Below are positions 1 through 64,000 of a DNA stretch of 64,000 nucleotides, piece by piece. Under the pieces are notes generated by a model. The model did no database searches, was not told the origin of the DNA, and saw only the letters and a program-made list of their open reading frames with translations. The stretch's first letter is position 1, and each line of letters begins with the position of its first letter. Made by a program: the position numbers and the translations under genes. The stretch comes from an uncultured Pelagibacteraceae bacterium (lineage in GTDB: Bacteria > Pseudomonadota > Alphaproteobacteria > Pelagibacterales > Pelagibacteraceae): contig CACGON010000001.1 in NCBI GenBank assembly GCA_902574695.1, forward strand, positions 1 through 64,000, written 5' to 3'.

Positions 1-357
1 TATATAAAGTAACTTACCTTCTGAGCTTCTAAAATTTTGAAGAATTATTTCTTTTAAATTATTTACATTACCTTCCGCAGAGAAAATATTTTGAAATCCT
101 TTTCTTTTTGCTGCATTTTCTGTTGAGGATCCAACACAAAAACATTTAGTATTTTTATCAAACATTTTTGTATTTAAAAATTTAATTGCGTTTGAGCTTG
201 TAAATATTATTCCTTTAAATGATGAATAATCTATATTTGGATAATCTTTTTTACTAATTAATATGACAGGAATATTTGAGACTATGTGGCCTAATGATTT
301 AAATTTCACAATTAATTCATTCGCATCATCAAATGGTCGAGTAAATAAAATATGCAT
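1..357 (-). CDS. hemD: Uroporphyrinogen-III synthase, N-terminal part
   Basis: The window edge cuts this gene; 119 codons are visible. The protein opens MHILFTRPFDDANEL and carries the FTSSNAI segment about 60 residues in, both typical of HemD, which closes hydroxymethylbilane to uroporphyrinogen III in the cytoplasm. The ATG at 357 lies one base after the hemC stop, so the two genes are very likely cotranscribed and translationally coupled. The family is poorly conserved, so the call rests on the N-terminal motif and on direct linkage to hemC. The C-terminal domain is outside the window. Confidence 0.85.
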   Translation of the reverse strand, partial: MHILFTRPFDDANELIVKFKSLGHIVSNIPVILISKKDYPNIDYSSFKGIIFTSSNAIKFLNTKMFDKNTKCFCVGSSTENAAKRKGFQNIFSAEGNVNNLKEIILQNFRSSEGKLLYI

Positions 358-358
358 A

Positions 359-1282
359 TTATTTTCTGTAAGAATTTTTCGATTTCTCCTTTAATATTGT
401 TCCAATCTCTTTTCCTAGTTGTTCTTGATATTTTAATTCTTTAGATGTTTTAATATAAAATCTTTTTGAACCATCTAAAGAGAAAAGTTCTGCCTCAACA
501 TAAATTTTACCATTCTCTATTTTTGCATGTGCGCCAATTGCTGTGTTACAATCTCCTTCTAAAGTTTTTAAAATATCTCTCTCTACATTTGCACATTTTT
601 GAGTTTTGTCATGATTAATATTTTTTAAAATATCTTGTATTTCAAAATCATTTTCACGACATTGTAAAGCTATAATACCTTGGCCAACGCTTGGAATCAT
701 TTCTGAGATAGAAAATGTTTGAGAGATATTTTCCTCTAAGCTTAAAAATTTTATACCAGTCAATGATAAAATAATTCCGTCATATAAACCATCCTTTAAT
801 TTTTTTATTCTTGTATCAACATTTCCTCTTATAATTTTAAATTTAAAATTACTGTTTTTATTTTTCACTTGAAATTCCCTTCTTAACGATGACGTACCTA
901 TTATTGCTCCTTTTTTTTGATCTTTTAAAATTTTATTATCTTTACTGATTAAAACTTCTCTAGGATCGTTTCTTTCTAAAAAATATTGTGTCACTAGTCC
1001 CCTAGTTTCAATAGAAGGCATATCTTTTAAAGCGTGTACAGCCAAATCTATTTTGCTTTCTTTTAATTCCTCCTCAATTTTTTTTGAAAATAAACCTTTG
1101 CCACCTGTATCTGACAATCTTACATTCTGTATTTCATCTCCATCAGTTTTAATTTTTTTAATTATGATTTCATCAAAACTATATTTATCCTTAAATTTTA
1201 ATAATTTTTTCTTTGCAATATTCGCATATATTAATGCTAATTTGCTACCTCTGGATCCAATAATAATTTTTTTTTTTGTCAT
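359..1282 (-). CDS. hemC: Hydroxymethylbilane synthase (porphobilinogen deaminase)
   Basis: This enzyme polymerises four porphobilinogens to hydroxymethylbilane in the tetrapyrrole pathway. At 307 residues it has normal length. Visible signatures are the N-terminal GSRGSKLAL, catalytic Asp87 in HALKDMPS, the substrate-binding arginines in SSLRR (131-135), and Cys245 in LEGDCNTAIG, which anchors the dipyrromethane cofactor. It is followed by hemD after one base and is divergent from tsaD across a 56-base gap that must hold both promoters. Later heme genes (hemE, hemH, hemJ) lie about 34 kb away, so the pathway is split into at least two loci. Confidence 0.96.
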   Translation of the reverse strand: MTKKKIIIGSRGSKLALIYANIAKKKLLKFKDKYSFDEIIIKKIKTDGDEIQNVRLSDTGGKGLFSKKIEEELKESKIDLAVHALKDMPSIETRGLVTQYFLERNDPREVLISKDNKILKDQKKGAIIGTSSLRREFQVKNKNSNFKFKIIRGNVDTRIKKLKDGLYDGIILSLTGIKFLSLEENISQTFSISEMIPSVGQGIIALQCRENDFEIQDILKNINHDKTQKCANVERDILKTLEGDCNTAIGAHAKIENGKIYVEAELFSLDGSKRFYIKTSKELKYQEQLGKEIGTILKEKSKNSYRK

Positions 1283-1338
1283 TAAATATTTTATACTGAA
1301 ATTTTATACCTGACTTGTAATATTATTAAAAAAAAAAA

Positions 1339-2412
1339 ATGAAAAAAAAAACTGTAATTCTTGGTATTGAAACCAGTTGTGATGAAACAGCTGCTGCAAT
1401 TATTGAAGAAAATCATGGCACAATACCCAATATTTTATCTAATGTTGTATCAAGCCAAATAGATGTTCATAAAGAATTTGGTGGAGTTGTACCAGAATTA
1501 GCTGCAAGATCACACATAGAAAAAATAGATTTAATTGTTAAAAAAGCAATAAACGATAGTGGAAAAAAAATTTCTGAAATTGATGCTATAGCTGTAACTG
1601 CTGGTCCAGGATTAATAGTATGTTTGTCCGTTGGCCTTAACTTTGCAAAGTCTCTTGCATTAAGTTTGGGGAAACCTTTTATTGCAGTTAATCATTTGGA
1701 AGGACATGCATTAAGCCCAAAATTAACTACTAATTTGAAATATCCTTACTTACTGCTTTTAATATCTGGAGGGCATACTCAATTTTTAAGCGTTAAAAAT
1801 CTTGGAAAATATAAAAGATTAGGAACAACGATTGATGATGCTCTAGGCGAAGCATTTGATAAAACAGCAAAAATGATTGGGATAGAATTTCCTGGTGGCC
1901 CCTTTATTGAAAAGTTCGCAGAAAAAGGAAATTCAAAAAGATTTAATTTACCAAAGCCAATACTAAAAAAAGGAGGATGCAATATGTCATTTGCAGGTTT
2001 AAAAACAGCTGTGCTAAAGATATCCAAAACTATAAAGAATGAGCAGGACAAAAATGATTTAGCTGCATCATTTCAAAATACAATTCAAGAAATATTATAC
2101 GTTAAAACAAAAAAAGCTTTTAAAGAATTTTTAGGTAAAAATAAAAAAAAGAATAATACATTTGTTGTGGCGGGGGGTGTAGCAGCTAATAAAAGTATCA
2201 AAAAAACTTTAATAAATTTAAGTTATGAAGAAGGTTTTAAACCTATATTTCCTCCTTTAGAATTTTGTGGTGATAACGCTGCAATGATTGCCGTAGCTGG
2301 TTTAGAAAAATATAAAGTAAAAAAATTCGATACTCTAAATCACCCTGCAAAACCGAGATGGCCTTTAGATGAGAAGGCTATTTTTTTAAAAGGCGCAGGT
2401 GTAAAGCTTTAA
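1339..2412 (+). CDS. tsaD: tRNA threonylcarbamoyladenosine transferase TsaD
   Basis: TsaD transfers the threonylcarbamoyl group from TC-AMP to adenosine 37 of ANN-decoding tRNAs, working with TsaB and TsaE. The 357-residue protein begins ILGIETSCDETAAAI, the family signature, and has the metal-binding HxxxH pair His119/His123 in NHLEGH. The glycine-rich ATPase-fold segments SGGHTQF and FVVAGGVAANK and the C-terminal FCGDNAAMIA are present. The start follows a run of A residues with no clear Shine-Dalgarno sequence. Divergence from hemC and convergence with a TPR gene leave it as a single-gene unit. Confidence 0.97.
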   Translation: MKKKTVILGIETSCDETAAAIIEENHGTIPNILSNVVSSQIDVHKEFGGVVPELAARSHIEKIDLIVKKAINDSGKKISEIDAIAVTAGPGLIVCLSVGLNFAKSLALSLGKPFIAVNHLEGHALSPKLTTNLKYPYLLLLISGGHTQFLSVKNLGKYKRLGTTIDDALGEAFDKTAKMIGIEFPGGPFIEKFAEKGNSKRFNLPKPILKKGGCNMSFAGLKTAVLKISKTIKNEQDKNDLAASFQNTIQEILYVKTKKAFKEFLGKNKKKNNTFVVAGGVAANKSIKKTLINLSYEEGFKPIFPPLEFCGDNAAMIAVAGLEKYKVKKFDTLNHPAKPRWPLDEKAIFLKGAGVKL

Positions 2413-2417
2413 AAATT

Positions 2418-3923
2418 TCACGGATTTAATTTTTTTAATTCGTTTTTACGATGATTTATTTGTCCACTTAGTTTTTTATATAAATATTTAGAATCTGGGA
2501 TATTAGTATTAAATTTTTTATAACTTTCATCGTTAATACTTTTTGCAAAATATAACCAATTTTTCATAATTAAAGCATCATTTATGCTTAAGCCCTCAAG
2601 TGTTTCTTTCAAAATTTTTTCAGAATATTTATTTCTTTTTTTAAGTATATCATCAACTATCTTTTCTTTCTCTATCCAATCATTATTATAATTCATTGAC
2701 TGATCAATTTCTTTATATTTAGGATACGAGACAGCAAACTCAGTACAGCCTCTCTTTATGAAGATCGATAAATCTTCACCGATAGTTTTTTTTATTATAG
2801 GATTTAAATATTTTTCAATTCTTTGTGCTTCACTCAGACCTGAACAATAAATCAATCCTTTATAATTACCTGATACTTTATCTCTAATTTCTATCATACA
2901 TTTTCTAATATTATTTTTTTCAAGTTTTATTTTATCAAAGACTAAATATAACTTAAATAATTCTAGAACGTTTTTAATATCTATTTGGATTTTATAACAA
3001 TCAAAACAAAATTTTGGTATAGCATTATAGGTATTGAATACTTCAAAGTGTCTCTCACAGTTTAAATCTTTTGCATTATCTCTAAAAATTTGGCTTTTAT
3101 CGTTAATGAAATGATGATCAAAATTTTCATCTAAAATATTCGATATTTTTGAATAATAATTTATTATTGTGTCATCGCTAATTTTATTTTTTAAACTTAT
3201 ATTAATATTATTATGTTTAAGTAAATTATTTGTCCTAATAACAAAATTTTTGCTTTCTTCCTTTGGATTATAAAATTCAAGCAAATGTAATAAACCTCTA
3301 AAAGCTTCATTATGATTTGGATCTATTTCCATTGCCTTTGAAAAGTTATCTGCTGCATCCTGCCATTTTTCAAGACTCTCATATGTGGCCCCTAAATTGT
3401 AATAAGTATTAGCATCATTTGGTTTCATTTTAATAGATTGATTAAAATTAAATATTGCTTCATCATATTTTTTTAATTTCATTAATGAATAAGCTTTTCC
3501 TTGAAAGGCTTCTGTAGAAATACTTTTAAATTTATTTACTTTATCAAAATTTATAATGGCCTCCTCAAATTTTTCTAATTTAATTAAAACATTTCCTAAA
3601 TTTATATATGCCTCGAGATATCTTGGCTCAATTTGAATTGCTTTATTAAAGCACTCAACCGCTTTCTCTAATTGTTTTAAATTTTTGTATGCATTACCAC
3701 ATCCATTATAAGCTTCTATGTAATTTGGATTAATTTTAATTGCTTTTTGCCAATGTTTTATAGCTTCATCAAAATTTTTTTGGTAATAAGAAATAAAACC
3801 ATTAAGATTAAGTGCCTGAGAGTTACACTCATCATTTTTTAAAACTACAATGCATATTTTTTTTGCCTCTTCCAATCTACCACTTTGAAACAAAGTTAAT
3901 GCTTTGCTTAGATCGTTTTCCAT
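2418..3923 (-). CDS. TPR protein with unrecognised Cys-containing C-terminal domain
   Basis: This is a 501-residue protein of unknown function. Residues 1-215 are about six tetratricopeptide repeats, with typical consensus such as YNLGATYESLEKWQDAADNF. Residues about 280-420 form a separate segment that I cannot assign. It holds six cysteines (289, 306, 309, 342, 360, 393), with a CxxC at 306-309 next to a CERHFEVF segment, and looks like a possible metal-binding or redox domain. No signal peptide or membrane segment is evident. The gene starts 24 bases after the neighbouring OGT-like gene and is probably transcribed with it, so a shared glycosylation or scaffold role is possible; that is inference. 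Confidence 0.85.
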   Translation of the reverse strand: MENDLSKALTLFQSGRLEEAKKICIVVLKNDECNSQALNLNGFISYYQKNFDEAIKHWQKAIKINPNYIEAYNGCGNAYKNLKQLEKAVECFNKAIQIEPRYLEAYINLGNVLIKLEKFEEAIINFDKVNKFKSISTEAFQGKAYSLMKLKKYDEAIFNFNQSIKMKPNDANTYYNLGATYESLEKWQDAADNFSKAMEIDPNHNEAFRGLLHLLEFYNPKEESKNFVIRTNNLLKHNNINISLKNKISDDTIINYYSKISNILDENFDHHFINDKSQIFRDNAKDLNCERHFEVFNTYNAIPKFCFDCYKIQIDIKNVLELFKLYLVFDKIKLEKNNIRKCMIEIRDKVSGNYKGLIYCSGLSEAQRIEKYLNPIIKKTIGEDLSIFIKRGCTEFAVSYPKYKEIDQSMNYNNDWIEKEKIVDDILKKRNKYSEKILKETLEGLSINDALIMKNWLYFAKSINDESYKKFNTNIPDSKYLYKKLSGQINHRKNELKKLNP

Positions 3924-3947
3924 AAAATTTATTTTATAATAATATGG

Positions 3948-5828
3948 CTAAATTTCAAAATTTTTTAAAGTTTGATTATTTTTATAATTCTGAAAAATTT
4001 TCTCATAACCTTGCTCTAGATTCTTTGTAAATAACTGAGCATCATATAATGGAGAGTTGCATAAATTTTCCTTAAGTTTATTTTTTATTTTTTTAAAATA
4101 TTTAGTATCGTTTACAATCTTATTGGCGATCATCTCATATTCATCTATATTTTTTGTAACTAATTCCTCTAATTTTACAGTATTAAGCAAGCTTGATGCG
4201 ACTCTGCTTGCAAATGAATTTCCTATTAATGTAAGAACTGGTAAGCCAACTCTAAGTGCATCACTACAAGTTGTGTGAGCACTATATGGAAATGTATCTA
4301 AAAATAAATCTCCAAACTTGATTCTCTCTAAATGATACTCCAAAGGAATACGTTTTGCAAAAATAATTCTATTTTTATCAACTCCTCTTTGCTCAGCTTC
4401 ATTAAGTAAATTTTTACATGAATAAAAATTATCCTCTAGTAACCAAAGAATACAATTAGAATTTTTTTTTAGTATTTTCATCCAAGTATCAAACATGGAT
4501 GGATTTATTTTTTGATGTTGATTAAAACAACAAAGTATAAATTTATCAATGGGTAGGCCCAATTTTTCTTTTGTTAATTTTGTATCAGCTATTTTTGTAT
4601 TTTTTATATTTGGTTGATATGAATTAGGTAAGTATATTATTTTTTCAGTATAAAATTTTTCACAATTTTTTGGAATTAATTTTTTATCAGCTATAATATA
4701 ATCGATGGCTTTGGCCCCACTTGTGCCAGGATACCCTAAAAAATTCACTTGAATCGGTGCACAACCAGCTGCAAAAGCACCAAATTTATTTTCCATTCCA
4801 TTATTACAATATGCCATTAAATCAACAGCTATATCTATCTCCTCTTCTACAGATAGTTTAGAAATTTCTGCCTCAGTTAGATTACCAACGTCAAAAAATT
4901 TATCAAAACTATTTCTGATTCTCCTATGCCATAAATCCTCATAATTAATTTTTCTTCCTAAATAGAAACCAATTATTTCAAATTTAGATTTATCATGTGC
5001 CTCAAACATCTCAGCAGTAAGGTGTGCAGTTGCATGATTTCTAAAATCAGCAGAATAATATCCAATTTTTATTTTATTTTTATTTTTATTTTTTAATAGA
5101 ATATTTTTTTTTGGATAAAGTTTTTCAAATTGATTAGACCAAATTTCACCTATTTTTTGTTGTAAGTCGGGGGAGTCAAATATTACTAAAGTTGTAAATG
5201 GATATGTTGCTTTTTTTCCATTTTCTAAACTATTTTTCATTACTTGAACATCGACTTTATAATTTTCCCATTCACATATTTTGGTTTTAGTATGAACAAT
5301 ATAACCCAACAAAAGTGGATGGTCTGGATTCACAGTATATGCATTGTTATAACATTCGAGGGACTCTTTAAGTTTTCCAAGTTCAGTTAAAACATGCCCT
5401 TTAAATATGTGTGCGTATATATCATCCGGTTTTATTTGAATTGCTTTATCATAAAAATTTAAAGCCTCTTGATATTTATTTAACTTTGTTAAAGTATTTC
5501 CTATATTATTATAAACTTGAAACTCTTTTTGATTAATTTTAATTGCTTGGTAAAAATTTTCTAATGCCTCATCATATTTTTTTAAGTTTAAAAGAGCATT
5601 CGCTAAATTATTATAAGCTTGAAAATAATTTGAATTCAAATCTATAGCTTTTTTCCATTTTTCAATTGATTGATCAAACTCTTTAAGTTCAAACAAAATT
5701 ACTGCAAAAATATTTTGAAATTCTGGATTATCAATATATAAATTTTCAACCTCGAAACATTTTAACTTAGCTTCACTAAAATTTTTTTTTTGCAACAGGC
5801 TTAGTATATTTGCAATTTTTGTATCCAT
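3948..5828 (-). CDS. TPR/O-GlcNAc-transferase-like glycosyltransferase (GT41, SPINDLY type)
   Basis: This is a 626-residue two-part protein. About four TPR units fill residues 1-170, and a GT41 catalytic region spans about 250-605. Visible family signatures are NHATAHL with His265 (the position of the OGT active-site His), FLGYPGTSGAKAIDYIIAD at about 363-381, FNQHQKINPS with Lys440 matching the UDP-contacting Lys, and the C-terminal DTFPYSAHTTCSDALRVGLP and ASRVASSLL. Such enzymes add a sugar from a nucleotide donor to Ser/Thr of proteins. The bacterial acceptor is unknown and could be a surface protein or a partner bound by the TPRs. It is the first gene of a probable two-gene unit with the TPR/Cys protein downstream. 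Confidence 0.9.
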   Translation of the reverse strand: MDTKIANILSLLQKKNFSEAKLKCFEVENLYIDNPEFQNIFAVILFELKEFDQSIEKWKKAIDLNSNYFQAYNNLANALLNLKKYDEALENFYQAIKINQKEFQVYNNIGNTLTKLNKYQEALNFYDKAIQIKPDDIYAHIFKGHVLTELGKLKESLECYNNAYTVNPDHPLLLGYIVHTKTKICEWENYKVDVQVMKNSLENGKKATYPFTTLVIFDSPDLQQKIGEIWSNQFEKLYPKKNILLKNKNKNKIKIGYYSADFRNHATAHLTAEMFEAHDKSKFEIIGFYLGRKINYEDLWHRRIRNSFDKFFDVGNLTEAEISKLSVEEEIDIAVDLMAYCNNGMENKFGAFAAGCAPIQVNFLGYPGTSGAKAIDYIIADKKLIPKNCEKFYTEKIIYLPNSYQPNIKNTKIADTKLTKEKLGLPIDKFILCCFNQHQKINPSMFDTWMKILKKNSNCILWLLEDNFYSCKNLLNEAEQRGVDKNRIIFAKRIPLEYHLERIKFGDLFLDTFPYSAHTTCSDALRVGLPVLTLIGNSFASRVASSLLNTVKLEELVTKNIDEYEMIANKIVNDTKYFKKIKNKLKENLCNSPLYDAQLFTKNLEQGYEKIFQNYKNNQTLKNFEI

Positions 5829-5881
5829 TTAAATATGTTATAAAATTTATATTATTATAAATAAATCTTTAACAAAATTAT

Positions 5882-6319
5882 ATGAAATATTGGCTAATGA
5901 AATCAGAACCCGATGTTTGGTCTATAGATCAGCAAAAAAAAGCTCCTAAAGGAGTAGCTACTTGGGATGGAGTAAGAAACTATCAGGCGGCAAAAAATTT
6001 AAAAAAAATGAAAGTTGGAGATCTTTGTTTTTTTTATCACTCAAATATAGGAAAGGAGATTGTTGGAGTTGTTGAAGTGGTAAAGGAAGCCTTTCAAGAT
6101 CCTTCGGATAAATTAAAAAAATTCGTTGCGGTCAAAGTGAGCTTTAAAAAATACCTTGAAAATCCTGTGAGTTTAGAAATGATTAAAAAAAATAAGAGTC
6201 TTCAAAATTTAGCATTAATTAGACAAAGTCGATTGTCTGTAATGCCAATAGATACTAAAAGCTGGAAAATTATTAATAAGATTAGTAATGTATTAAAAAA
6301 AAATAAAAAAAATGGCTAG
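5882..6319 (+). CDS. EVE domain protein
   Basis: This 145-residue protein is almost entirely an EVE domain, starting [14 protein letters not shown] and containing [17 protein letters not shown] and the [13 protein letters not shown] strand region. EVE domains share the PUA-like fold and are thought to recognise modified bases in RNA or DNA; the ligand in bacteria is not settled. The last codons overlap the start of acs by eight bases, so the two should be cotranscribed. The C-terminus is lysine/asparagine-rich, encoded by long A runs. Confidence 0.92.
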
Positions 6320-8372
6320 AAGACCTAAAAAAAAAAATAAAAAAAGAAATCCTAAGAAAAGAAAAAAAAAGGTAGTAAAGAAAAAAAATAAAAGCTTTAA
6401 GAAAAGAGTAAAAAAAATCAAAAGTAAAAACTTAAATCAGGAAACAATATTTAAAACAAAATCTGATTGGATCAACAAATCATTAGTAAATAAAAAACAG
6501 TTCGAAAAAAAATATAACTATTCTCTAAAACAAAATGATGATTTTTGGAAAAAGGAAGGCAAAAGAATTACGTGGATTAAACCATATTCTAAAATAAAGG
6601 ATGTTAAATATAGTAAGTCGGATGTTCATATAAAATGGTATTATGACGGAACACTAAATGCATCCTCAAACTGTATAGATAGACATTTAAAAAAAAATAA
6701 AGATAAAACTGCAATTATTTGGGTAGGTGATGACCCAAAAGTTCAAAAAAAGATTTCTTATAAACAACTTCACAACGAGGTATCTAAAACTGCTAATGCC
6801 TTAAAAGATTTAGGAATTAAAAAAGGTGACAGAGTAACAATATACTTAACCATGATACCAGAACTTGCATATACTATGTTAGCTTGTGCAAGAATAGGTG
6901 CAATACATTCAATTATTTTTGGAGGGTTTTCTCCAGACAGTATCTCAGGCAGAATCAATGATTGTAAATCAGATTATATTATAACTGCCGATGAGGGATT
7001 AAGAGGGGGTAAAACTATACCTCTTAAATCAATTACAGATGAAGCCTTATTAAACTGTCCTAATGTGAAAAAATGTATTGTAGTTAAAAGAACTGGTAAC
7101 AGAATTAATTGGGATGAAAGCAGAGATGTTTGGTATCACGAAATAACTAAAAAAGCCTCTACTACATGTGAGCCTGAAGAAATGAATGCTGAAGATCCTT
7201 TATTTATACTTTATACCTCTGGATCCACAGGAAAACCAAAAGGAGTTTTACATACGACTGGTGGTTATATGGTTTATGCTTCAATGACACATCAATATAT
7301 ATTTAATTACAAACCAAAAGATATTTATTGGTGTACAGCGGACATTGGTTGGATAACTGGGCATAGTTATATAATTTATGGCCCTTTAGCTAACGGAGCA
7401 ACTACAATAATGTTTGAAGGAGTGCCTACTTATCCAGATAACTCAAGATGGTGGCAAATAGTGGATAAACATAAAGTTAATATTTTTTATACTGCACCAA
7501 CTGCAATTAGAGCATTAATGAGAGAGGGTGATGGGCCAGTTAAAAAAACCTCAAGAAAAACTTTAAAATTATTAGGTACCGTTGGAGAACCAATTAACCC
7601 TGAAGCATGGCAATGGTATTATAAAACAGTTGGTGACTCTAGATGCCCAATAGTTGACACTTGGTGGCAAACAGAGACTGGAGGAATTTTAATAAGCCCC
7701 CAAACTGGGGCTATTGATTTAAAGCCTGGATCTGCAACAAAACCTTTTTATGGAATTAAACCGGTTATAGTTGATCCTGAAGGTAAAACTTTAAAAGGAG
7801 AAGCAAAAGGCAGATTATGTATTGCTCAATCTTGGCCAGGTCAAATGCGAACTGTTTATGGTGATCATAATAGATTTATTGAAACCTATTTTTCACAGTT
7901 TGATGGAAAGTATTTTACTGGAGATGGATGTAGAAGAGATAAAGATGGTTATTATTGGATAACAGGTAGAGTTGATGATGTAATTATCGTTTCAGGTCAT
8001 AATCTAGGAACTGCAGAGATAGAGAGTGCATTTGTTGCTCATCCTAAAGTAGCTGAGGCAGCAGTTGTGGGGTATCCTCACGATATTAAGGGTAATGGTT
8101 TATATTGTTATGTAACATTAAATGTTGGTGAAAATCCTAGCGGTGAATTAGAAAGAGACTTAAAACTTTGGGTTCGAAAACAGATTGGACCAATTGCTAC
8201 CCCGGATCTAATACATTTTTCCCCTGGACTACCTAAAACTAGATCAGGGAAAATAATGAGAAGAATTTTAAGAAAAATTGCAGCCAATGAACATGAACAA
8301 CTCGGAGATACTACAACTCTTGCAGACCCTAGTGTCGTTGAAAGTTTAGTAAACGATAGAAAAAATATTTAA
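6312..8372 (+). CDS. acs: Acetyl-CoA synthetase with lysine-rich N-terminal tail
   Basis: This AMP-forming enzyme converts acetate, ATP and CoA to acetyl-CoA. Homology to standard Acs begins near residue 49; motifs are [28 protein letters not shown] and the C-terminal [12 protein letters not shown], with the acetylatable catalytic Lys at 647. Residues 1-40 are an added basic tail with 20 Lys and 5 Arg. The chosen ATG overlaps the preceding stop and is the only start that explains the tail; a start near residue 49 would give a normal Acs but has no obvious ATG there. The symporter genes that probably import acetate follow within 1 kb. Asn564 in [12 protein letters not shown] replaces the usual Arg. 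Confidence 0.95.
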
Positions 8373-8995
8373 ATACGTATTAACTTAGTAAATTCCTCTT
8401 TAATGTTATCCCATTTTAAAATCATTGAGTTAAGAACAATTTTTCTGTCTAATGTTTTTAATTCATCAGCTATTGGTGCCCACTTATATAAAGCTAGTGC
8501 ACTATCATTAAAAGGCAAATTATTATAATGTTTTTTCCAATCAATTTTTTTAAATCTCTCATCAAAAGAATTTTTTGCACTATTTAAAACTTCCTCTGGC
8601 ATTCCATTTTGTTTTTCTCTTTCTAAGATTGATTGAAAAATATCTTTTGATTTAATTATATCCTCATAATTAAAAAAAACATTCAAGTATGAAAAACTAA
8701 AAAAAGTTAGATCTTGAAGCGCAACGGAATAAATATTCCATTTAGCTTTATTTATTGATGATAGAAGCTCTTCATTATCAAAATGAAGAACGTATTTTGT
8801 CCCCATTCTTGTTTTCAAGTAATTATAAAGTGTTACTTGTGATACCCAGGCTGACTTTTTTTGTATGAATGCCTCTAAATCAGACAAATTTTTAATTTTT
8901 TTTTTTGGTAAAATGGATTTAAATAGTGCGAGGAAATAAACCTTGAAATCCTCAAGCGTTATATCTTTCAGATTGAATTTATACTTTAAAACCAT
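8369..8995 (-). CDS. Conserved hypothetical protein
   Basis: This is a 208-residue soluble protein of unknown function. It has aromatic and charged segments such as [16 protein letters not shown] (about 78-93) and [16 protein letters not shown] (about 109-124), which from memory occur in a small alphaproteobacterial family without an assigned role. No catalytic motif, signal peptide or membrane segment is clear. It converges on acs, sharing a TTAA in which both stop codons sit, and diverges from the symporter operon. The placement between acetate activation and acetate uptake hints at a link, but nothing in the protein demonstrates it. Confidence 0.8.
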
Positions 8996-9099
8996 TTATA
9001 TACCTCTGGTTGTATTATATGACAAAAAACCCCTTATATCGATCATATTAAGGCTTTCAATCTACTTTATTTTAAGTAATGTTTCATCTTTTAACCTAT

Positions 9100-9106
9100 A
9101 GGGAGG
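9100..9106 (+). promoter_or_regulatory. Strong Shine-Dalgarno site of the symporter operon
   Basis: AGGGAGG lies seven bases before the ATG at 9114. Most genes here have weak or no Shine-Dalgarno sequence, so this near-ideal site, together with the less AT-biased codons downstream, points to high translation of the transporter. Confidence 0.75.
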
Positions 9107-9113
9107 CAAAAAA

Positions 9114-9377
9114 ATGTCAAAACAACAACAACACTGGGAAAAGACCAGAGGTTTGCTTTTTATTACATTAGCAATTTGGTTTATTTTCTCAATTGGCATC
9201 TTTTTCTTCGGAGCCGAAATGGAAGCATCTAGCTTCAGACCACTGGGATATCCATTGTCATATTATATGACATGTCAGGGGTCACTTGGAATTTTCGTAA
9301 TACTTATTTTTTGGTTTGCGGGAAGGCAAGAAAAGATAGATGAAGAGTTCGGATTTACTGAAAGAGAGGATGACTAA
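9114..9377 (+). CDS. Symporter small subunit (DUF4212)
   Basis: This is an 87-residue membrane protein with two transmembrane segments (about 15-36 and 51-70) and an acidic C-terminus ending FGFTEREDD. It matches the small-subunit family always found just upstream of the VC_2705-type sodium:solute symporter. The last base of its stop codon is the first base of the large-subunit ATG, so translation is coupled. It probably assembles with the large subunit in the inner membrane; its precise task is not known. Confidence 0.93.
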   Translation: MSKQQQHWEKTRGLLFITLAIWFIFSIGIFFFGAEMEASSFRPLGYPLSYYMTCQGSLGIFVILIFWFAGRQEKIDEEFGFTEREDD

Positions 9378-11197
9378 TGTTTAAAGGTAAATTTATAGAC
9401 AACTTGCCTAAGATTTATGGAACGTACACAGGTGGATTTCTTGTATTCATAATCTTAATGGCAATTGCTGAACAAGCTGGTATGTCTGCGAAACTTATTG
9501 GAATATTTTTCGTTGCATTCACAGTTTTAATCTATGCACTTATCGGTTATCTATCACGAACACTACAGGTAGATGCGTATTATGTAGCTGGAAGACAGGT
9601 TCCAACAGTATTTAACGGAATGGCGACTGCTGCTGACTGGATGTCAGGAGCATCATTCGTTGCAATGGCTGGTGGTATCTACTTCAAAGGTTATGGTTAC
9701 ATGGCGCTTTTAGTTGGTTGGACTGGTGGATACGTTCTTGTAGCATCATTACTCGCACCTTACTTGAGAAAGTTTGGTTGTTATACTGTACCAGATTTTA
9801 TTGGTACAAGATATGGTGGTAACGCAGCAAGACTATGTGCGGTATTAGTACTAACAGTTGCATCATTCACTTACGTGACTGCGCAGATCAACGCAACAGG
9901 AACTATTGCATCAGTTGCATTAGATATTCCTTTTAACATTGCTGTGTATGTCGGTTTAGCGAGTATTTTAATGTGCTCGATGCTAGGTGGAATGAGAGCG
10001 GTTACATGGACACAGGTTGCTCAATACATTGTATTGATTATAGCGTACTTGTTACCTGTATTCTGGATCAGTAATAAAATGGGTGCTGGTGTATTTCCAC
10101 ACTTCATGTTAGCAGACGAAGTTGCTAGAATTGCTGAATTAGAGTCTCAATTTGGTCTTGGAACTGTAAAAAACTCTGCAGCTGACTTAGCTACAGTACC
10201 AAAAGGTTTAGCAGGAATAACTAAAGCTCACTCGGAAGTAAACACAACACCTTGGAAATTTATTTCATTAGCGGTTTGTATGATGGCTGGAACAGCTTCA
10301 TTACCACACGTTATGATGAGATACTTTACAACTCCAAGTGTTAAGTCTGCAAGAAGATCTGTAGGTTGGTCATTGTTCTTTATCTTCCTACTATATTCTT
10401 CAGCTCCGATGTTAGCTACATTATCTAAACTATCATTAATGGATCCAAACTTAGCAACTGGAATTATCGGTAAATCAATTGCTGATGTTCAAGCATTAGA
10501 CTGGTACCAAAACTGGAACCAAGCAAACTTAATGTTTGTAAGCGACTTTAACGGAAATGGAACTCTAGAGTTAAACGAGTTTTTCATGGGTGGTAAAGCC
10601 GTTGTATTAGCAACACCAGAAATAGCTGGATTACCATATGTAATTTCAGGACTAGTTGCTGCTGGTGGTATGGCTGCTGCCATGTCCACTGCTGATGGAT
10701 TAGTGTTAGCAATTGCGAATGCTTTATCTCATGACTTATACTATAAGATCATTGACCCTAAAGCTGAAACAGCAAAAAGATTGGTTGTTGCAAGGGTACT
10801 ACTTGTAATAATTGGTTTTGCTGGAGCAACAATTGCAGCTCTTGAGATTCAAGGTATCTTAGGTTCAGTTATCTGGGCTTTTGACTTTGCAATGTCAGGA
10901 TTATTCTTCCCACTTGTACTTGGTGTATGGTGGAAGAGAGCTAATGCACAGGGTGCAGTTGCTGGAATGCTTCTAGGTCTAGCGTCTGGTACTGCGTATC
11001 TAATTTGGGTACGTAATGGTGGAGCAGGATTCTGGGGTGTTACACAATTAACATTTGGTATTGTTGGATCATTAGTAAGTTTAGTATCTATGGTTGTGGT
11101 AAGTTTAATTACCAAAGCACCAGATGCTGCTACTCAGAGAATGGTTGATGAAGTACGTATACCTAGCGGTAAAACAGTACTTGGCAAACAACACTAA
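9377..11197 (+). CDS. Sodium:solute symporter large subunit (ActP-like, likely acetate)
   Basis: This is a 606-residue inner-membrane protein of the SSS family with about 13 hydrophobic segments. It has the sodium-symporter signature region VAGRQVPTVFNGMATAADWMSGASF near residues 75-98 and ends in a short cytoplasmic tail. Residues 390-401 (DFNGNGTLELNE) match an EF-hand-like calcium loop in a non-membrane stretch. The paired small subunit and the nearby acs gene argue for acetate or another short carboxylate as substrate; the substrate itself is inferred. Codons are markedly less AT-rich than in neighbouring genes, consistent with strong expression. A hairpin follows the stop. Confidence 0.92.
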   Translation: MFKGKFIDNLPKIYGTYTGGFLVFIILMAIAEQAGMSAKLIGIFFVAFTVLIYALIGYLSRTLQVDAYYVAGRQVPTVFNGMATAADWMSGASFVAMAGGIYFKGYGYMALLVGWTGGYVLVASLLAPYLRKFGCYTVPDFIGTRYGGNAARLCAVLVLTVASFTYVTAQINATGTIASVALDIPFNIAVYVGLASILMCSMLGGMRAVTWTQVAQYIVLIIAYLLPVFWISNKMGAGVFPHFMLADEVARIAELESQFGLGTVKNSAADLATVPKGLAGITKAHSEVNTTPWKFISLAVCMMAGTASLPHVMMRYFTTPSVKSARRSVGWSLFFIFLLYSSAPMLATLSKLSLMDPNLATGIIGKSIADVQALDWYQNWNQANLMFVSDFNGNGTLELNEFFMGGKAVVLATPEIAGLPYVISGLVAAGGMAAAMSTADGLVLAIANALSHDLYYKIIDPKAETAKRLVVARVLLVIIGFAGATIAALEIQGILGSVIWAFDFAMSGLFFPLVLGVWWKRANAQGAVAGMLLGLASGTAYLIWVRNGGAGFWGVTQLTFGIVGSLVSLVSMVVVSLITKAPDAATQRMVDEVRIPSGKTVLGKQH

Positions 11198-11210
11198 TTA
11201 AATCTTTTTT

Positions 11211-11235
11211 AAAGGGGCGAAAATTTCGCCCCTTT
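11211..11235 (+). terminator. Hairpin after the symporter operon
   Basis: A 12-base perfect inverted repeat (AAAGGGGCGAAA / TTTCGCCCCTTT, with one central A) starts 13 bases after the symporter stop. It has a strong GC core but is followed by ATCATAAAA rather than a clean T-run, so it may act as a terminator, a 3' stabiliser or both. Confidence 0.7.
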
Positions 11236-11255
11236 ATCATAAAATCAAATATTTT

Positions 11256-11606
11256 ATGTCTGCTAATTTTCATCCCTTGGTTTATTTAATAGATTATGTA
11301 ATGGGAGTAATCATGTGGACTCTTATAGGTAGAGTAGCAATGAATATTTTTCAAAAAGAGGACTCCAGTTTCTTTTTCATGAGAGTTTTTGTAAAATTGA
11401 CTGATCCATTAATAAATATGTTCAAACTTATAACTCCCTCATTCATAGTAAGGCCTCTTGTTCCACTATATGTTGCATGGTTCTTCTACATGTTTAGATT
11501 TTATCTTTTTCCATATCTATTGGGTTATTCTGTCATGGGTATGTTGTCTTTTCCATTGGAAAGCGAAATTGCAATCCAGATTTATCAAATTTTTGGTAAA
11601 AATTAA
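11256..11606 (+). CDS. YggT-like membrane protein
   Basis: This 116-residue protein has two to three hydrophobic helices (about 8-28, 60-85 and 86-108). The middle stretch FVKLTDPLINMFKLITPSFIVRPLVP resembles the YggT family, whose members have a TDP-L-P segment between two membrane helices and are linked to osmotic or cell-envelope functions without a defined mechanism. It starts 20 bases after the symporter hairpin and is followed by rpe after 43 bases. Confidence 0.75.
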   Translation: MSANFHPLVYLIDYVMGVIMWTLIGRVAMNIFQKEDSSFFFMRVFVKLTDPLINMFKLITPSFIVRPLVPLYVAWFFYMFRFYLFPYLLGYSVMGMLSFPLESEIAIQIYQIFGKN

Positions 11607-11649
11607 TTCAAATTAAAAAACTTTATTGATACTAGTAATATAGTTATCA

Positions 11650-12309
11650 ATGCAAAAAATAAAAATTTCACCGTCAATCTTGTCAGCTGACTTTAGTCAA
11701 CTGAGTCAAGAAATTAAAAGACTTGAGGATGGAGGAGCAGATATGATTCATGTTGATGTGATGGATGGACATTTTGTTCCAAATTTAACAATAGGTCCGC
11801 CTGTAATTAAATCTTTGAGAAAACATACAAAATTGATTTTTGATGTTCATTTAATGATTTCGCCAGTACATAAGTATATAAAAGCATTTGCTGATTCTGG
11901 TGCTGACATCATTACTTTTCATCCTGAAGCAACAGAGAATATTGATGAAACAATTAACCTTATAAAAAATCTCAATAAAAAAGTTGGGATATCTTTAAAC
12001 CCAAATAGCCAAATCGATTTAATAAAAGATCATCTTAGTAAAATCGATCTAGTTCTTATAATGAGTGTACACCCAGGTTTCGGAGGCCAAAAGTTTATGC
12101 CTGAAATTCTTAAAAAAATTGAAGCTCTTTTTAATATTAAGAAAAATAAAAATTTACATTTAGATATCGAGGTTGATGGAGGAATAAATTTTGAAAACTC
12201 TAAATTAGTAAAAAAAGCAGGAGCAAATATTCTCGTTTCTGGAACAACAATATTTAAAGATAATGATGGTAATATCAAAAAAAATATAGAAGCATTAAGA
12301 ACTGGATAA
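11650..12309 (+). CDS. rpe: Ribulose-phosphate 3-epimerase
   Basis: This enzyme interconverts ribulose 5-phosphate and xylulose 5-phosphate in the pentose phosphate pathway. The 219-residue TIM barrel shows SPSILSADFSQL at the N-terminus, the metal-binding HVDVMDGHFVPNLTIG, the second metal His in DVHLMI, the SVHPGFGGQKF loop and DGGINFEN near the C-terminus. It heads a tight plus-strand run with the heparinase-like gene and purH, an order known in other alphaproteobacteria. Confidence 0.97.
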   Translation: MQKIKISPSILSADFSQLSQEIKRLEDGGADMIHVDVMDGHFVPNLTIGPPVIKSLRKHTKLIFDVHLMISPVHKYIKAFADSGADIITFHPEATENIDETINLIKNLNKKVGISLNPNSQIDLIKDHLSKIDLVLIMSVHPGFGGQKFMPEILKKIEALFNIKKNKNLHLDIEVDGGINFENSKLVKKAGANILVSGTTIFKDNDGNIKKNIEALRTG

Positions 12310-12310
12310 T

Positions 12311-13945
12311 ATGATTTTAAAAAATTCATTAATTTATATTAATCAATTTTTTTTTTTCATTAATTCAAAGCTTAGAAAATTTTATCTAAAATCAAATATT
12401 TATAATAGAAAAATTTCAAAAACTAACTCAAATCATCTAGAATATAAGCCAAGTCCAAGTTTGCTAGATAGTATTATTAAGTATAAAAAAAACAAAAAAA
12501 ATATTAAAGAGTTTTCTCTTTATGAAATTTGGTCAGATAATAAAATTAACGATAATGACTTTAAAAAACTAAATAGCTTTTTTTGGTTATTTACCCTCGA
12601 TCTTAATTCGTCCAAAAAAGAAGTTCAATCAGTTATAGAAAATTGGATCGAAAAAAATATTAATTATAATGCTAGAAGTTGGGATACAGATATTTTATCA
12701 AAGCGAATAATATCATGGATATCAAACTCAAAGATAACATACGAAAATAGTGATGATATTTACAAAAGTAAGTTCGATTATTTAATTAAAAAACAATTAA
12801 ACCATCTTATAAATGAAATTAATAGATCAAAAAAAATTGACGATAAACTGATTGGTTGTGCAGCCATAATACTTGGCGGACTATCCTTCAATGAAAAGTT
12901 AAAATACCTTGATTATGGATTAAGCTTGTTAAAAAGAATAATTAAGTTTACCTTTGATGTAGAGGGATTTCCAAAATCAAGGAATATCAGGCAATTAAAT
13001 TTTTATTTAAGATATTTCATTTTAATAAGAGAATGGTTAAAAGAATCTCAAAACGAAATTCCGGATTATCTTAATGAAATAATTTTTCTTTTAGGTCAAG
13101 CATACAGCCTTATAAATAAAGATTTAGATGCAAGTTATTTTTTTAACGGGAATACTAATTCGGATAATTTAGATTTGGATAATTACTTCAAAAGGTTGGG
13201 TTATACTTTTAAAAATGAAAGTTTCGAAGTGGGTGGATATGTATTTTTAAATGATAAAAAATTATCTTTTGCAATGGATTTAGGGCCTTCCCCAGAAAAA
13301 AAATTTTCAAATAACTACCAAGCAGGGACTTTATCTTTTGAGATAATAAGTAATGGAGAAAAATTCATTTCAAATTCTGGATATTTTCAAAATTATAAAC
13401 ACCAACTCAATTTAATTTCCAAAAATACTGCTTGTCATAATACAATGGTAATAAATAATAGTTCCTCCTCACAATTTACTAAAAATGCAGATGGATCTTC
13501 ACTGATTAAAAATTCAACCAAGATTTTAAACAAAAATATACAAATAAATAAGAATCATTGGGTGATGATAGGTGAGCATGATGGCTATCTAAATAGATTT
13601 GGTGTTATTCACTCAAGAAAAATAGAATGCTTTCCTAGTTCATCGAAATTTATTGGGACTGACAAAATAATAAAGAAAAAAAAGAGTAAGAAAATGAACT
13701 TTGAAATTAGATTTCATTTAAATCCAGAAGCAAGAGTTATGAAAACACAGGATAAGACTACAATTTATGTAGATTGTAAAAATGAAGGTTGGAAATTTAA
13801 ATCTTGTGAATATAATATAGATTTTGAAACTGGTTTATTCTTTGGTCATAAAAATAAATTTTTAGAAAATCAAAATATTGTAATTTCAGGTATTTTCGAG
13901 AATGAAGATCAAGAAATAAATTGGGAAATTGAAAAAATGGTATGA
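12311..13945 (+). CDS. Heparinase II/III-like protein
   Basis: This is a 544-residue protein. Residues about 90-290 form an alpha-helical toroid-like region, and residues about 300-540 resemble the beta-sheet domain of heparinase II/III lyases, with GTLSFEIISNGEKFISNSGY and the ACHNTMVIN segment that typically holds a metal or catalytic His. Substrate is unknown. Alphaproteobacterial homologues sit in the same rpe-heparinase-purH order and are presumed to act on envelope or capsule polysaccharides. No classic signal peptide is present, although the N-terminus has a short hydrophobic FFFFI stretch. The start lies one base after rpe and the end overlaps purH by four bases. Confidence 0.85.
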   Translation: MILKNSLIYINQFFFFINSKLRKFYLKSNIYNRKISKTNSNHLEYKPSPSLLDSIIKYKKNKKNIKEFSLYEIWSDNKINDNDFKKLNSFFWLFTLDLNSSKKEVQSVIENWIEKNINYNARSWDTDILSKRIISWISNSKITYENSDDIYKSKFDYLIKKQLNHLINEINRSKKIDDKLIGCAAIILGGLSFNEKLKYLDYGLSLLKRIIKFTFDVEGFPKSRNIRQLNFYLRYFILIREWLKESQNEIPDYLNEIIFLLGQAYSLINKDLDASYFFNGNTNSDNLDLDNYFKRLGYTFKNESFEVGGYVFLNDKKLSFAMDLGPSPEKKFSNNYQAGTLSFEIISNGEKFISNSGYFQNYKHQLNLISKNTACHNTMVINNSSSSQFTKNADGSSLIKNSTKILNKNIQINKNHWVMIGEHDGYLNRFGVIHSRKIECFPSSSKFIGTDKIIKKKKSKKMNFEIRFHLNPEARVMKTQDKTTIYVDCKNEGWKFKSCEYNIDFETGLFFGHKNKFLENQNIVISGIFENEDQEINWEIEKMV

Positions 13946-15477
13946 AAAAAATTAAAAGGGCTCTTATATCTGTTTACGACAAAACAAATCTAACAAACTT
14001 ATTAAAAACTCTAAATAAATATAATGTTGAAATTTTAAGCTCAGGTGGAACCTGTAAAGAAATAAATAGATTGGGGTTCAATTGTATTGAGGTATCAAAT
14101 TATACAAATTTTCCAGAGATACTAGATGGAAGAGTAAAAACATTAAATCCCAAAATACATGGTGGAATTCTTATGAAAAGAAATAATAAGTTCCACAAAC
14201 AAGAATCAAAAGAAAATAAATTTTTTGAAATAGATTTAGTTGTAGTAAATTTTTACCCTTTTGAAAGAACTTTGGAAAAAACAAAAAATCATAAAAATAT
14301 AATCGAGAATATAGATATTGGTGGACCTGCTATGGTAAGATCTGCTGCAAAGAATTATAATGATGTTGCTGTCATAACGCAGACATCTCAATATCACAGT
14401 TTAATTGATCAATTAAAAAGATTTGATTGTTCAACAACCTTATCTCTTAGAGAACAGCTTTCAGCGGAGGCGTTCGCATCAACAAGTTCCTATGACAGTA
14501 TTATTTCAAATTATTTTAACAAACGTCTAAAAAATAATTTTCCTAAAAAGAAAATATTTTCTTTCAATTTAGTAGAAAAATTACGTTATGGAGAAAATCC
14601 TCATCAACAGTCATCAATTTATGCTAATGGTAAATTAGGCTTAAAACAATTAAATGGTAAAGAATTAAGTTATAATAATTACAATGACATATTTGCAGCA
14701 CTTAGAATATCTAAATCGCTTTCAAAAAATAAAGGAACAGCAATTATAAAACATACTAATCCATGTGGAGTCTCTAATGAACCTAATCAAATTAACAGTT
14801 TTAAATCAGCCCTTAAATCTGATCCCGTGAGCGCATTTGGAGGGGTGGTCTCATGTAATTTTAAAATTAAGAAAAAAATTGCTATTGAAATAAATAAGAT
14901 TTTTTTTGAAATTATTATCTCAAAGGGGTTTGACAAAGATTCTCTCAAAATTTTTAAAACCAGAAAAAATTTAAGAATAATTGATGCAAGTAAAATAATG
15001 GACGAGGATGATCTAAATTATGTAAATAATTATAATTCACTATTATTACAAACCTCAGATAATTCAGAATTTTTAGCTAAAAATTTTAAAGTAGTATCCA
15101 AAATTAAACCAAGTTCAGAAACTTTAAAGAATTTAATTTTTGCATTTAACATTTCAAGATTTGTAAAGTCTAATGCTATAGTTTTAACAAAAGGAAGATC
15201 TACATTAGGTATTGGATCAGGTCAGTCAAGCAGACTTGATAGCTGCAAAATTGCTATAGATAAACTTAAAAAATTTCATCCAGATGTTAAAGGAGAAATT
15301 TTAGCTGCTTCCGATGCTTTTTTTCCCTTTGTTGATGGCTTAGAAACCCTTGTACAATCTGGTGTAACAGCTGTTATTCAACCCTCTGGTTCTATTAGGG
15401 ACAAAGAAATTATTAAATATGCAAATGAAACGGGGACAGTGCTGGTGTTCTCAAAAACAAGACACTTTAAACATTAA
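13942..15477 (+). CDS. purH: Bifunctional AICAR transformylase/IMP cyclohydrolase
   Basis: PurH performs the last two steps of IMP synthesis. The N-terminal MGS-like cyclohydrolase domain (about 1-190) contains ALISVYDKTNL, SSGGTCKEI and GRVKTLNPKIHGG. The C-terminal transformylase domain contains LRYGENPHQQSS, the catalytic KHTNPCGVS and SDAFFPFVDG near the end. At 511 residues it is near the usual length. It overlaps the upstream heparinase-like gene by four bases (ATGA) and shares a TTAA stop tetranucleotide with the convergent pterin dehydratase gene. Confidence 0.97.
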   Translation: MKKIKRALISVYDKTNLTNLLKTLNKYNVEILSSGGTCKEINRLGFNCIEVSNYTNFPEILDGRVKTLNPKIHGGILMKRNNKFHKQESKENKFFEIDLVVVNFYPFERTLEKTKNHKNIIENIDIGGPAMVRSAAKNYNDVAVITQTSQYHSLIDQLKRFDCSTTLSLREQLSAEAFASTSSYDSIISNYFNKRLKNNFPKKKIFSFNLVEKLRYGENPHQQSSIYANGKLGLKQLNGKELSYNNYNDIFAALRISKSLSKNKGTAIIKHTNPCGVSNEPNQINSFKSALKSDPVSAFGGVVSCNFKIKKKIAIEINKIFFEIIISKGFDKDSLKIFKTRKNLRIIDASKIMDEDDLNYVNNYNSLLLQTSDNSEFLAKNFKVVSKIKPSSETLKNLIFAFNISRFVKSNAIVLTKGRSTLGIGSGQSSRLDSCKIAIDKLKKFHPDVKGEILAASDAFFPFVDGLETLVQSGVTAVIQPSGSIRDKEIIKYANETGTVLVFSKTRHFKH

Positions 15478-15812
15478 GAAATTTTATCAACTTTAGCAGC
15501 AAGTACAAAATCACTTTCGGCAAGTCCTTGAATAGCGTGTGTAAAAATTTTTATTTTTGCATATCCCCATCCAAAAGCAATATCTGGGTGATGGCCTTCA
15601 GCTTCAGCAATTTGTCCAACTTTATTTATAAATGACTGACTATCTAAAAAATTTTCAAATTTAAATTCTTTAATTAAGTAAAAGTTTTTTTTTTCGTCTT
15701 CTTTTACATCCCAACCATCAACTTTTTTAAGATACTTATGTATTTCTGTTTTATCGAAAGCTGGAATACCACCTTCACATGGTATACATTTTTTATTTGC
15801 TAAATCATCCAT
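15474..15812 (-). CDS. phhB: 4a-hydroxytetrahydrobiopterin dehydratase
   Basis: This 112-residue protein carries the pterin-4-alpha-carbinolamine dehydratase signature AEAEGHHPDIAFGWGYAKIKIFTH, including the His-His and later His active-site residues. The family recycles hydroxylated pterins after aromatic amino-acid hydroxylation and may act as a more general pterin-damage repair enzyme. No phenylalanine hydroxylase is in the window, so the substrate source here is unknown. It starts just downstream of tRNA-Gly on the same strand. Confidence 0.93.
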   Translation of the reverse strand: MDDLANKKCIPCEGGIPAFDKTEIHKYLKKVDGWDVKEDEKKNFYLIKEFKFENFLDSQSFINKVGQIAEAEGHHPDIAFGWGYAKIKIFTHAIQGLAESDFVLAAKVDKIS

Positions 15813-15820
15813 AATTTACT

Positions 15821-15895
15821 TGGAGCGGGCAATGGGACTTGAACCCACGACCTTCTCGTTGGCAACGAGACGCTCTACCACTGAGCTACGCCCGC
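15821..15895 (-). tRNA. tRNA-Gly (GCC)
   Basis: A complete cloverleaf reads on the minus strand from GCGGGCG to TGCCCGC, with discriminator T and an encoded CCA. The D-arm is GTAGCTCAGTGGTAGAGC, the anticodon stem is TCTCG/CGAGA around TTGCCAA (anticodon GCC), and the T-arm contains GGTTCAAGTCC. It is the only tRNA in the window, with phhB nine bases downstream. Confidence 0.97.
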
Positions 15896-16055
15896 ACTCC
15901 TAAATTATTATAATGAGAGAAAATTTTAATTGCAAGAAATTATAAAATTAAATGTTTAATTAATTCTGGATATATTTGAGACAAAAAGGCATTTATAAGT
16001 TTTAAATATTTACTTAATTACATTACTAATTTAATCTTTATGGAATAATAAATTT

Positions 16056-16700
16056 ATGGATAATAAAAAAAATTTGCCACTCGAAATACCAGTTTTTCCA
16101 CTCTCTAATTTTATAATTTTTCCAGGAACAACTGTACCACTAAATATATTTGAACCAAGGTATATTCAAATGATAGATGATTCTATGAAAACACACAGAA
16201 TACTTGGAATGGTTCAGCCAAAAAAATCTGGAGATTTAAAAAAGCCTGACTTATATAATGTTGGTTGTCTTGGTAAAATAACTAGCTTTAATGAGACAGA
16301 TGATGGTAGATATTTAATAGTAATTAATGGCATAAGTCGTTTTGAAATTTTAGAAGAAAAATTGAAAGATAAACCCTATAGACTTTGCAAAGTTAGTTAT
16401 GAAAAGTTTTCTTCGGATTTTAATTATAATAATGAAAAGATTAATTTTTCAAATTTAGAAACGATTCTGAGTGATTTAAAAAAAATATTTGATAAAAAAG
16501 GGTATGCCATCAATTGGTCAGAGCTTGAAAAACAAGATCTATATAATACAATAAATACATTATCAATGGCATCACCAATATCTCTTGAGGAAAAACAAAC
16601 ACTATTGGAAAGTATTAATATTAATGACAGAAAGTTAAAACTTGAAAAAATTTTGAAAACCTACTTGATAGATAACTTTGGTAATAATACTCTACAATAA
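16056..16700 (+). CDS. LON N-terminal substrate-binding domain protein
   Basis: This 214-residue protein consists of the Lon N-terminal domain alone, with LEIPVFPLSNFIIFPGTTVPLNIFEPRYI near the start and VGCLGKITSFNETDDGRYLIVINGISRF in the middle. It lacks the AAA+ and protease modules. Stand-alone LON-domain proteins are common in alphaproteobacteria, with no firm function; substrate recognition or an adaptor role is presumed. The 160-base gap upstream of it, after the tRNA, shows nothing beyond AT-rich sequence. Its stop abuts the stop of the convergent monooxygenase gene. Confidence 0.9.
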   Translation: MDNKKNLPLEIPVFPLSNFIIFPGTTVPLNIFEPRYIQMIDDSMKTHRILGMVQPKKSGDLKKPDLYNVGCLGKITSFNETDDGRYLIVINGISRFEILEEKLKDKPYRLCKVSYEKFSSDFNYNNEKINFSNLETILSDLKKIFDKKGYAINWSELEKQDLYNTINTLSMASPISLEEKQTLLESININDRKLKLEKILKTYLIDNFGNNTLQ

Positions 16701-17786
16701 TTAATTTAAATTAAACCCCTTATCAGCAAATTCCATTAAAATATTTTTTAGTTTTTGATTTTTATTTATTAAAATTGGAATTTTATTAGAAATCTTATTT
16801 TTTATTACCGAGTCAATTCTGAATATATTTTCAATTAGATTTATACCGTTTGAATACAATAAATTATATGGTTTTGTCTTGTTCTCAAAATGTTTATTAA
16901 AATTTTCGTTAATTGGTAAACCTAAACTTTTTAATTTACATATCTCTTTCACTAAAATCTTTAAATCTCTTAATGTCATATTAAAACCTTGTCCTGCTAA
17001 AGGATGAATTCTATGGAGGTTATTTCCGAATAGGAGGATATTTTTATAATAATATTTTCTAGCAGACTCAAATATTAAATCGGCTTTTTCAATTTTAGAA
17101 ACACTTGTTATTGAATAAAGTTTATTGTAGTTTTTTACAATCTTTACTATTTCAGAGTTATTTATTAATTTTTTATTTTTATAAATAGAAAAAACAACAG
17201 ATGTTTGAAAATTAGATAGTGGTAAGAAAGCAAGTGGTCCATATTTAGTAAAGATTTGAGTTGCTTTATGATTTTGTATTTTCTTATGCTTTAGTAAAAA
17301 TGTATATGCAACACTTTTATAATCTTTATAAAATTTTTTGTTAAAAAAATTCTTATTATAAAAATTATTATTTTCACAGTTTATTATAAGTTCATTTTTG
17401 CTTTTGTTTAATAAATTTTCGTAAAATTTTGAATTTTTTATCTCTATAAATTTTATTTTTTTCAAACTTTTTTTAAGAACTTTTATTAAATCATTATTTT
17501 TAATTAAAAATATAAGGTTCTGTTTTTTTTTAAAATTAAGAATTTCATCATTTTTATTTTGTTCATTTAGTATTGAAATCTCATTTACTGGATTAATAAG
17601 ATTTTTAGGGATAACAAAATTTTTATCTAAAAATTTGAGATTTTCACGCGTGATCGCAATACACCTGTTAGATTTAATATTATAGGTTTTTTTTTTATGA
17701 AATATTTGAGTATTTATATTTTTATTAGCTAAAGATTTAGCTAAAATTAAACTAGTAAGATTATTTCCTATTATACTTATTTTCAT
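16701..17786 (-). CDS. UbiH/UbiF/COQ6-family FAD monooxygenase, divergent
   Basis: This 361-residue protein resembles ubiquinone-ring hydroxylases. The best signature is GNNLHRIHPLAGQGFNMTLRDLKIL, about 75% along, equivalent to the second FAD motif of UbiH. The N-terminal dinucleotide motif is unusually degraded: GNNLTS replaces GxGxxG. The ATG at 17786 gives MKISIIGNN, the normal N-terminus; an upstream TTG at 17807 is less likely. If active, it would hydroxylate the ubiquinone ring, but the weakened FAD loop makes function less certain. It is divergent from ftsK. Confidence 0.85.
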   Translation of the reverse strand: MKISIIGNNLTSLILAKSLANKNINTQIFHKKKTYNIKSNRCIAITRENLKFLDKNFVIPKNLINPVNEISILNEQNKNDEILNFKKKQNLIFLIKNNDLIKVLKKSLKKIKFIEIKNSKFYENLLNKSKNELIINCENNNFYNKNFFNKKFYKDYKSVAYTFLLKHKKIQNHKATQIFTKYGPLAFLPLSNFQTSVVFSIYKNKKLINNSEIVKIVKNYNKLYSITSVSKIEKADLIFESARKYYYKNILLFGNNLHRIHPLAGQGFNMTLRDLKILVKEICKLKSLGLPINENFNKHFENKTKPYNLLYSNGINLIENIFRIDSVIKNKISNKIPILINKNQKLKNILMEFADKGFNLN

Positions 17787-17852
17787 AAAAAAAATTAATT
17801 TTAACAATAAATATTAAGTGATACAAAGTGATAAATTGGATTCTTTATTATT

Positions 17853-19937
17853 ATGAATATCAAGAACATATTACAAAGTGTATCGGACTTTATAATTAAC
17901 AGGACAATTCAGCTTCTTGGGTTAATTTTGATAGTTGTCAGCATATTATTAATTTTATCTTTAATTACATACTCAGCAGAGGATCCAAATTTTATCTATT
18001 CTAACAATAATAAAATTAAAAATATTCTAGGCTTTAATGGAAGTGTAATTTCTGATTTTTTCTTACAATCGATAGGTTTGGTTTCATTTATATTCGCTAC
18101 ATCAATTCTTGTTACGGGATTTAATGTAATTGTAAAAAGAAGATTAATGATAGTTGTGGAAAACCTTTTTTTTATTATTTGTTATATTATTGTTGGAACA
18201 AGTTTCTTATCTATTTTTTACTTTAATTCATTTTGGCTACCTGTTAATGGCAATGGTGGTTTCGTGGGAAATATTTTATCTAAAAATTTTTTAATACATA
18301 TTATTTATTTAAATAAAGATCTTTCCTATAGTTTTTTTGTTATTGTGTTTTTTTTACTTTTTTTCAAGAGCATTAATTTAAGCCTTAAAAATACTTTTTT
18401 ATTTATAAAAAGCCTTTTTAAAAAAAGGATTCCTAAAGATGAAATACAAAATCAAAAATTAGATATTAATAATAATATTAACGAAACGGATATAAAGCAA
18501 ACACAAGAAAACTTTTCATTTTCTCAAAATAATTCTGAAAGGACAAAAATTAATAATAAATATAGAATACCAAAGATAGATTTTCTAAATGTTGCATCTA
18601 AGGAAGAAAAACAAAAAAAAACAGAAGAACAAAATTATGATGCTGAATCCTTAGAGAAGATTCTTTTAGATTTTGGTGTTGAGGGAAAAATTAAAAAAGT
18701 AAGCAATGGACCAGTTGTTACACTAAACGAGTTCGAGCCCGCTGCAGGGGTAAAGGTTTCAAAAGTAATAAATTTATCTGAGGATATCGCAAGAAATACA
18801 AGTTCTGAGTCAGCTAGAATTTCAACTATTCCTGGGCAAAATACAATAGGTATTGAGCTACCTAATTTGTATAGAGAAAATGTTTATCTAAGCGAAATAA
18901 TTTCATCCCCAAATTTCAAAAATAAAAATATTAAACTACCAATCGCATTAGGGAAAAGTATTTCTGGTGTAGCAATCACTGGAGATTTATCATCAATGCC
19001 ACATTTACTAATTGCAGGAACAACCGGATCTGGAAAATCTGTTTGTATTAACACAATAATATTATCCCTTCTTTACAAACACTCTCCTGATAAATGCAAG
19101 TTTATTTTGATTGATCCAAAAATGTTAGAGCTCTCGACATATGAAGGTATCCCGCATTTGCTTTGCCCTGTAATTACTGAAGCAAAAAAAGCTGCTTCTG
19201 TTCTTGGTTGGGTAGTAAAAGAAATGGAAAGTAGATACAGATTAATGACAAGAGAGGGTGTGAGAAATATTGACGGCTACAATTCAAAGCACACTCACTC
19301 GATGCCTTATATAGTTGTAATAGTAGACGAAATGTCAGATTTAATGTTGGTTGCTGGTAAAGAAATTGAAAACTATATCCAAAAATTATCACAAATGGCT
19401 AGAGCAGCTGGAATTCATATAATAATGGCTACCCAAAGACCGAGTGTTGATGTAATTACCGGAACAATTAAAGCAAATTTTCCAACTAGAATATCTTTTC
19501 AAGTTACTTCTAAAATAGATAGTAGAACTATATTAGGTGAGCAAGGAGCTGAACAACTTTTAGGGAAAGGTGATATGTTATATATGTCTTCTGCTAATCG
19601 AATAGTAAGAATCCACGCACCATATGTATCAGAAGAGGAGATAGATAAAATTAATAATTTTATTCGATCTCAAGCTGAACCAGATTATGTTGATGAAATT
19701 TTAAATTTTGCAGATGAGCGTGATACTGGTACGTCATCATCGAGTGACAACAAGGATGATTTATACCTGACAGCTGTTGAAATAATTAAAGCAGAGGGTA
19801 AGGCCTCCACTTCATTTTTACAAAGAAAATTACAGATTGGATATAATAGAGCGGCTAGAATTATTGATATGATGGAGGAAGAAGGAATAGTTAGTAAAGC
19901 CAATCATGTTGGAAAAAGAGATGTTTTAAAAACATGA
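17853..19937 (+). CDS. ftsK: DNA translocase FtsK
   Basis: FtsK pumps the chromosome terminus through the closing septum and activates XerCD at dif. The 694-residue protein has four membrane segments within about residues 17-175, a very short linker (about 180-265), and the motor domain with Walker A GTTGSGKS near residue 390 and Walker B VVIVDEMSDL. A C-terminal winged-helix gamma domain (about 630-694) carries the GYNRAARIIDMMEEEGIV motif that reads KOPS sites. It is much shorter than the E. coli protein because of the reduced linker. Its stop overlaps the lolA start by four bases. Confidence 0.97.
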   Translation: MNIKNILQSVSDFIINRTIQLLGLILIVVSILLILSLITYSAEDPNFIYSNNNKIKNILGFNGSVISDFFLQSIGLVSFIFATSILVTGFNVIVKRRLMIVVENLFFIICYIIVGTSFLSIFYFNSFWLPVNGNGGFVGNILSKNFLIHIIYLNKDLSYSFFVIVFFLLFFKSINLSLKNTFLFIKSLFKKRIPKDEIQNQKLDINNNINETDIKQTQENFSFSQNNSERTKINNKYRIPKIDFLNVASKEEKQKKTEEQNYDAESLEKILLDFGVEGKIKKVSNGPVVTLNEFEPAAGVKVSKVINLSEDIARNTSSESARISTIPGQNTIGIELPNLYRENVYLSEIISSPNFKNKNIKLPIALGKSISGVAITGDLSSMPHLLIAGTTGSGKSVCINTIILSLLYKHSPDKCKFILIDPKMLELSTYEGIPHLLCPVITEAKKAASVLGWVVKEMESRYRLMTREGVRNIDGYNSKHTHSMPYIVVIVDEMSDLMLVAGKEIENYIQKLSQMARAAGIHIIMATQRPSVDVITGTIKANFPTRISFQVTSKIDSRTILGEQGAEQLLGKGDMLYMSSANRIVRIHAPYVSEEEIDKINNFIRSQAEPDYVDEILNFADERDTGTSSSSDNKDDLYLTAVEIIKAEGKASTSFLQRKLQIGYNRAARIIDMMEEEGIVSKANHVGKRDVLKT

Positions 19938-20491
19938 GAAGACTATTAATTTTCATTATATATTTTTTTTTTTTAGAATTACATCTTAATGCATCAGAAG
20001 TTGATAGCATTATTGAGCATTTCAAAAAGATTAATAATGTTTCTTTTTCTTTTAAGCAAAATATAAATGATAAAGAAGAAAAAGGAAAATGTATCATAGA
20101 GTATCCTAAAAAAATTTACTGTTTATATGATAATCATAAAAAAAAACTGTTAGTTTCGAATGGAAAAAATCTAGTAATAAAAAATCAACAGATAAGTCAA
20201 TATTACTTCTATCCAATTGAAAAAACAGCTTTAAACTTAATTTTAGATCAAGATTTCCTTATTTCGAAAATTCAAGAAACTAAAATGGATTTAATTGATA
20301 ATAAATTTTATAGATTTAAGTTTGATGAAAATGAAAATAGTATTAGTATTTTTTTTGATAGAAAATCATTAAATTTGATAGGTTGGCAAAATATTGATAT
20401 CTATCAAAATTTAGTTATCACATATCTTTTTGATTTAAAAATAAATACTCAATTAAGCAAAAATCAATTTAAATTACCCTCGGTAGATTAA
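19934..20491 (+). CDS. lolA: Outer-membrane lipoprotein carrier protein LolA
   Basis: LolA ferries lipoproteins across the periplasm from LolCDE to the outer membrane. The 185-residue product begins with a signal peptide (basic MRR, then a hydrophobic stretch ending near LNASE). It shows the family pattern VSFSFKQNINDKEEKGKCIIEYPKKIYCLYD followed by alternating beta strands. The ftsK-lolA order is conserved in alphaproteobacteria, and the four-base ATGA overlap supports cotranscription. It shares its TTAA stop with the convergent acetyltransferase gene. Confidence 0.9.
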   Translation: MRRLLIFIIYFFFLELHLNASEVDSIIEHFKKINNVSFSFKQNINDKEEKGKCIIEYPKKIYCLYDNHKKKLLVSNGKNLVIKNQQISQYYFYPIEKTALNLILDQDFLISKIQETKMDLIDNKFYRFKFDENENSISIFFDRKSLNLIGWQNIDIYQNLVITYLFDLKINTQLSKNQFKLPSVD

Positions 20492-21000
20492 ATCGCACGC
20501 CTTTCTAAAACTTCAGTTTTAAAGACTTGCATTCCCCGTGACTTATAATTTAAAATTGCATTTGGATGATCTAAACTGCAAGTATGAACCCAAACTCTTT
20601 GAACTTTTAATTTTAGTCCAATTTTTATAGCTTCTGATAATAAATATCCTCCAAAACCTTTACTAAAAAATTCCTCTAAAATTCCAAAGTAAGCAATTTC
20701 ACAATCATTGCCATCTTTATTATGTATCAGCTCAAAGTATCCAACTAGATCTTCATTTTCTTTGAGAATGTAAGTTTTTAAATTTTTATTTGAAGTGTAC
20801 TTATGCCAGGTAAGATTACTCCAGACCAATCTATCTATCCATTGATAATTTTTACCAATTTGTTTATAAAAGAATTTATTCAACTCAAAATTTTCTGGAT
20901 TTATTAATTCTATTTTTAAATTTTCTAATGGTTTTTTTTTCTCTTTAAGCTGTTCAATTGATGAAATTTCTAAATAAAATCTGTCTATTTTTTCAATCAC
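20488..21000 (-). CDS. GNAT-family N-acetyltransferase
   Basis: This 170-residue protein has the GNAT fold pattern: a central beta strand LVGYFELI, then CEIAYFGILEEFFSKGFGGYLLSEAI, where the GFGGYL turn fits the acetyl-CoA-binding Q/RxxGxG/A motif. The acceptor substrate cannot be told from sequence. It overlaps the HIT gene by four bases and is the last gene of the minus-strand his/mcl run. The conserved HTCSLDHPNAILNYKSRGM segment matches a marine/alphaproteobacterial subgroup of this family. Confidence 0.88.
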   Translation of the reverse strand: MIEKIDRFYLEISSIEQLKEKKKPLENLKIELINPENFELNKFFYKQIGKNYQWIDRLVWSNLTWHKYTSNKNLKTYILKENEDLVGYFELIHNKDGNDCEIAYFGILEEFFSKGFGGYLLSEAIKIGLKLKVQRVWVHTCSLDHPNAILNYKSRGMQVFKTEVLERRAI

Positions 21001-21362
21001 TCAACCATTCTCCCAACTTTTTCTCCACCAAATACATGAAAATGTAAATGTGGCACTTCTTGACCACCATGTTCACTTATATTAGCTAACGTTCTATAGC
21101 CTTTACCTTTGCTTTTAGAAATGCCTAATTTATCAGCTACCTTGGAGATACCTTTTATGAGTGCTACTATTTCCCTTTCTGTAGCTTTGCTATTAAAGTC
21201 ATCTAAATCAATATATTTTCCCTTTGGAATTACTAGAGCGTGAATTTTTTTTTGAGGGTTTACATCATAAAAAGATAAAACGAATTCATCCTCATAAATT
21301 TTTTTACAAGGAATTTCACCTCTCAATATTTTGGCAAAAATATTATTATCGTCGTAGTTCAT
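20997..21362 (-). CDS. HIT-family nucleotide hydrolase (HinT-like)
   Basis: This 121-residue protein has the histidine-triad motif HLHFHVFGG near the C-terminus and the N-terminal NIFAKILRGEIPCKKIYED of HinT-type purine nucleoside phosphoramidases. It probably removes AMP from aminoacyl or amine adenylates. It follows mtkB after three bases and precedes the acetyltransferase gene with a four-base overlap, so it belongs to the same transcription unit without an obvious metabolic link to it. Confidence 0.94.
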   Translation of the reverse strand: MNYDDNNIFAKILRGEIPCKKIYEDEFVLSFYDVNPQKKIHALVIPKGKYIDLDDFNSKATEREIVALIKGISKVADKLGISKSKGKGYRTLANISEHGGQEVPHLHFHVFGGEKVGRMVE

Positions 21363-21365
21363 GAA

Positions 21366-22253
21366 TTAATTTTTATCTAAAACAGATTTTACAGTGTCGC
21401 CCATAACTGAAGGATTTTTGGATATAGTTATTCCACATTCTTTTAAAATTTCAACTTTCTCTATCGCACTTTCACCATACGCAGAAACAATCGCACCTGC
21501 GTGCCCCATAACTCTACCTTTTGGAGCTGTAAGTCCTGCTATGTAAGCTATAACTGGTTTTTTCATATTTTCTTTTGCAAAATGTCCAGCTGCAACTTCC
21601 TGCGGTCCACCAATTTCCCCGATCATTAAAATTGCATCTGTTTCTTCATCTGTTTCAAATTTTTCAATTATGTCTCTAAAGGAACTTCCATTAATGGGAT
21701 CTCCACCAATACCTACACTTGTTGATACTCCTATATTTAAATTTTTTAATTGTTGAGCCGCCTCATACCCCAAAGTTCCTGATCTGCTTATAATTCCAAC
21801 TCTCCCTTCTTTGTAAATATGTCCTGGCATAATTCCTAACATAGATTTACCTGGGCTAATAATTCCTGCGCAGTTTGGGCCAACTAAAGTCATCTTGCCA
21901 CTTTTAGTATATCTTCTCATATACCTTTTTATTTTAATCATATCGTGAGAAGGTATTCCGTCAACAATTGCAACGCAGGTTTTGATCCCTGCGTCTGCTG
22001 CTTCCATGGCAGAGTCTGCGGCAAAAGCAGGTGGAACAAATAATATTGATGCAGTTGCACCTGTCTCGTTTACTGCTGCTTTAACAGTATTAAATACCGG
22101 TCGATCTAAGTGTTTGGTTCCACCTTTGCCTGGTGTTACTCCACCCACAACATTAGATCCATATTTTATCATTTCATCAGCATGAAAGGTTCCCATCTTA
22201 CCAGTGAAACCTTGAATAATTATCTTTGAGTTTTTGTCAATTATTACAGCCAT
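21366..22253 (-). CDS. mtkB: Malate-CoA ligase alpha subunit (SucD paralogue)
   Basis: This is a 295-residue CoA-binding ligase subunit with phosphohistidine His251 in MGHAGAIVS. I favour malate-CoA ligase over succinyl-CoA synthetase because it has NCAGIISPGKSMLGIMPGHIY and GTLGYEAA, as in Methylobacterium MtkB recalled from memory, where SucD has NCPGVITPGECKIGI and GTLTYEAV. Its neighbours are the matching beta subunit and malyl-CoA lyase. It forms malyl-CoA from malate, CoA and ATP with MtkA. A succinyl-CoA synthetase role, or dual use, cannot be excluded without biochemistry or finding a second sucCD elsewhere in the genome. Confidence 0.85.
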   Translation of the reverse strand: MAVIIDKNSKIIIQGFTGKMGTFHADEMIKYGSNVVGGVTPGKGGTKHLDRPVFNTVKAAVNETGATASILFVPPAFAADSAMEAADAGIKTCVAIVDGIPSHDMIKIKRYMRRYTKSGKMTLVGPNCAGIISPGKSMLGIMPGHIYKEGRVGIISRSGTLGYEAAQQLKNLNIGVSTSVGIGGDPINGSSFRDIIEKFETDEETDAILMIGEIGGPQEVAAGHFAKENMKKPVIAYIAGLTAPKGRVMGHAGAIVSAYGESAIEKVEILKECGITISKNPSVMGDTVKSVLDKN

Positions 22254-22256
22254 AAA

Positions 22257-23420
22257 TTATTTACCTAGAGCTTTGACTGCTTTATTTGCAGCATCTTCTA
22301 ATGTTTTAGCTTCTATATATTTTATTTTACTTTTTTTTAATATATCATTTCCCTTTTCAACATTGGTACCTGCTAATCTTATTACTAAGGGAACTTTTAC
22401 CTCTATTTTTTCTAAAGCTTGAACTATTCCTTCGGCCACCCAATCACATCTATTAATCCCTGCAAAAATATTCACTAAAATAACTCTTACTTTATCGTCC
22501 ATAGTAATTAGTTTAAATGCCTTTACAATTTTTTCAGGTGTTGCTCCACCTCCAACATCTAAAAAGTTTGCAGGAGATCCTCCGGCCAACTTAATCATAT
22601 CCATTGAAGCCATAGCAAGACCAGCACCATTTATAATATTACCAATATTACCATCTAGGCTTACATAATTTAAACCTCTATCAGATGCATAGACCTCTTT
22701 TGTTTCCTCTTGAGTTTTGTCTCTTAACTCTGAAACTTGACTCCTTCTAAACATAGCGTTGTTATCAAAACTCATTTTACAATCTAAAGCTAAGATCTGT
22801 TTTTGTTTTGATATAACTAAAGGGTTTACTTCAACCATGGTTGCATCAAGTTCGCTAAATGCTTTATAACATCCAATAATTGTATCAGAAACTCTAGAAA
22901 TAAGAGCTGGTTCAATACCTAATCCAAATGCTAATTCTCTTGCTTGAAAACTTTGTATTCCTACAGCTACTTCTATTTTAGATCTAATTATAGTTTCCGG
23001 TTTTTCTTTTGATATTTCTTCAACACTCATTCCCCCTTCAGTCGAAGCAACAATCATAATACTTTCAGAGCTTCTATCAAAAACTAATCCTAGGTATAGT
23101 TCTTTTTCAATATCTGTTGCCTCTTCAATGTAAATTCTATTTACAATTTTTCCTTCAGGTCCAGTTTGGTTAGTAACTAATTTTTTTCCAAGTAATTTAT
23201 CTGTTGCTTGTGCTACTTCTAAAGGTGAATTGCATACAATTATTCCACCTGCTTTTCCTCTTGCGCCAGAATGAATTTGTGCTTTGGCAACCCATTTAGA
23301 TCCACCTATTTCCCTTGCTTTGTTTTCTGCATTTTCTGGACTATAAACAATCCCTCCTCTTGGAATAGTTACCCCAAAACTTGATAAAATTTTTTTCGCC
23401 TGATATTCGTGAATGTCCAT
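22257..23420 (-). CDS. mtkA: Malate-CoA ligase beta subunit (SucC paralogue)
   Basis: This is a 387-residue ATP-grasp subunit starting MDIHEYQAKKILSSFGV. It carries IHSGARGKAGGI near residue 47 (the nucleotide-binding loop) and SFDNNAMFRR before the C-terminal CoA-ligase domain. Segments VNIFAGINRCDWVAEG and RLAGTN match the MtkA form rather than SucC, which has VNIFGGIVRCDLIADG and RLEGNN. Three bases separate it from mtkB, and one base separates it from the upstream mcl, so the three form a compact operon. Confidence 0.85.
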   Translation of the reverse strand: MDIHEYQAKKILSSFGVTIPRGGIVYSPENAENKAREIGGSKWVAKAQIHSGARGKAGGIIVCNSPLEVAQATDKLLGKKLVTNQTGPEGKIVNRIYIEEATDIEKELYLGLVFDRSSESIMIVASTEGGMSVEEISKEKPETIIRSKIEVAVGIQSFQARELAFGLGIEPALISRVSDTIIGCYKAFSELDATMVEVNPLVISKQKQILALDCKMSFDNNAMFRRSQVSELRDKTQEETKEVYASDRGLNYVSLDGNIGNIINGAGLAMASMDMIKLAGGSPANFLDVGGGATPEKIVKAFKLITMDDKVRVILVNIFAGINRCDWVAEGIVQALEKIEVKVPLVIRLAGTNVEKGNDILKKSKIKYIEAKTLEDAANKAVKALGK

Positions 23421-23421
23421 A

Positions 23422-24360
23422 TTATTTATTATGTATTAATTTATCTATGTTTACAATATTTTCAGCCATTCGGGCCGATGCTGCATCAATCATTCTTCCG
23501 TCAAGTTGAGCTGCCCCCTTACCTTCTTTGGCAGCTTTATCAAGTTCTTCTATTATTCTTTTTGCTTTTGCAACTTCTGCTTCTGGTGGAGTAAATACAT
23601 TGTTAGCAAGTTCAATTTGAGATGGATGAATGGCCCATTTACCCTCAATTCCAATTGCTGCACCCCTTTTTGCAGATTTAATATAAGCTTCGGGATCATT
23701 GAAATCACCAAAAGGTCCATCTATAGCTCGTAATCCGTAAGCCCTGCATGTAACTACTAATTCTGATAAGCCATGATGCCATTGATCTCCTGGATAGTCA
23801 GGGTTTAATCCTCCAATCACAACTGTTCTAGCTCTTAAACTTGCCGCATAATCTGCTACTCCAAAATGTAAAGCCTCTAGCCTAGAACTTGATTGAGCGA
23901 TCTCTTTAATATTTGCCATTCCTAATGCTGTTTCAATTAAACATTCAATTCCAATTTTATTTTTCAATTTTTTATGTGTTTCAATTTGAGACAACATGCA
24001 GTCCACCATATAAACATCACTTGCCGTTCCTGCTTTTGGAACTAAAATTGTATCAACATTGTTCCCTGCTTGTTCAACAATTTCAACTAAATCACTATAC
24101 ATATAATGAGTATCTAAACTGTTAATTCTTACTGAAATAGTTTTACCTTTTTCTCTCCAATTCATTTCATTTAATGATTTAATAGTATTTTTTCTTGCAG
24201 TTACTTTATCATTAGGAGATACAGCATCTTCTAAATCTAAAAATATAACATCCGCAGCTGAGTTTAATGCTTTTTCAAACATTTTTGGAGACGAGCCAGG
24301 AACAGCTAATTCACTTCTATGAAGTCTAGCTCTTGCTGGTTTATAAAATTTATGACTCAT
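23422..24360 (-). CDS. mcl: L-malyl-CoA lyase
   Basis: This 312-residue HpcH/HpaI-citrate lyase family enzyme should split malyl-CoA to acetyl-CoA and glyoxylate. It begins ARLHRSELAVPGSSPKMFEK and has the magnesium-binding LDLEDAV (41-47), VRINSLDTHYMY, LIETALGMANI and VADYAASLRART, all close to Methylobacterium and Rhodobacter malyl-CoA lyases. A loop that is long in the Methylobacterium enzyme is shortened here to GGLNPDYPGDQWHHG. It sits directly upstream of mtkA, pairing malyl-CoA formation with cleavage. Related activities on beta-methylmalyl-CoA or citramalyl-CoA remain possible. Confidence 0.92.
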   Translation of the reverse strand: MSHKFYKPARARLHRSELAVPGSSPKMFEKALNSAADVIFLDLEDAVSPNDKVTARKNTIKSLNEMNWREKGKTISVRINSLDTHYMYSDLVEIVEQAGNNVDTILVPKAGTASDVYMVDCMLSQIETHKKLKNKIGIECLIETALGMANIKEIAQSSSRLEALHFGVADYAASLRARTVVIGGLNPDYPGDQWHHGLSELVVTCRAYGLRAIDGPFGDFNDPEAYIKSAKRGAAIGIEGKWAIHPSQIELANNVFTPPEAEVAKAKRIIEELDKAAKEGKGAAQLDGRMIDAASARMAENIVNIDKLIHNK

Positions 24361-24400
24361 TGAAATTTAATTTTCGGAAACTATCATTAATTTTTGCTTT

Positions 24401-24682
24401 TTAAGACTCTTTTTTACGTCTTTTCTCCAATTCTAACATTATATCCTCAATTCGAACGCCATTTCCCTCCAGATATACTAATAAATGGTAAAGAACATCT
24501 GCTGCCTCGTGGACTGTATTAGAATTATTTTCTATAGCTTCTATTAATTCGCTAATTTCTTCTTTTACTTTTTCAACACTTAAATTTTTATCTTTTAAAA
24601 GTTTTGACGTATAGGATTTATCATCTGAAGATGATTTTCTTTGTCTAATTATTGATATTAAATCCTCTAAAGTTTTTAACAT
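24401..24682 (-). CDS. hisE: Phosphoribosyl-ATP pyrophosphatase
   Basis: HisE hydrolyses phosphoribosyl-ATP to phosphoribosyl-AMP in histidine synthesis. The 93-residue all-helical protein has the MazG-like metal motif EKVKEEISELIEAIE followed by HEAADVLYHLLVYLE. It is a stand-alone form, not fused to HisI. It starts one base after hisF and is the last his gene here; mcl starts 40 bases further on, with no visible terminator between them. Confidence 0.95.
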   Translation of the reverse strand: MLKTLEDLISIIRQRKSSSDDKSYTSKLLKDKNLSVEKVKEEISELIEAIENNSNTVHEAADVLYHLLVYLEGNGVRIEDIMLELEKRRKKES

Positions 24683-24683
24683 T

Positions 24684-25439
24684 TTAAATCCTTACCGGAA
24701 TTCCCTTTGAATCCAAATATTTTTTTGCCTGTTTTAATGAGTATTTACCATAATGAAAAATTGAAGCTGCTAATACAGCGCTTGCATTACCTAATTTAAT
24801 TCCATCTACTAAATGGTCAAGTTTACCAACTCCACCAGAAGCAATAACCGGAATATTAACAGAGGAAGAGATTTTAGATATTAAATCGATGTCATATCCT
24901 AGCTGTGTACCATCCCTATCCATCGAAGTAACTAGTAGCTCTCCTGCACCACTTTTTTCCATTTCTTTTGCAAATTTGATTGCTTCTATTCCAGTTTTAT
25001 TTCTTCCACCATGAGTATAAACCTCCCAGTTATCTCCATTTTTTTTTGCATCTATTGCAACTACAATACATTGAGACCCAAACTTTTTAGAACTTTCAAT
25101 AACAACTTTTTGATCATTTACAGCTGCAGTATTGATTGAAACTTTATCTGCACCACAATTAAGCAATTTACTTATATCTTCAACATTTCTTACGCCTCCC
25201 CCAACTGTCAAAGGTACAAAACATTTCTTTGAAGTTTTATTTACAACATCATAAATGGTATCTCTATTTTCATTTGAAGCTGTTATATCTAAAAAACAAA
25301 TTTCATCTGCTCCACTATCACTATAAAATTTTGCTTGCTCTACCGGGTCTCCTGCATCTTTAAGATCAACAAAGTTAATACCTTTTACAATACGACCGTC
25401 CTTTACATCTAAGCAGGGAATAATTCTATTTTTCAACAT
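24684..25439 (-). CDS. hisF: Imidazole glycerol phosphate synthase, cyclase subunit
   Basis: HisF uses ammonia from HisH to form imidazole glycerol phosphate and AICAR from PRFAR. The 251-residue TIM barrel begins [16 protein letters not shown] with the catalytic Asp of the first strand. It also shows GGGVRN and VAIDAKK with the second catalytic Asp and ends with [10 protein letters not shown] and LAASIFHYG. It overlaps hisA by 14 bases, indicating coupled translation. Confidence 0.97.
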
Positions 25440-26148
25440 TTTCTCTTGCTAGTTCCTCTAGTTTTATATCACCATCATATATTGCTTTACCAACAATAAT
25501 ACCTTCTATATTTTTAAGCATTTTAGCTTTTTTAATATCTTCAATGGATGCTACACCTCCAGAAATTATCACTGGACAATTTGAAATTTCTGCAATTTTT
25601 GATGTCTCCTCAAAATTAGGACTTTGTTTTGTTCCATCTCTGTTTATATCTGTAAAGATTAATCTGCTAACACCATAATCATTTACTTCTTTTAAAAAAT
25701 CTAAAGTTACTATATCCATACTTTCCTTCCATCCTGACACCAAAAGTTTTCCATGTTTGGAGTCCAAACCTAATGCAATTTTTTTTGGAAATTTTTTACA
25801 TGCCTTTTTTAAAAAATTTTTATCTTTTATTGCTGCACTTCCTAAAATAACTTTATCTACACCTATATCAGTATATTTCTCAATACTTTCAAATTCTCTT
25901 ACTCCCCCACCTATCTCAATTTTAAAATCAAATTTAGTTACTATTTCTTGAATTATATCAAGATTTACTGTTTCTCCTGTTAATGCTCCATCTAAGTCAA
26001 CAATATGTAAGTTTTTAAAACCATAATCTATAAATTGTTTTGCCTGTTCGATCGGAGATATTTCATATTCAGTTTTTTGGCTGAAATCTCCCTTTATTAA
26101 TCTTACACACTTCTTATCTTTGATATCTATTGCTGGAAAAATTTTCAT
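25426..26148 (-). CDS. hisA: ProFAR isomerase
   Basis: HisA isomerises ProFAR to PRFAR. The 240-residue TIM barrel opens [15 protein letters not shown] with catalytic Asp8 and shows [23 protein letters not shown] and the second catalytic Asp in FTDINRDGT. It lies one base after hisH and overlaps hisF, so hisH, hisA and hisF form one translational block. Confidence 0.97.
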
Positions 26149-26149
26149 T

Positions 26150-26776
26150 TTATAAACTTATAAAATTTTGGATAACTTTTAGTCCTGAGCTATCACTTTT
26201 TTCTGGGTGAAATTGTGTTCCAAATATATTTTCTTTCTCAACTGAACAAACTACTTTTGTTGAATAATCAGTAGTGGCTGAAATTACTTTATTATCCTTA
26301 GGTATAAATTCATAACTATGAACAAAGTACATATGTGAATTATTTTCAACTTCTTTAAAAATTTTACTATCCTTTAAGATGTTTATTTGATTCCAACCTA
26401 TGTGGGGAAGTTTATATTTACCATTCTGGTTATTTATTTTTGATACTTTGCCTGAAATCCATCCTAGACCTTTTGTTTCAGTTTCTTCGTAACCGACATC
26501 TGCAAACATTTGTAATCCGACACAAATACCCAAAAGTGGTTTCTTATTTACTGTTACAAATTCATTTAAAGCATCATTTAAACCGCTGATTTTGTTTAAT
26601 GCGTCTATACAACTTTTAAATGAACCTTGCCCAGGTAGAACAATTTTATCTGAGGATTTAATTTTATTAAATTCTGAGGTTACTTCTATTGTTGCTTTAT
26701 TTTGCGCAACTTCTTTAAATGAGTTTATTACAGAGCTTATATTGCCTGAACTATAGTCAACTATTGTAACTTTCAT
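26150..26776 (-). CDS. hisH: Imidazole glycerol phosphate synthase, glutaminase subunit
   Basis: HisH is the class-I glutamine amidotransferase partner of HisF. The 208-residue protein shows the oxyanion-loop LPGQGSF, the nucleophile Cys in LGICVGLQMF and the His-Glu of the triad in GTQFHPEKS. It follows hisB after 12 bases. Confidence 0.97.
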   Translation of the reverse strand: MKVTIVDYSSGNISSVINSFKEVAQNKATIEVTSEFNKIKSSDKIVLPGQGSFKSCIDALNKISGLNDALNEFVTVNKKPLLGICVGLQMFADVGYEETETKGLGWISGKVSKINNQNGKYKLPHIGWNQINILKDSKIFKEVENNSHMYFVHSYEFIPKDNKVISATTDYSTKVVCSVEKENIFGTQFHPEKSDSSGLKVIQNFISL

Positions 26777-26788
26777 TAATTCTTTTTT

Positions 26789-27379
26789 TTATAAAGAGCC
26801 TTTTGTAGAGGGCACAGTCTTTTTATTTTTAGGATCTAATTCAAGTGCTGCTCTTAGTGATCTAGCAAGTCCTTTATAACAAGATTCGATTATGTGGTGG
26901 CTGTTATCACCATAAATATTTTCAATGTGCATAGTTATCCCAGCAGATTGTGCAAATGCCTGGAACCATTCTTTGAATAACTCGGTGTCCATCTCACCTA
27001 ATTTTTCAACCTTTAATTTAACATTCCAAATAAGATATGGTCTATTAGACATATCAATTGCTACCCTTGTTAATGTTTCGTCCATCGGTAATAAAGCATG
27101 TGCATATCTTTTTATTCCAACAAAATTTTTTGATGCTTTTTTTAAGCATTCACCAATAGCAATTCCTGTGTCTTCAGTTGTGTGATGTAAATCAATATGA
27201 GTATCACCCTTAGCTTTAACCTTAAGATCAATTGATGAGTGTTTAGATAATTGCTCTAACATATGATCTAAGAAACCAATTCCTGTGTCAATTTTGTATT
27301 GACCTTTTCCATCAATATTAAGCTCAACTTTAATTGATGTTTCTTTTGTTTTCCTAATTATATCAGCTTTTCTTCTCAT
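26789..27379 (-). CDS. hisB: Imidazoleglycerol-phosphate dehydratase
   Basis: HisB removes water from imidazole glycerol phosphate. The 196-residue monofunctional form shows the duplicated manganese motifs [13 protein letters not shown] and [17 protein letters not shown] and the N-terminal GIGFLDHML. It is the first gene of the his run and is divergent from hslVU. Its promoter must lie in the 90 bases before hslV, which also hold the heat-shock promoter on the other strand. Confidence 0.97.
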
Positions 27380-27434
27380 TATTTAAATACGTATATATTC
27401 ATTATCTGCTTATATCAATAAAAGTAATCTGGCA

Positions 27435-27462
27435 CTTGAACTATAGAAATTAATATCCATCT
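27435..27462 (+). promoter_or_regulatory. Sigma-32-type promoter of hslVU
   Basis: CTTGAA at 27435-27440 and CCATCT at 27457-27462 fit a heat-shock promoter, with 14 bases between the -35 hexamer and the 8-base -10 element (E. coli-style CTTGAA-N14-xxCCATNT). The hslV ATG is only eight bases further on, so transcription should start at or next to it. Confidence 0.7.
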
Positions 27463-27469
27463 AATAATC

Positions 27470-27985
27470 ATGACAACAATTGTATTAGTAAGAAAAAATA
27501 AAGACGTTGTAGTTGCTAGTGATGGACAGGTTAGCATGGGAAATACAGTCATCAAAAGCACAGCCAATAAAGTTAGAAAAATTGAGAAAAGAAATGTGAT
27601 CGCAGGATTTGCTGGATCAACAGCAGATGCGCTTACATTATTTGAAAGACTAGAGTCCAAATTAGAAAAGCATGCTGGTAACTTAACTAGAGCTGCTGTT
27701 GAGCTTGCAAAAGATTGGAGAACAGACAAATACTTAAGAAGACTTGAGGCATTAATGGCTATTGGTGATAAGGAGAAAAGTTTTATTATCTCTGGTACTG
27801 GAGATGTTCTAGAACCTGAGGGGGATGTGATTGGAATTGGTTCAGGTGGAAATTATGCATTAGCTTCGGCCAAAGTGTTAATGGATACTAATTTGTCAGC
27901 AGAAGAGATTGCTAAAAAAGCAATTAAAGTTGCTTCGGAAATTTGTGTTTTTACAAACAATAATATTACTGTGGAAAAAATATAA
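27470..27985 (+). CDS. hslV: ATP-dependent protease subunit HslV
   Basis: HslV is the proteolytic core of the HslUV (ClpQY) protease. The 171-residue protein starts [20 protein letters not shown]; removal of Met exposes the catalytic Thr2. [19 protein letters not shown] and [12 protein letters not shown] are family signatures. The start is fixed by the conserved Thr and lies just after the sigma-32-type promoter, so the message is probably leaderless. Its stop overlaps the hslU ATG (TAATG). Confidence 0.97.
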
Positions 27986-29355
27986 TGGAAAAATCTAATG
28001 TAACACCCCTAGTTCCTAAAGGAGAAAAAAAAGACAGTGAAACTTATATAAGTTCTCTTTCACCTAGAGAAATAGTTTCAGAATTAGACAGATATGTTAT
28101 TGGCCAAAATAAAGCTAAGAGAGCAGTTGCTATTGCGCTTAGAAATAGATGGAGAAGACAAGCGCTTAAGGGTGAAATGAAAGATGAGGTATTACCTAAA
28201 AATATTCTTATGATTGGGCCAACTGGTGTTGGAAAAACTGAAATATCTAGGAGACTATCAAAGCTTGCTGAAGCTCCTTTTGTTAAAGTTGAAGCAACAA
28301 GATTTACAGAAGTTGGATATGTAGGAAGAGATGTTGAACAAATTGTGAGAGATCTTTTAGAAATTGCTATAGCAATGGAAAAAGTTAAAAAAAGAAAAGA
28401 AGTTTACGCCCAAGCACAAAAACAGGCTGAGGAAAAAGTGTTAGATGCAATAGTTGGTAACAAAGCGAGTGTTGCAACTAGGGAAAGTTTTAGAAAAAGA
28501 CTGAGAAACGGTGATCTAGATGATAATGAAATAGAGATTGCAGTTAATGAAAATAATTCTTCTATGCCGTCATTTGAAATTCCAGGAATGCCTGGAGCTA
28601 ACGTTGGAATGATTAACATTGGCGAAATGTTAGGTAAAGGAATGGGTAAACAGCAAAAGAAAAAGAAAATGACTGTAAAGGAGTCTCATGAGATCTTAAT
28701 AAATGAAGAATCTGATAAACTTATAGAGCAAGACAAAATTATAAAATCTGCAAAAAATTCCACAGAAAACAACGGAATTGTTTTTTTAGATGAAATTGAC
28801 AAAATTTCTGCACGAACTGACCGTGTTGGAGGAGATGTTTCTAGAGAAGGTGTTCAAAGAGATTTATTACCGCTAATTGAGGGAACAACTGTTAGCACTA
28901 AATATGGACCTATCAAAACAGATCATATTTTATTTATTGCTTCTGGTGCATTCCAGTTAGCAAAACCATCTGATTTACTACCAGAGCTACAGGGAAGATT
29001 GCCAATCAGAGTTGAGTTAGAAGCTTTAACAAGCGATGATTTTAAAAAAATTTTAAGAGAACCCGATAATAGTTTAATAAAACAATATAAGGCTTTATTG
29101 AAAACTGAAAATGTTGATCTTGAGTTTTCAGAAGATGGTATTGACGCTATTGCAAATATTGCAACCGAGGTAAATTCAACAGTAGAAAATATTGGTGCGA
29201 GAAGACTGCATACTATAATTGAAAGAGTTTTAGACGAAATTAGTTTTACAGCAACAGATCGATCAGGAGAAAAAATAGTAGTAGACTCTAAATATATAAA
29301 AGAAAATTTAGGCGAACTAGTAAAAGATACTGATCTTTCTAAATTTATTTTATAA
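27985..29355 (+). CDS. hslU: ATP-dependent protease ATPase subunit HslU
   Basis: HslU unfolds substrates and feeds them to HslV. The 456-residue AAA+ protein has [17 protein letters not shown], Walker [12 protein letters not shown], the intermediate domain (about 110-240) and Walker B FLDEIDKI. The sensor/pore segment and [16 protein letters not shown] lie near the C-terminus, and the terminal LSKFIL should dock into HslV. Translation is coupled to hslV. It abuts the convergent smr gene with no spacer. Confidence 0.97.
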
Positions 29356-29766
29356 TCAATTTTTTTTAAGCAAAATATTGAAGCTCCCACTGGTAGGTTC
29401 ATCTACAGACATATGATCAATTTTAATAATTTTATCCATTAGTTCAGGATTATTTAAAATGTAATCTGGAACTGAATATTTTAGGATAGATAAATCTTTT
29501 GATTGATATGGGTCCTTTTGATTACTGGATCTATTACCTTTTCCAGTTATAATATTTAAATTTCTAATTCCTTTTTCAAAACTACTTATTATTAGTTCTG
29601 AAACTTTTCTATTTGCTTGATCTAAAGTGTAACCATGAAGGTCGATAGAGATGTTAGATTGATTATTTTTTTTTCTATTTGAAATTTTATCCTTATCTTC
29701 GACACTGTTGCTACTATTAATGAAATTTTCCCAGTCTTTTTTATCTTTATCGCTTACCTTACTCAA
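29356..29766 (-). CDS. Smr-domain protein
   Basis: This 136-residue protein is charged at the N-terminus and has a C-terminal Smr domain with IDLHGYTLDQANRKVSELI and LNIITGKGNRS. Small Smr proteins bind or cleave nucleic acids; the bacterial role is not fixed, with ribosome-collision or RNA nuclease roles reported for larger members. It follows the Tim44-like gene directly. In many other alphaproteobacteria an MltA-type transglycosylase gene separates the two, and none is present here. Confidence 0.9.
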   Translation of the reverse strand: MSKVSDKDKKDWENFINSSNSVEDKDKISNRKKNNQSNISIDLHGYTLDQANRKVSELIISSFEKGIRNLNIITGKGNRSSNQKDPYQSKDLSILKYSVPDYILNNPELMDKIIKIDHMSVDEPTSGSFNILLKKN

Positions 29767-30354
29767 TCAACTCTCTGTTCCAATTAGAAGCCAGTTTGGA
29801 TTATTTGATGAAACCTCTTTTGAAAAGGTCCATGTATCATAAACTTTTTTAACTTTTTTTGGATCACCTGAAATAATTTTATTATCTTTATCTTTTATGC
29901 ATGAAATAATTTCGCTAGCAAAATCAACTGTAACCTCAAGGAGGCCTTTACTATTTTCATGTTTTTTAATTTCAGCAGAGTTAATTCCTATAAAAGTGGT
30001 TTCTGAAATTTGCCCATTAGACTTTCTATCTTTAATTGCATTTTCAAATTGATCATAAACTTTTTTACTTAAGATTTGTTTTACACCACTAAGGTTGCCT
30101 GATGAAAAACTAACTATTATATTTTCGTAAGCGATTTTTGCACCTTTTATAAAATTATTTTTTGCTTCATCATTAAATTCCATATTTGATTGGTTTTTTT
30201 GAATTGGCTCTTTTGAAAAATCATGAGGAAAGCTTGATGCCATCTCATCCTCATACCCTGATTTTTTACCTAAAATACCTCTCAATCTAAGAAATATAAA
30301 CCCGGCAATCATTGCTAAAAGTATTATATCTATATATTCGAAACTATAATTCAT
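29767..30354 (-). CDS. Tim44-like domain protein (TimA-type)
   Basis: This 195-residue protein has an N-terminal membrane segment (about 8-25) followed by RLRGILGKKSGYED and a Tim44-like domain (about 65-195), with FIKGAKIAYENIIVSFSSGN and a C-terminal WTFSKEVSSNNPNWLLIGTES. It is homologous to the mitochondrial import factor and is found beside secB and fxsA in alphaproteobacteria. It is probably anchored on the inner membrane, with an envelope or protein-assembly role that is not defined. Confidence 0.92.
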   Translation of the reverse strand: MNYSFEYIDIILLAMIAGFIFLRLRGILGKKSGYEDEMASSFPHDFSKEPIQKNQSNMEFNDEAKNNFIKGAKIAYENIIVSFSSGNLSGVKQILSKKVYDQFENAIKDRKSNGQISETTFIGINSAEIKKHENSKGLLEVTVDFASEIISCIKDKDNKIISGDPKKVKKVYDTWTFSKEVSSNNPNWLLIGTES

Positions 30355-30412
30355 AACTAAATATTATTTACTATATTGCTTAATTTCAACTAGCAAATTA
30401 GACTAAAGACAA

Positions 30413-30826
30413 ATGAACGCTATATTATTATCTATAATCTTAATACCAATTGTTGAGATTTACTTATTTATAGAAATTGGGGGGAAAATTGGTGCATTTA
30501 ATACAATATCTCTTATTTTCATTACAGCATTTGTAGGGGTTCTATATGCCAGGTATGAAGGATTTAATACATTAAGATCTGGTATGTCGCAATTAGTAAA
30601 AAATCAAATGCCTATTTATGAGATAATATCTGGTGCAGCTTTAGCTTTTGCCGCTTTGTTATTAATTATTCCTGGATTTGCAACAGATTGTGTTGGTCTA
30701 TTAATTATTTTTCCGCCCACGCGTCAAATTTTATTTAAAAAATTTAAAAATAAACAAAATAAAAATAATTATGTTAAGGATGAGCTGATTGAAGGAGAGG
30801 CAGAAGATATTGATGAAAAAAAATGA
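30413..30826 (+). CDS. fxsA: FxsA family membrane protein
   Basis: This 137-residue protein has three to four hydrophobic helices in residues 1-105, with the family pattern IPIVEIYLFIEIGGKIGAFNTISLIFITAFVG and LLIIPGFATDCVGLLIIFPPTR, then a charged cytoplasmic tail. FxsA of E. coli relieves phage F exclusion when overexpressed; the native job is unknown. It overlaps secB by four bases and diverges from the Tim44-like gene. Confidence 0.92.
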   Translation: MNAILLSIILIPIVEIYLFIEIGGKIGAFNTISLIFITAFVGVLYARYEGFNTLRSGMSQLVKNQMPIYEIISGAALAFAALLLIIPGFATDCVGLLIIFPPTRQILFKKFKNKQNKNNYVKDELIEGEAEDIDEKK

Positions 30827-31245
30827 CAGAGAAATATAAAATCTTATCCAATTACGTAAAAGATATGTCTAGTGAAACACCTGATGTAGAAAGTTATTTG
30901 TTTACAAAAAGTAACATTAATGAATATGAACTAGACATAGATATAAGCTCAAAACCATTAAAAAATAAATTAATTGAGATTAATACTAGTTTAAAATTTC
31001 AAAATAAATCACGACCTGAAAAAAAATCTTACTTTGAAGTGGTTTATGCCTCAATAGTAAAAATTGATGATGAGGTTAAAGAAAAAAAAGATTTACAAAA
31101 AATAATTTTGTGTGACGTACAAACAGATATCTATCCAAAATTAGAAAAAATATTAATTAATATGTTAGTTGACTCAGGTTATACAGATGTCAAATTTGAA
31201 AAGAAAGTAGACTTCAACAAATTATTTAATGATAAGTTCAATTAA
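30823..31245 (+). CDS. secB: Protein-export chaperone SecB
   Basis: SecB holds preproteins unfolded and delivers them to SecA. The 140-residue protein matches SecB in length. It shows an N-terminal beta strand, the NKSRPEKKSYFEVVYASIVKID region, and a modified proline/acid-rich DVQTDIYPKLEKILINMLVDSGY where classical SecB has PYARE. The divergence is notable, but length, fold pattern and the fxsA/timA neighbourhood fit. Its 3' end overlaps the convergent dnaQ by eight bases. Confidence 0.82.
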   Translation: MTEKYKILSNYVKDMSSETPDVESYLFTKSNINEYELDIDISSKPLKNKLIEINTSLKFQNKSRPEKKSYFEVVYASIVKIDDEVKEKKDLQKIILCDVQTDIYPKLEKILINMLVDSGYTDVKFEKKVDFNKLFNDKFN

Positions 31246-31912
31246 AAAAATTTTTTTTCATTTGGTTTTTAATGAAAGCCTTATGTAAGTTTAACTCTTC
31301 TTCTGTGGGCTTTATGATTTTTTTTGAATAATCTACAATCTTTGACTCATTTGCCATTTTTGATTTTTCTAGGTTATCAAAATTTAATAAAGGTTCTTTT
31401 TGATCTAACAAATTTACATAAACACTTGTTAATAACTCACAGTCTAAAATAGCATCGTGTTTAAGACGTCTTGAATTATCAATTTTATATCTCTTACACA
31501 AAGCATCTAGGCTAATTTGAGATCCAGGAAATTTATTTCTCGCTATTTCGAGTGTATCAACAACATTTTCGAAACTAATTTTTTCTTTGCCTGCCATCTG
31601 AAGTTCATTATTAATGTGAGATAAGTCAAATTTTGCATTGTGCATTATAAGTTTTTTATCTTTTATAAATTCTAAAAACTCATCAGCTACTTCAAAAAAT
31701 TTTCTTTTTTTGGACAGAAATTCATCAGAATAGCCATGTACTTTAAATGCTTGTTCAGAGACTTTTCTTTCTGGGTTTAAATAACAATGAAATGTCCTTT
31801 TTGTGGGAACGAAATTTTCAATCTCTACACAACCAATTTCAACAATTCTGTGACCTTCCCTCACATCAAGTCCTGTAGTCTCTGTATCCAAAACAATTTC
31901 TTTATTTATCAT
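31238..31912 (-). CDS. dnaQ: DNA polymerase III epsilon subunit (3'-5' exonuclease)
   Basis: This is the proofreading subunit of the replicase. The 224-residue protein has the DEDDh exonuclease motifs: Exo I VLDTETTGL with Asp9/Glu11, Exo II HNAKFDLSHI, and Exo III KHDAILDCELL with His and Asp. It is shorter than E. coli DnaQ at the C-terminus, where polymerase-binding residues lie. It overlaps coaE by 11 bases as part of the ppsR-maf-aroE-coaE-dnaQ run that points away from the proposed origin. Confidence 0.95.
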   Translation of the reverse strand: MINKEIVLDTETTGLDVREGHRIVEIGCVEIENFVPTKRTFHCYLNPERKVSEQAFKVHGYSDEFLSKKRKFFEVADEFLEFIKDKKLIMHNAKFDLSHINNELQMAGKEKISFENVVDTLEIARNKFPGSQISLDALCKRYKIDNSRRLKHDAILDCELLTSVYVNLLDQKEPLLNFDNLEKSKMANESKIVDYSKKIIKPTEEELNLHKAFIKNQMKKNFFN

Positions 31913-32483
31913 TTGAAAAAATTTTTCTTTTTAAAGCTTTAACTCCATTAATCACAATTTTGGGTTTAAAATTATTTTTTATTATATAATTAGATTTTTT
32001 TCTTTTTAAATTGCTTTTAAGTTGTATTTTTTTAAATCTTTCTAATAACTTTTTATTGTAATAAGACCTCTTTTGTAATCTTCTATTGATTTCCTTTTGC
32101 TTGGATTCAACAAAAACTATAACATCACTTTTTTTATTTATTTTATTTTCAAAATATAAGGGGATATCTAATATGACTCCTTTTTTATTTTTATTTTTTT
32201 TTAAAAATAAAAGCATTTTTTTTCTTACGACAGGATGAATTAAATTTGTTATTTTTTTCAAATTGTTTGAATTTTTTAAAATTGTTTCTTGTAATTCTCT
32301 CTTATCAATTGGAAATGACTTAATATAGTTAGGCAGTATTTTTTTTAATTTTTTGAAGAAATTTTTATCTTTTTTATAAATCTTCGAAACCTCTAAGTCT
32401 GCATTAAAAACTGGTAACCCAAATGATAAACTAACAAAAGTTTTACCTGAACCAATTTTACCTACAATTGCAATTCTTTTCAT
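31902..32483 (-). CDS. coaE: Dephospho-CoA kinase
   Basis: CoaE phosphorylates dephospho-CoA at the ribose 3' position. The 193-residue protein opens IAIVGKIGSGKTFVS (P-loop) with a later VILDIPLYFE segment and RLQKR in the lid. It overlaps aroE by four bases and dnaQ by 11. The sequence is strongly lysine-rich and divergent, but the P-loop and the aroE-coaE-dnaQ order support the call. Confidence 0.93.
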   Translation of the reverse strand: MKRIAIVGKIGSGKTFVSLSFGLPVFNADLEVSKIYKKDKNFFKKLKKILPNYIKSFPIDKRELQETILKNSNNLKKITNLIHPVVRKKMLLFLKKNKNKKGVILDIPLYFENKINKKSDVIVFVESKQKEINRRLQKRSYYNKKLLERFKKIQLKSNLKRKKSNYIIKNNFKPKIVINGVKALKRKIFSNDK

Positions 32484-33274
32484 TTTTCAACTAAATTTAT
32501 TACTTCCTCATTTATTTCTGGGAAAATTTTGTGCCAAACAGCGAAGGCCTGATGTGCCTGGTAGATGAACATCATTTTACCATTTTCTATTCTATTATTG
32601 TTTTTCTTTGCTTCTTTTAAAAAATTAGTCATCTTTGGATTGTAGATCACATCATAAAAAAATTTATTTGTTCCAAATTTTTTAATGTCTAAGCCAATAT
32701 TTTCATTATTTTTTAACCCCACACTGGTTGCATTTATTATCATATCAACCTCAATTATTTTTCCCCACTCAATTAAATTAATATCGGGATAATTATTCTT
32801 TATTTTTTCAGCATTTTTATAAGTTCTGTTTGTTAAGAAAATTTTCTCTGCGCCCATTTTTTTTAATGCAACGATAACAGAATTTACAACGCCCCCAGCT
32901 CCCAATATTATTATTTTTTTTTTATTAATATCAAATTTGCAATGTCTAATCGCTAATTCAAAACCCCCGATATCCGTATTGTGTCCTATTACTTTATTTT
33001 CTTGTGCGTAAATAGTGTTAACAGATTTGGTAAGCTTTGCTTCTTCGCTTAATTCATCCATAAATTTTATTATTTCACTTTTAAAAGGAACTGTAACGTT
33101 AATCCCATTTAAGTTATTATTTTTAATCATTCCAATAATTTCAGGTAAATTTTCACTTTTAATTAATTTCTTTTCATATATTGCCTTAATATTATTTTTT
33201 TTAATCCAAAAATTATGTAATTCCGGTGACAAAGAATGCTCAATTGGATTTCCTATTACTAAAAATTTTTTCAT
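32480..33274 (-). CDS. aroE: Shikimate dehydrogenase
   Basis: AroE reduces 3-dehydroshikimate with NADPH. The 264-residue protein shows GNPIEHSLSPELHNFW, the catalytic Lys in NVTVPFKSEI, NTDIGGF, the nucleotide motif LGAGGVVNSV, NATSVGLK and YNPKMTNFL, and the C-terminal MMFIYQAHQAFAVW. It overlaps maf and coaE by four bases each. Confidence 0.96.
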   Translation of the reverse strand: MKKFLVIGNPIEHSLSPELHNFWIKKNNIKAIYEKKLIKSENLPEIIGMIKNNNLNGINVTVPFKSEIIKFMDELSEEAKLTKSVNTIYAQENKVIGHNTDIGGFELAIRHCKFDINKKKIIILGAGGVVNSVIVALKKMGAEKIFLTNRTYKNAEKIKNNYPDINLIEWGKIIEVDMIINATSVGLKNNENIGLDIKKFGTNKFFYDVIYNPKMTNFLKEAKKNNNRIENGKMMFIYQAHQAFAVWHKIFPEINEEVINLVEK

Positions 33275-33855
33275 TTAAGATTAACCAAATATTCTTTTAT
33301 TTTTTTTATTGGTAATCCCATTATGGTATCCACATCTCCTTCAATGTTTGAGAACAGATTTTTTCCCTCACCTTCTATTTGGTATACATTATATGCAAAT
33401 AGTTTTTCATCATCTATTTTCGATAGGTATAATTTTAGTTCATCATCTGACATTTTTTTCATCGTGAGTTTTGCTTTGTCTGTATGTTTCCATATCATAG
33501 AGCCGTTTTTTGATATACATACTGAGCTAATTAAATAATGGCTTTTTCCATTTAACTTTTTTAAAATTTCAAGCGCTTCGTTCCGATCTTTTGGCTTAGA
33601 TATAATTTTTTTATTTAAATCAATAACACTATCAGCACCAATAACTATTTTATTTGAATTTTTTTGACTTATTTTATTTGCCTTTAATTGAGCCAAATTA
33701 ATGCTTACATCCTCTGGGTGTGCGCCGTCTTTTAGCATTGAGTTTTTTATTTCATCTTCATCAACATTAGAGGGCTCTGGCACACATTTTATATTATTTT
33801 TACTCAAAATTTCTAATCTTACTTTACTTTTTGATGCTAAAATTATTTCATCCAT
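33271..33855 (-). CDS. maf: Maf-type nucleotide pyrophosphatase
   Basis: This 194-residue Maf protein hydrolyses non-canonical or surplus NTPs and affects septation in other bacteria. Signatures are ILASKSKVRLEIL at the N-terminus, the catalytic Asp in VIGADSVI, SKPKDRNEALEILKKLNGKSH and YQIEGEGKNLFSNIEGD. The subtype (dTTP/UTP or m7GTP) is not clear. It overlaps ppsR by eight bases. Confidence 0.94.
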   Translation of the reverse strand: MDEIILASKSKVRLEILSKNNIKCVPEPSNVDEDEIKNSMLKDGAHPEDVSINLAQLKANKISQKNSNKIVIGADSVIDLNKKIISKPKDRNEALEILKKLNGKSHYLISSVCISKNGSMIWKHTDKAKLTMKKMSDDELKLYLSKIDDEKLFAYNVYQIEGEGKNLFSNIEGDVDTIMGLPIKKIKEYLVNLK

Positions 33856-34672
33856 TTTTTTTACTTATTTCATAAATTTTTATCACTGATGCGGCGGTCT
33901 CCTCAACGGATTTTCTGCTAACATCTATGGTAGGCCATTTATATTTTTGAAAGGTTTTTTTTGCATTATTTACTTCTTTAGAAATTTTTTCTAAATCTAT
34001 ATAATTGTTAGATGAGTTTTCGTTTAATAAATTCATTCTATTTTTTCTAATTTCAACTAATCTGTTCGGTTCAGCTGTCAGTCCTATTATGCATTTATTA
34101 GTTTTTTTTTCTTTAAGGATTTTGGGTATTGAATTTTCATTCACCAAAGGAATGTTAGATACTTTAAATCCTTTGTTTGCCAAATAAATCGAGGTTGGTG
34201 TTTTGCTCGTTCTGCTAACACCAAGTAGTATTATATCAGACTTGGTTATATCTCCTGTTAAATTTCCGTCATCATGGTTCATAGTAAATTGTATTGCTTC
34301 TATCCTTTTATAGTATTCTTCATTCAAAGCATGTTGACCACTTGGTTTATAAGATGCCTCTTGTTTGAGAAGTTTTGAAAAGCTTATTATTAAATCTCCA
34401 AGCACTCCAAAACAGGGTATATTTTTTTTCTTAGCTTCGTTACTTAAAAATCTAGATAAATTATTATCGACTATAGTATAAAGAATTATTGTATTTTTTA
34501 TTTTCTCAGAATTTTCTAAAATTTTAATTACTTGGTTTTCTGTTCTTGTAAAGGAAAAATGACTTGCATCATATTTAAAATTTTTAAACTGTGCCTTAAG
34601 CGCTAAAAATATTCTATCTAAGGTTTCACCTGTAGAGTCAGATATTAGGTATATGTTATATGGATTACTCAT
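33848..34672 (-). CDS. PEP synthase/PPDK regulatory kinase-phosphorylase
   Basis: This 274-residue DUF299 protein is a bifunctional ADP-dependent Ser/Thr kinase and Pi-dependent phosphorylase that switches pyruvate phosphate dikinase or PEP synthase on and off. The phosphate-binding loop is LLGVSRTSKTPTSIYLANKG, the N-terminus reads IYLISDSTGETL, and HALNEEYYKRIEAIQFTMNHDDG is present. It is the first gene leftward from the proposed origin, facing hemE across the 282-base gap. The target kinase is not in the window. Confidence 0.94.
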   Translation of the reverse strand: MSNPYNIYLISDSTGETLDRIFLALKAQFKNFKYDASHFSFTRTENQVIKILENSEKIKNTIILYTIVDNNLSRFLSNEAKKKNIPCFGVLGDLIISFSKLLKQEASYKPSGQHALNEEYYKRIEAIQFTMNHDDGNLTGDITKSDIILLGVSRTSKTPTSIYLANKGFKVSNIPLVNENSIPKILKEKKTNKCIIGLTAEPNRLVEIRKNRMNLLNENSSNNYIDLEKISKEVNNAKKTFQKYKWPTIDVSRKSVEETAASVIKIYEISKKNG

Positions 34673-34954
34673 GTATAATTATGTTTATAAATAATTAATA
34701 ATAAACTTATTTAATTAAAATTTGAATAATATTGTTAATCTAATGAAAAACAGTGGTTTAATTAACAATTTTAAACATGTTTATAAACTTTATTTAATTT
34801 TGTTAATAAATATAAAACTATTTAATAACTATCATTTTCTTAAAGGTTTTTTTAAAATGTAGTGTGGATAGATCATGTAAAAATAGTTAATAAAATTTAA
34901 TTAACATTATTAACATAGCAATGAACTAATACTATACTTAAATATTATTTATTT
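34673..34954. other. Candidate chromosome replication origin (oriC)
   Basis: This is the largest gene-free stretch in the window, extremely AT-rich, lying between divergent ppsR and hemE. Caulobacter and Rickettsia place oriC beside hemE. Genes on the left run left and genes on the right mostly run right, and parS with parAB is 8 kb away. The stretch holds six TTAAC/GTTAA units (34734, 34762, 34802, 34886, 34901, 34910), several TTATAAAC-like sequences, and one near-consensus DnaA box. It must also contain the promoters of ppsR and hemE. The origin assignment is inference from context. Confidence 0.6.
34863..34871 (-). promoter_or_regulatory. Near-consensus DnaA box
   Basis: TGTGGATAG on the plus strand reads CTATCCACA on the minus strand, one mismatch from the DnaA consensus TTATCCACA. 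It lies inside the proposed origin. Being alone, it is only modest support; other copies there are weaker (TTATAAACT, TTATAAATA). Confidence 0.5.
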
Positions 34955-35956
34955 ATGAGTCTAATAAGAAGATGTATTGTTGAAAAAGAAACGACAGCAA
35001 ATCCTATATGGTTAATGAGACAAGCTGGAAGATATTTACCTGAATTTAGAAAAATTAGATCACAAAATGAAAACTTTGTTGATCTATGCTTAAATACAAA
35101 CCTTGTGCCGGAAATAACATTACAACCACTAAAGAGATTCAATATAGATGCAGCTATAATATTTTCAGATATTTTAATGATTCCATATGGACTTGGTCAA
35201 AAAGTAAACTTTACAAAAGGATTAGGTCCTGAGCTTGGTATTATAAATCAAGAAATTATATCTAATATTAATAAAATTGACTTTGAAGAAAAATTAAAGC
35301 CTGTTTACGATTCTATTAATAAGGTTTCAAATAATCCAATCCTAAAAAATAAAGATTTAATAGGTTTTGTTGGAGCTCCTTGGACACTTTTAGTTTACAT
35401 GATAAATAGATATTCACCCAAAAAAAATATTAATAAAGTTTTTTTCAAAGATAAAAAATTAATTGATAATATAATTGAAATCTTAGTAAAATACATAAAA
35501 TTACATATATATAATCAGGTTAAAAGTGGAGCATCTATAATTCAAATATTCGATAGTTGGGCAGGTCTATTAACAGATAAAGATTTAGAAAAATATATAT
35601 ATTTACCCACTAAGGAAATAACTGATTATACCAAAACACTTAAAATCCCAGTAATATGTTTTCCAAGAAATATTAAAAACTACAAGAAATTTGTTGATAT
35701 TGTTAATCCAGATGCAATTAACATTGATTATAATGTTGAACCAGAGCAAATTTTAAATGATATTGATATTCCAATTCAAGGAGGTATTCATCCAAAAATG
35801 CTATTAACAGATAAAATAACTTTAAAAAAAGAAGTCTTAAAATTTAAAAGAATTTTTGAAAATCACCCATATATATTTAATTTAGGTCATGGTGTGCTGC
35901 CAGAAACAGATCCTGATATGGTTGAATATTTAATTAAGTTTGTAAAAGATAATTAA
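34955..35956 (+). CDS. hemE: Uroporphyrinogen decarboxylase
   Basis: HemE decarboxylates uroporphyrinogen III to coproporphyrinogen III. The 333-residue protein shows PIWLMRQAGRYLPEFRKIR near the N-terminus, the catalytic Asp in FSDILMIPYGLGQKV, FVGAPWTLL and GHGVLPETDPD. It starts the hemE-hemH-hemJ-rho run to the right of the proposed origin, the same neighbour as in other alphaproteobacterial origins. Confidence 0.97.
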   Translation: MSLIRRCIVEKETTANPIWLMRQAGRYLPEFRKIRSQNENFVDLCLNTNLVPEITLQPLKRFNIDAAIIFSDILMIPYGLGQKVNFTKGLGPELGIINQEIISNINKIDFEEKLKPVYDSINKVSNNPILKNKDLIGFVGAPWTLLVYMINRYSPKKNINKVFFKDKKLIDNIIEILVKYIKLHIYNQVKSGASIIQIFDSWAGLLTDKDLEKYIYLPTKEITDYTKTLKIPVICFPRNIKNYKKFVDIVNPDAINIDYNVEPEQILNDIDIPIQGGIHPKMLLTDKITLKKEVLKFKRIFENHPYIFNLGHGVLPETDPDMVEYLIKFVKDN

Positions 35957-35972
35957 TAATGTATTTTTTAAT

Positions 35973-36971
35973 ATGAATTTAAATCATCCCCCAGTTAAGT
36001 ATGGTAAAACTGGTGTTCTTTTGGTCAATCTTGGTACACCCGACTCAACAAGTTGGATTGATATAAGAAAATACTTAAAAGAATTTTTATCTGATAGAAG
36101 AGTTATTGAAGTTAATCCAATTATTTGGCAATTAATACTGAATTTATTTATTTTAACTTTTAGACCCTCTAAAACTGCAAAAGCTTACAAAGAGATTTGG
36201 ATGAAGGAAATAAACATGTCCCCCCTAAGATATTATACAGAAATGCAAAGTAAAAAACTTAAGTCAAAAATCAGTAATGAAAAGACATCAGTTGATTATG
36301 CAATGAGATATGGAAACCCAAGTATCAAAAGCAAAATTAAAAAATTGCAAGAGGAGGGATGTGAAAATTTAATTGTGTTACCGTTATATCCTCAATATGC
36401 TGCTGCAACTACGGCGACCGTTTGTGACGAAGTTTATAGGTCTCTAATGAGGATGAGATGGCAACCAAGTTTACAAATAATACCTCACTATGAATCAGAA
36501 CCATTATACATAGATGCTTTAATTAATAGCATAAACAATAAAATATCTGAAATTAAGTGGAAACCTGATTTAATAGTTGCATCTTATCATGGAATACCAA
36601 AAAAGTATTTCGAAAAAGGAGATCCCTATCAATGTTACTGTCAAAAAACATCCCGTTTAATCTCCGAAAAATTTACAAAAATTCCGATTAAAACAACATT
36701 TCAATCACGTTTTGGTCCACAAGAATGGTTAAAACCTTATACAGATAAAACATTTGAAAAATTGCCCATCGAAGGTGTAAAAAATATTCTTGTAATTTGC
36801 CCGGGCTTTTCATCAGATTGTGTTGAAACTTTAGAAGAAATTTTAATTCAAGGAAAAGAAAGTTTTATGAAGGCAGGAGGTGAAAACTTTGATTTAATAC
36901 CTTGTTTAAATGATAATGATGATCATATAAATTTATTTAATAGCCTGGTCTCTAAATATATAAAAAGTTAA
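35973..36971 (+). CDS. hemH: Ferrochelatase
   Basis: HemH inserts ferrous iron into protoporphyrin IX at the inner membrane. The 332-residue protein shows VLLVNLGTPDS, MRYGNPS, LPLYPQYAAATTATV, the active-site His in SYHGIPKKYFEKGDPY, TFQSRFGPQEWLKPYT and the C-terminal CPGFSSDCVETLEEI. It begins 16 bases after hemE and ends directly before hemJ. Confidence 0.97.
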   Translation: MNLNHPPVKYGKTGVLLVNLGTPDSTSWIDIRKYLKEFLSDRRVIEVNPIIWQLILNLFILTFRPSKTAKAYKEIWMKEINMSPLRYYTEMQSKKLKSKISNEKTSVDYAMRYGNPSIKSKIKKLQEEGCENLIVLPLYPQYAAATTATVCDEVYRSLMRMRWQPSLQIIPHYESEPLYIDALINSINNKISEIKWKPDLIVASYHGIPKKYFEKGDPYQCYCQKTSRLISEKFTKIPIKTTFQSRFGPQEWLKPYTDKTFEKLPIEGVKNILVICPGFSSDCVETLEEILIQGKESFMKAGGENFDLIPCLNDNDDHINLFNSLVSKYIKS

Positions 36972-37406
36972 ATGAATATTTATCTTACTTACAAAGCTCT
37001 TCACCTAGTAGCCGTAATTTCATGGATGGCTGGATTATTGTATTTACCAAGAATTTTTGTTTATCACACCGAAAATCAAAGTGATAAAAATATTTCAAAT
37101 GTTTTTAAGACCATGGAAAGAAAACTTTATTTTTATATTATGATGCCCGCGATGATTGTTTCTTGGATATTTGGAATACTGTTAATTGGCAGTATCGGGT
37201 TTGAACAATTGTCAACACATTGGTTAAAAACTAAGCTGCTACTGGTGATTTTGCTTACGATTTATCATTTTTACTTAGGCAATCTTTTAAAAAAATTTGA
37301 AATGGATTTAAACACAAAATCTTCGAAGTTTTTCAGAGTTTTCAATGAAGTACCGACAATATTGCTTATTTTGATTATATTTGTTGTAATATTTAAGCCT
37401 ATCTAG
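36972..37406 (+). CDS. hemJ: Protoporphyrinogen oxidase HemJ
   Basis: This 144-residue inner-membrane protein has four hydrophobic segments and the HemJ pattern ALHLVAVISWMAGLLYLPRIFVYH, whose histidines bind heme, with KLLLVILLTIYHFYLG later. HemJ oxidises protoporphyrinogen IX before ferrochelatase acts, so hemE, hemH and hemJ supply consecutive late steps. The start codon immediately follows the hemH stop. Confidence 0.95.
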   Translation: MNIYLTYKALHLVAVISWMAGLLYLPRIFVYHTENQSDKNISNVFKTMERKLYFYIMMPAMIVSWIFGILLIGSIGFEQLSTHWLKTKLLLVILLTIYHFYLGNLLKKFEMDLNTKSSKFFRVFNEVPTILLILIIFVVIFKPI

Positions 37407-37465
37407 CCTTGAAAAATTATTAAAAACATATATATTTCTTACATCTCAAAAAATAATCCCACAAT

Positions 37466-38737
37466 ATGAATATTCAAGAACTTAAAAAGAAATCATCAGA
37501 AAACCTTATTACACAAGCCGAAGAGCTTGGTATAGAGAATGCTAGTACACTTCGTAAACAAGAAATTTTATTCGCAATTTTAAAAAAACTAGCAGAAAAA
37601 GGTGAAGAAATCACCGGAGGTGGAGTACTACAATTATTACAAGATGGTTTTGGATTTTTGAGAGCAATGGAGTCAAATTATTTGCCCGGCCCAGATGATA
37701 TTTACATAAGTCCAAGTCAAATTAGACGATTTGGTTTAAGAACTGGTGATACTGTTGAAGGACCAGTTAGAGCTCCAAAAGACGGAGAAAGATATTTTGC
37801 CTTATTACAAGTTAGTAAAATAAATTTTGAGGATCCTGAAAAAGCAAGGCATAAAATAGCTTTTGATAACCTAACTCCATTATATCCAAATAAACAATTT
37901 AAAATGGAAGTAGAAAGTACAAAAACTGAAAAAAAACCAGATTTAACCCCTAGATTAATTGATCTAGTTAGCCCAATAGGAAAAGGTCAAAGGTCACTAA
38001 TAATCTCTCCACCTAAAGCTGGAAAAACAATGATACTTCAAAGTATTGCTAATTCTATTACAGCCAATCATCCTGAGTGCTATCTAATGGTCTTATTAAT
38101 AGATGAAAGGCCAGAGGAAGTAACTGACATGCAACGTACAGTTAAAGGCGAAGTGATAAGCTCAACTTTTGACGAACCAGCACAAAGACATGTCGCAGTT
38201 GCTGAAATGGTTATAGAAAAAGCAAAAAGACTAACTGAACATAAAAAAGATGTTGTAATTTTACTAGACTCGATAACAAGATTGGGTAGAGCATATAACG
38301 CCGTTGTGCCGAGTTCAGGAAAGGTTCTAACAGGGGGTGTCGACGCTAATGCTCTTCAGAGACCCAAAAGATTTTTTGGAGCTGCAAGAAATATCGAAGA
38401 AGGTGGATCATTGACAATCATCGCAACCGCATTAATTGATACAGGAAGCAGAATGGATGAGGTAATTTTTGAGGAATTTAAAGGCACAGGAAATAGTGAA
38501 ACTATATTAGACAGGAAAATTTCAGAGAAAAGAATATTCCCAGCTATTGATATAACTAAGTCAGGCACAAGAAGGGAAGAGCTTTTGTTTGATAAAGCAG
38601 ATCTTCAAAAAATGAATGTGCTTAGAAGAATAATAGCTCCAATGGGGTCAATGGATGCTATCGAATTTATTAACTCGAAGTTGAAGAATACAAAAAATAA
38701 TAGTGAGTTTTTTAATTCTATGAACAAACCCAGCTAA
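37466..38737 (+). CDS. rho: Transcription termination factor Rho
   Basis: Rho is the RNA-dependent helicase that ends transcription. The 423-residue protein has the N-terminal helical domain, the cold-shock RNA-binding domain (about 50-120, [20 protein letters not shown]), Walker [13 protein letters not shown], the Q-loop/R-loop region [23 protein letters not shown] and [13 protein letters not shown]. Length and motifs are standard. A convergent sulfotransferase gene separates it from mnmE, although the two are often near neighbours. Confidence 0.97.
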
Positions 38738-38742
38738 TGTTT

Positions 38743-39579
38743 TTAAATATAATCTAATTCCCTCATCTCTTTTTGGAAGTTGGTTTCGATATTTTTGATC
38801 ATTTGAGGGTTAAGAGTTTGTTCCCAATCCCCTATTATCCCTTTTCTAAAAAATTTATCTCCACTTCCCAACTCTTTAAAACCAGCTTTATTTTCCATTT
38901 CTCTCAAGTTTTGAAAAGATGTGTCCTGAATAGCTTTCTTAATTTTGCTTTCATCGATGTTAAAAGATAAGAAAAGATTTAGATACTTCAGTATTTTTAA
39001 AAATGTATTCTCCGGCTTCTTTATCATATCCTCATACCTTACTAAATGTATTTTTTTTTCTTGATAATATCTCCAAGAATTATAGTTACTTGACCATGTT
39101 CCCATTATTGAATTTCTAAATCCATTGGTTAAATTTTTGTCATAGAACTCATAATTTTGCATATTATTCATATTGTTGAATGCCTGTTCATAAGTTATGT
39201 TAAAATGGTTAGATAGTGATAAAACTACATCTCTAGGATCTCTAACAATATATATTCCCCCTATCGTATTTTTACTGTTAGTAAAGGGATAACCATTAAT
39301 GTTAAAATTGCCATTGTGAGTTTTTAAGAAATTAACTTTGTTATTTAAATTTATGTAAATTTGAAGGTTAATCCAATTTTTGACTATCTCTTCAAATTTA
39401 TTGTAGTTAATTTCATTTTCCCTGAGTAAATCAATGTTCGGAAAAGCTTTTGCCTCATAATCATCATTACCCTCCTCATTAATTGAAAATTTTTTGTCGT
39501 TAGGCAAAAAATATGCCCTGAGAAACATTCTTAACCAAGTATTTCCACTTTTTGGGTATGATGCTAGCCAAATTATCAT
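38743..39579 (-). CDS. Sulfotransferase-domain protein
   Basis: This 278-residue cytoplasmic sulfotransferase shows the 5'-phosphosulfate loop YPKSGNTW (residues 8-15) and the 3'-phosphate motif IVRDPRDVVLSLSNH, and ends with a WEQTLNPQMI segment like the family RKGxxGDWK region (here FFRKGIIGDWEQ). It should transfer sulfate from PAPS to an unknown hydroxyl or amine acceptor, perhaps a surface glycan or lipid. It lies on the opposite strand between rho and mnmE, interrupting an otherwise conserved housekeeping block, which suggests later insertion. Base composition matches its surroundings. Confidence 0.92.
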   Translation of the reverse strand: MIIWLASYPKSGNTWLRMFLRAYFLPNDKKFSINEEGNDDYEAKAFPNIDLLRENEINYNKFEEIVKNWINLQIYINLNNKVNFLKTHNGNFNINGYPFTNSKNTIGGIYIVRDPRDVVLSLSNHFNITYEQAFNNMNNMQNYEFYDKNLTNGFRNSIMGTWSSNYNSWRYYQEKKIHLVRYEDMIKKPENTFLKILKYLNLFLSFNIDESKIKKAIQDTSFQNLREMENKAGFKELGSGDKFFRKGIIGDWEQTLNPQMIKNIETNFQKEMRELDYI

Positions 39580-39627
39580 GATATATTTATCGATATCTAT
39601 TCAATATTTTCAAGTTATAATATTTGT

Positions 39628-40959
39628 ATGACAATTTATGCTTTATCTTCAGGTATTGGTGTTTCTGGCATTGCGGTTATTAGAATATCCGGTCCAAAAA
39701 CTAAAAAAGTTATCTCTGAGCTAATAACAGGACCTTTTCCCGCTCCTAGAGTCGCAACCCTTAAAAAAGTAAACAATATCAACAATAATAGCCTAATAGA
39801 TGAAGGTATCATAATTTGGTATCCAAGCCCAAATAGCTACACAGGAGAAGATATGGCCGAAATTCAAGTTCATGGAAGCAGAGCAGTAATAAAAGCTCTT
39901 CTAGAGACAATTTCGAGTACTAAATATTGTAGATTAGCTGAACCTGGAGAGTTTACTAAGCTTGCTTTGAAAAATGGAAAAATAAATTTACTAAAAGCAG
40001 AAAGTATTGGTGACCTAATATCCTCAGAAACTGAAATACAAATGCAGCAGGCCCTAAAAGTTATTGCTGGAAATAACCTGAGGAGATTTGAAACTTGGAG
40101 AGAGGATCTTTTAAAAATATTATCAAACGTTGAGGCAAAAATTGATTTCCCAGATGAAGACTTACCAAATGAAATATTAAAAGGTATTAAAAAAAATACA
40201 AAAAAAATAATTAATGAAATAGAAAAAAGTTTAAAGGATGATAAAGTAGGAGAAATTATAAGAGAAGGTTTTAAAATTGCAATTATTGGACCACCTAATG
40301 GTGGAAAATCATCGTTGTTAAATTATCTTTCAAATAGAGATGTTGCAATTGTTTCAGAAATAGCAGGCACGACGAGAGATGTTATAGAAACCCATCTTAA
40401 TATAGATGGTTATCCAGTTGTGATATCTGATACTGCAGGAATTAGAGAAGCAAAAGATGAAATAGAAAAAAAAGGAATTAAATTATCTTTAAAAAAAGCA
40501 GATGAAGCAGATTTAAATATCATGATATTGGAGCCAAAAAACAAGCAAAATAGGGACTTTTTGAAGAAATATTTTAATGAGAAAACAATATTGGTAGTGA
40601 ATAAAATTGACAAAAAATCTGACAAGATTACACCAGATTTTAAGTTATATAATCCAACACTACTTTCAATACGAAACAAAAAAAATATAGAATCGTTAAT
40701 CAAAAAAATAAAAACTCAAATTAAAAAAAGACTAAATGGAAGTGAAAACATTTTAGTCACCAGAGCAAGGCATAGACAAAACTTAGAGGATTGTTTATTA
40801 AACCTCAAAAATTTTGTTAATCAAAAGCAGAACGATGAATTTGATAAGGCTGCGGAAGATCTGCGGCTAGCATGCAGGAGTCTGGGCAAAATCACTGGAA
40901 AAGTTGATGTAGAGGAGATATTAGATAGTATTTTCAACGATTTTTGTATTGGAAAATAA
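39628..40959 (+). CDS. mnmE: tRNA modification GTPase MnmE
   Basis: MnmE, with MnmG, installs the carboxymethylaminomethyl group on wobble uridine of several tRNAs. The 443-residue protein has an N-terminal THF-binding domain and a G domain with GPPNGGKSSLLNYL (G1), GTTRDVIE (G2), DTAG (G3) and NKID (G4). It ends FCIGK with the conserved C-terminal Cys at 440. A 116-base AT-rich gap without clear structure leads to mnmG. Confidence 0.97.
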   Translation: MTIYALSSGIGVSGIAVIRISGPKTKKVISELITGPFPAPRVATLKKVNNINNNSLIDEGIIIWYPSPNSYTGEDMAEIQVHGSRAVIKALLETISSTKYCRLAEPGEFTKLALKNGKINLLKAESIGDLISSETEIQMQQALKVIAGNNLRRFETWREDLLKILSNVEAKIDFPDEDLPNEILKGIKKNTKKIINEIEKSLKDDKVGEIIREGFKIAIIGPPNGGKSSLLNYLSNRDVAIVSEIAGTTRDVIETHLNIDGYPVVISDTAGIREAKDEIEKKGIKLSLKKADEADLNIMILEPKNKQNRDFLKKYFNEKTILVVNKIDKKSDKITPDFKLYNPTLLSIRNKKNIESLIKKIKTQIKKRLNGSENILVTRARHRQNLEDCLLNLKNFVNQKQNDEFDKAAEDLRLACRSLGKITGKVDVEEILDSIFNDFCIGK

Positions 40960-41075
40960 AGACCATTTTGCTGCATTTTTGGGCATTTTTTATCAATTTT
41001 CGTTGGTAAATGTGGCTTATTTAACAATTTTAACCCAGTCCTTGTAAATATTTAATTCGGATATAGATTTATCTC

Positions 41076-42947
41076 ATGAAAAAAGATTTGTCATTTGATG
41101 TAGTGGTAATTGGTGGAGGACATGCTGGTTGCGAAGCTGCAGCAGCTTCTGCAAGACTAGGTGTGAACACAGCATTGTTTACTCATAAGATTGATACCAT
41201 AGGAGAAATGTCATGTAACCCAGCTATTGGAGGTCTTGGTAAAGGACACTTAGTAAGAGAAATCGATGCCTTAGATGGCGTTATGGGAGAGGTTGCGGAT
41301 AAGTCTGGCATACAATTTAGATTGCTTAATAGAAGCAGAGGACCCGCAGTAAGAGGCCCTAGAACTCAGTCTGATAGGTCTCTGTACAAAAAATTTATGC
41401 AGGAAAAACTTCTAAACTATTGTAATTTAAGCATTTTTTCTGATTCTGTAATTGGGTTTATTTTTGATAAAAATACTATAAATGGTTTTTATACACAATC
41501 TGGGAAAAAAATAATATCTCGTAAGGTTATTTTAACAACGGGCACATTTTTGAATGGTCTAATACATATAGGTAATCAAAAAATTCCAGCTGGGCGTTTC
41601 AATGAAAAACCATCTACTGGATTGAGCGAGGAATTAAAAAAATATGAATTTTCTTTAGGAAGATTAAAAACAGGAACACCTCCTAGATTAGACAGTAGAA
41701 CCATTAATTATAAAAATTTAGAAGAGCAGCATGCTGATGAAGATCCTTACTTTTTTTCTTTTATGACAAAAGGAACAACTATTAAGCAAGTCTCGTGCTG
41801 TATGACTTATACAAATAAAAAAGTACATGACATAATCTCAAAAAATTTAAAAAGAAGTGCTATGTATTCTGGTAACATTAAAGGAGTAGGCCCAAGATAT
41901 TGTCCTTCTATTGAGGATAAGGTAGTTAAATTTAATGATAAGGAAAGGCATCAAATATTTTTAGAACCAGAAGGCTTAAATGATAACACCATTTACCCGA
42001 ATGGTATTTCGACTTCATTACCAGAGAGTGTACAGAGTGAAATACTTAATAATATCAATGGTTTAGAACATGTCAAAATTATACGTCCTGGTTATGCTAT
42101 TGAGTATGATTATGTTGATCCTAGAGAGCTTTTCTTGACTTTAGAAACAAAAAAAATAAAAAATTTATATTTTGCTGGTCAAATAAATGGAACTACAGGT
42201 TACGAAGAAGCAGCTGCCCAGGGTTTAATGGCTGGTATAAATGCTGCTTTGTCCTTTAAAGGGTTAGAGCCATTTATTTTAGATAGATCAGATGCGTATA
42301 TCGGCGTAATGATTGATGACCTAGTTACAAAAGGTGTTTCTGAGCCTTACAGAATGTTTACTTCTAGGGCTGAGTATAGATTAACGCTCAGAGCTGATAA
42401 TGCAGACTTTAGATTAACTAATAAAGGTCTTAAAATTGGCTTAATAGATGAAACAAGAAAGAACCATTTTAATGATAAATTGGCTTCTTTCTCAAAAATT
42501 AGGAAAAAAATGGATAAAATCAAAATATCTCCATCAAAAATAAAAAACTTTGGTGTAAATATTGCTAAAGATGGAATTTATAGGTCTGCTAATGAAATTT
42601 TAAGTCAAAAAGACGTAAATATGGATAAAATTAGAGAAATATGGCCCGAAATACCCATTTTACCAAAGGAAATCGATGAGTCACTGGAAATTCAAGCTCA
42701 TTATAAAGGTTATTTAGGAAAGCAAAAAGCTGATATATTGGCATTTAAGAAAGACGAAAACCTAAAAATTCCTGGAAATATGGATTATGAGTCGTTATCT
42801 GGATTATCTCACGAGGTAAAGTCAAAATTTAAGAAAATTAGACCACAAACTATGGGGCAAGCACTCAGAATAGACGGAATAACCCCTGCCGCTGTATATA
42901 TTTTGTTGTCACATGTCAAAAGAAAGTTTATTAAGCATATAGCTTGA
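41076..42947 (+). CDS. mnmG: tRNA uridine 5-carboxymethylaminomethyl modification enzyme MnmG
   Basis: MnmG is the FAD/NADH partner of MnmE. The 623-residue protein begins with the dinucleotide motif [20 protein letters not shown] and has [25 protein letters not shown], the [12 protein letters not shown] segment, SCCMTYTN with its catalytic Cys pair, and [16 protein letters not shown] near residue 380. The stop TGA overlaps the TTG start of rsmG, tying the two in one operon. Confidence 0.98.
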
Positions 42948-43582
42948 TAAATTCAAACATATTACAATATTCTGTATTAGAGCCACTAAATGTTTCACGT
43001 GAAACATTTAAGGATTTTGAGGAATTTAGGTCGCTTATAATATCAAGAAACAAAAAAATAAATTTAATAAGCAAATCAACAGAAGAAAAAGCAAAAGAAA
43101 GACATATAATAGATAGTGCTCAAATAGTTGATTTTATTGATAAAAATGAGGAAACATGCACAGATATTGGCTCAGGACCGGGATTACCAGGAATAGTTAT
43201 TGCAATTATCATGAAGCATAAAAGAATTCCAATGAAATTTAATTTATATGAAAAAAGTTTTAGAAAAGCAGAGTTTTTAGAAGAGGTAATAAAAAAATTA
43301 AAATTGAATGCTGAAGTATTTCAAAAAAATATATTTCAGCAAAAAAATTTAATCACAGATACTATAGTTGCAAGAGCCTTTAAACCATTACCTACTATTT
43401 TAGAATTGGCTAATAGCAATTTTAAAAATTTTAAAAGTATAATTTTATTTTTAGGACAAGCCAAAAATAATGATGTGCAACAGTGTTCAAAAAAATGGAG
43501 CTTTGAATACAAAGAAAAAAAAAGTCTTACAAATGCAGAGTCAAAAATATTAAAAATTTATAATTTAAAGAAAAAAAAATGA
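42944..43582 (+). CDS. rsmG: 16S rRNA (guanine-527-N7)-methyltransferase RsmG
   Basis: RsmG methylates G527 of 16S rRNA with SAM. The 212-residue protein has [14 protein letters not shown] at residues 15-28 and the SAM motif [15 protein letters not shown]. The first usable start is TTG at 42944, overlapping the mnmG stop (TTGA); no in-frame ATG occurs near the N-terminus. The codons for NVSRET contain a complete parS site, so this stretch does double duty. It overlaps parA by four bases. Confidence 0.95.
42991..43006. other. parS: parS centromere site inside rsmG
   Basis: TGTTTCACGTGAAACA is a perfect 16-base palindrome identical to the canonical bacterial parS bound by ParB. It sits in the rsmG coding region, about 590 bases before parA and 8 kb from the proposed origin. 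Chance occurrence of a 16-mer in 64 kb is negligible, and the nearby parAB genes confirm the role. Confidence 0.95.
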
Positions 43583-44379
43583 AAACAAAAATAATTTCTG
43601 TAATTAATCAAAAGGGTGGAGTCGGCAAAACAACAACGGTCATAAATTTGGCAGCTGGACTCTCGCTCCAAAAAAGAAAAGTATTAGTGATTGATCTCGA
43701 TCCGCAAGGAAATGCAACTACTGGGCTTGGACTCTCAAACAACGATACCTCTGAGGGTACTATCTATAGTGTCTTAAATGGGTCTTCCAAAATAAGTGAT
43801 GTTATAAGAAAAACGAATTTCAATAACCTCGAAATAATTACTTCGAACGTTGATTTATCAGGTTTAGAGGTGGAAACGGCTGGCGATACAAGAAGGGCAT
43901 TTATTTTAAAGGACGAATTAACCGCATATTTAAAGGATTCTAGATCAGATTATTCACATATACTGATTGATTGCCCACCTTCACTAAGCTTGCTAACTGT
44001 AATGGCTCTCGTTGCTTCAAATTCCTTAATTGTACCACTTCAAACAGAGTTTTTTGCCTTGGAGGGTATTACACAGTTAATCAAAACTATAGATCGTATT
44101 AAAAGTAATTTAAATCCAGATTTATCAATAAGAGGTATACTGCTAACAATGTACGATAAAAGAAATAAACTTTCTTCTCAGGTAGAAAAAGAAGCAAGAG
44201 ACTATTTTAAAGATCAAGTCTATCAAACTATAGTGCCCAGAAATGTAAGGCTTTCCGAAGCACCTTCTCATGGAATACCAGTACTAATATATGATAAAGC
44301 ATGTCCAGGTAGCAAATCGTATATAACTTTTACAGAAGAATTTTTAAAACAGGACAATAAATTAGAAAGTGCAGCTTGA
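43579..44379 (+). CDS. parA: Chromosome partitioning ATPase ParA
   Basis: ParA binds DNA non-specifically in its ATP form and moves ParB-parS complexes. The 266-residue protein has the deviant Walker A NQKGGVGKTTT (10-20), VLVIDLDPQGNATTG, HILIDCPPSLSLLT and PRNVRLSEAPSHGIPV. It is short at the N-terminus, as in chromosomal (type Ib-like) ParA. Its stop overlaps the parB start (TGATG). Confidence 0.97.
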   Translation: MKTKIISVINQKGGVGKTTTVINLAAGLSLQKRKVLVIDLDPQGNATTGLGLSNNDTSEGTIYSVLNGSSKISDVIRKTNFNNLEIITSNVDLSGLEVETAGDTRRAFILKDELTAYLKDSRSDYSHILIDCPPSLSLLTVMALVASNSLIVPLQTEFFALEGITQLIKTIDRIKSNLNPDLSIRGILLTMYDKRNKLSSQVEKEARDYFKDQVYQTIVPRNVRLSEAPSHGIPVLIYDKACPGSKSYITFTEEFLKQDNKLESAA

Positions 44380-45227
44380 TGAACCCATTTAAATCAAAAA
44401 AAGGTTTAGGACGAGGTTTATCGTCATTAATTGGGGATGTTAAAAAAACTACCACAAATAGTAAACTATCAATAAGTGAAATTGTTAGAGGCAAATTACA
44501 GCCAAGAAAAAATTTTGACAAAGAAAATTTAGAAGATCTAACAAATTCAATTAGGGAAAGAGGTGTAGTCCAGCCAATCATTGTAAGAAAATCCAAAGAG
44601 ATAAATAACAAATACGAAATTATAGCAGGAGAGCGAAGGTGGTTGGCTTCCCAAAATGCAGGTCTTAATGAAATTCCGGCCGTAATAATTGAAGCAGATG
44701 ATCTTAAATCTCTAGAATTTGCAATAGTTGAAAACGTTCAAAGACATGACCTTAATCCTATAGAGGAAGCTCACGGTTATAAAAGATTGATGGATGAGTT
44801 CGGTTATGATCAAGAAAAGGTTGCAAAATTTATAGGCAAAAGCCGTGCTCATATTGCAAACTGCTTAAGGTTATTATCTTTACCTGCTAAAGTTATTGAG
44901 TTTGTAGAAAAAAATGAGCTATCGCAAGGACACGCTAAAATTTTGGTGGGATTAGAAAACTCTTTTTTAATAGCAAAAAAAATAATAGATAAAAAATTAT
45001 CAGTCCGACAATCTGAAAATTTAGTAAGATTGTTTAAAAACCCTTATAAAAAAAAGGGTAGTCCTAAATCTGCAAACATAAGAGACTTGGAGGATATGCT
45101 TAAAGATAAATTAGGCATTAGAGTTTCCATAAACAATAAAAAAAATAATAAAGGTTTAATATCTTTCGAGTATTCTGATTTAGATCAATTAAATAGATTA
45201 ATTGAAATTATAAAATCTAACTACTAA
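44379..45227 (+). CDS. parB: Chromosome partitioning protein ParB
   Basis: ParB is the CTP-dependent clamp that loads at parS and spreads. The 282-residue protein has GLGRGLSSLIGD at the N-terminus (ParA-stimulating region), the CTP-binding segments IAGERRWLASQNAGL and ENVQRHDLNPIEEAHGYKRLM, and a helix-turn-helix around GYDQEKVAKFIGKSRAHIANCLRLL. A dimerisation domain ends the protein. I take ATG at 44379, overlapping the parA stop by one base, over a TTG one codon earlier. Confidence 0.96.
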   Translation: MNPFKSKKGLGRGLSSLIGDVKKTTTNSKLSISEIVRGKLQPRKNFDKENLEDLTNSIRERGVVQPIIVRKSKEINNKYEIIAGERRWLASQNAGLNEIPAVIIEADDLKSLEFAIVENVQRHDLNPIEEAHGYKRLMDEFGYDQEKVAKFIGKSRAHIANCLRLLSLPAKVIEFVEKNELSQGHAKILVGLENSFLIAKKIIDKKLSVRQSENLVRLFKNPYKKKGSPKSANIRDLEDMLKDKLGIRVSINNKKNNKGLISFEYSDLDQLNRLIEIIKSNY

Positions 45228-46209
45228 CTCGGGAATGAGTTAATAAGAAATTGTTCGTTATGTTAATAGCACTTTGATTTTCTTTTTTAATCAATAACTC
45301 AGTATCGTTTAATAAATACATAAAACTTCTTATTTGATTTAATTCCCATAATTTCAGTTGTGATTTTATTATATCTTTGTCTTTCCAAAATATTGGAGGT
45401 CTAAACTCAGAAATAACAGTATCCAGGTTTTTTTCTTTCAAGCTTTTTTCTTTTAAAGCCGTTAGTCTTTTTGTTTTAGAAAGCATAATTCGAATTATAG
45501 CTATACAATCTTCTGAGCTAAAATTATTTTCATTCAATATTAGTACTATTTTCTTTAAATTTTTATTAAGGCAATGATCACAAATTTCAGAAAAACTATA
45601 ATTTTCTGCAAGGTTAGTTAATTTGAGAATTTCATCTGTTTTAATATTTTTTTTATTTTTTGAAAAACTTTGTATTTTTTCTAATTCCTTAAATAAGTTT
45701 TCACGATCACCCCTACATCTCTCAGTAAGCAAATTTATATTTTCAAACGAAATTGATATTTTTTTTTGTTTAAAAAAATCCATCGCAATTTTATTAAGAG
45801 TAGAGTTGTCATCAGCATAAAATGGAATACACGCCATTTTTCCATCTTTTTCAAATAAGCCTCTTATTTTTGACTTTTTTTCTAAAGAAGCAGCGTTAAG
45901 AACTATTCTGATTTCATCTAATTTTTTCTCTTTTATTTCTTCAATAATACTTAAAAATTTATCTGAAATACGTGAAATAATTATTATTTTTTTATTATCG
46001 AAAAATGATTTGTTATTAATTTCAGCAAAAAATTTCTCGCTGTTCTTTAAGATTTCACTTTCTTCATATCGTAATATGTTTTCTTTAAATCCAATACATA
46101 AAAAGTCACTAATCATCTGGTTTTTGAAACCTTCATTATCTCCATATAATAAAAAAAAATTTATATTTTTTTCTAAAATACTTTTAATTTGAAAGGACTT
46201 AATTATCAT
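45217..46209 (-). CDS. holA: DNA polymerase III delta subunit
   Basis: HolA opens the sliding clamp within the clamp loader. The 330-residue protein is divergent but matches the delta subunit in length, with FFLLYGDNEGFKNQMI at the N-terminus, ILNAASLEKKSKIRGLFEK and LLTERCRGDRENLFKELEKIQ in the middle. The leuS-lptE-holA order is conserved widely in bacteria and supports the call. It overlaps parB tail-to-tail by 11 bases and lptE by 11. Confidence 0.92.
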   Translation of the reverse strand: MIIKSFQIKSILEKNINFFLLYGDNEGFKNQMISDFLCIGFKENILRYEESEILKNSEKFFAEINNKSFFDNKKIIIISRISDKFLSIIEEIKEKKLDEIRIVLNAASLEKKSKIRGLFEKDGKMACIPFYADDNSTLNKIAMDFFKQKKISISFENINLLTERCRGDRENLFKELEKIQSFSKNKKNIKTDEILKLTNLAENYSFSEICDHCLNKNLKKIVLILNENNFSSEDCIAIIRIMLSKTKRLTALKEKSLKEKNLDTVISEFRPPIFWKDKDIIKSQLKLWELNQIRSFMYLLNDTELLIKKENQSAINITNNFLLTHSRVSS

Positions 46210-46723
46210 TTGTACTTTTTATCAAACCAATACTTCCAGTCAATTTAGCATTTGAGGTATCCGATGTACTAGATTGCAAGTAAATCAGAATATTATCAAT
46301 AATTTTATCAGTTAAATTTTCTATTAATGAATCTTCATAATTTTTTAAACTAAATTTATCATCTTGATTATTGTAAGTAGTATTTTCTGAAAAAGATGTT
46401 TCTTTTTTTACATCAGAATTTTGAATATATTTTAAATACACCAAAACATTTATATTAAACGTTTTTGGATTTCCTTGTTTATCTTTTGATGAAATATTTT
46501 TTGAGAAACTAGAATCAATCTCTAACTTTAAAACATTAGACTTATTTTGATTATTTTGAAATATTTCAAGCCTTCTTTCAATCCTTTTTCCAATTTCGTT
46601 ATTATTAATTATTTGAATACTTTCAATCCTGAAATTTACGTTTTGATCGGAATACATAGATTGATATCCGCAATGGGTTAAAAAAAATAAAGCAGATATA
46701 ATAAAAATCATTCTTATTTTCAT
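46199..46723 (-). CDS. lptE: LPS-assembly lipoprotein LptE
   Basis: LptE plugs LptD in the outer membrane for lipopolysaccharide insertion. The 174-residue protein has a lipoprotein signal ending [13 protein letters not shown] with lipidated Cys18, and the pattern GYQxxY followed by beta strands fits the family. The context between leuS and holA is diagnostic. It shows weak similarity beyond this, as usual for LptE. Confidence 0.9.
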
Positions 46724-49269
46724 TTTAATAAAATATTAATTAATCTATTTTTTACGAAAAAAACTTTTTTGATTTTTTTCTCATTAATGTCTTTTGTGAT
46801 CATACCCTCTTTCAAAATTAATTCCATGATCACTTTTTCATCGGTATCTTTTACTGTTTCAATGATACCTTTTTTCTTTCCATTTATTTGGACAACAAAC
46901 TTTATTTTTTCAAATTCTAACATTTTTTTATCTACTGACGGCCAAACTTGAAAAACATTAATTTTTAGATCTTCCAAGCATTCAAAAATAATATGAGGAA
47001 TAATAGGAGAAAATATTGATAAGATTTTTCCGTAGTTTTCTTGAAGAGCATCTTTAGAAAAATCTCTATCTAGATTTTTAAATAAAAAATTATAAGTTTC
47101 ATGTAAATTTGCAATTATTACATTGTAACTAAATTTTGTAAGATGACTGTTTAGTTTATGAATTAGTTGATTAGTATATTTTTCTAAAATTATATTACTA
47201 TCTTGACTAGAATTTTGACTATTATTAATCTTTGCTAAAATTTTATTGTGAAGTATCCAAAATTTTTGGACAAATTTGTAGGATGCTATCATACCTTGTT
47301 CAGACCATTGCACATCCTTTTCCGGAGGACTATCCGAAAGAATAAACAATCTTACAGCATCAGCTCCATAATCTTTGATCATATTTTCTGGATCAATAGT
47401 ATTTTTTTTGGATTTTGACATAGACTCAGACGGACCTACTTTGACTTCAATGTTAGGATTATTTTTTAGAAAAAATTTTTTCCCATCCGGAGACTCTACT
47501 TCCTCTGGGCTTAACCAGTTCTTTTCTTTATCTTGGTAAGTTTCATGACATACCATACCCTGAGTAAACAGGCTGCTGAAAGGTTCTAAAATTTTAAAAT
47601 TATTATTTTTATGACTTAGCGCTCTCATAAAAAATCTCGAATACAACAAGTGTAAAATTGCATGCTCTACACCGCCAATATATTGATCTACAGGCATCCA
47701 ATATTTAATTTCATCGTCATTAAAACCATATGTATTATTTTTTGGGGAACAAAATCTTAAAAAATACCAAGAAGAGTCAACAAAAGTATCTAACGTATCT
47801 GTTTCTCTTGTACATTTTTGACCATTAATTTCAATTGTCTTCCAATCACTTTTTTGGTCTAAGGGATTCCCTTTTTTTGATAGATCTACCTTGCTAGGTA
47901 GTTTTACAGGCAATTTACTTTCAGGAATTAAATGAACCTCGCCATTTTTGTCGTATGCAACTGGAATTGGGCATCCCCAATATCTTTGCCGTGATACTCC
48001 CCAATCTTTTAGTCTAAAATTTATTTTTTTTTTTCCTAATTTCTTTTTTTCAAGTATTTCAATTGTTTTTGATATTGATTCTTCTGGTACTTTAAATCCA
48101 TTTAAAAGTTCAGAGTTAAATATTATTCCTGATCCAGTGTAGGCAACATCTTCTACAGAAAAATTATTTTTTTCATTAATAGGTTTAACTACAGTTTTAA
48201 ACGATATATTATACTTTTTTGCAAAATCTAGATCTCTTTGGTCATGTGCCGGACAACCAAAAACTGCACCAAATCCATAATCCATCAAAACAAAATTTGC
48301 AAAATATACTGGAACCTTTTGTTTTGGATTTAACGGGTTTATTGCTAGAAGCTTTGTTTTATATCCAATTTTCTCAGCGAGTGCTATTGATTCCTCTGTA
48401 GTACCTGATTTAGAACATTTTTTCTTAAACTTATCGAATTCAGAGTCACCTAGAAAGTACTCAGAGATTGGATGATCTGCTGAAACTGCTAGAAATGAAA
48501 AACCAAAAAGCGTATCTGGTCTAGTAGTGAAACATTTGATTTTTTTGACCGGCAAATCACCTTCTATTATGAAGTCAATTTCGCATCCAAATGATTTTCC
48601 AATCCAATTTTTTTGCATAACTTTTACTTTATTTGGCCAGTCTTTGAGATTGTCTAGCCCACTTAAAAGCTCATCAGAAAATTTAGAGATATTAAAAAAC
48701 CACTGATTAAGTTTTTTTCTTTCAACTACAGCTCCCGATCTCCATCCTTTTCCTTCAATTACTTGCTCGTTGGCTAGAACCGTTTCATCTACTGGATCCC
48801 AATTTACATAGTTTTCTTTTCTATAAACTAAACCTTTTTTATATAACTCTATAAAAAATAACTGCTGATGTTTGTAGTAATCTTCAGAGCATGTTGATAT
48901 TTCTCTATCCCAGTCTATTGAAAGCCCAAGTTTTTTTAATTGATTTTTCATTACAGAAATATTTTTTTCTGTCCAATCTTTTGGGTGTAGTTTATTTTGT
49001 CTAGCAGCATTTTCAGCTGGCATACCAAAAGAGTCCCATCCCATAGGATGTAAGACATTGTAACCTTGCATTATTTTGAAACGAGATAATACATCACCAA
49101 TAGTGTAGTTTCTAACATGGCCCATATGTATCTTTCCCGATGGATATGGGAACATTTCTAAACAATAAAATTTTTTTTTATTTTGATTTATTTCGGATTT
49201 AAAAGACTTATTTTTTATCCAATAATCTTGCCACTTCTTTTCAACTTTTTTAAAATTATATCTTTCCAT
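46720..49269 (-). CDS. leuS: Leucyl-tRNA synthetase
   Basis: This 849-residue class I enzyme has [22 protein letters not shown] (HIGH-type motif) near residue 42, [14 protein letters not shown], and an editing domain around 225-420 with [10 protein letters not shown] and [15 protein letters not shown]. Further on are [10 protein letters not shown], the KMSKS-type motif [12 protein letters not shown] and the C-terminal anticodon-binding region. Length is normal. It overlaps lptE by four bases at its 3' end. Confidence 0.98.
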
Positions 49270-49303
49270 TATTTAAGAAAAATTAATATAACGAATTTTT
49301 AAG

Positions 49304-49888
49304 TTATTGTTTTTTATTTTTCGCTCGTTTTTTTTTAACTTTATCTGATTTTTTTTTGTCACTTTGGTTTTTGTAAATTGTAGCTTTTTTTAGTATTGCA
49401 AGTTTCAATTGATTACTTATTTCAGATTCTATTTTTTGGATTTCGCAATCGTTTGATACGGATGAAGAACATAATTTTTCATGAACCGAAATTTGTATTC
49501 CATCAGCACGGATTTCGTTACTTAAAAACCTTACTGTAATTTTGAGTTCTCTAGAACTTGAATCTTCATTTTTTACATTTCCAGAAAACCAATCTGTAAT
49601 AATAATTCCACCCGAGTAACTTGCGTTTGTGAAACTTACAAAATCTAAAATTTCAATTGAGGCTCTCCACATCTCATTTGATGATGCAAAATCAAAAGTA
49701 CCACCTCCACCTTTATCCCCCAACATACCGCCAAGTGTAACTCCTCTTCCTTCTTCAATATTTTTTTCAACTCTTTCTGATGCATCTATCGGGACGTCTT
49801 TTGCTGAAGGGAATGTAAAAAAATCTTTCCCGCAACCAGTCAAAAAAATAAGAACTAGAATAAAAATGATTGATTTAAATTTTTGCAT
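49304..49888 (-). CDS. DUF3576 lipoprotein
   Basis: This 194-residue protein starts MQKFKSIIFILVLIFLTGCGKD, a lipoprotein signal with lipidated Cys19; I chose this ATG (49888) over one 60 bases upstream. The mature part shows GGMLGDKGGGGTFDFASSNEMWRAS, matching DUF3576, a family common in alphaproteobacteria near leuS. It ends in a lysine-rich tail. The function is unknown; an outer-membrane-linked role is inferred from the lipobox. Confidence 0.88.
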   Translation of the reverse strand: MQKFKSIIFILVLIFLTGCGKDFFTFPSAKDVPIDASERVEKNIEEGRGVTLGGMLGDKGGGGTFDFASSNEMWRASIEILDFVSFTNASYSGGIIITDWFSGNVKNEDSSSRELKITVRFLSNEIRADGIQISVHEKLCSSSVSNDCEIQKIESEISNQLKLAILKKATIYKNQSDKKKSDKVKKKRAKNKKQ

Positions 49889-50013
49889 TTTAATAAAGAT
49901 TATAAGGGTTTTTAACTTTAAAATTGAAAAAAACACGACAAAATTCAATAAAAAAAAAATTAAAATTAATTTTATAAAACATCTTAAATATTCAATGAAA
50001 TTGAGCTTAATTT

Positions 50014-50031
50014 TGTTGCAAAATTACAACA
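50014..50031. promoter_or_regulatory. Short dyad in the porin leader
   Basis: TGTTG and CAACA (50014-50018 and 50027-50031) form an inverted repeat with an 8-base spacer, about 110 bases before the porin start. It could be a regulator site. No clear -35/-10 pair stands out, so the assignment is weak. Confidence 0.3.
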
Positions 50032-50124
50032 TATCTTAAAAAAAAGGTAATTTTATTGGAATTATGGCTAAATTCGCTCTTGGAGGGGCTATAAGACGGA
50101 CATTCATATATGAATATATAAAAC

Positions 50125-50131
50125 AAAGGAG
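50125..50131 (+). promoter_or_regulatory. Strong Shine-Dalgarno site of the porin gene
   Basis: AAAGGAG ends six bases before the porin ATG. With the codon bias of the gene it indicates heavy translation and fixes the start at 50138. Confidence 0.8.
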
Positions 50132-50137
50132 TTTAAT

Positions 50138-51214
50138 ATGAATAAACTTAAAAAACTAGGACTTACAGCTTTAGGAACATCTTTAGTTGCAAGTTCTGCA
50201 ATCGCAGCTGATGCAAGTTTAACTGGTAACGTTGGTTACACTTGGTCATCTGAAGAAGTTGGTACATCAACAACTGATGGTATCGGTTTCGAAAACGATT
50301 ACAATATGGTTGTAAGCGGAGAGCTTGATAATGGTTTTACTGCAACAGGTAGCTTATTAATATCTGGTGAAGCTATGACATTATCATCAAGCTGGACATC
50401 ATTAACTATGGGATCAATGGGTACTGTACTTGTTGGTAACGGTTACGGTGGTGTAGGTCAAGCATTTGACGATGTAACACCTAGAGCTTACGAAGAAAAC
50501 CACGACGGTATGAAAACATCTACAGCTATCGACAACATCGGTGCTGCTATGGACAACGGTCAAATTATGTACATGTCTCCATCTTTCGATATAGCTGGAA
50601 TCAGTGCATCATTTATGGCTGAATACGCTCCAGAAGCTTCTGATGCAGCGATCGGTGATGGTGGTGTTTCTACTTCATCAAATCTTTGGTCATCAGGTCA
50701 AGGTCTTGGTGTAAAACTTTCAGGAATGGGCTTCACTGCTGGTGCATACGCAAACGAGAGAACAAAAGACTCGGCTGACTCTGTAACATCTGGTGATGCA
50801 ATGAATGCTACATGGCACGTTGGTTACTCAGCTGGTCCGGTATCAATCGGTTACCAAACTGGTGGCGCTGACAACGGCATAACTGCTGCTGCTACAGCTG
50901 CTACTGCTGCTAAGCTTTACACTTCAGCTGGTGGTATCTTTGAATACGAGAAAATGTCAATCGCAGCAAACATGAGCGACAGCTTCTCAGTATCTTGGGG
51001 TGAGCTAAAAGAAACTTACGATGCTCAGGCGTCTACAGTTTCTGGTGCTACAGGTGGAGCAGATGTTGAAATGAAGTCTACTTCAATTCAATTTGCATAT
51101 ACTATGGGATCTATGAAGATCGCTGGTTATATGACTGACACTGATAACCCAGGTTGGGATTCAAACGCGAACTCTGACGAAGTAACAGAACTAGCAGTAA
51201 ACTTCTCGTTCTAA
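50138..51214 (+). CDS. Outer-membrane porin
   Basis: This 358-residue protein has a cleavable signal (MNKLKKLGLTALG..., cleavage likely after AIA at 23). The mature part is acidic and Gly/Ser/Thr-rich, with alternating strands and a C-terminal Phe in VTELAVNFSF, the hallmark of a beta-barrel inserted by BamA. It probably forms a general diffusion channel; the substrate range is unknown. Codons are much less AT-biased than in flanking genes, and a strong Shine-Dalgarno site and classic terminator bracket it, all consistent with one of the most highly expressed proteins. The gene is monocistronic. Confidence 0.92.
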   Translation: MNKLKKLGLTALGTSLVASSAIAADASLTGNVGYTWSSEEVGTSTTDGIGFENDYNMVVSGELDNGFTATGSLLISGEAMTLSSSWTSLTMGSMGTVLVGNGYGGVGQAFDDVTPRAYEENHDGMKTSTAIDNIGAAMDNGQIMYMSPSFDIAGISASFMAEYAPEASDAAIGDGGVSTSSNLWSSGQGLGVKLSGMGFTAGAYANERTKDSADSVTSGDAMNATWHVGYSAGPVSIGYQTGGADNGITAAATAATAAKLYTSAGGIFEYEKMSIAANMSDSFSVSWGELKETYDAQASTVSGATGGADVEMKSTSIQFAYTMGSMKIAGYMTDTDNPGWDSNANSDEVTELAVNFSF

Positions 51215-51234
51215 TTATTTCGTAAGAATATAAT

Positions 51235-51798
51235 TTAAAAACGGCCTAAATTTTTATTTAGGCCGTTTTTTTTTATCCAAGATATAGAAGCGATACCTTT
51301 TGATTTTGTTAAGTTAACTCTCTTTAAATTTTTAGTATTTATTCCTCCAAGACAGATCACATCTTTCTTTGTTCTTTTTGCAATTAAATTAAACCTAGCT
51401 ATCTCTAAATAATTTTTGCTTTTTTGAGTTTTAAATAAAGGGCTTATAAAAATAATTTCACAATTTTGTTTTTCTTTAACTCTAACTTCCTTTAAATTAT
51501 GAGCTGACCCAATAATTTTAAATTTTTTATTACACTTTAAGTTATAATAATTTAGTTTTTTATTAAATGCGGGTATATAAACTCCATTCAAGTTTAATTT
51601 AATAGCCAATTTAATGTTATTAGCTAAATATAAATTAAATCCTCTTTTTTTACAAAAATTGTGAGTTTTTTGGATCTCATTTATATCAATATTATTACTA
51701 TAATTTCTAAAAACTATATTAATTTTCTTTTTAATGTTTGATAATTCTTTTAAATTAAATTTGTCTATGAAATAATATACCTGTAAATAATTATGCAT
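51235..51798 (-). CDS. Thiamine-phosphate synthase/TenI-like protein
   Basis: This 187-residue single-domain protein resembles ThiE/TenI TIM barrels, with GVYIPAF, GSAHNLKEV, CEIIFISPLFKTQKSKNYLEIARF and VICLGGINTKNL. ThiE joins HMP pyrophosphate and thiazole phosphate; TenI-type members isomerise the thiazole. It is shorter and more divergent than ThiE, so the exact activity is uncertain. Its last 11 codons form the porin terminator hairpin, and its ATG is back-to-back with that of yggS, leaving no leader. Confidence 0.78.
   Translation of the reverse strand: MHNYLQVYYFIDKFNLKELSNIKKKINIVFRNYSNNIDINEIQKTHNFCKKRGFNLYLANNIKLAIKLNLNGVYIPAFNKKLNYYNLKCNKKFKIIGSAHNLKEVRVKEKQNCEIIFISPLFKTQKSKNYLEIARFNLIAKRTKKDVICLGGINTKNLKRVNLTKSKGIASISWIKKNGLNKNLGRF
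51238..51274. terminator. Bidirectional rho-independent terminator of porin and ThiE-like gene
   Basis: AAAACGGCCTAAA (51238-51250) pairs perfectly with TTTAGGCCGTTTT (51257-51269) across a six-base loop, followed by more T. On the plus strand this ends the porin message. On the minus strand the same hairpin is followed by TTTTTAAA and lies within the last 11 codons of the ThiE-like gene. Confidence 0.95.
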
Positions 51799-52437
51799 AA
51801 ATCTTTAGACAGTTTAATATCAATAAAAAAAGAAATTCAAGAAATTAACCCCGATAGCAAACTTATTGTTGTATCAAAAACTTTCGGTATGGAGAAAATA
51901 TCGCCTATTATAGAACATGGACATAATCATTTTGGGGAAAATAAAGTACAAGAAGCTTATGAAAAATGGTCAAATGTAAAAGAAAACAATAAGAACATAA
52001 AACTACATTTAATAGGAAAGCTTCAGACTAACAAAGTTAAATATTGCCTTCCCTTGTTTGATTATATTCATAGTCTTGATAATCTCAAGTTAGCTGAAAA
52101 AATATCTAATGAGCAAGTTAAAAAAAACTTCAAGCCCAAGATCTTTATCCAAGTAAATATTGGTGACGAAGGTCAAAAAAATGGTGTAAATCAAAATGAA
52201 CTTGTTGATTTTTATACTAAGATTAAAAATCATTTTGATTTAGATGTTATAGGTTTGATGTGTATACCTCCTTTTGCAAATGATACTTCTCCTTACTTTA
52301 TTAAGATGAAATCACTCTCCGAGAAAATTAAATTAAGCGATTTGAGTATGGGAATGTCAGATGATTATTTGGAGGCTTTAAAATATTCAGCCACCTACGT
52401 TAGGATAGGATCAAAAATAATGGGTAATAGAGATTAA
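51793..52437 (+). CDS. YggS-family PLP-binding protein
   Basis: This 214-residue protein binds pyridoxal phosphate through Lys29 in LIVVSKTF and shows HFGENKVQEAYEKW, LHLIGKLQTNKVKY, the LMCIPPF and LSMGMSDDYLEAL signatures. The family keeps PLP homeostasis; it lacks an assigned enzymatic reaction. The ATG begins at 51793, and the divergent ThiE-like gene starts on the next three bases (ATG|CAT), so its promoter must overlap the other gene. It shares a TTAA stop with the L,D-transpeptidase gene. Confidence 0.95.
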   Translation: MHKSLDSLISIKKEIQEINPDSKLIVVSKTFGMEKISPIIEHGHNHFGENKVQEAYEKWSNVKENNKNIKLHLIGKLQTNKVKYCLPLFDYIHSLDNLKLAEKISNEQVKKNFKPKIFIQVNIGDEGQKNGVNQNELVDFYTKIKNHFDLDVIGLMCIPPFANDTSPYFIKMKSLSEKIKLSDLSMGMSDDYLEALKYSATYVRIGSKIMGNRD

Positions 52438-52925
52438 TTTAATTTTATTTTTGTTTTTTTATTTAAAATTTTAAGCAAGACAAGCATATCATTTTTACTA
52501 ATCGCTATACAACCAGCTGTTGGTTTATAATTATTTGTTAAGTGAATAAATATTGCACTACCTTTAAACGGTATAGGCTTGTTTAGATTATAATCTAAAA
52601 CAACTACCAAGTCATATTTTCTGTCTCCTCTAAACATTTTTTCATGCTTTATTTTTTCTTTTGTGTTTATTAATGAATTATATTTTTCGTGTTTAGGATC
52701 GTTACACCATCCCATATTTTTTTTTATTTTAATTTTTTTTAATGAAGTATTAATATTTTTTATTTTGTCAGATCTATAAAAAAGTTTTGTTAATAAAAAC
52801 TTACCCTTGGGTGTGGATAAATCACCCTCTTTTTTTACACTTTTTAACCCCTTTTTCCCCACACAACATTTAAAAGTAAACTCGTCAACAATCAATGTAT
52901 CTTTATTTTTTAAACTTATTAGCAT
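52434..52925 (-). CDS. L,D-transpeptidase-like (YkuD) protein
   Basis: This 163-residue protein has the YkuD catalytic core, with the His of IFIHLTNNYKPTAGC and nucleophile Cys139, and upstream TPKGKF. Such enzymes form 3-3 peptidoglycan cross-links or attach lipoproteins. It lacks an obvious signal peptide, beginning MLISLKNKDTLIVD, so either it is exported by another route or an upstream start is used; the gap to the divergent regulator is only 11 bases. A similar LDT-regulator pairing is known from other alphaproteobacteria. Confidence 0.88.
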   Translation of the reverse strand: MLISLKNKDTLIVDEFTFKCCVGKKGLKSVKKEGDLSTPKGKFLLTKLFYRSDKIKNINTSLKKIKIKKNMGWCNDPKHEKYNSLINTKEKIKHEKMFRGDRKYDLVVVLDYNLNKPIPFKGSAIFIHLTNNYKPTAGCIAISKNDMLVLLKILNKKTKIKLN

Positions 52926-52936
52926 AAATTACGTAA

Positions 52937-53506
52937 ATGTCTAAATCTCAGATTATTATATTAAATTTAAAAGCTTTGTATAATATTCTTTTAGAGCATA
53001 AACAGATACTTCAATTTGATATAATAGCTTGTATAAATGAAAAAGAATTAGTTGAAAAAAAAGATCAAGTTAATCGTGTGGTCATAGCTGATAAAAGCAC
53101 TTCAATGAAAAATTCTGATTCAAAAAATATAATTATTTTAAGTGAATTACCAATAAGATTTGAAGATTTAATAGATAAAATTAATACAAATTTTTTAAGA
53201 CAAAAATATCGCTCTCAATCAAATCTGAGTATTAAAAAATATAAACTTGATTTGAATTCAAGAACTATGTCATATCAAGAAAAAAGTCTAAGATTAACCG
53301 AGAGAGAAATTGAAATAATATTATTTTTAAACAATAAAGGTAATGCCCAAAAGATAGATGTTTTACAAAAAGAGGTTTGGGGGTATTCTGATAATTTAGA
53401 AACACATACTGTTGAAACTCATGTTTATAGATTAAGAAAAAAAATACACGAAATATTTGGTGATGAAGATTTCTTAATAAGTTCTAAAGATGGTTATAAA
53501 ATTTAA
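52937..53506 (+). CDS. OmpR-type winged-helix regulator with degenerate receiver
   Basis: This 189-residue protein has a C-terminal winged helix (about 112-189), with LRLTEREIEIILFLNN, the recognition region EVWGYSDNLETHTVETHVYRLRKKI and GYKI at the end. The N-terminal 100 residues take the place of a receiver domain but show no clear phosphoacceptor Asp or conserved Lys, so activation by a histidine kinase is doubtful. Target genes are unknown. It diverges from the transpeptidase gene after 11 bases, and the ArfA-like gene starts at its stop. Confidence 0.88.
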   Translation: MSKSQIIILNLKALYNILLEHKQILQFDIIACINEKELVEKKDQVNRVVIADKSTSMKNSDSKNIIILSELPIRFEDLIDKINTNFLRQKYRSQSNLSIKKYKLDLNSRTMSYQEKSLRLTEREIEIILFLNNKGNAQKIDVLQKEVWGYSDNLETHTVETHVYRLRKKIHEIFGDEDFLISSKDGYKI

Positions 53507-53614
53507 ATGGGTAAAAAGAATTTAGTAGCTAAAAATTTAATGACTAAGCGTTATAAACCTAGGGTGGTTAAGCCGAAAAAAGGAAAAGGTAGTTTTAAAA
53601 GGAAAAAAAAATAA
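53507..53614 (+). CDS. arfA: ArfA-like ribosome-rescue micro-protein
   Basis: This is a 35-residue basic protein, too short for most gene callers. Its C-terminal half RVVKPKKGKGSFKRKKK aligns residue for residue with RVEKNKKGKGSYMRKGK of E. coli ArfA, the part that enters the empty mRNA channel, and the preceding NLMTKRYKP corresponds to the ALLHDPLFRQ helix. ArfA recruits RF2 to ribosomes stalled on non-stop mRNA. The ATG directly follows the stop of the winged-helix regulator, so the two are cotranscribed. The C-terminus stops shortly after the motif, lacking the E. coli extension that carries its own terminator. Confidence 0.8.
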   Translation: MGKKNLVAKNLMTKRYKPRVVKPKKGKGSFKRKKK

Positions 53615-53618
53615 TTCT

Positions 53619-54548
53619 TTAAAGCCTTGCTCCAATTTGTTGGATTACTTTAGAGGACATTTCAGTACCTTTATCTAGACTATCTTTTAGAGACATATTA
53701 TTCACATGTCCGTGTAAGAAACCTGCTGCAAAAAGATCTCCCGCTCCAGTTAAATCAACAATTTTCAGACCTTTTTTAATACCACATTCAACAACTTCGT
53801 TTCCTTTAATAGCAACAGCGCCTTTTTCACCTCTAGTTAATACAATTATTTTTCCAAGAGACTTTGAAAAACTGATTACTTCATCAAAAGATTTTGCATC
53901 TATTAATGACATTATTTCTTGTTCATTAGCGAATGTAATATCTAATTTATTTTTAACTAATTCTAAAAAATGAGGTTTATGTCTATCAACACAAAATTGG
54001 TCAGACAACGACATTGCTACTTTGTTTGCACTGTGAATTGCTTTTTCAAAAGCTTTTTTGGGTTCTCCTTCGTCCCAAAGATATCCTTCTAAAAATATTA
54101 TTTCACTTTTTTTAATTGCTTCAGCACTGACATCATTTTCATTGATTTTACCTGCGGTACCAAGAAAAGTGCACATAGTTCTTTCAGAGTCTGGAGTAAC
54201 TAAAATTAAGCAAGTTCCAGTGGGTAAATCTTCTTTTTTCTTTGAGTAAAAATATCTAACATTTTCTAGCTTCAGACCATCTTCATATTTGCTACCTAGA
54301 TCGTCATCATTCACTTTTCCTATAAATCCTACTTCATTACCAAGTTGTGATAATCCAACAATAGAATTTGCAACTGATCCACCTGAAACAGTCTTTTCTA
54401 TTTTAAGATTTGATAATAGTTTCTTGAATTCACTTTCATCAAATATTAATTTCATAGTGCTTTTCGTTAATTCATTTTTACTTATAAAGTCATCTTCAAC
54501 TTTACAAATTACATCTACTATCGCGTTTCCTATCCCTAAAATTTTCAT
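53619..54548 (-). CDS. PfkB-family (adenosine kinase-like) kinase
   Basis: This 309-residue sugar/nucleoside kinase shows GIGNAIVDVICKVED, SGGSVANSIVGLSQLG, the anion-hole and catalytic base region DLTGAGDLFAAGFLHG with Asp. The TGTCLILVTPDSERTMCTFLG segment resembles adenosine kinase and related sugar kinases. The exact substrate is not clear. It is last in the minus-strand run dnaJ-(membrane protein)-dapB-nth-pfkB, five bases after nth. Confidence 0.92.
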   Translation of the reverse strand: MKILGIGNAIVDVICKVEDDFISKNELTKSTMKLIFDESEFKKLLSNLKIEKTVSGGSVANSIVGLSQLGNEVGFIGKVNDDDLGSKYEDGLKLENVRYFYSKKKEDLPTGTCLILVTPDSERTMCTFLGTAGKINENDVSAEAIKKSEIIFLEGYLWDEGEPKKAFEKAIHSANKVAMSLSDQFCVDRHKPHFLELVKNKLDITFANEQEIMSLIDAKSFDEVISFSKSLGKIIVLTRGEKGAVAIKGNEVVECGIKKGLKIVDLTGAGDLFAAGFLHGHVNNMSLKDSLDKGTEMSSKVIQQIGARL

Positions 54549-54553
54549 AATGG

Positions 54554-55207
54554 TTAAGCTTTCTTAGTTTTGATTGGTTTTTTTCTGTTAGGATAACAAC
54601 TAGTACAAATTTTACAAGTTATTCCGTGGCATTCTCTAGCTTTACAATATTCTCTTCCATAGAAAATTATTTGAAGATGTAATTTATTCCAATATTTCAT
54701 TGGAAATACTCTTTTAAGATCTTTTTCTGTCTGAATGACGTTTTTACCATTAGTAAGTCCCCATCTCTGTGCTAGACGGTGAATATGAGTATCGACAGGA
54801 AAAGCTGGATGTCCAAATCCTTGTGACATCACAACGCTCGCAGTTTTATGACCAACACCAGGTAATTCTTCTAATTCCTCGAATGTTTTAGGCACCTTAC
54901 CATTATATTTTTCAACTAGAGTTTTTGAAAGATTATAAATACTTTTTGCTTTAATTCTAAATATCCCAATGCTTTTTATTAATCTTTCAATTTTCTTTCT
55001 TCCCAACTTCACAAAATGCTTAGGCTTATTATATTTTGGATAAATATTTTTGGTTACATTATTTACATTTAGATCAGTACATTGTGCTGAAAGTAAAACT
55101 GAAACCAACAAAGTAAAATTGTTTCTATGTTTTAAAGGTGATGGTGTTTTTGGATAAATCTTATTTAATGTTTTAAGAATAATTTTAACTTTATTAGCTT
55201 CATTCAT
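54554..55207 (-). CDS. nth: Endonuclease III
   Basis: This DNA glycosylase/AP-lyase removes oxidised pyrimidines. The 217-residue protein has the helix-hairpin-helix ELPGVGHKTASVVMSQGFG with catalytic Lys, and catalytic Asp in FPVDTHIHRL. The iron-sulfur loop CKARECHGITCKICTSC has five Cys spaced 4, 4, 2 and 2, unlike the usual C-x6-C-x2-C-x5-C: the first, third and last align and the second is shifted. It follows dapB after three bases. Confidence 0.96.
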   Translation of the reverse strand: MNEANKVKIILKTLNKIYPKTPSPLKHRNNFTLLVSVLLSAQCTDLNVNNVTKNIYPKYNKPKHFVKLGRKKIERLIKSIGIFRIKAKSIYNLSKTLVEKYNGKVPKTFEELEELPGVGHKTASVVMSQGFGHPAFPVDTHIHRLAQRWGLTNGKNVIQTEKDLKRVFPMKYWNKLHLQIIFYGREYCKARECHGITCKICTSCYPNRKKPIKTKKA

Positions 55208-55210
55208 TAA

Positions 55211-55987
55211 CTATTTAAAACTTAAAACATCTCTCATTGAATAAAGACCTGGTTTTTTATTTATAAGCCATTTTGCAGCTGTTAAGGCTCCCTCTGAATA
55301 TAAAGCTCTGTCAAATGCTTCATGATTTAGAGTAATAATCTCTTTCCCACTTGAAAACTTCACTTCATGTTCTCCTACAACTTCACCTTTTCTAAGTGAA
55401 TTAAAATTTATTTTTTTTGAATAAGGAAATGATTTTTTATTAAAATATTTCTTTCCCATAAGCTTATATAAATCTTTACCCTTTCCATCCGCGATCCCTT
55501 TGCCAAGCATTAAAGCAGTGCCAGATGGATGATCTTTCTTATGTTTATGATGTATTTCAAAAACTTTACTTAGAAAGTTATTGCTAAGTGATTTTGAGGC
55601 TATTTCTGTTAAATACATCAAAAGATTTATACCTAAACTCATATTACCAGCTTTTAAAATTGGAATTTTTTTTGAGTATTTTTTAATTAATTCTTCTTCT
55701 TTTTTACTAAATCCAGTAGTTCCTATAACTACTCTTTTCTTTAGCTTTTGAGCTATTTTAAGAACTTCAAACGTGCATTTAGGAACAGTAAAATCAATTA
55801 TTAAACTTACTTTTTTAAAAGAATCTAAATTGTTCAAACCAGGTTTAATTCCTGAGATTTTTTTTTTAATTAATTGGTTTTCTGTAAGAGTAACAAGATT
55901 AAAGTTTTTGTCAGATTTAGAAGATTTAATGAGCTGTTGACCCATTCTGCCTAAACAACCAGTTATAGCTAAATTAATTTTTTTCAT
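55211..55987 (-). CDS. dapB: 4-hydroxy-tetrahydrodipicolinate reductase
   Basis: DapB makes tetrahydrodipicolinate on the way to lysine and diaminopimelate. The 258-residue form starting MKKINLAITGCLGRMGQQL has the NAD(P)H loop GCLGRMGQ, FTVPKCTFEV, GTTGFSKKEEE, the catalytic HHKHKKDHPSGTALMLG and EVVGEHEVKF. I chose the ATG at 55987, whose A is the last base of the upstream small gene's stop (TAATG), over a start 51 bases earlier. Confidence 0.97.
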   Translation of the reverse strand: MKKINLAITGCLGRMGQQLIKSSKSDKNFNLVTLTENQLIKKKISGIKPGLNNLDSFKKVSLIIDFTVPKCTFEVLKIAQKLKKRVVIGTTGFSKKEEELIKKYSKKIPILKAGNMSLGINLLMYLTEIASKSLSNNFLSKVFEIHHKHKKDHPSGTALMLGKGIADGKGKDLYKLMGKKYFNKKSFPYSKKINFNSLRKGEVVGEHEVKFSSGKEIITLNHEAFDRALYSEGALTAAKWLINKKPGLYSMRDVLSFK

Positions 55988-56154
55988 TAGAAGATCAAAT
56001 AAGTAAGTACCATAACTAACAAAACAATAATACCCCAAATACCCAGGTTTTTAAAAAACAACTTCTTTTTTGAATTAGAACTTATGAAACCTGGTAGAAC
56101 TAGAAATAAAACTGCAATTAAAGCTATGGCTGGAACTATTTCCTCTAACCTCAT
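55987..56154 (-). CDS. Small two-helix membrane protein
   Basis: A 55-codon reading frame between dnaJ and dapB encodes a protein with two hydrophobic helices (about 5-22 and 36-54, the second ending LVMVLTYLIF) and a basic loop SNSKKKLFFKN. It opens MRLEEIVPAIALIAV. It starts four bases after the dnaJ stop and shares the A of its TAATG with dapB, which is the arrangement of a real, coupled gene. I do not recognise a family. It fills what would otherwise be an unexplained gap. Confidence 0.75.
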   Translation of the reverse strand: MRLEEIVPAIALIAVLFLVLPGFISSNSKKKLFFKNLGIWGIIVLLVMVLTYLIF

Positions 56155-56157
56155 AAT

Positions 56158-57282
56158 TTAATTTTTCCAAAAACTTTTAGCTTTTTGAAAGAATTTTTTA
56201 ATGCTAGGATTTGATTTTTCGTTTTCAATTTCTCTAAATTTTTCAAGTAATTCTTTTTGTTCTTTATTTAATGATATTGGTACCTCAGTATTAACTTGGA
56301 TGTAAAGATCCCCATTACCACTACCTCTCATGTAAGGCATACCTTTACCTTTTAATCTAAACTGTTTTCCACTTTGAGTACCAGCAGGTATTTTTATTTT
56401 TGCCTTACCACCATCTATTGTTGGTATTTCTATTGAAGTGCCTAGTGCTGCGTCAGCAATAGATATTGGGCATTCAAAAAATAAATTTTCATCAGATCTT
56501 TTAAATAAATCATGTGAATAAACATTTATAAAAAGATATAAATCTCCACTACCTGCACCTTTTGATCCAGCTTCACCTTTGCCAGAGAGTCTAATTCTTG
56601 TTCCATCATCAACTCCTTTTGGAATTGTCACTGATAATCTTTTGGATGCTTGTTTTTTCCCTTGTCCACTACAATCCGAACATGGATTTGTAATTTGTTC
56701 ACCTGAACCTGAACATTGAGGGCATGTTTGTTGAACAGTAAAAAAACCCTGGCTTGATCTCACTTGACCATGACCTCCACACATTGAGCATGAACTTGCG
56801 CTTGTTCCAGGTTTAGATCCTGAACCTTTACAAGTATTGCATTTTTCTGATGTTGAAAATTTTATATCCTGTTTTTTACCAGCATAAGCCTCTTCTAAAG
56901 TGATGGATAAATCATATCTTAGATCTGAGCCTCTATTATTTGACCTTCTAGATCTTCTACCGCCACCAAAGCCTTCTCCAAAAAAGTCTTCAAATATATC
57001 TGAAAAACTACTAGAGAAATCAAAATTTCCAAATCCGCCTCTACCTCCTCCACCATTTTCAAACGCCGCATGCCCAAAATTATCATAATTTTGTTTCCTC
57101 TCAGCATTTGATAAAACATGGTAGGCTTCTGAAGCCTCTTTAAATTTTTCCTCAGAAGCTTTATCACCTTTATTTTTGTCAGGATGGAATTTTACTGCAA
57201 GTTTTCTATAAGCTGATTTAATTTGATCTGGTGAAGCGCTTTTTTCGATTCCTAAGACTTCGTAGTAATCTCTTTTTGCCAT
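56158..57282 (-). CDS. dnaJ: Chaperone DnaJ
   Basis: DnaJ delivers substrates to DnaK and stimulates its ATPase. The 374-residue type A protein has a J domain with HPD in AVKFHPDKNKGD, a Gly/Phe-rich stretch (about 72-115), four zinc-finger repeats CNTCKGSG, CSMCGGHG, CPQCSGSG and CSDCSGQG, and C-terminal substrate-binding domains. It follows dnaK after 30 bases. Confidence 0.98.
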   Translation of the reverse strand: MAKRDYYEVLGIEKSASPDQIKSAYRKLAVKFHPDKNKGDKASEEKFKEASEAYHVLSNAERKQNYDNFGHAAFENGGGGRGGFGNFDFSSSFSDIFEDFFGEGFGGGRRSRRSNNRGSDLRYDLSITLEEAYAGKKQDIKFSTSEKCNTCKGSGSKPGTSASSCSMCGGHGQVRSSQGFFTVQQTCPQCSGSGEQITNPCSDCSGQGKKQASKRLSVTIPKGVDDGTRIRLSGKGEAGSKGAGSGDLYLFINVYSHDLFKRSDENLFFECPISIADAALGTSIEIPTIDGGKAKIKIPAGTQSGKQFRLKGKGMPYMRGSGNGDLYIQVNTEVPISLNKEQKELLEKFREIENEKSNPSIKKFFQKAKSFWKN

Positions 57283-57312
57283 AATTAATTATAGACAAAT
57301 AGTTGTAATAAC

Positions 57313-59238
57313 TTACGCGCTTTTTTCTTTATTTTCGTCTTTTACTTCTTCAAAGTCTGCATCAACAACGTTATCGTCTTTTTTTCCTTCTTGTTTATTA
57401 TCTTTTGGTGCATCTCCAGGTTTAGCACTTTGTTGAGATTTATAAATTGCCTCACCTAATTTCATTGAAGATTGAACTAATTCTTGTGTTTTCTTTTTAA
57501 TGTCTTCAACATCTGTTCCTTTTAATGCATTTCTTAAATTAGAAGCAGCAGTCTCAATAGCTTTTTTGTCAGCCTCTGAAACTTTTGCCCCATGTTCTTT
57601 TAAATTTTTCTCTGTAGAGTGGATCAAAGTATCTGCTTGGTTTCTTGCGTCTACAGCTTCCCTCTTTTTTTTGTCGGTTTCTTTATTTGCTTCTGCTTCT
57701 TTGACCATTTTATCGATCTCTTCATCACTTAAACCACCAGATGCTTGTATTTGGATTTTTTGTTCTTTTCCTGTGCCTTTATCTTTAGCTGAAACATTCA
57801 CAATTCCATTAGCGTCAATATCAAAAGTTACTTCAATTTGAGGTACACCTCTAGGTGCTGGTGCTATACCAACTAACTCAAAGTTACCTAAAATTTTATT
57901 ATCTGCAGCCATTTCTCTTTCACCTTGCAATACTCTGATAGATACCGCTGGTTGGTTATCTTCAGCAGTAGAGAATACTTGGCTTTTCTTCGTTGGAATA
58001 GTTGTGTTCTTATCAATCAGCTTAGTAGATACACCACCTAATGTTTCAATACCTAGTGATAATGGAGTAACATCTAATAAAAGTACGTCCTTTACATCGC
58101 CTTGAAGAACTCCGGCTTGAATTGCTGCACCCATAGCCACTACTTCATCAGGATTAACTGATTTATTTGGTTCTTTACCAAAAAAATTTTTTACCTCTTC
58201 AACAACTTTTGGCATTCTTGTCATTCCGCCAACTAATACAACCTCGTCAATTTCTCCTGCTGATAATCCAGCATCTTTTAGAGCTGTCTTGCACGGAGGA
58301 ATAGTTCTTGTAATTAGTTCTTCAACTAAAGCCTCAAGTTTTGCTCTAGTCATTTTCAAATTTATATGTTTTGGACCAGTTTTGTCAGCAGTGACAAATG
58401 GTAAGTTAATCTCAGTTTGTGTTGCAGATGATAATTCTATTTTTGCCTTTTCAGCTGCTTCTTTTAATCTCTGAAGAGCAAGTTTATCTGATTTTAGATC
58501 TATACCATTTTCTTTTTTAAATTCGTTTAATAAGTAATCTACAATAGTGTTGTCAAAGTCTTCACCACCTAAAAAAGTATCCCCGTTTGTAGATTTTACT
58601 TCAAAAACTCCATCACCTAATTCTAGAATAGATACATCAAAAGTTCCACCACCTAAGTCATAGACTGCAATTTTTTTATTTTGTTTTTTTTTATCTAAAC
58701 CATATGCAAGTGAAGCAGCCGTAGGTTCATTTATGATTCTTAAAACTTCTAAACCAGCAATTTTTCCAGCATCTTTCGTTGCTTGTCTTTGTGCATCATT
58801 AAAGTAAGCGGGTACTGTGATAACAGCTTTAGACACCTCCTGCCCTAAGTATTTTTCCGCGGTCTCTTTCATTTTCTGTAATACAAAAGCAGAAATTTGA
58901 GAAGGTGAGTATTTTTTACCTTTTGATTCTATCCATGCATCGCCTTTGTCGGAATTGATAATTTTAAATGGTGCTGTTTCTAAATCTTTTTTTACACTTG
59001 GATCATTAAAGTTTCTTCCAATCAATCTTTTAACTGCAAAAATTGTATTTTCAGGGTTTGTAACAGCCTGTCTTTTGGCTGGTTGCCCAATTAGTTTCTC
59101 ATCAGTATCTGTAAAGGCAACTACAGAGGGAGTAGTTCTAGCACCTTCTGCATTTTCTAAAACTTTAGCTTGCGTACCGTCCATTATTGCTACGCAAGAG
59201 TTTGTTGTTCCTAAATCTATTCCAATTACTTTACTCAT
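57313..59238 (-). CDS. dnaK: Chaperone DnaK (Hsp70)
   Basis: This 641-residue Hsp70 has the ATPase domain ([42 protein letters not shown]), the linker [15 protein letters not shown] and the substrate-binding and lid domains, ending with an acidic [19 protein letters not shown] tail typical of bacterial DnaK. A sigma-32-type promoter ends 22 bases before the start. Confidence 0.99.
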
Positions 59239-59259
59239 AAGTTTTTTCTAGTTAAGTTC

Positions 59260-59287
59260 ATATAGGAGTTATTTTTAAATCTACAAG
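59260..59287 (-). promoter_or_regulatory. Sigma-32-type promoter of dnaK
   Basis: On the minus strand CTTG (59287-59284), a 17-base spacer and CCTATAT (59266-59260) match the alphaproteobacterial heat-shock consensus CTTG-N17/18-CYTATNT exactly. Transcription should start about 10-15 bases before the dnaK ATG at 59238. Confidence 0.8.
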
Positions 59288-59298
59288 CTATGAAGTTC

Positions 59299-59922
59299 TT
59301 ATTTTTTTTCATTATTTTCCTTTTTTTCATCACTTTTTATTGAATTATCAGGGGTTTTTTGTGCCTTTTTAGATACACAAACCAAGGCTGGTCTTAAAAG
59401 CCTATCTTTCATCATGAAACCTTTTTGAATTTCTTGCACGATTGTACCCGCTTCTTTTTGATTGTCCTCAACCTCCATCATAGCTTGATGACAATTCGGA
59501 TTTAATTTTTCATTGATGGATTTAATCGGTTCAATATTATTTTTTTTAAGTATAGAAAGCATATCTTTACAAATAATATCTAAGTGTTCATTAATTTTTG
59601 TTAAAGCCTCAGTATTTTTGAGTTTATCGTCGTTTTGTAAAGATGTTTTTGACCTTTCTAAATTATCAATTAGATTTAGAGACTCCTTTGCAAATGAGAA
59701 TCCACCATATTCAAAAGCATCATCTCTTTCTTTCTCATACCTTCTTCTTTGGTTTTCCATTTCTGCATAAGTTCTTTTGATCTTCTCTTCTAATTCGACT
59801 ATTTTTTCTTCTTGGGATAATTCTTTTTTAGGATCTTCTTGCTCTTCTTTGACTGACTCTGATTTTTCCACATTGTCATTTAATTCATCATTAGGTTCTT
59901 TTTTAATTTTTTCTTTTTCCAT
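59299..59922 (-). CDS. grpE: Nucleotide-exchange factor GrpE
   Basis: GrpE releases ADP from DnaK. The 207-residue protein has an acidic low-complexity N-terminus (about 1-45), a long coiled coil (about 40-85) with YAEMENQRRRYEKERDDAFEYG, and the family C-terminal beta domain with NCHQAMMEVEDNQKEAGTIVQEIQKGFMMKDRLLRPALVCV. It is first in the grpE-dnaK-dnaJ order on the minus strand, with its own upstream promoter, and diverges from rdgB across 36 bases. Confidence 0.97.
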   Translation of the reverse strand: MEKEKIKKEPNDELNDNVEKSESVKEEQEDPKKELSQEEKIVELEEKIKRTYAEMENQRRRYEKERDDAFEYGGFSFAKESLNLIDNLERSKTSLQNDDKLKNTEALTKINEHLDIICKDMLSILKKNNIEPIKSINEKLNPNCHQAMMEVEDNQKEAGTIVQEIQKGFMMKDRLLRPALVCVSKKAQKTPDNSIKSDEKKENNEKK

Positions 59923-59930
59923 AATATTCT

Positions 59931-59958
59931 ATATGGTAAGAAAAAGTTAAATTTCTAG
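59931..59958 (-). promoter_or_regulatory. Sigma-32-type promoter of grpE
   Basis: On the minus strand CTAGAA (one mismatch to CTTGAA), a 14-base spacer and TACCATAT fit the heat-shock pattern. The downstream end is nine bases before the grpE ATG, so the message would be nearly leaderless. The -35 abuts the rdgB start codon. Confidence 0.6.
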
Positions 59959-60561
59959 ATGAAAAATAAAAAAATATTAGAATTACTAATTGGATCAAAT
60001 AATACTGGAAAAGTTAGAGAAATTAGGGATTTATTACCACAAAATATTAAAATTTATACAACAAATGATTTTAAACTGTCTAGCCCAAAGGAGACAGGCA
60101 AGACTTTCTCTCAAAATTCATTAATTAAAGCTAGATACTTTTCAAAAAAAACTGGAAAAATTTGCATTGCGGACGACTCTGGTCTTGAAATCGATATCTT
60201 AAAAAAACAGCCTGGAATTTTCTCTGCTAGATGGGGTGGAAAGAAAAATAATTTTAATGTAGCGATTAAAAAGGTATATAAAAAATTAAACTATGCTGAT
60301 CCTAATTGGAAAAATAAAAAAATTAAAGCAAGATTTATATGTTCAATTACAATTTATGGTCCTAGTTTTAAAACAAAACAGTCAATAGGAAAAGTTGAGG
60401 GCAAGATCTCAAATTTTAAAAAAGGTAAGAACGGGTTCGGATATGATCCAATATTTATACCTGATGGAAAGAAAATTACATTTGGTGAAATGAGACCTAA
60501 AATTAAATATAAAATTGATCACAGATCAAAGGCTTTTAAAAAGATTAAAAAATTTTTTTAA
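59959..60561 (+). CDS. rdgB: XTP/dITP pyrophosphatase (RdgB/HAM1)
   Basis: This enzyme clears deaminated purine nucleotides (ITP, XTP). The 200-residue protein shows the N-terminal LIGSNNTGKVREIRDLL, IADDSGLEIDIL, PGIFSARW and the C-terminal GFGYDPIFIPDGKKITFGEM and HRSKAFKKI. It lies divergent from grpE and overlaps the LppC-like gene by 17 bases tail-to-tail. Confidence 0.97.
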   Translation: MKNKKILELLIGSNNTGKVREIRDLLPQNIKIYTTNDFKLSSPKETGKTFSQNSLIKARYFSKKTGKICIADDSGLEIDILKKQPGIFSARWGGKKNNFNVAIKKVYKKLNYADPNWKNKKIKARFICSITIYGPSFKTKQSIGKVEGKISNFKKGKNGFGYDPIFIPDGKKITFGEMRPKIKYKIDHRSKAFKKIKKFF

Positions 60562-61696
60562 ACTTTCCATCTTCTACACGATAAAATGTAAGAATATGAT
60601 TAATCTTTTTATTGTTTATTTCAAAAACTCCTGAAACACCCTTAAATTTATTATCTTTTACAAACAACTTGTTATCAACCTCAAAATCGTTTTTCAATAA
60701 TAAATAGTAAATTAAACCAATCAAATCATACCCTAGAATTCCAATCTGACTTGGATGCTTATTATAAATTTTTTTATAATCATCTCTAAAATTATAAAAA
60801 TTTTCTCTGTTAATTGACGGAAATGCTATTGGTTGTGAAGCTTTTTCTTTAAACAAAGTCTCATCAAACCATTGATTTAAAGATATAAAAGCAATTTTTT
60901 TTGGAGATACATCAGTATAAAGAAGTGAAGTGGTTACACTTTTGAGGCTCTCATTAAAATCAGCAATTATTATTGAATCATAACCAATTCTACCAAGAGT
61001 ATCTTTTTTATTTAGTATTTCGAGCTTTCTTTCTTTATTGTTTTCATCAGAGTTTTCAACTCTTTTTATTTCATCCTCAAGGTTCCTTTTTCTAATTTTA
61101 TATCTTGTAACTTTCTCAATTTGTTTTGTAAGCTTTGTAGGCTCTGCGTCATAATAAAATATTTTTTTGGTTTTTATTTTAGATCTGATAATTGCTTCCT
61201 CTACTTCCTCTTTAAAACTTTTTTTAGGTATTAGAACTAATGTTCCATCTAAATCGTTCATTTCAAGATATTTTTTTATTGCATCAAATTGGGATTTTGC
61301 ATTAATGCCTGTGCTTATCACGTTGTTTGGATTGCCTATAATTTTATTTGTAAATGATAGAAATACTGCATCTTGAAATTTGTTTAATTCTTTTAGATTT
61401 TCATTAAATACTGGCCCAATAAAAATTCTTACGCCAATAGAGTAAAGTTCTTTGACTGAACCCAATGTAGTTTTTGAGTTTGATTTAGTGTCTCTAGGAA
61501 AAATTGTTAATTTACTGTCATCTATTTTATTCACTCCAATTCTTATTGACTGAATTATTGATTTTCCTATATGAGAATGTTCGCCAGTTAAAGGGACTAA
61601 TACCCCAATTTTGATAGTATTCTCTGAGTAAGATAAATTTATACTGAAAAAATATATTAAGATTATCTTAAATATGTATTTATATAATTCTTTCAT
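60545..61696 (-). CDS. LppC/LpoA-like periplasmic binding-fold protein
   Basis: This 383-residue protein has a signal peptide (MKELYKYIFKIILIYFFSINLSYSE) followed by KIGVLVPLTGEHSHIGKSIIQSIRIGV and later SILGYDLIGLIYYLL-like segments of the penicillin-binding protein activator/LppC family. In E. coli LpoA activates PBP1A; many alphaproteobacterial relatives lack a lipobox, as here. I took the ATG at 61696 because it starts the signal peptide; frame-extended starts upstream add 69 untypical residues. It diverges from rsmI, a known neighbour of this family. Confidence 0.88.
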   Translation of the reverse strand: MKELYKYIFKIILIYFFSINLSYSENTIKIGVLVPLTGEHSHIGKSIIQSIRIGVNKIDDSKLTIFPRDTKSNSKTTLGSVKELYSIGVRIFIGPVFNENLKELNKFQDAVFLSFTNKIIGNPNNVISTGINAKSQFDAIKKYLEMNDLDGTLVLIPKKSFKEEVEEAIIRSKIKTKKIFYYDAEPTKLTKQIEKVTRYKIRKRNLEDEIKRVENSDENNKERKLEILNKKDTLGRIGYDSIIIADFNESLKSVTTSLLYTDVSPKKIAFISLNQWFDETLFKEKASQPIAFPSINRENFYNFRDDYKKIYNKHPSQIGILGYDLIGLIYYLLLKNDFEVDNKLFVKDNKFKGVSGVFEINNKKINHILTFYRVEDGKFKKIF

Positions 61697-61724
61697 TTTA
61701 TTTACTTTATTATAATTATAATAA

Positions 61725-62585
61725 ATGATGATTTCATTCACTGATTTTAACAAAAATAAGTTAGAAATTGGTTTATATGTTGTTTCTACGCCTATTGGCA
61801 ATCTTTCAGATATCTCATTTAGAGCAATAGACGTTTTAAATAGGTCAGACTTTATTATTTGTGAAGACACAAGAGTGTCTAAAAAATTACTAGAAAAATA
61901 CAAAATTAAAAATAAACTTATATCAAATCATAAGTTTAATGAGAAAAAAAACCTCAGAAAATTTCTTGATTTACTTAAATCAGATAAAATTATCTCATTA
62001 ATATCTGATGCAGGAACACCATGCGTTTCTGACCCCGGTTCTATTTTAGTGAATGAGGCAATTAAAGAAAATATAAAAATTTTTAGCGTACCAGGACCAA
62101 GTTCAGCTACAGCTGCTTTTTCAGTAAGTGGTTTCACTGGTAAATATTTTTTTTATGGTTTTTTTCCAGAGAAGAAAAGTGAATTAGAGAATGATTTTAA
62201 GAAGTTAATCAACTTGAATAGTTCAATCATTTTTTTCATATCTGCAAAAAAGTTTGATAAAAAAAAATCTGAAATTAGAAAATACTTCTCCAATAGAAAG
62301 TTGGTTATTTGTAAGGAAATAACAAAACTATATGAGGAATATATTCGATTCGATGTGAATGATATAGATAATATAAATATAAATCTTAAGGGTGAAATTA
62401 CATTAGTTTTTTCTCCATTAGCATCAGATAACGAGAACTTTTTGAATGAGGATGATAAAAAAAAAATTAAAAAATTAATAAAAAAATCGAGTATAAAAGA
62501 TATTATTAAAATAATTAGTAAAAAAAAAAAGATTTCAAAAAAAGAGATCTATAATTTTTGCTTAGATATAAAAAATGAAATTTAA
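61725..62585 (+). CDS. rsmI: 16S rRNA (cytidine-1402-2'-O)-methyltransferase RsmI
   Basis: RsmI methylates C1402 of 16S rRNA. The 286-residue protein shows LYVVSTPIGNLSDISFRAI, ICEDTRVSKKLL, ISDAGTPCVSDPG, VPGPSSATAAFSVSGF and FFISAKKF, all characteristic. The C-terminal 60 residues are lysine/isoleucine-rich. It overlaps the downstream BON lipoprotein gene by 11 bases and pairs divergently with the LppC-like gene. Confidence 0.97.
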   Translation: MMISFTDFNKNKLEIGLYVVSTPIGNLSDISFRAIDVLNRSDFIICEDTRVSKKLLEKYKIKNKLISNHKFNEKKNLRKFLDLLKSDKIISLISDAGTPCVSDPGSILVNEAIKENIKIFSVPGPSSATAAFSVSGFTGKYFFYGFFPEKKSELENDFKKLINLNSSIIFFISAKKFDKKKSEIRKYFSNRKLVICKEITKLYEEYIRFDVNDIDNININLKGEITLVFSPLASDNENFLNEDDKKKIKKLIKKSSIKDIIKIISKKKKISKKEIYNFCLDIKNEI

Positions 62586-63168
62586 AATTATTTTTGGAAT
62601 ATTATTTTTATTCTGTTTGACAAATTGCGTAGGCACTTCTTCGCAAGGAATATTTGGGACAGGAGTAAGTGTTGCTTTAGATCCTAGGTCAATAGGTACT
62701 CAAATAGATGATAACATAATGCAAAAAAGTCTTTCCTCAAGGTTGATTATTAAAGATAAGAAATACGTTTTGTCAATAAATACAAAAGTTTTAGATGGCA
62801 GAATATTTATAACGGGAAAAGTTGATGATCCAGAGGAAAAGCTCCAAATTACAAAAATGGCATGGGAAACCAAAGGTGTAAGATCTGTCAAAAATAATAT
62901 TATAATCAAAGAGGAATTTGATTTTAAACAATCTGCCAAAGATCTTTTAATTACAAGCCAATTAAGAACTGCCATGATTGTTAATAAGAAAATAAAATCT
63001 ACCAACTATAATATTGATACATATAAAAAGAAAATTTATATTTATGGTATTGCACAAGATCAGGATGAAATGAAAGAGGTAATAGAGGAAGCAAAATCAA
63101 TTCTTGATGTAGAGAAAGTCATTGCAAGTATCTTACTTGTTGATGATCTACGTATACAAAAAAATTAA
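62575..63168 (+). CDS. BON-domain lipoprotein
   Basis: This 197-residue protein begins with a lipoprotein signal (ILFLFCLTNCVG, lipidated Cys18) and has two BON domains (about 45-110 and 120-190). A repeated pattern of VLDGRIFITGKVDDPEEKLQI and KKIYIYGIAQDQDEMKEVI is visible. It is the YraP/DolP type, an outer-membrane lipoprotein that binds phospholipid and supports envelope integrity. The gene follows rsmI, as yraP does with rsmI neighbours in other bacteria. Confidence 0.92.
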   Translation: MKFKIIFGILFLFCLTNCVGTSSQGIFGTGVSVALDPRSIGTQIDDNIMQKSLSSRLIIKDKKYVLSINTKVLDGRIFITGKVDDPEEKLQITKMAWETKGVRSVKNNIIIKEEFDFKQSAKDLLITSQLRTAMIVNKKIKSTNYNIDTYKKKIYIYGIAQDQDEMKEVIEEAKSILDVEKVIASILLVDDLRIQKN

Positions 63169-63458
63169 TTTAAAATTATAAATAAAACCTTACTTATAAA
63201 AGACATAAAAATGATAAAACTTAAAAAGAATATCCAATACATCACTGTTACAGCTCTGTTCCTTTTTCTTCTTAACAGTACAAAACTTTTATCATCTAAA
63301 TCTGATATATCTCTTTTTCCTTTGACTGGATAATCGTAACTCCATCTCCAAATAGTATCACCTAATCTTTCATCTAAATTATTAAAATATCTTATCCATG
63401 CTGTTGCCCAAAGAAATGAAAAATATAAAATTATTAAGAGCAGTAACTCCGTTAGCAT
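63165..63458 (-). CDS. Small membrane protein, unknown function
   Basis: This 97-residue protein has an N-terminal hydrophobic helix (about 3-22) and a C-terminal one (about 70-94), separated by a charged, tryptophan-containing loop with RLGDTIWRWSYDYPVKGKRD. I do not recognise a family. It shares a TTAA stop with the BON gene and lies just downstream of the malic enzyme gene on the same strand. Confidence 0.75.
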   Translation of the reverse strand: MLTELLLLIILYFSFLWATAWIRYFNNLDERLGDTIWRWSYDYPVKGKRDISDLDDKSFVLLRRKRNRAVTVMYWIFFLSFIIFMSFISKVLFIILN

Positions 63459-63462
63459 TTTG

Positions 63463-64000
63463 CTAATTTATTTTTCCATAATTTATTACACCAGCCGAGT
63501 AAGCAGCAACTGATGCAAGATTTAATATATCAGATGTCGAAGACCTTAAAGGAGCAACTTCTATTGCTCTTCCCAAACCAATTAATAAAGGACCTATACC
63601 CTTAACATCTCCAAGGGTTTTCATAATTTTGTACGATATAGCTGCACTATGTTGTCCTGGCATTATTAACACGTTCGCATTTCCTACAATTTCTGACATT
63701 GGATAAAGTTCTTTATATTCATTATTTAAAGCTACGTCTGGCTGCATATCTCCATCAAATTTGAAATCAACATTCGTTTTTTTTAAAATATCAACTGCAT
63801 CCCTTATGTGTTTTGTTCTGCTAGTTATTGGTTGGCCAAATGTTGAGTGTGAAAGAAAAGCTACTTTTGGATTAAAACCAAACAATCTTACAACTCTTGC
63901 AGCGGATTTTGCAATCTCAGCCATTTGCTCGGATGTAGGGTATTCGTGAACAGTAGTATCGGCTATAAAAACTGTTTTTCCTTTACTTACGACCATATTC
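63463..64000 (-). CDS. maeB: Malic enzyme with phosphotransacetylase-like domain, C-terminal part
   Basis: The 5' part lies beyond the window. The visible 178 residues continue in frame past the edge and match the C-terminal phosphotransacetylase-like domain of MaeB-type NADP malic enzymes, with ADTTVHEYPTSEQMAEIAKSAARVVRLFG, FLSHSTFGQP, MPGQHSAAISYKIMKTLG and GPLLIGLGRAIEVAPLRSS. MaeB oxidatively decarboxylates malate to pyruvate; the PTA-like domain is usually regulatory. A stand-alone phosphotransacetylase is a less likely alternative and would need the upstream sequence. Confidence 0.8.
   Translation of the reverse strand, partial: NMVVSKGKTVFIADTTVHEYPTSEQMAEIAKSAARVVRLFGFNPKVAFLSHSTFGQPITSRTKHIRDAVDILKKTNVDFKFDGDMQPDVALNNEYKELYPMSEIVGNANVLIMPGQHSAAISYKIMKTLGDVKGIGPLLIGLGRAIEVAPLRSSTSDILNLASVAAYSAGVINYGKIN

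Follow-up and report, generated by a model that had tools for sequence, protein, structure and literature searches.

The 282-bp gap between ppsR and hemE (34673–34954) is, judging from sequence comparisons, very probably the site where replication of this Pelagibacteraceae chromosome starts (oriC), in the place beside hemE and COG1806 that is ancestral in alphaproteobacteria. The original prediction of an origin at this spot is supported by DnaA-box slots conserved among relatives, by the local uniqueness of the box cluster, by a change-point in strand composition located in one complete relative and by the outward orientation of the genes on both sides; parS and parAB also lie nearby. The position itself is ordinary, whereas the A-shifted set of boxes and the absence of CtrA sites are less so.

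The ppsR–hemE gap and its neighbourhood

The window, that is, the whole 64,000-nucleotide stretch that was analysed, is part of a 1.04-Mb genome in 32 contigs, of which contig C1 measures 307 kb. Its hemE is 57–71% identical to those of named Pelagibacteraceae relatives in public collections, one of which is labelled Candidatus Pelagibacter ubique. The gap has 13.8% GC, and its AT content of 86% exceeds the 65–78% found in 2-kb stretches of the window. It had been described as the longest gene-free and the most AT-rich interval. The first part holds inside the window, although the truncated edge at 1–358 is longer; the second does not hold strictly, as a 282-bp segment inside an ORF (17277–17558) is marginally richer in AT (0.869 vs 0.862).

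On the left, the gap is bounded by ppsR (COG1806/DUF299; 33848–34672, minus strand), which scored 305 bits with NF003742 (cutoff 225), and on the right by hemE (34955–35956, plus strand), which scored 306.9 bits with TIGR01464 (cutoff 302.95). As predicted, the strands diverge from the gap: ppsR, maf, aroE, coaE and dnaQ lie leftwards, all on the minus strand, while hemE, hemH, hemJ and rho follow rightwards on the plus strand. A parS site matching the consensus exactly (TGTTTCACGTGAAACA, 42991–43006) and the plus-strand genes parA (43579–44379) and parB (44376–45227), preceded by mnmE, mnmG and rsmG, are located 8–10 kb from the gap, in agreement with the claim that parS–parAB is close. An Rfam scan of 30–40 kb of the window gave no match. 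Between rho and mnmE, a 278-aa ORF (38743–39579, minus strand) runs opposite to its neighbours and had no NCBIfam match.

Conserved DnaA-box slots

We compared the hemE-upstream gap of the window with those of 40 relatives in its genus; all 41 are distinct loci, and the gap measures 264–305 bp in each. A motif-free search for enriched 8-mers ranked TATTCACA, TTATTCAC, TATCAACA, TTATCAAC, TATTAACA and TTATTAAC at the top, and by their sequence these words are putative DnaA boxes whose sixth base is C or A. The relaxed consensus TTATNMACA was fixed after inspection of the sequences, while the 8-mer ranking is independent of that choice. This consensus occurs 118 times in the 41 gaps, compared with 7.5±2.6 in dinucleotide shuffles, and is present in all of them; its sixth base is more often A than C. 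Boxes with G or T at this position (TTATNGACA, TTATNTACA) were not enriched across the 41 gaps.

Aligning the gaps revealed six slots with fixed places and orientations, R1(−), R2(+), R3(−), R4(−), R5(−) and R6(+). Depending on the slot, 59–93% of the sequences carry a box there with at most one mismatch, whereas the other columns average 3.6% and do not exceed 29%. Within the window, the putative box of R1 is TTATAAACA (34682–34690, minus strand; exact in 22 of 41 loci and within one mismatch in 31), followed by R2 with TAATTAACA, which has one mismatch (34759–34767, plus strand; 35 of 41 within one mismatch), and by R3, again with TTATAAACA (34778–34786, minus strand; exact in 16 of 41, 24 within one mismatch). 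R4 carries CTATCCACA (34863–34871, minus strand; 30 of 41 within one mismatch) and coincides with the near-consensus DnaA box noticed originally (TGTGGATAG, one mismatch). In R5 the putative box is TTATTAACT, with one mismatch (34885–34893, minus strand; slot R5b within one mismatch in 26 of 41), and the best conserved slot, R6, holds TTATTAACA (34907–34915, plus strand; exact in 25 of 41, 38 within one mismatch). A weak box, TAATTAACA (34898–34906, plus strand), directly abuts R6, and an extra putative box, TTATTAACA (34801–34809, minus strand), lies outside the conserved slots. Only four boxes in the window's own gap are exact.

The six TTAAC/GTTAA units that had been counted in the gap are indeed there (34734, 34762, 34802, 34886, 34901 and 34910); this number is the maximum per 282 bp in the window (mean 0.78) and is attained nowhere else in it. 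What had been overlooked is that these units mostly lie inside 9-mers resembling DnaA boxes (TTATTAACA or TAATTAACA), as had the further boxes at 34682 and 34778. From their sequence, most of the units are thus best read as cores of AT-shifted DnaA boxes (TTATTAACA) and not as CtrA half-sites.

For the uniqueness of the cluster, which we defined as three or more exact TTATNMACA boxes per 300 bp, we scanned 189 kb of this genome (G000), 742 kb of the complete 1.34-Mb chromosome of a relative of the same genus (G012), 145 kb of G036, and G009. The hemE gap was the sole cluster in the scanned sequence of three of the four genomes (G000, G012 and G036); no cluster of three boxes was found in G009. 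It is also the only cluster in the complete match list of contig C1, and over the full contig together with part of the remaining genome the cluster proved rare or unique, a result obtained only with the relaxed TTATNMACA. Genome-wide, TTATNMACA is not enriched (209 matches vs 214 for the reversed control), and at this genome-wide rate four boxes in 282 bp would be expected about 0.001–0.002 times per genome, by simple arithmetic on non-overlapping windows.

We propose that DnaA binds the six conserved, mostly AT-shifted boxes, which are laid out with R1 at the ppsR edge, the oppositely oriented R2 and R3 in mid-gap, and R4, R5 and R6 at the edge facing hemE. The DnaA complex so formed would then melt the AT-rich spacer between R1 and R2 or that between R3 and R4, forks would depart from the gap in both directions, and ParB at parS, 8 kb away, would segregate the origin. 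In an alignment of the DnaA protein itself with an approximate E. coli reference sequence, both the RDHTT motif and the RPRQ segment are retained. These elements contact the box in the structure of E. coli domain IV, and therefore this DnaA likely recognises its boxes in the ordinary manner.

A possible promoter of hemE, TTAACA–17 nt–TATACT (34910–34938, plus strand), could be recognised from the sequence. It overlaps R6, and therefore DnaA may regulate hemE too. This promoter, along with the divergence of the flanking genes, would also suit a gap that is only the divergent promoter region of ppsR and hemE, with TTAAC and TTATTAACA as promoter or transcription-factor sites. We consider this improbable, since the six slots span about 230 bp with some in mid-gap, the recovered 8-mers match what is expected for DnaA, the composition change-point and the gene divergence coincide with the gap, and a sister family keeps the gap although, in the one genome checked there, another gene takes the place of ppsR.

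Strand composition and the distance to dnaA

Plain GC skew, which had been suggested as a check of the origin, follows gene direction in the sampled stretches of G012 and of contig C1, and once corrected for gene strand, GC skew at fourfold sites revealed nothing linked to replication (p = 0.68). Plain GC skew being uninformative about replication, we turned to the A/T skew at fourfold sites, likewise corrected for gene strand, which has a strong replication component in G012 (permutation p = 0.003, the smallest value attainable with 300 shuffles). In this relative, A/T skew switches at the gap: on a 3-kb grid, the change-point optimum was at 1,261 kb and the gap lies at 1,261.9–1,262.2 kb. 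The change-point is weak in the sampled parts of six other genomes, and its sign differs in some; combined, these six gave a gain of 9.7 at 0 kb and an optimum of 11.5 at +10 kb.

A skew extremum at dnaA, which had been named as evidence against an origin in the gap, was not found with the gene-strand-corrected A/T skew. The dnaA gene is 65 kb from the gap in this genome and 63 kb from it in G012 (at 1,199 kb), where placing the change-point at dnaA worsens the fit by about 10 log units; for the six other genomes combined, the fit is 6 worse. Origins linked to dnaA are common in other bacteria, and the hemE gap could in that case be a cluster for DnaA titration or regulation. Yet in none of 7 genomes did the 300 bp preceding dnaA contain a cluster of boxes, each having at most one box there, and with the change-point fits this makes an origin at dnaA extremely unlikely.

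The usual bias of the leading strand is an excess of keto bases. In G012 the reverse is seen, with an A-rich leading strand and no GC skew, and hence composition alone is unable to separate origin from terminus. Gene direction does separate them, and the outward-pointing genes place the origin at the gap; the outward orientation has the same sense in 7 of 7 genomes. If replication starts at the gap and ends near 590–640 kb, about 64–65% of the coding bp of G012 (64.6%) are on the leading strand. A search for a dif site gave no match with the strict consensus, and the looser consensus matched as often as the reversed control did, so the terminus was not placed. Atypical skews have been noted in low-GC alphaproteobacteria, including Pelagibacter (PMC2031905).

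Known origins and the absence of CtrA sites

The boundary genes match those of known or predicted origins, as had been claimed for Caulobacter and Rickettsia. Cori of Caulobacter crescentus has the same hemE and COG1806 (ppsR) bounds, is also AT-rich and has about five DnaA boxes (PMC1914354), but its boxes are TTATCCACA, whereas those described here are mostly TTATNAACA; in addition, the gap has no CtrA sites, ctrA is reported absent, and no enriched IHF site was found with a rough consensus. The predicted oriC of Rickettsia prowazekii, another low-GC alphaproteobacterium, shares the hemE/COG1806 bounds, although CtrA sites, not found here, served as a criterion in its prediction (PMC1914354). 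The predicted origins of Wolbachia, Ehrlichia and Anaplasma (hemE/COG1253) are likewise AT-rich, on the hemE side and furnished with DnaA boxes, but differ in having COG1253 as neighbour and in that their prediction took CtrA and IHF sites into account (PMC1914354).

Beyond the genus, the hemE-upstream gap is kept in a sister family of the same order (16 genomes, L129–L144), with a length of 276–306 bp. In L132, the one genome of this family that was checked, its neighbour is maf and ppsR is absent from the spot. Exact boxes are fewer there (10 TTATNMACA in 16 genomes), and the box-like blocks CCACCTGTGGATAA and ATACACA are conserved in part of the genomes.

Cori of Caulobacter is under the control of CtrA, whose binding site is TTAA-N7-TTAA (PMC1914354). 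By analogy, the TTAAC/GTTAA units might be half-sites for CtrA through which the origin is kept silent. We regard such a role as very unlikely, as there is no TTAA-N7-TTAA in the window's 282-bp gap and a ctrA orthologue is absent from Pelagibacter according to Brilli et al. (PMC2877005). Across the 41 orthologous gaps, TTAA-N7-TTAA occurs 52 times against 24.6±7.5 in shuffled sequences and in 20 of 41 gaps, which is not a clear signal; GANTC is not enriched in the 41 gaps, and IHF words, searched with a rough consensus, number 4 vs 3.1 expected. None of the four OmpR-family proteins of the genome reaches the cutoff of the CtrA model, which is a Rhodobacterales one (the only CtrA score among the matches listed was 119.6 against a cutoff of 350 bits), and one passes the PhoB cutoff. 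CtrA sites mark the Caulobacter variant and are dispensable for the status of an origin: that of a pseudoscorpion Wolbachia has none (PMC1914354).

Returning to the gap as oriC, we lean, on balance, towards a wider reading in which SAR11 has a CtrA-less origin of the hemE type with boxes preferring TTATNAACA and an unchanged RDHTT in DnaA, so that initiation would run on weak boxes with the usual silencer missing. If true, replication in one of the most abundant bacteria of the ocean would start without the usual silencer of its class, and the gap would be a naturally occurring counterpart of the Caulobacter origin that does without CtrA. No description of a SAR11 oriC was found in the literature searched, which covered few subscription journals and not DoriC. 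A defined SAR11 origin with its box consensus would give replication-rate (peak-to-trough) methods an anchor in the sequence. Basin-scale work on SAR11 set the terminus from coverage (PMC9589681), and one tool for MAGs puts dnaA-bearing fragments at the origin (PMC7852909); placement by dnaA would be 63–65 kb off here.

An orphan OmpR-type protein is encoded within the window (52937–53506, plus strand). Its N-terminal part has no NCBIfam match and its C-terminal part is a Trans_reg_C domain (PF00486); the protein is conserved in G012 and has an orthologue in L179.
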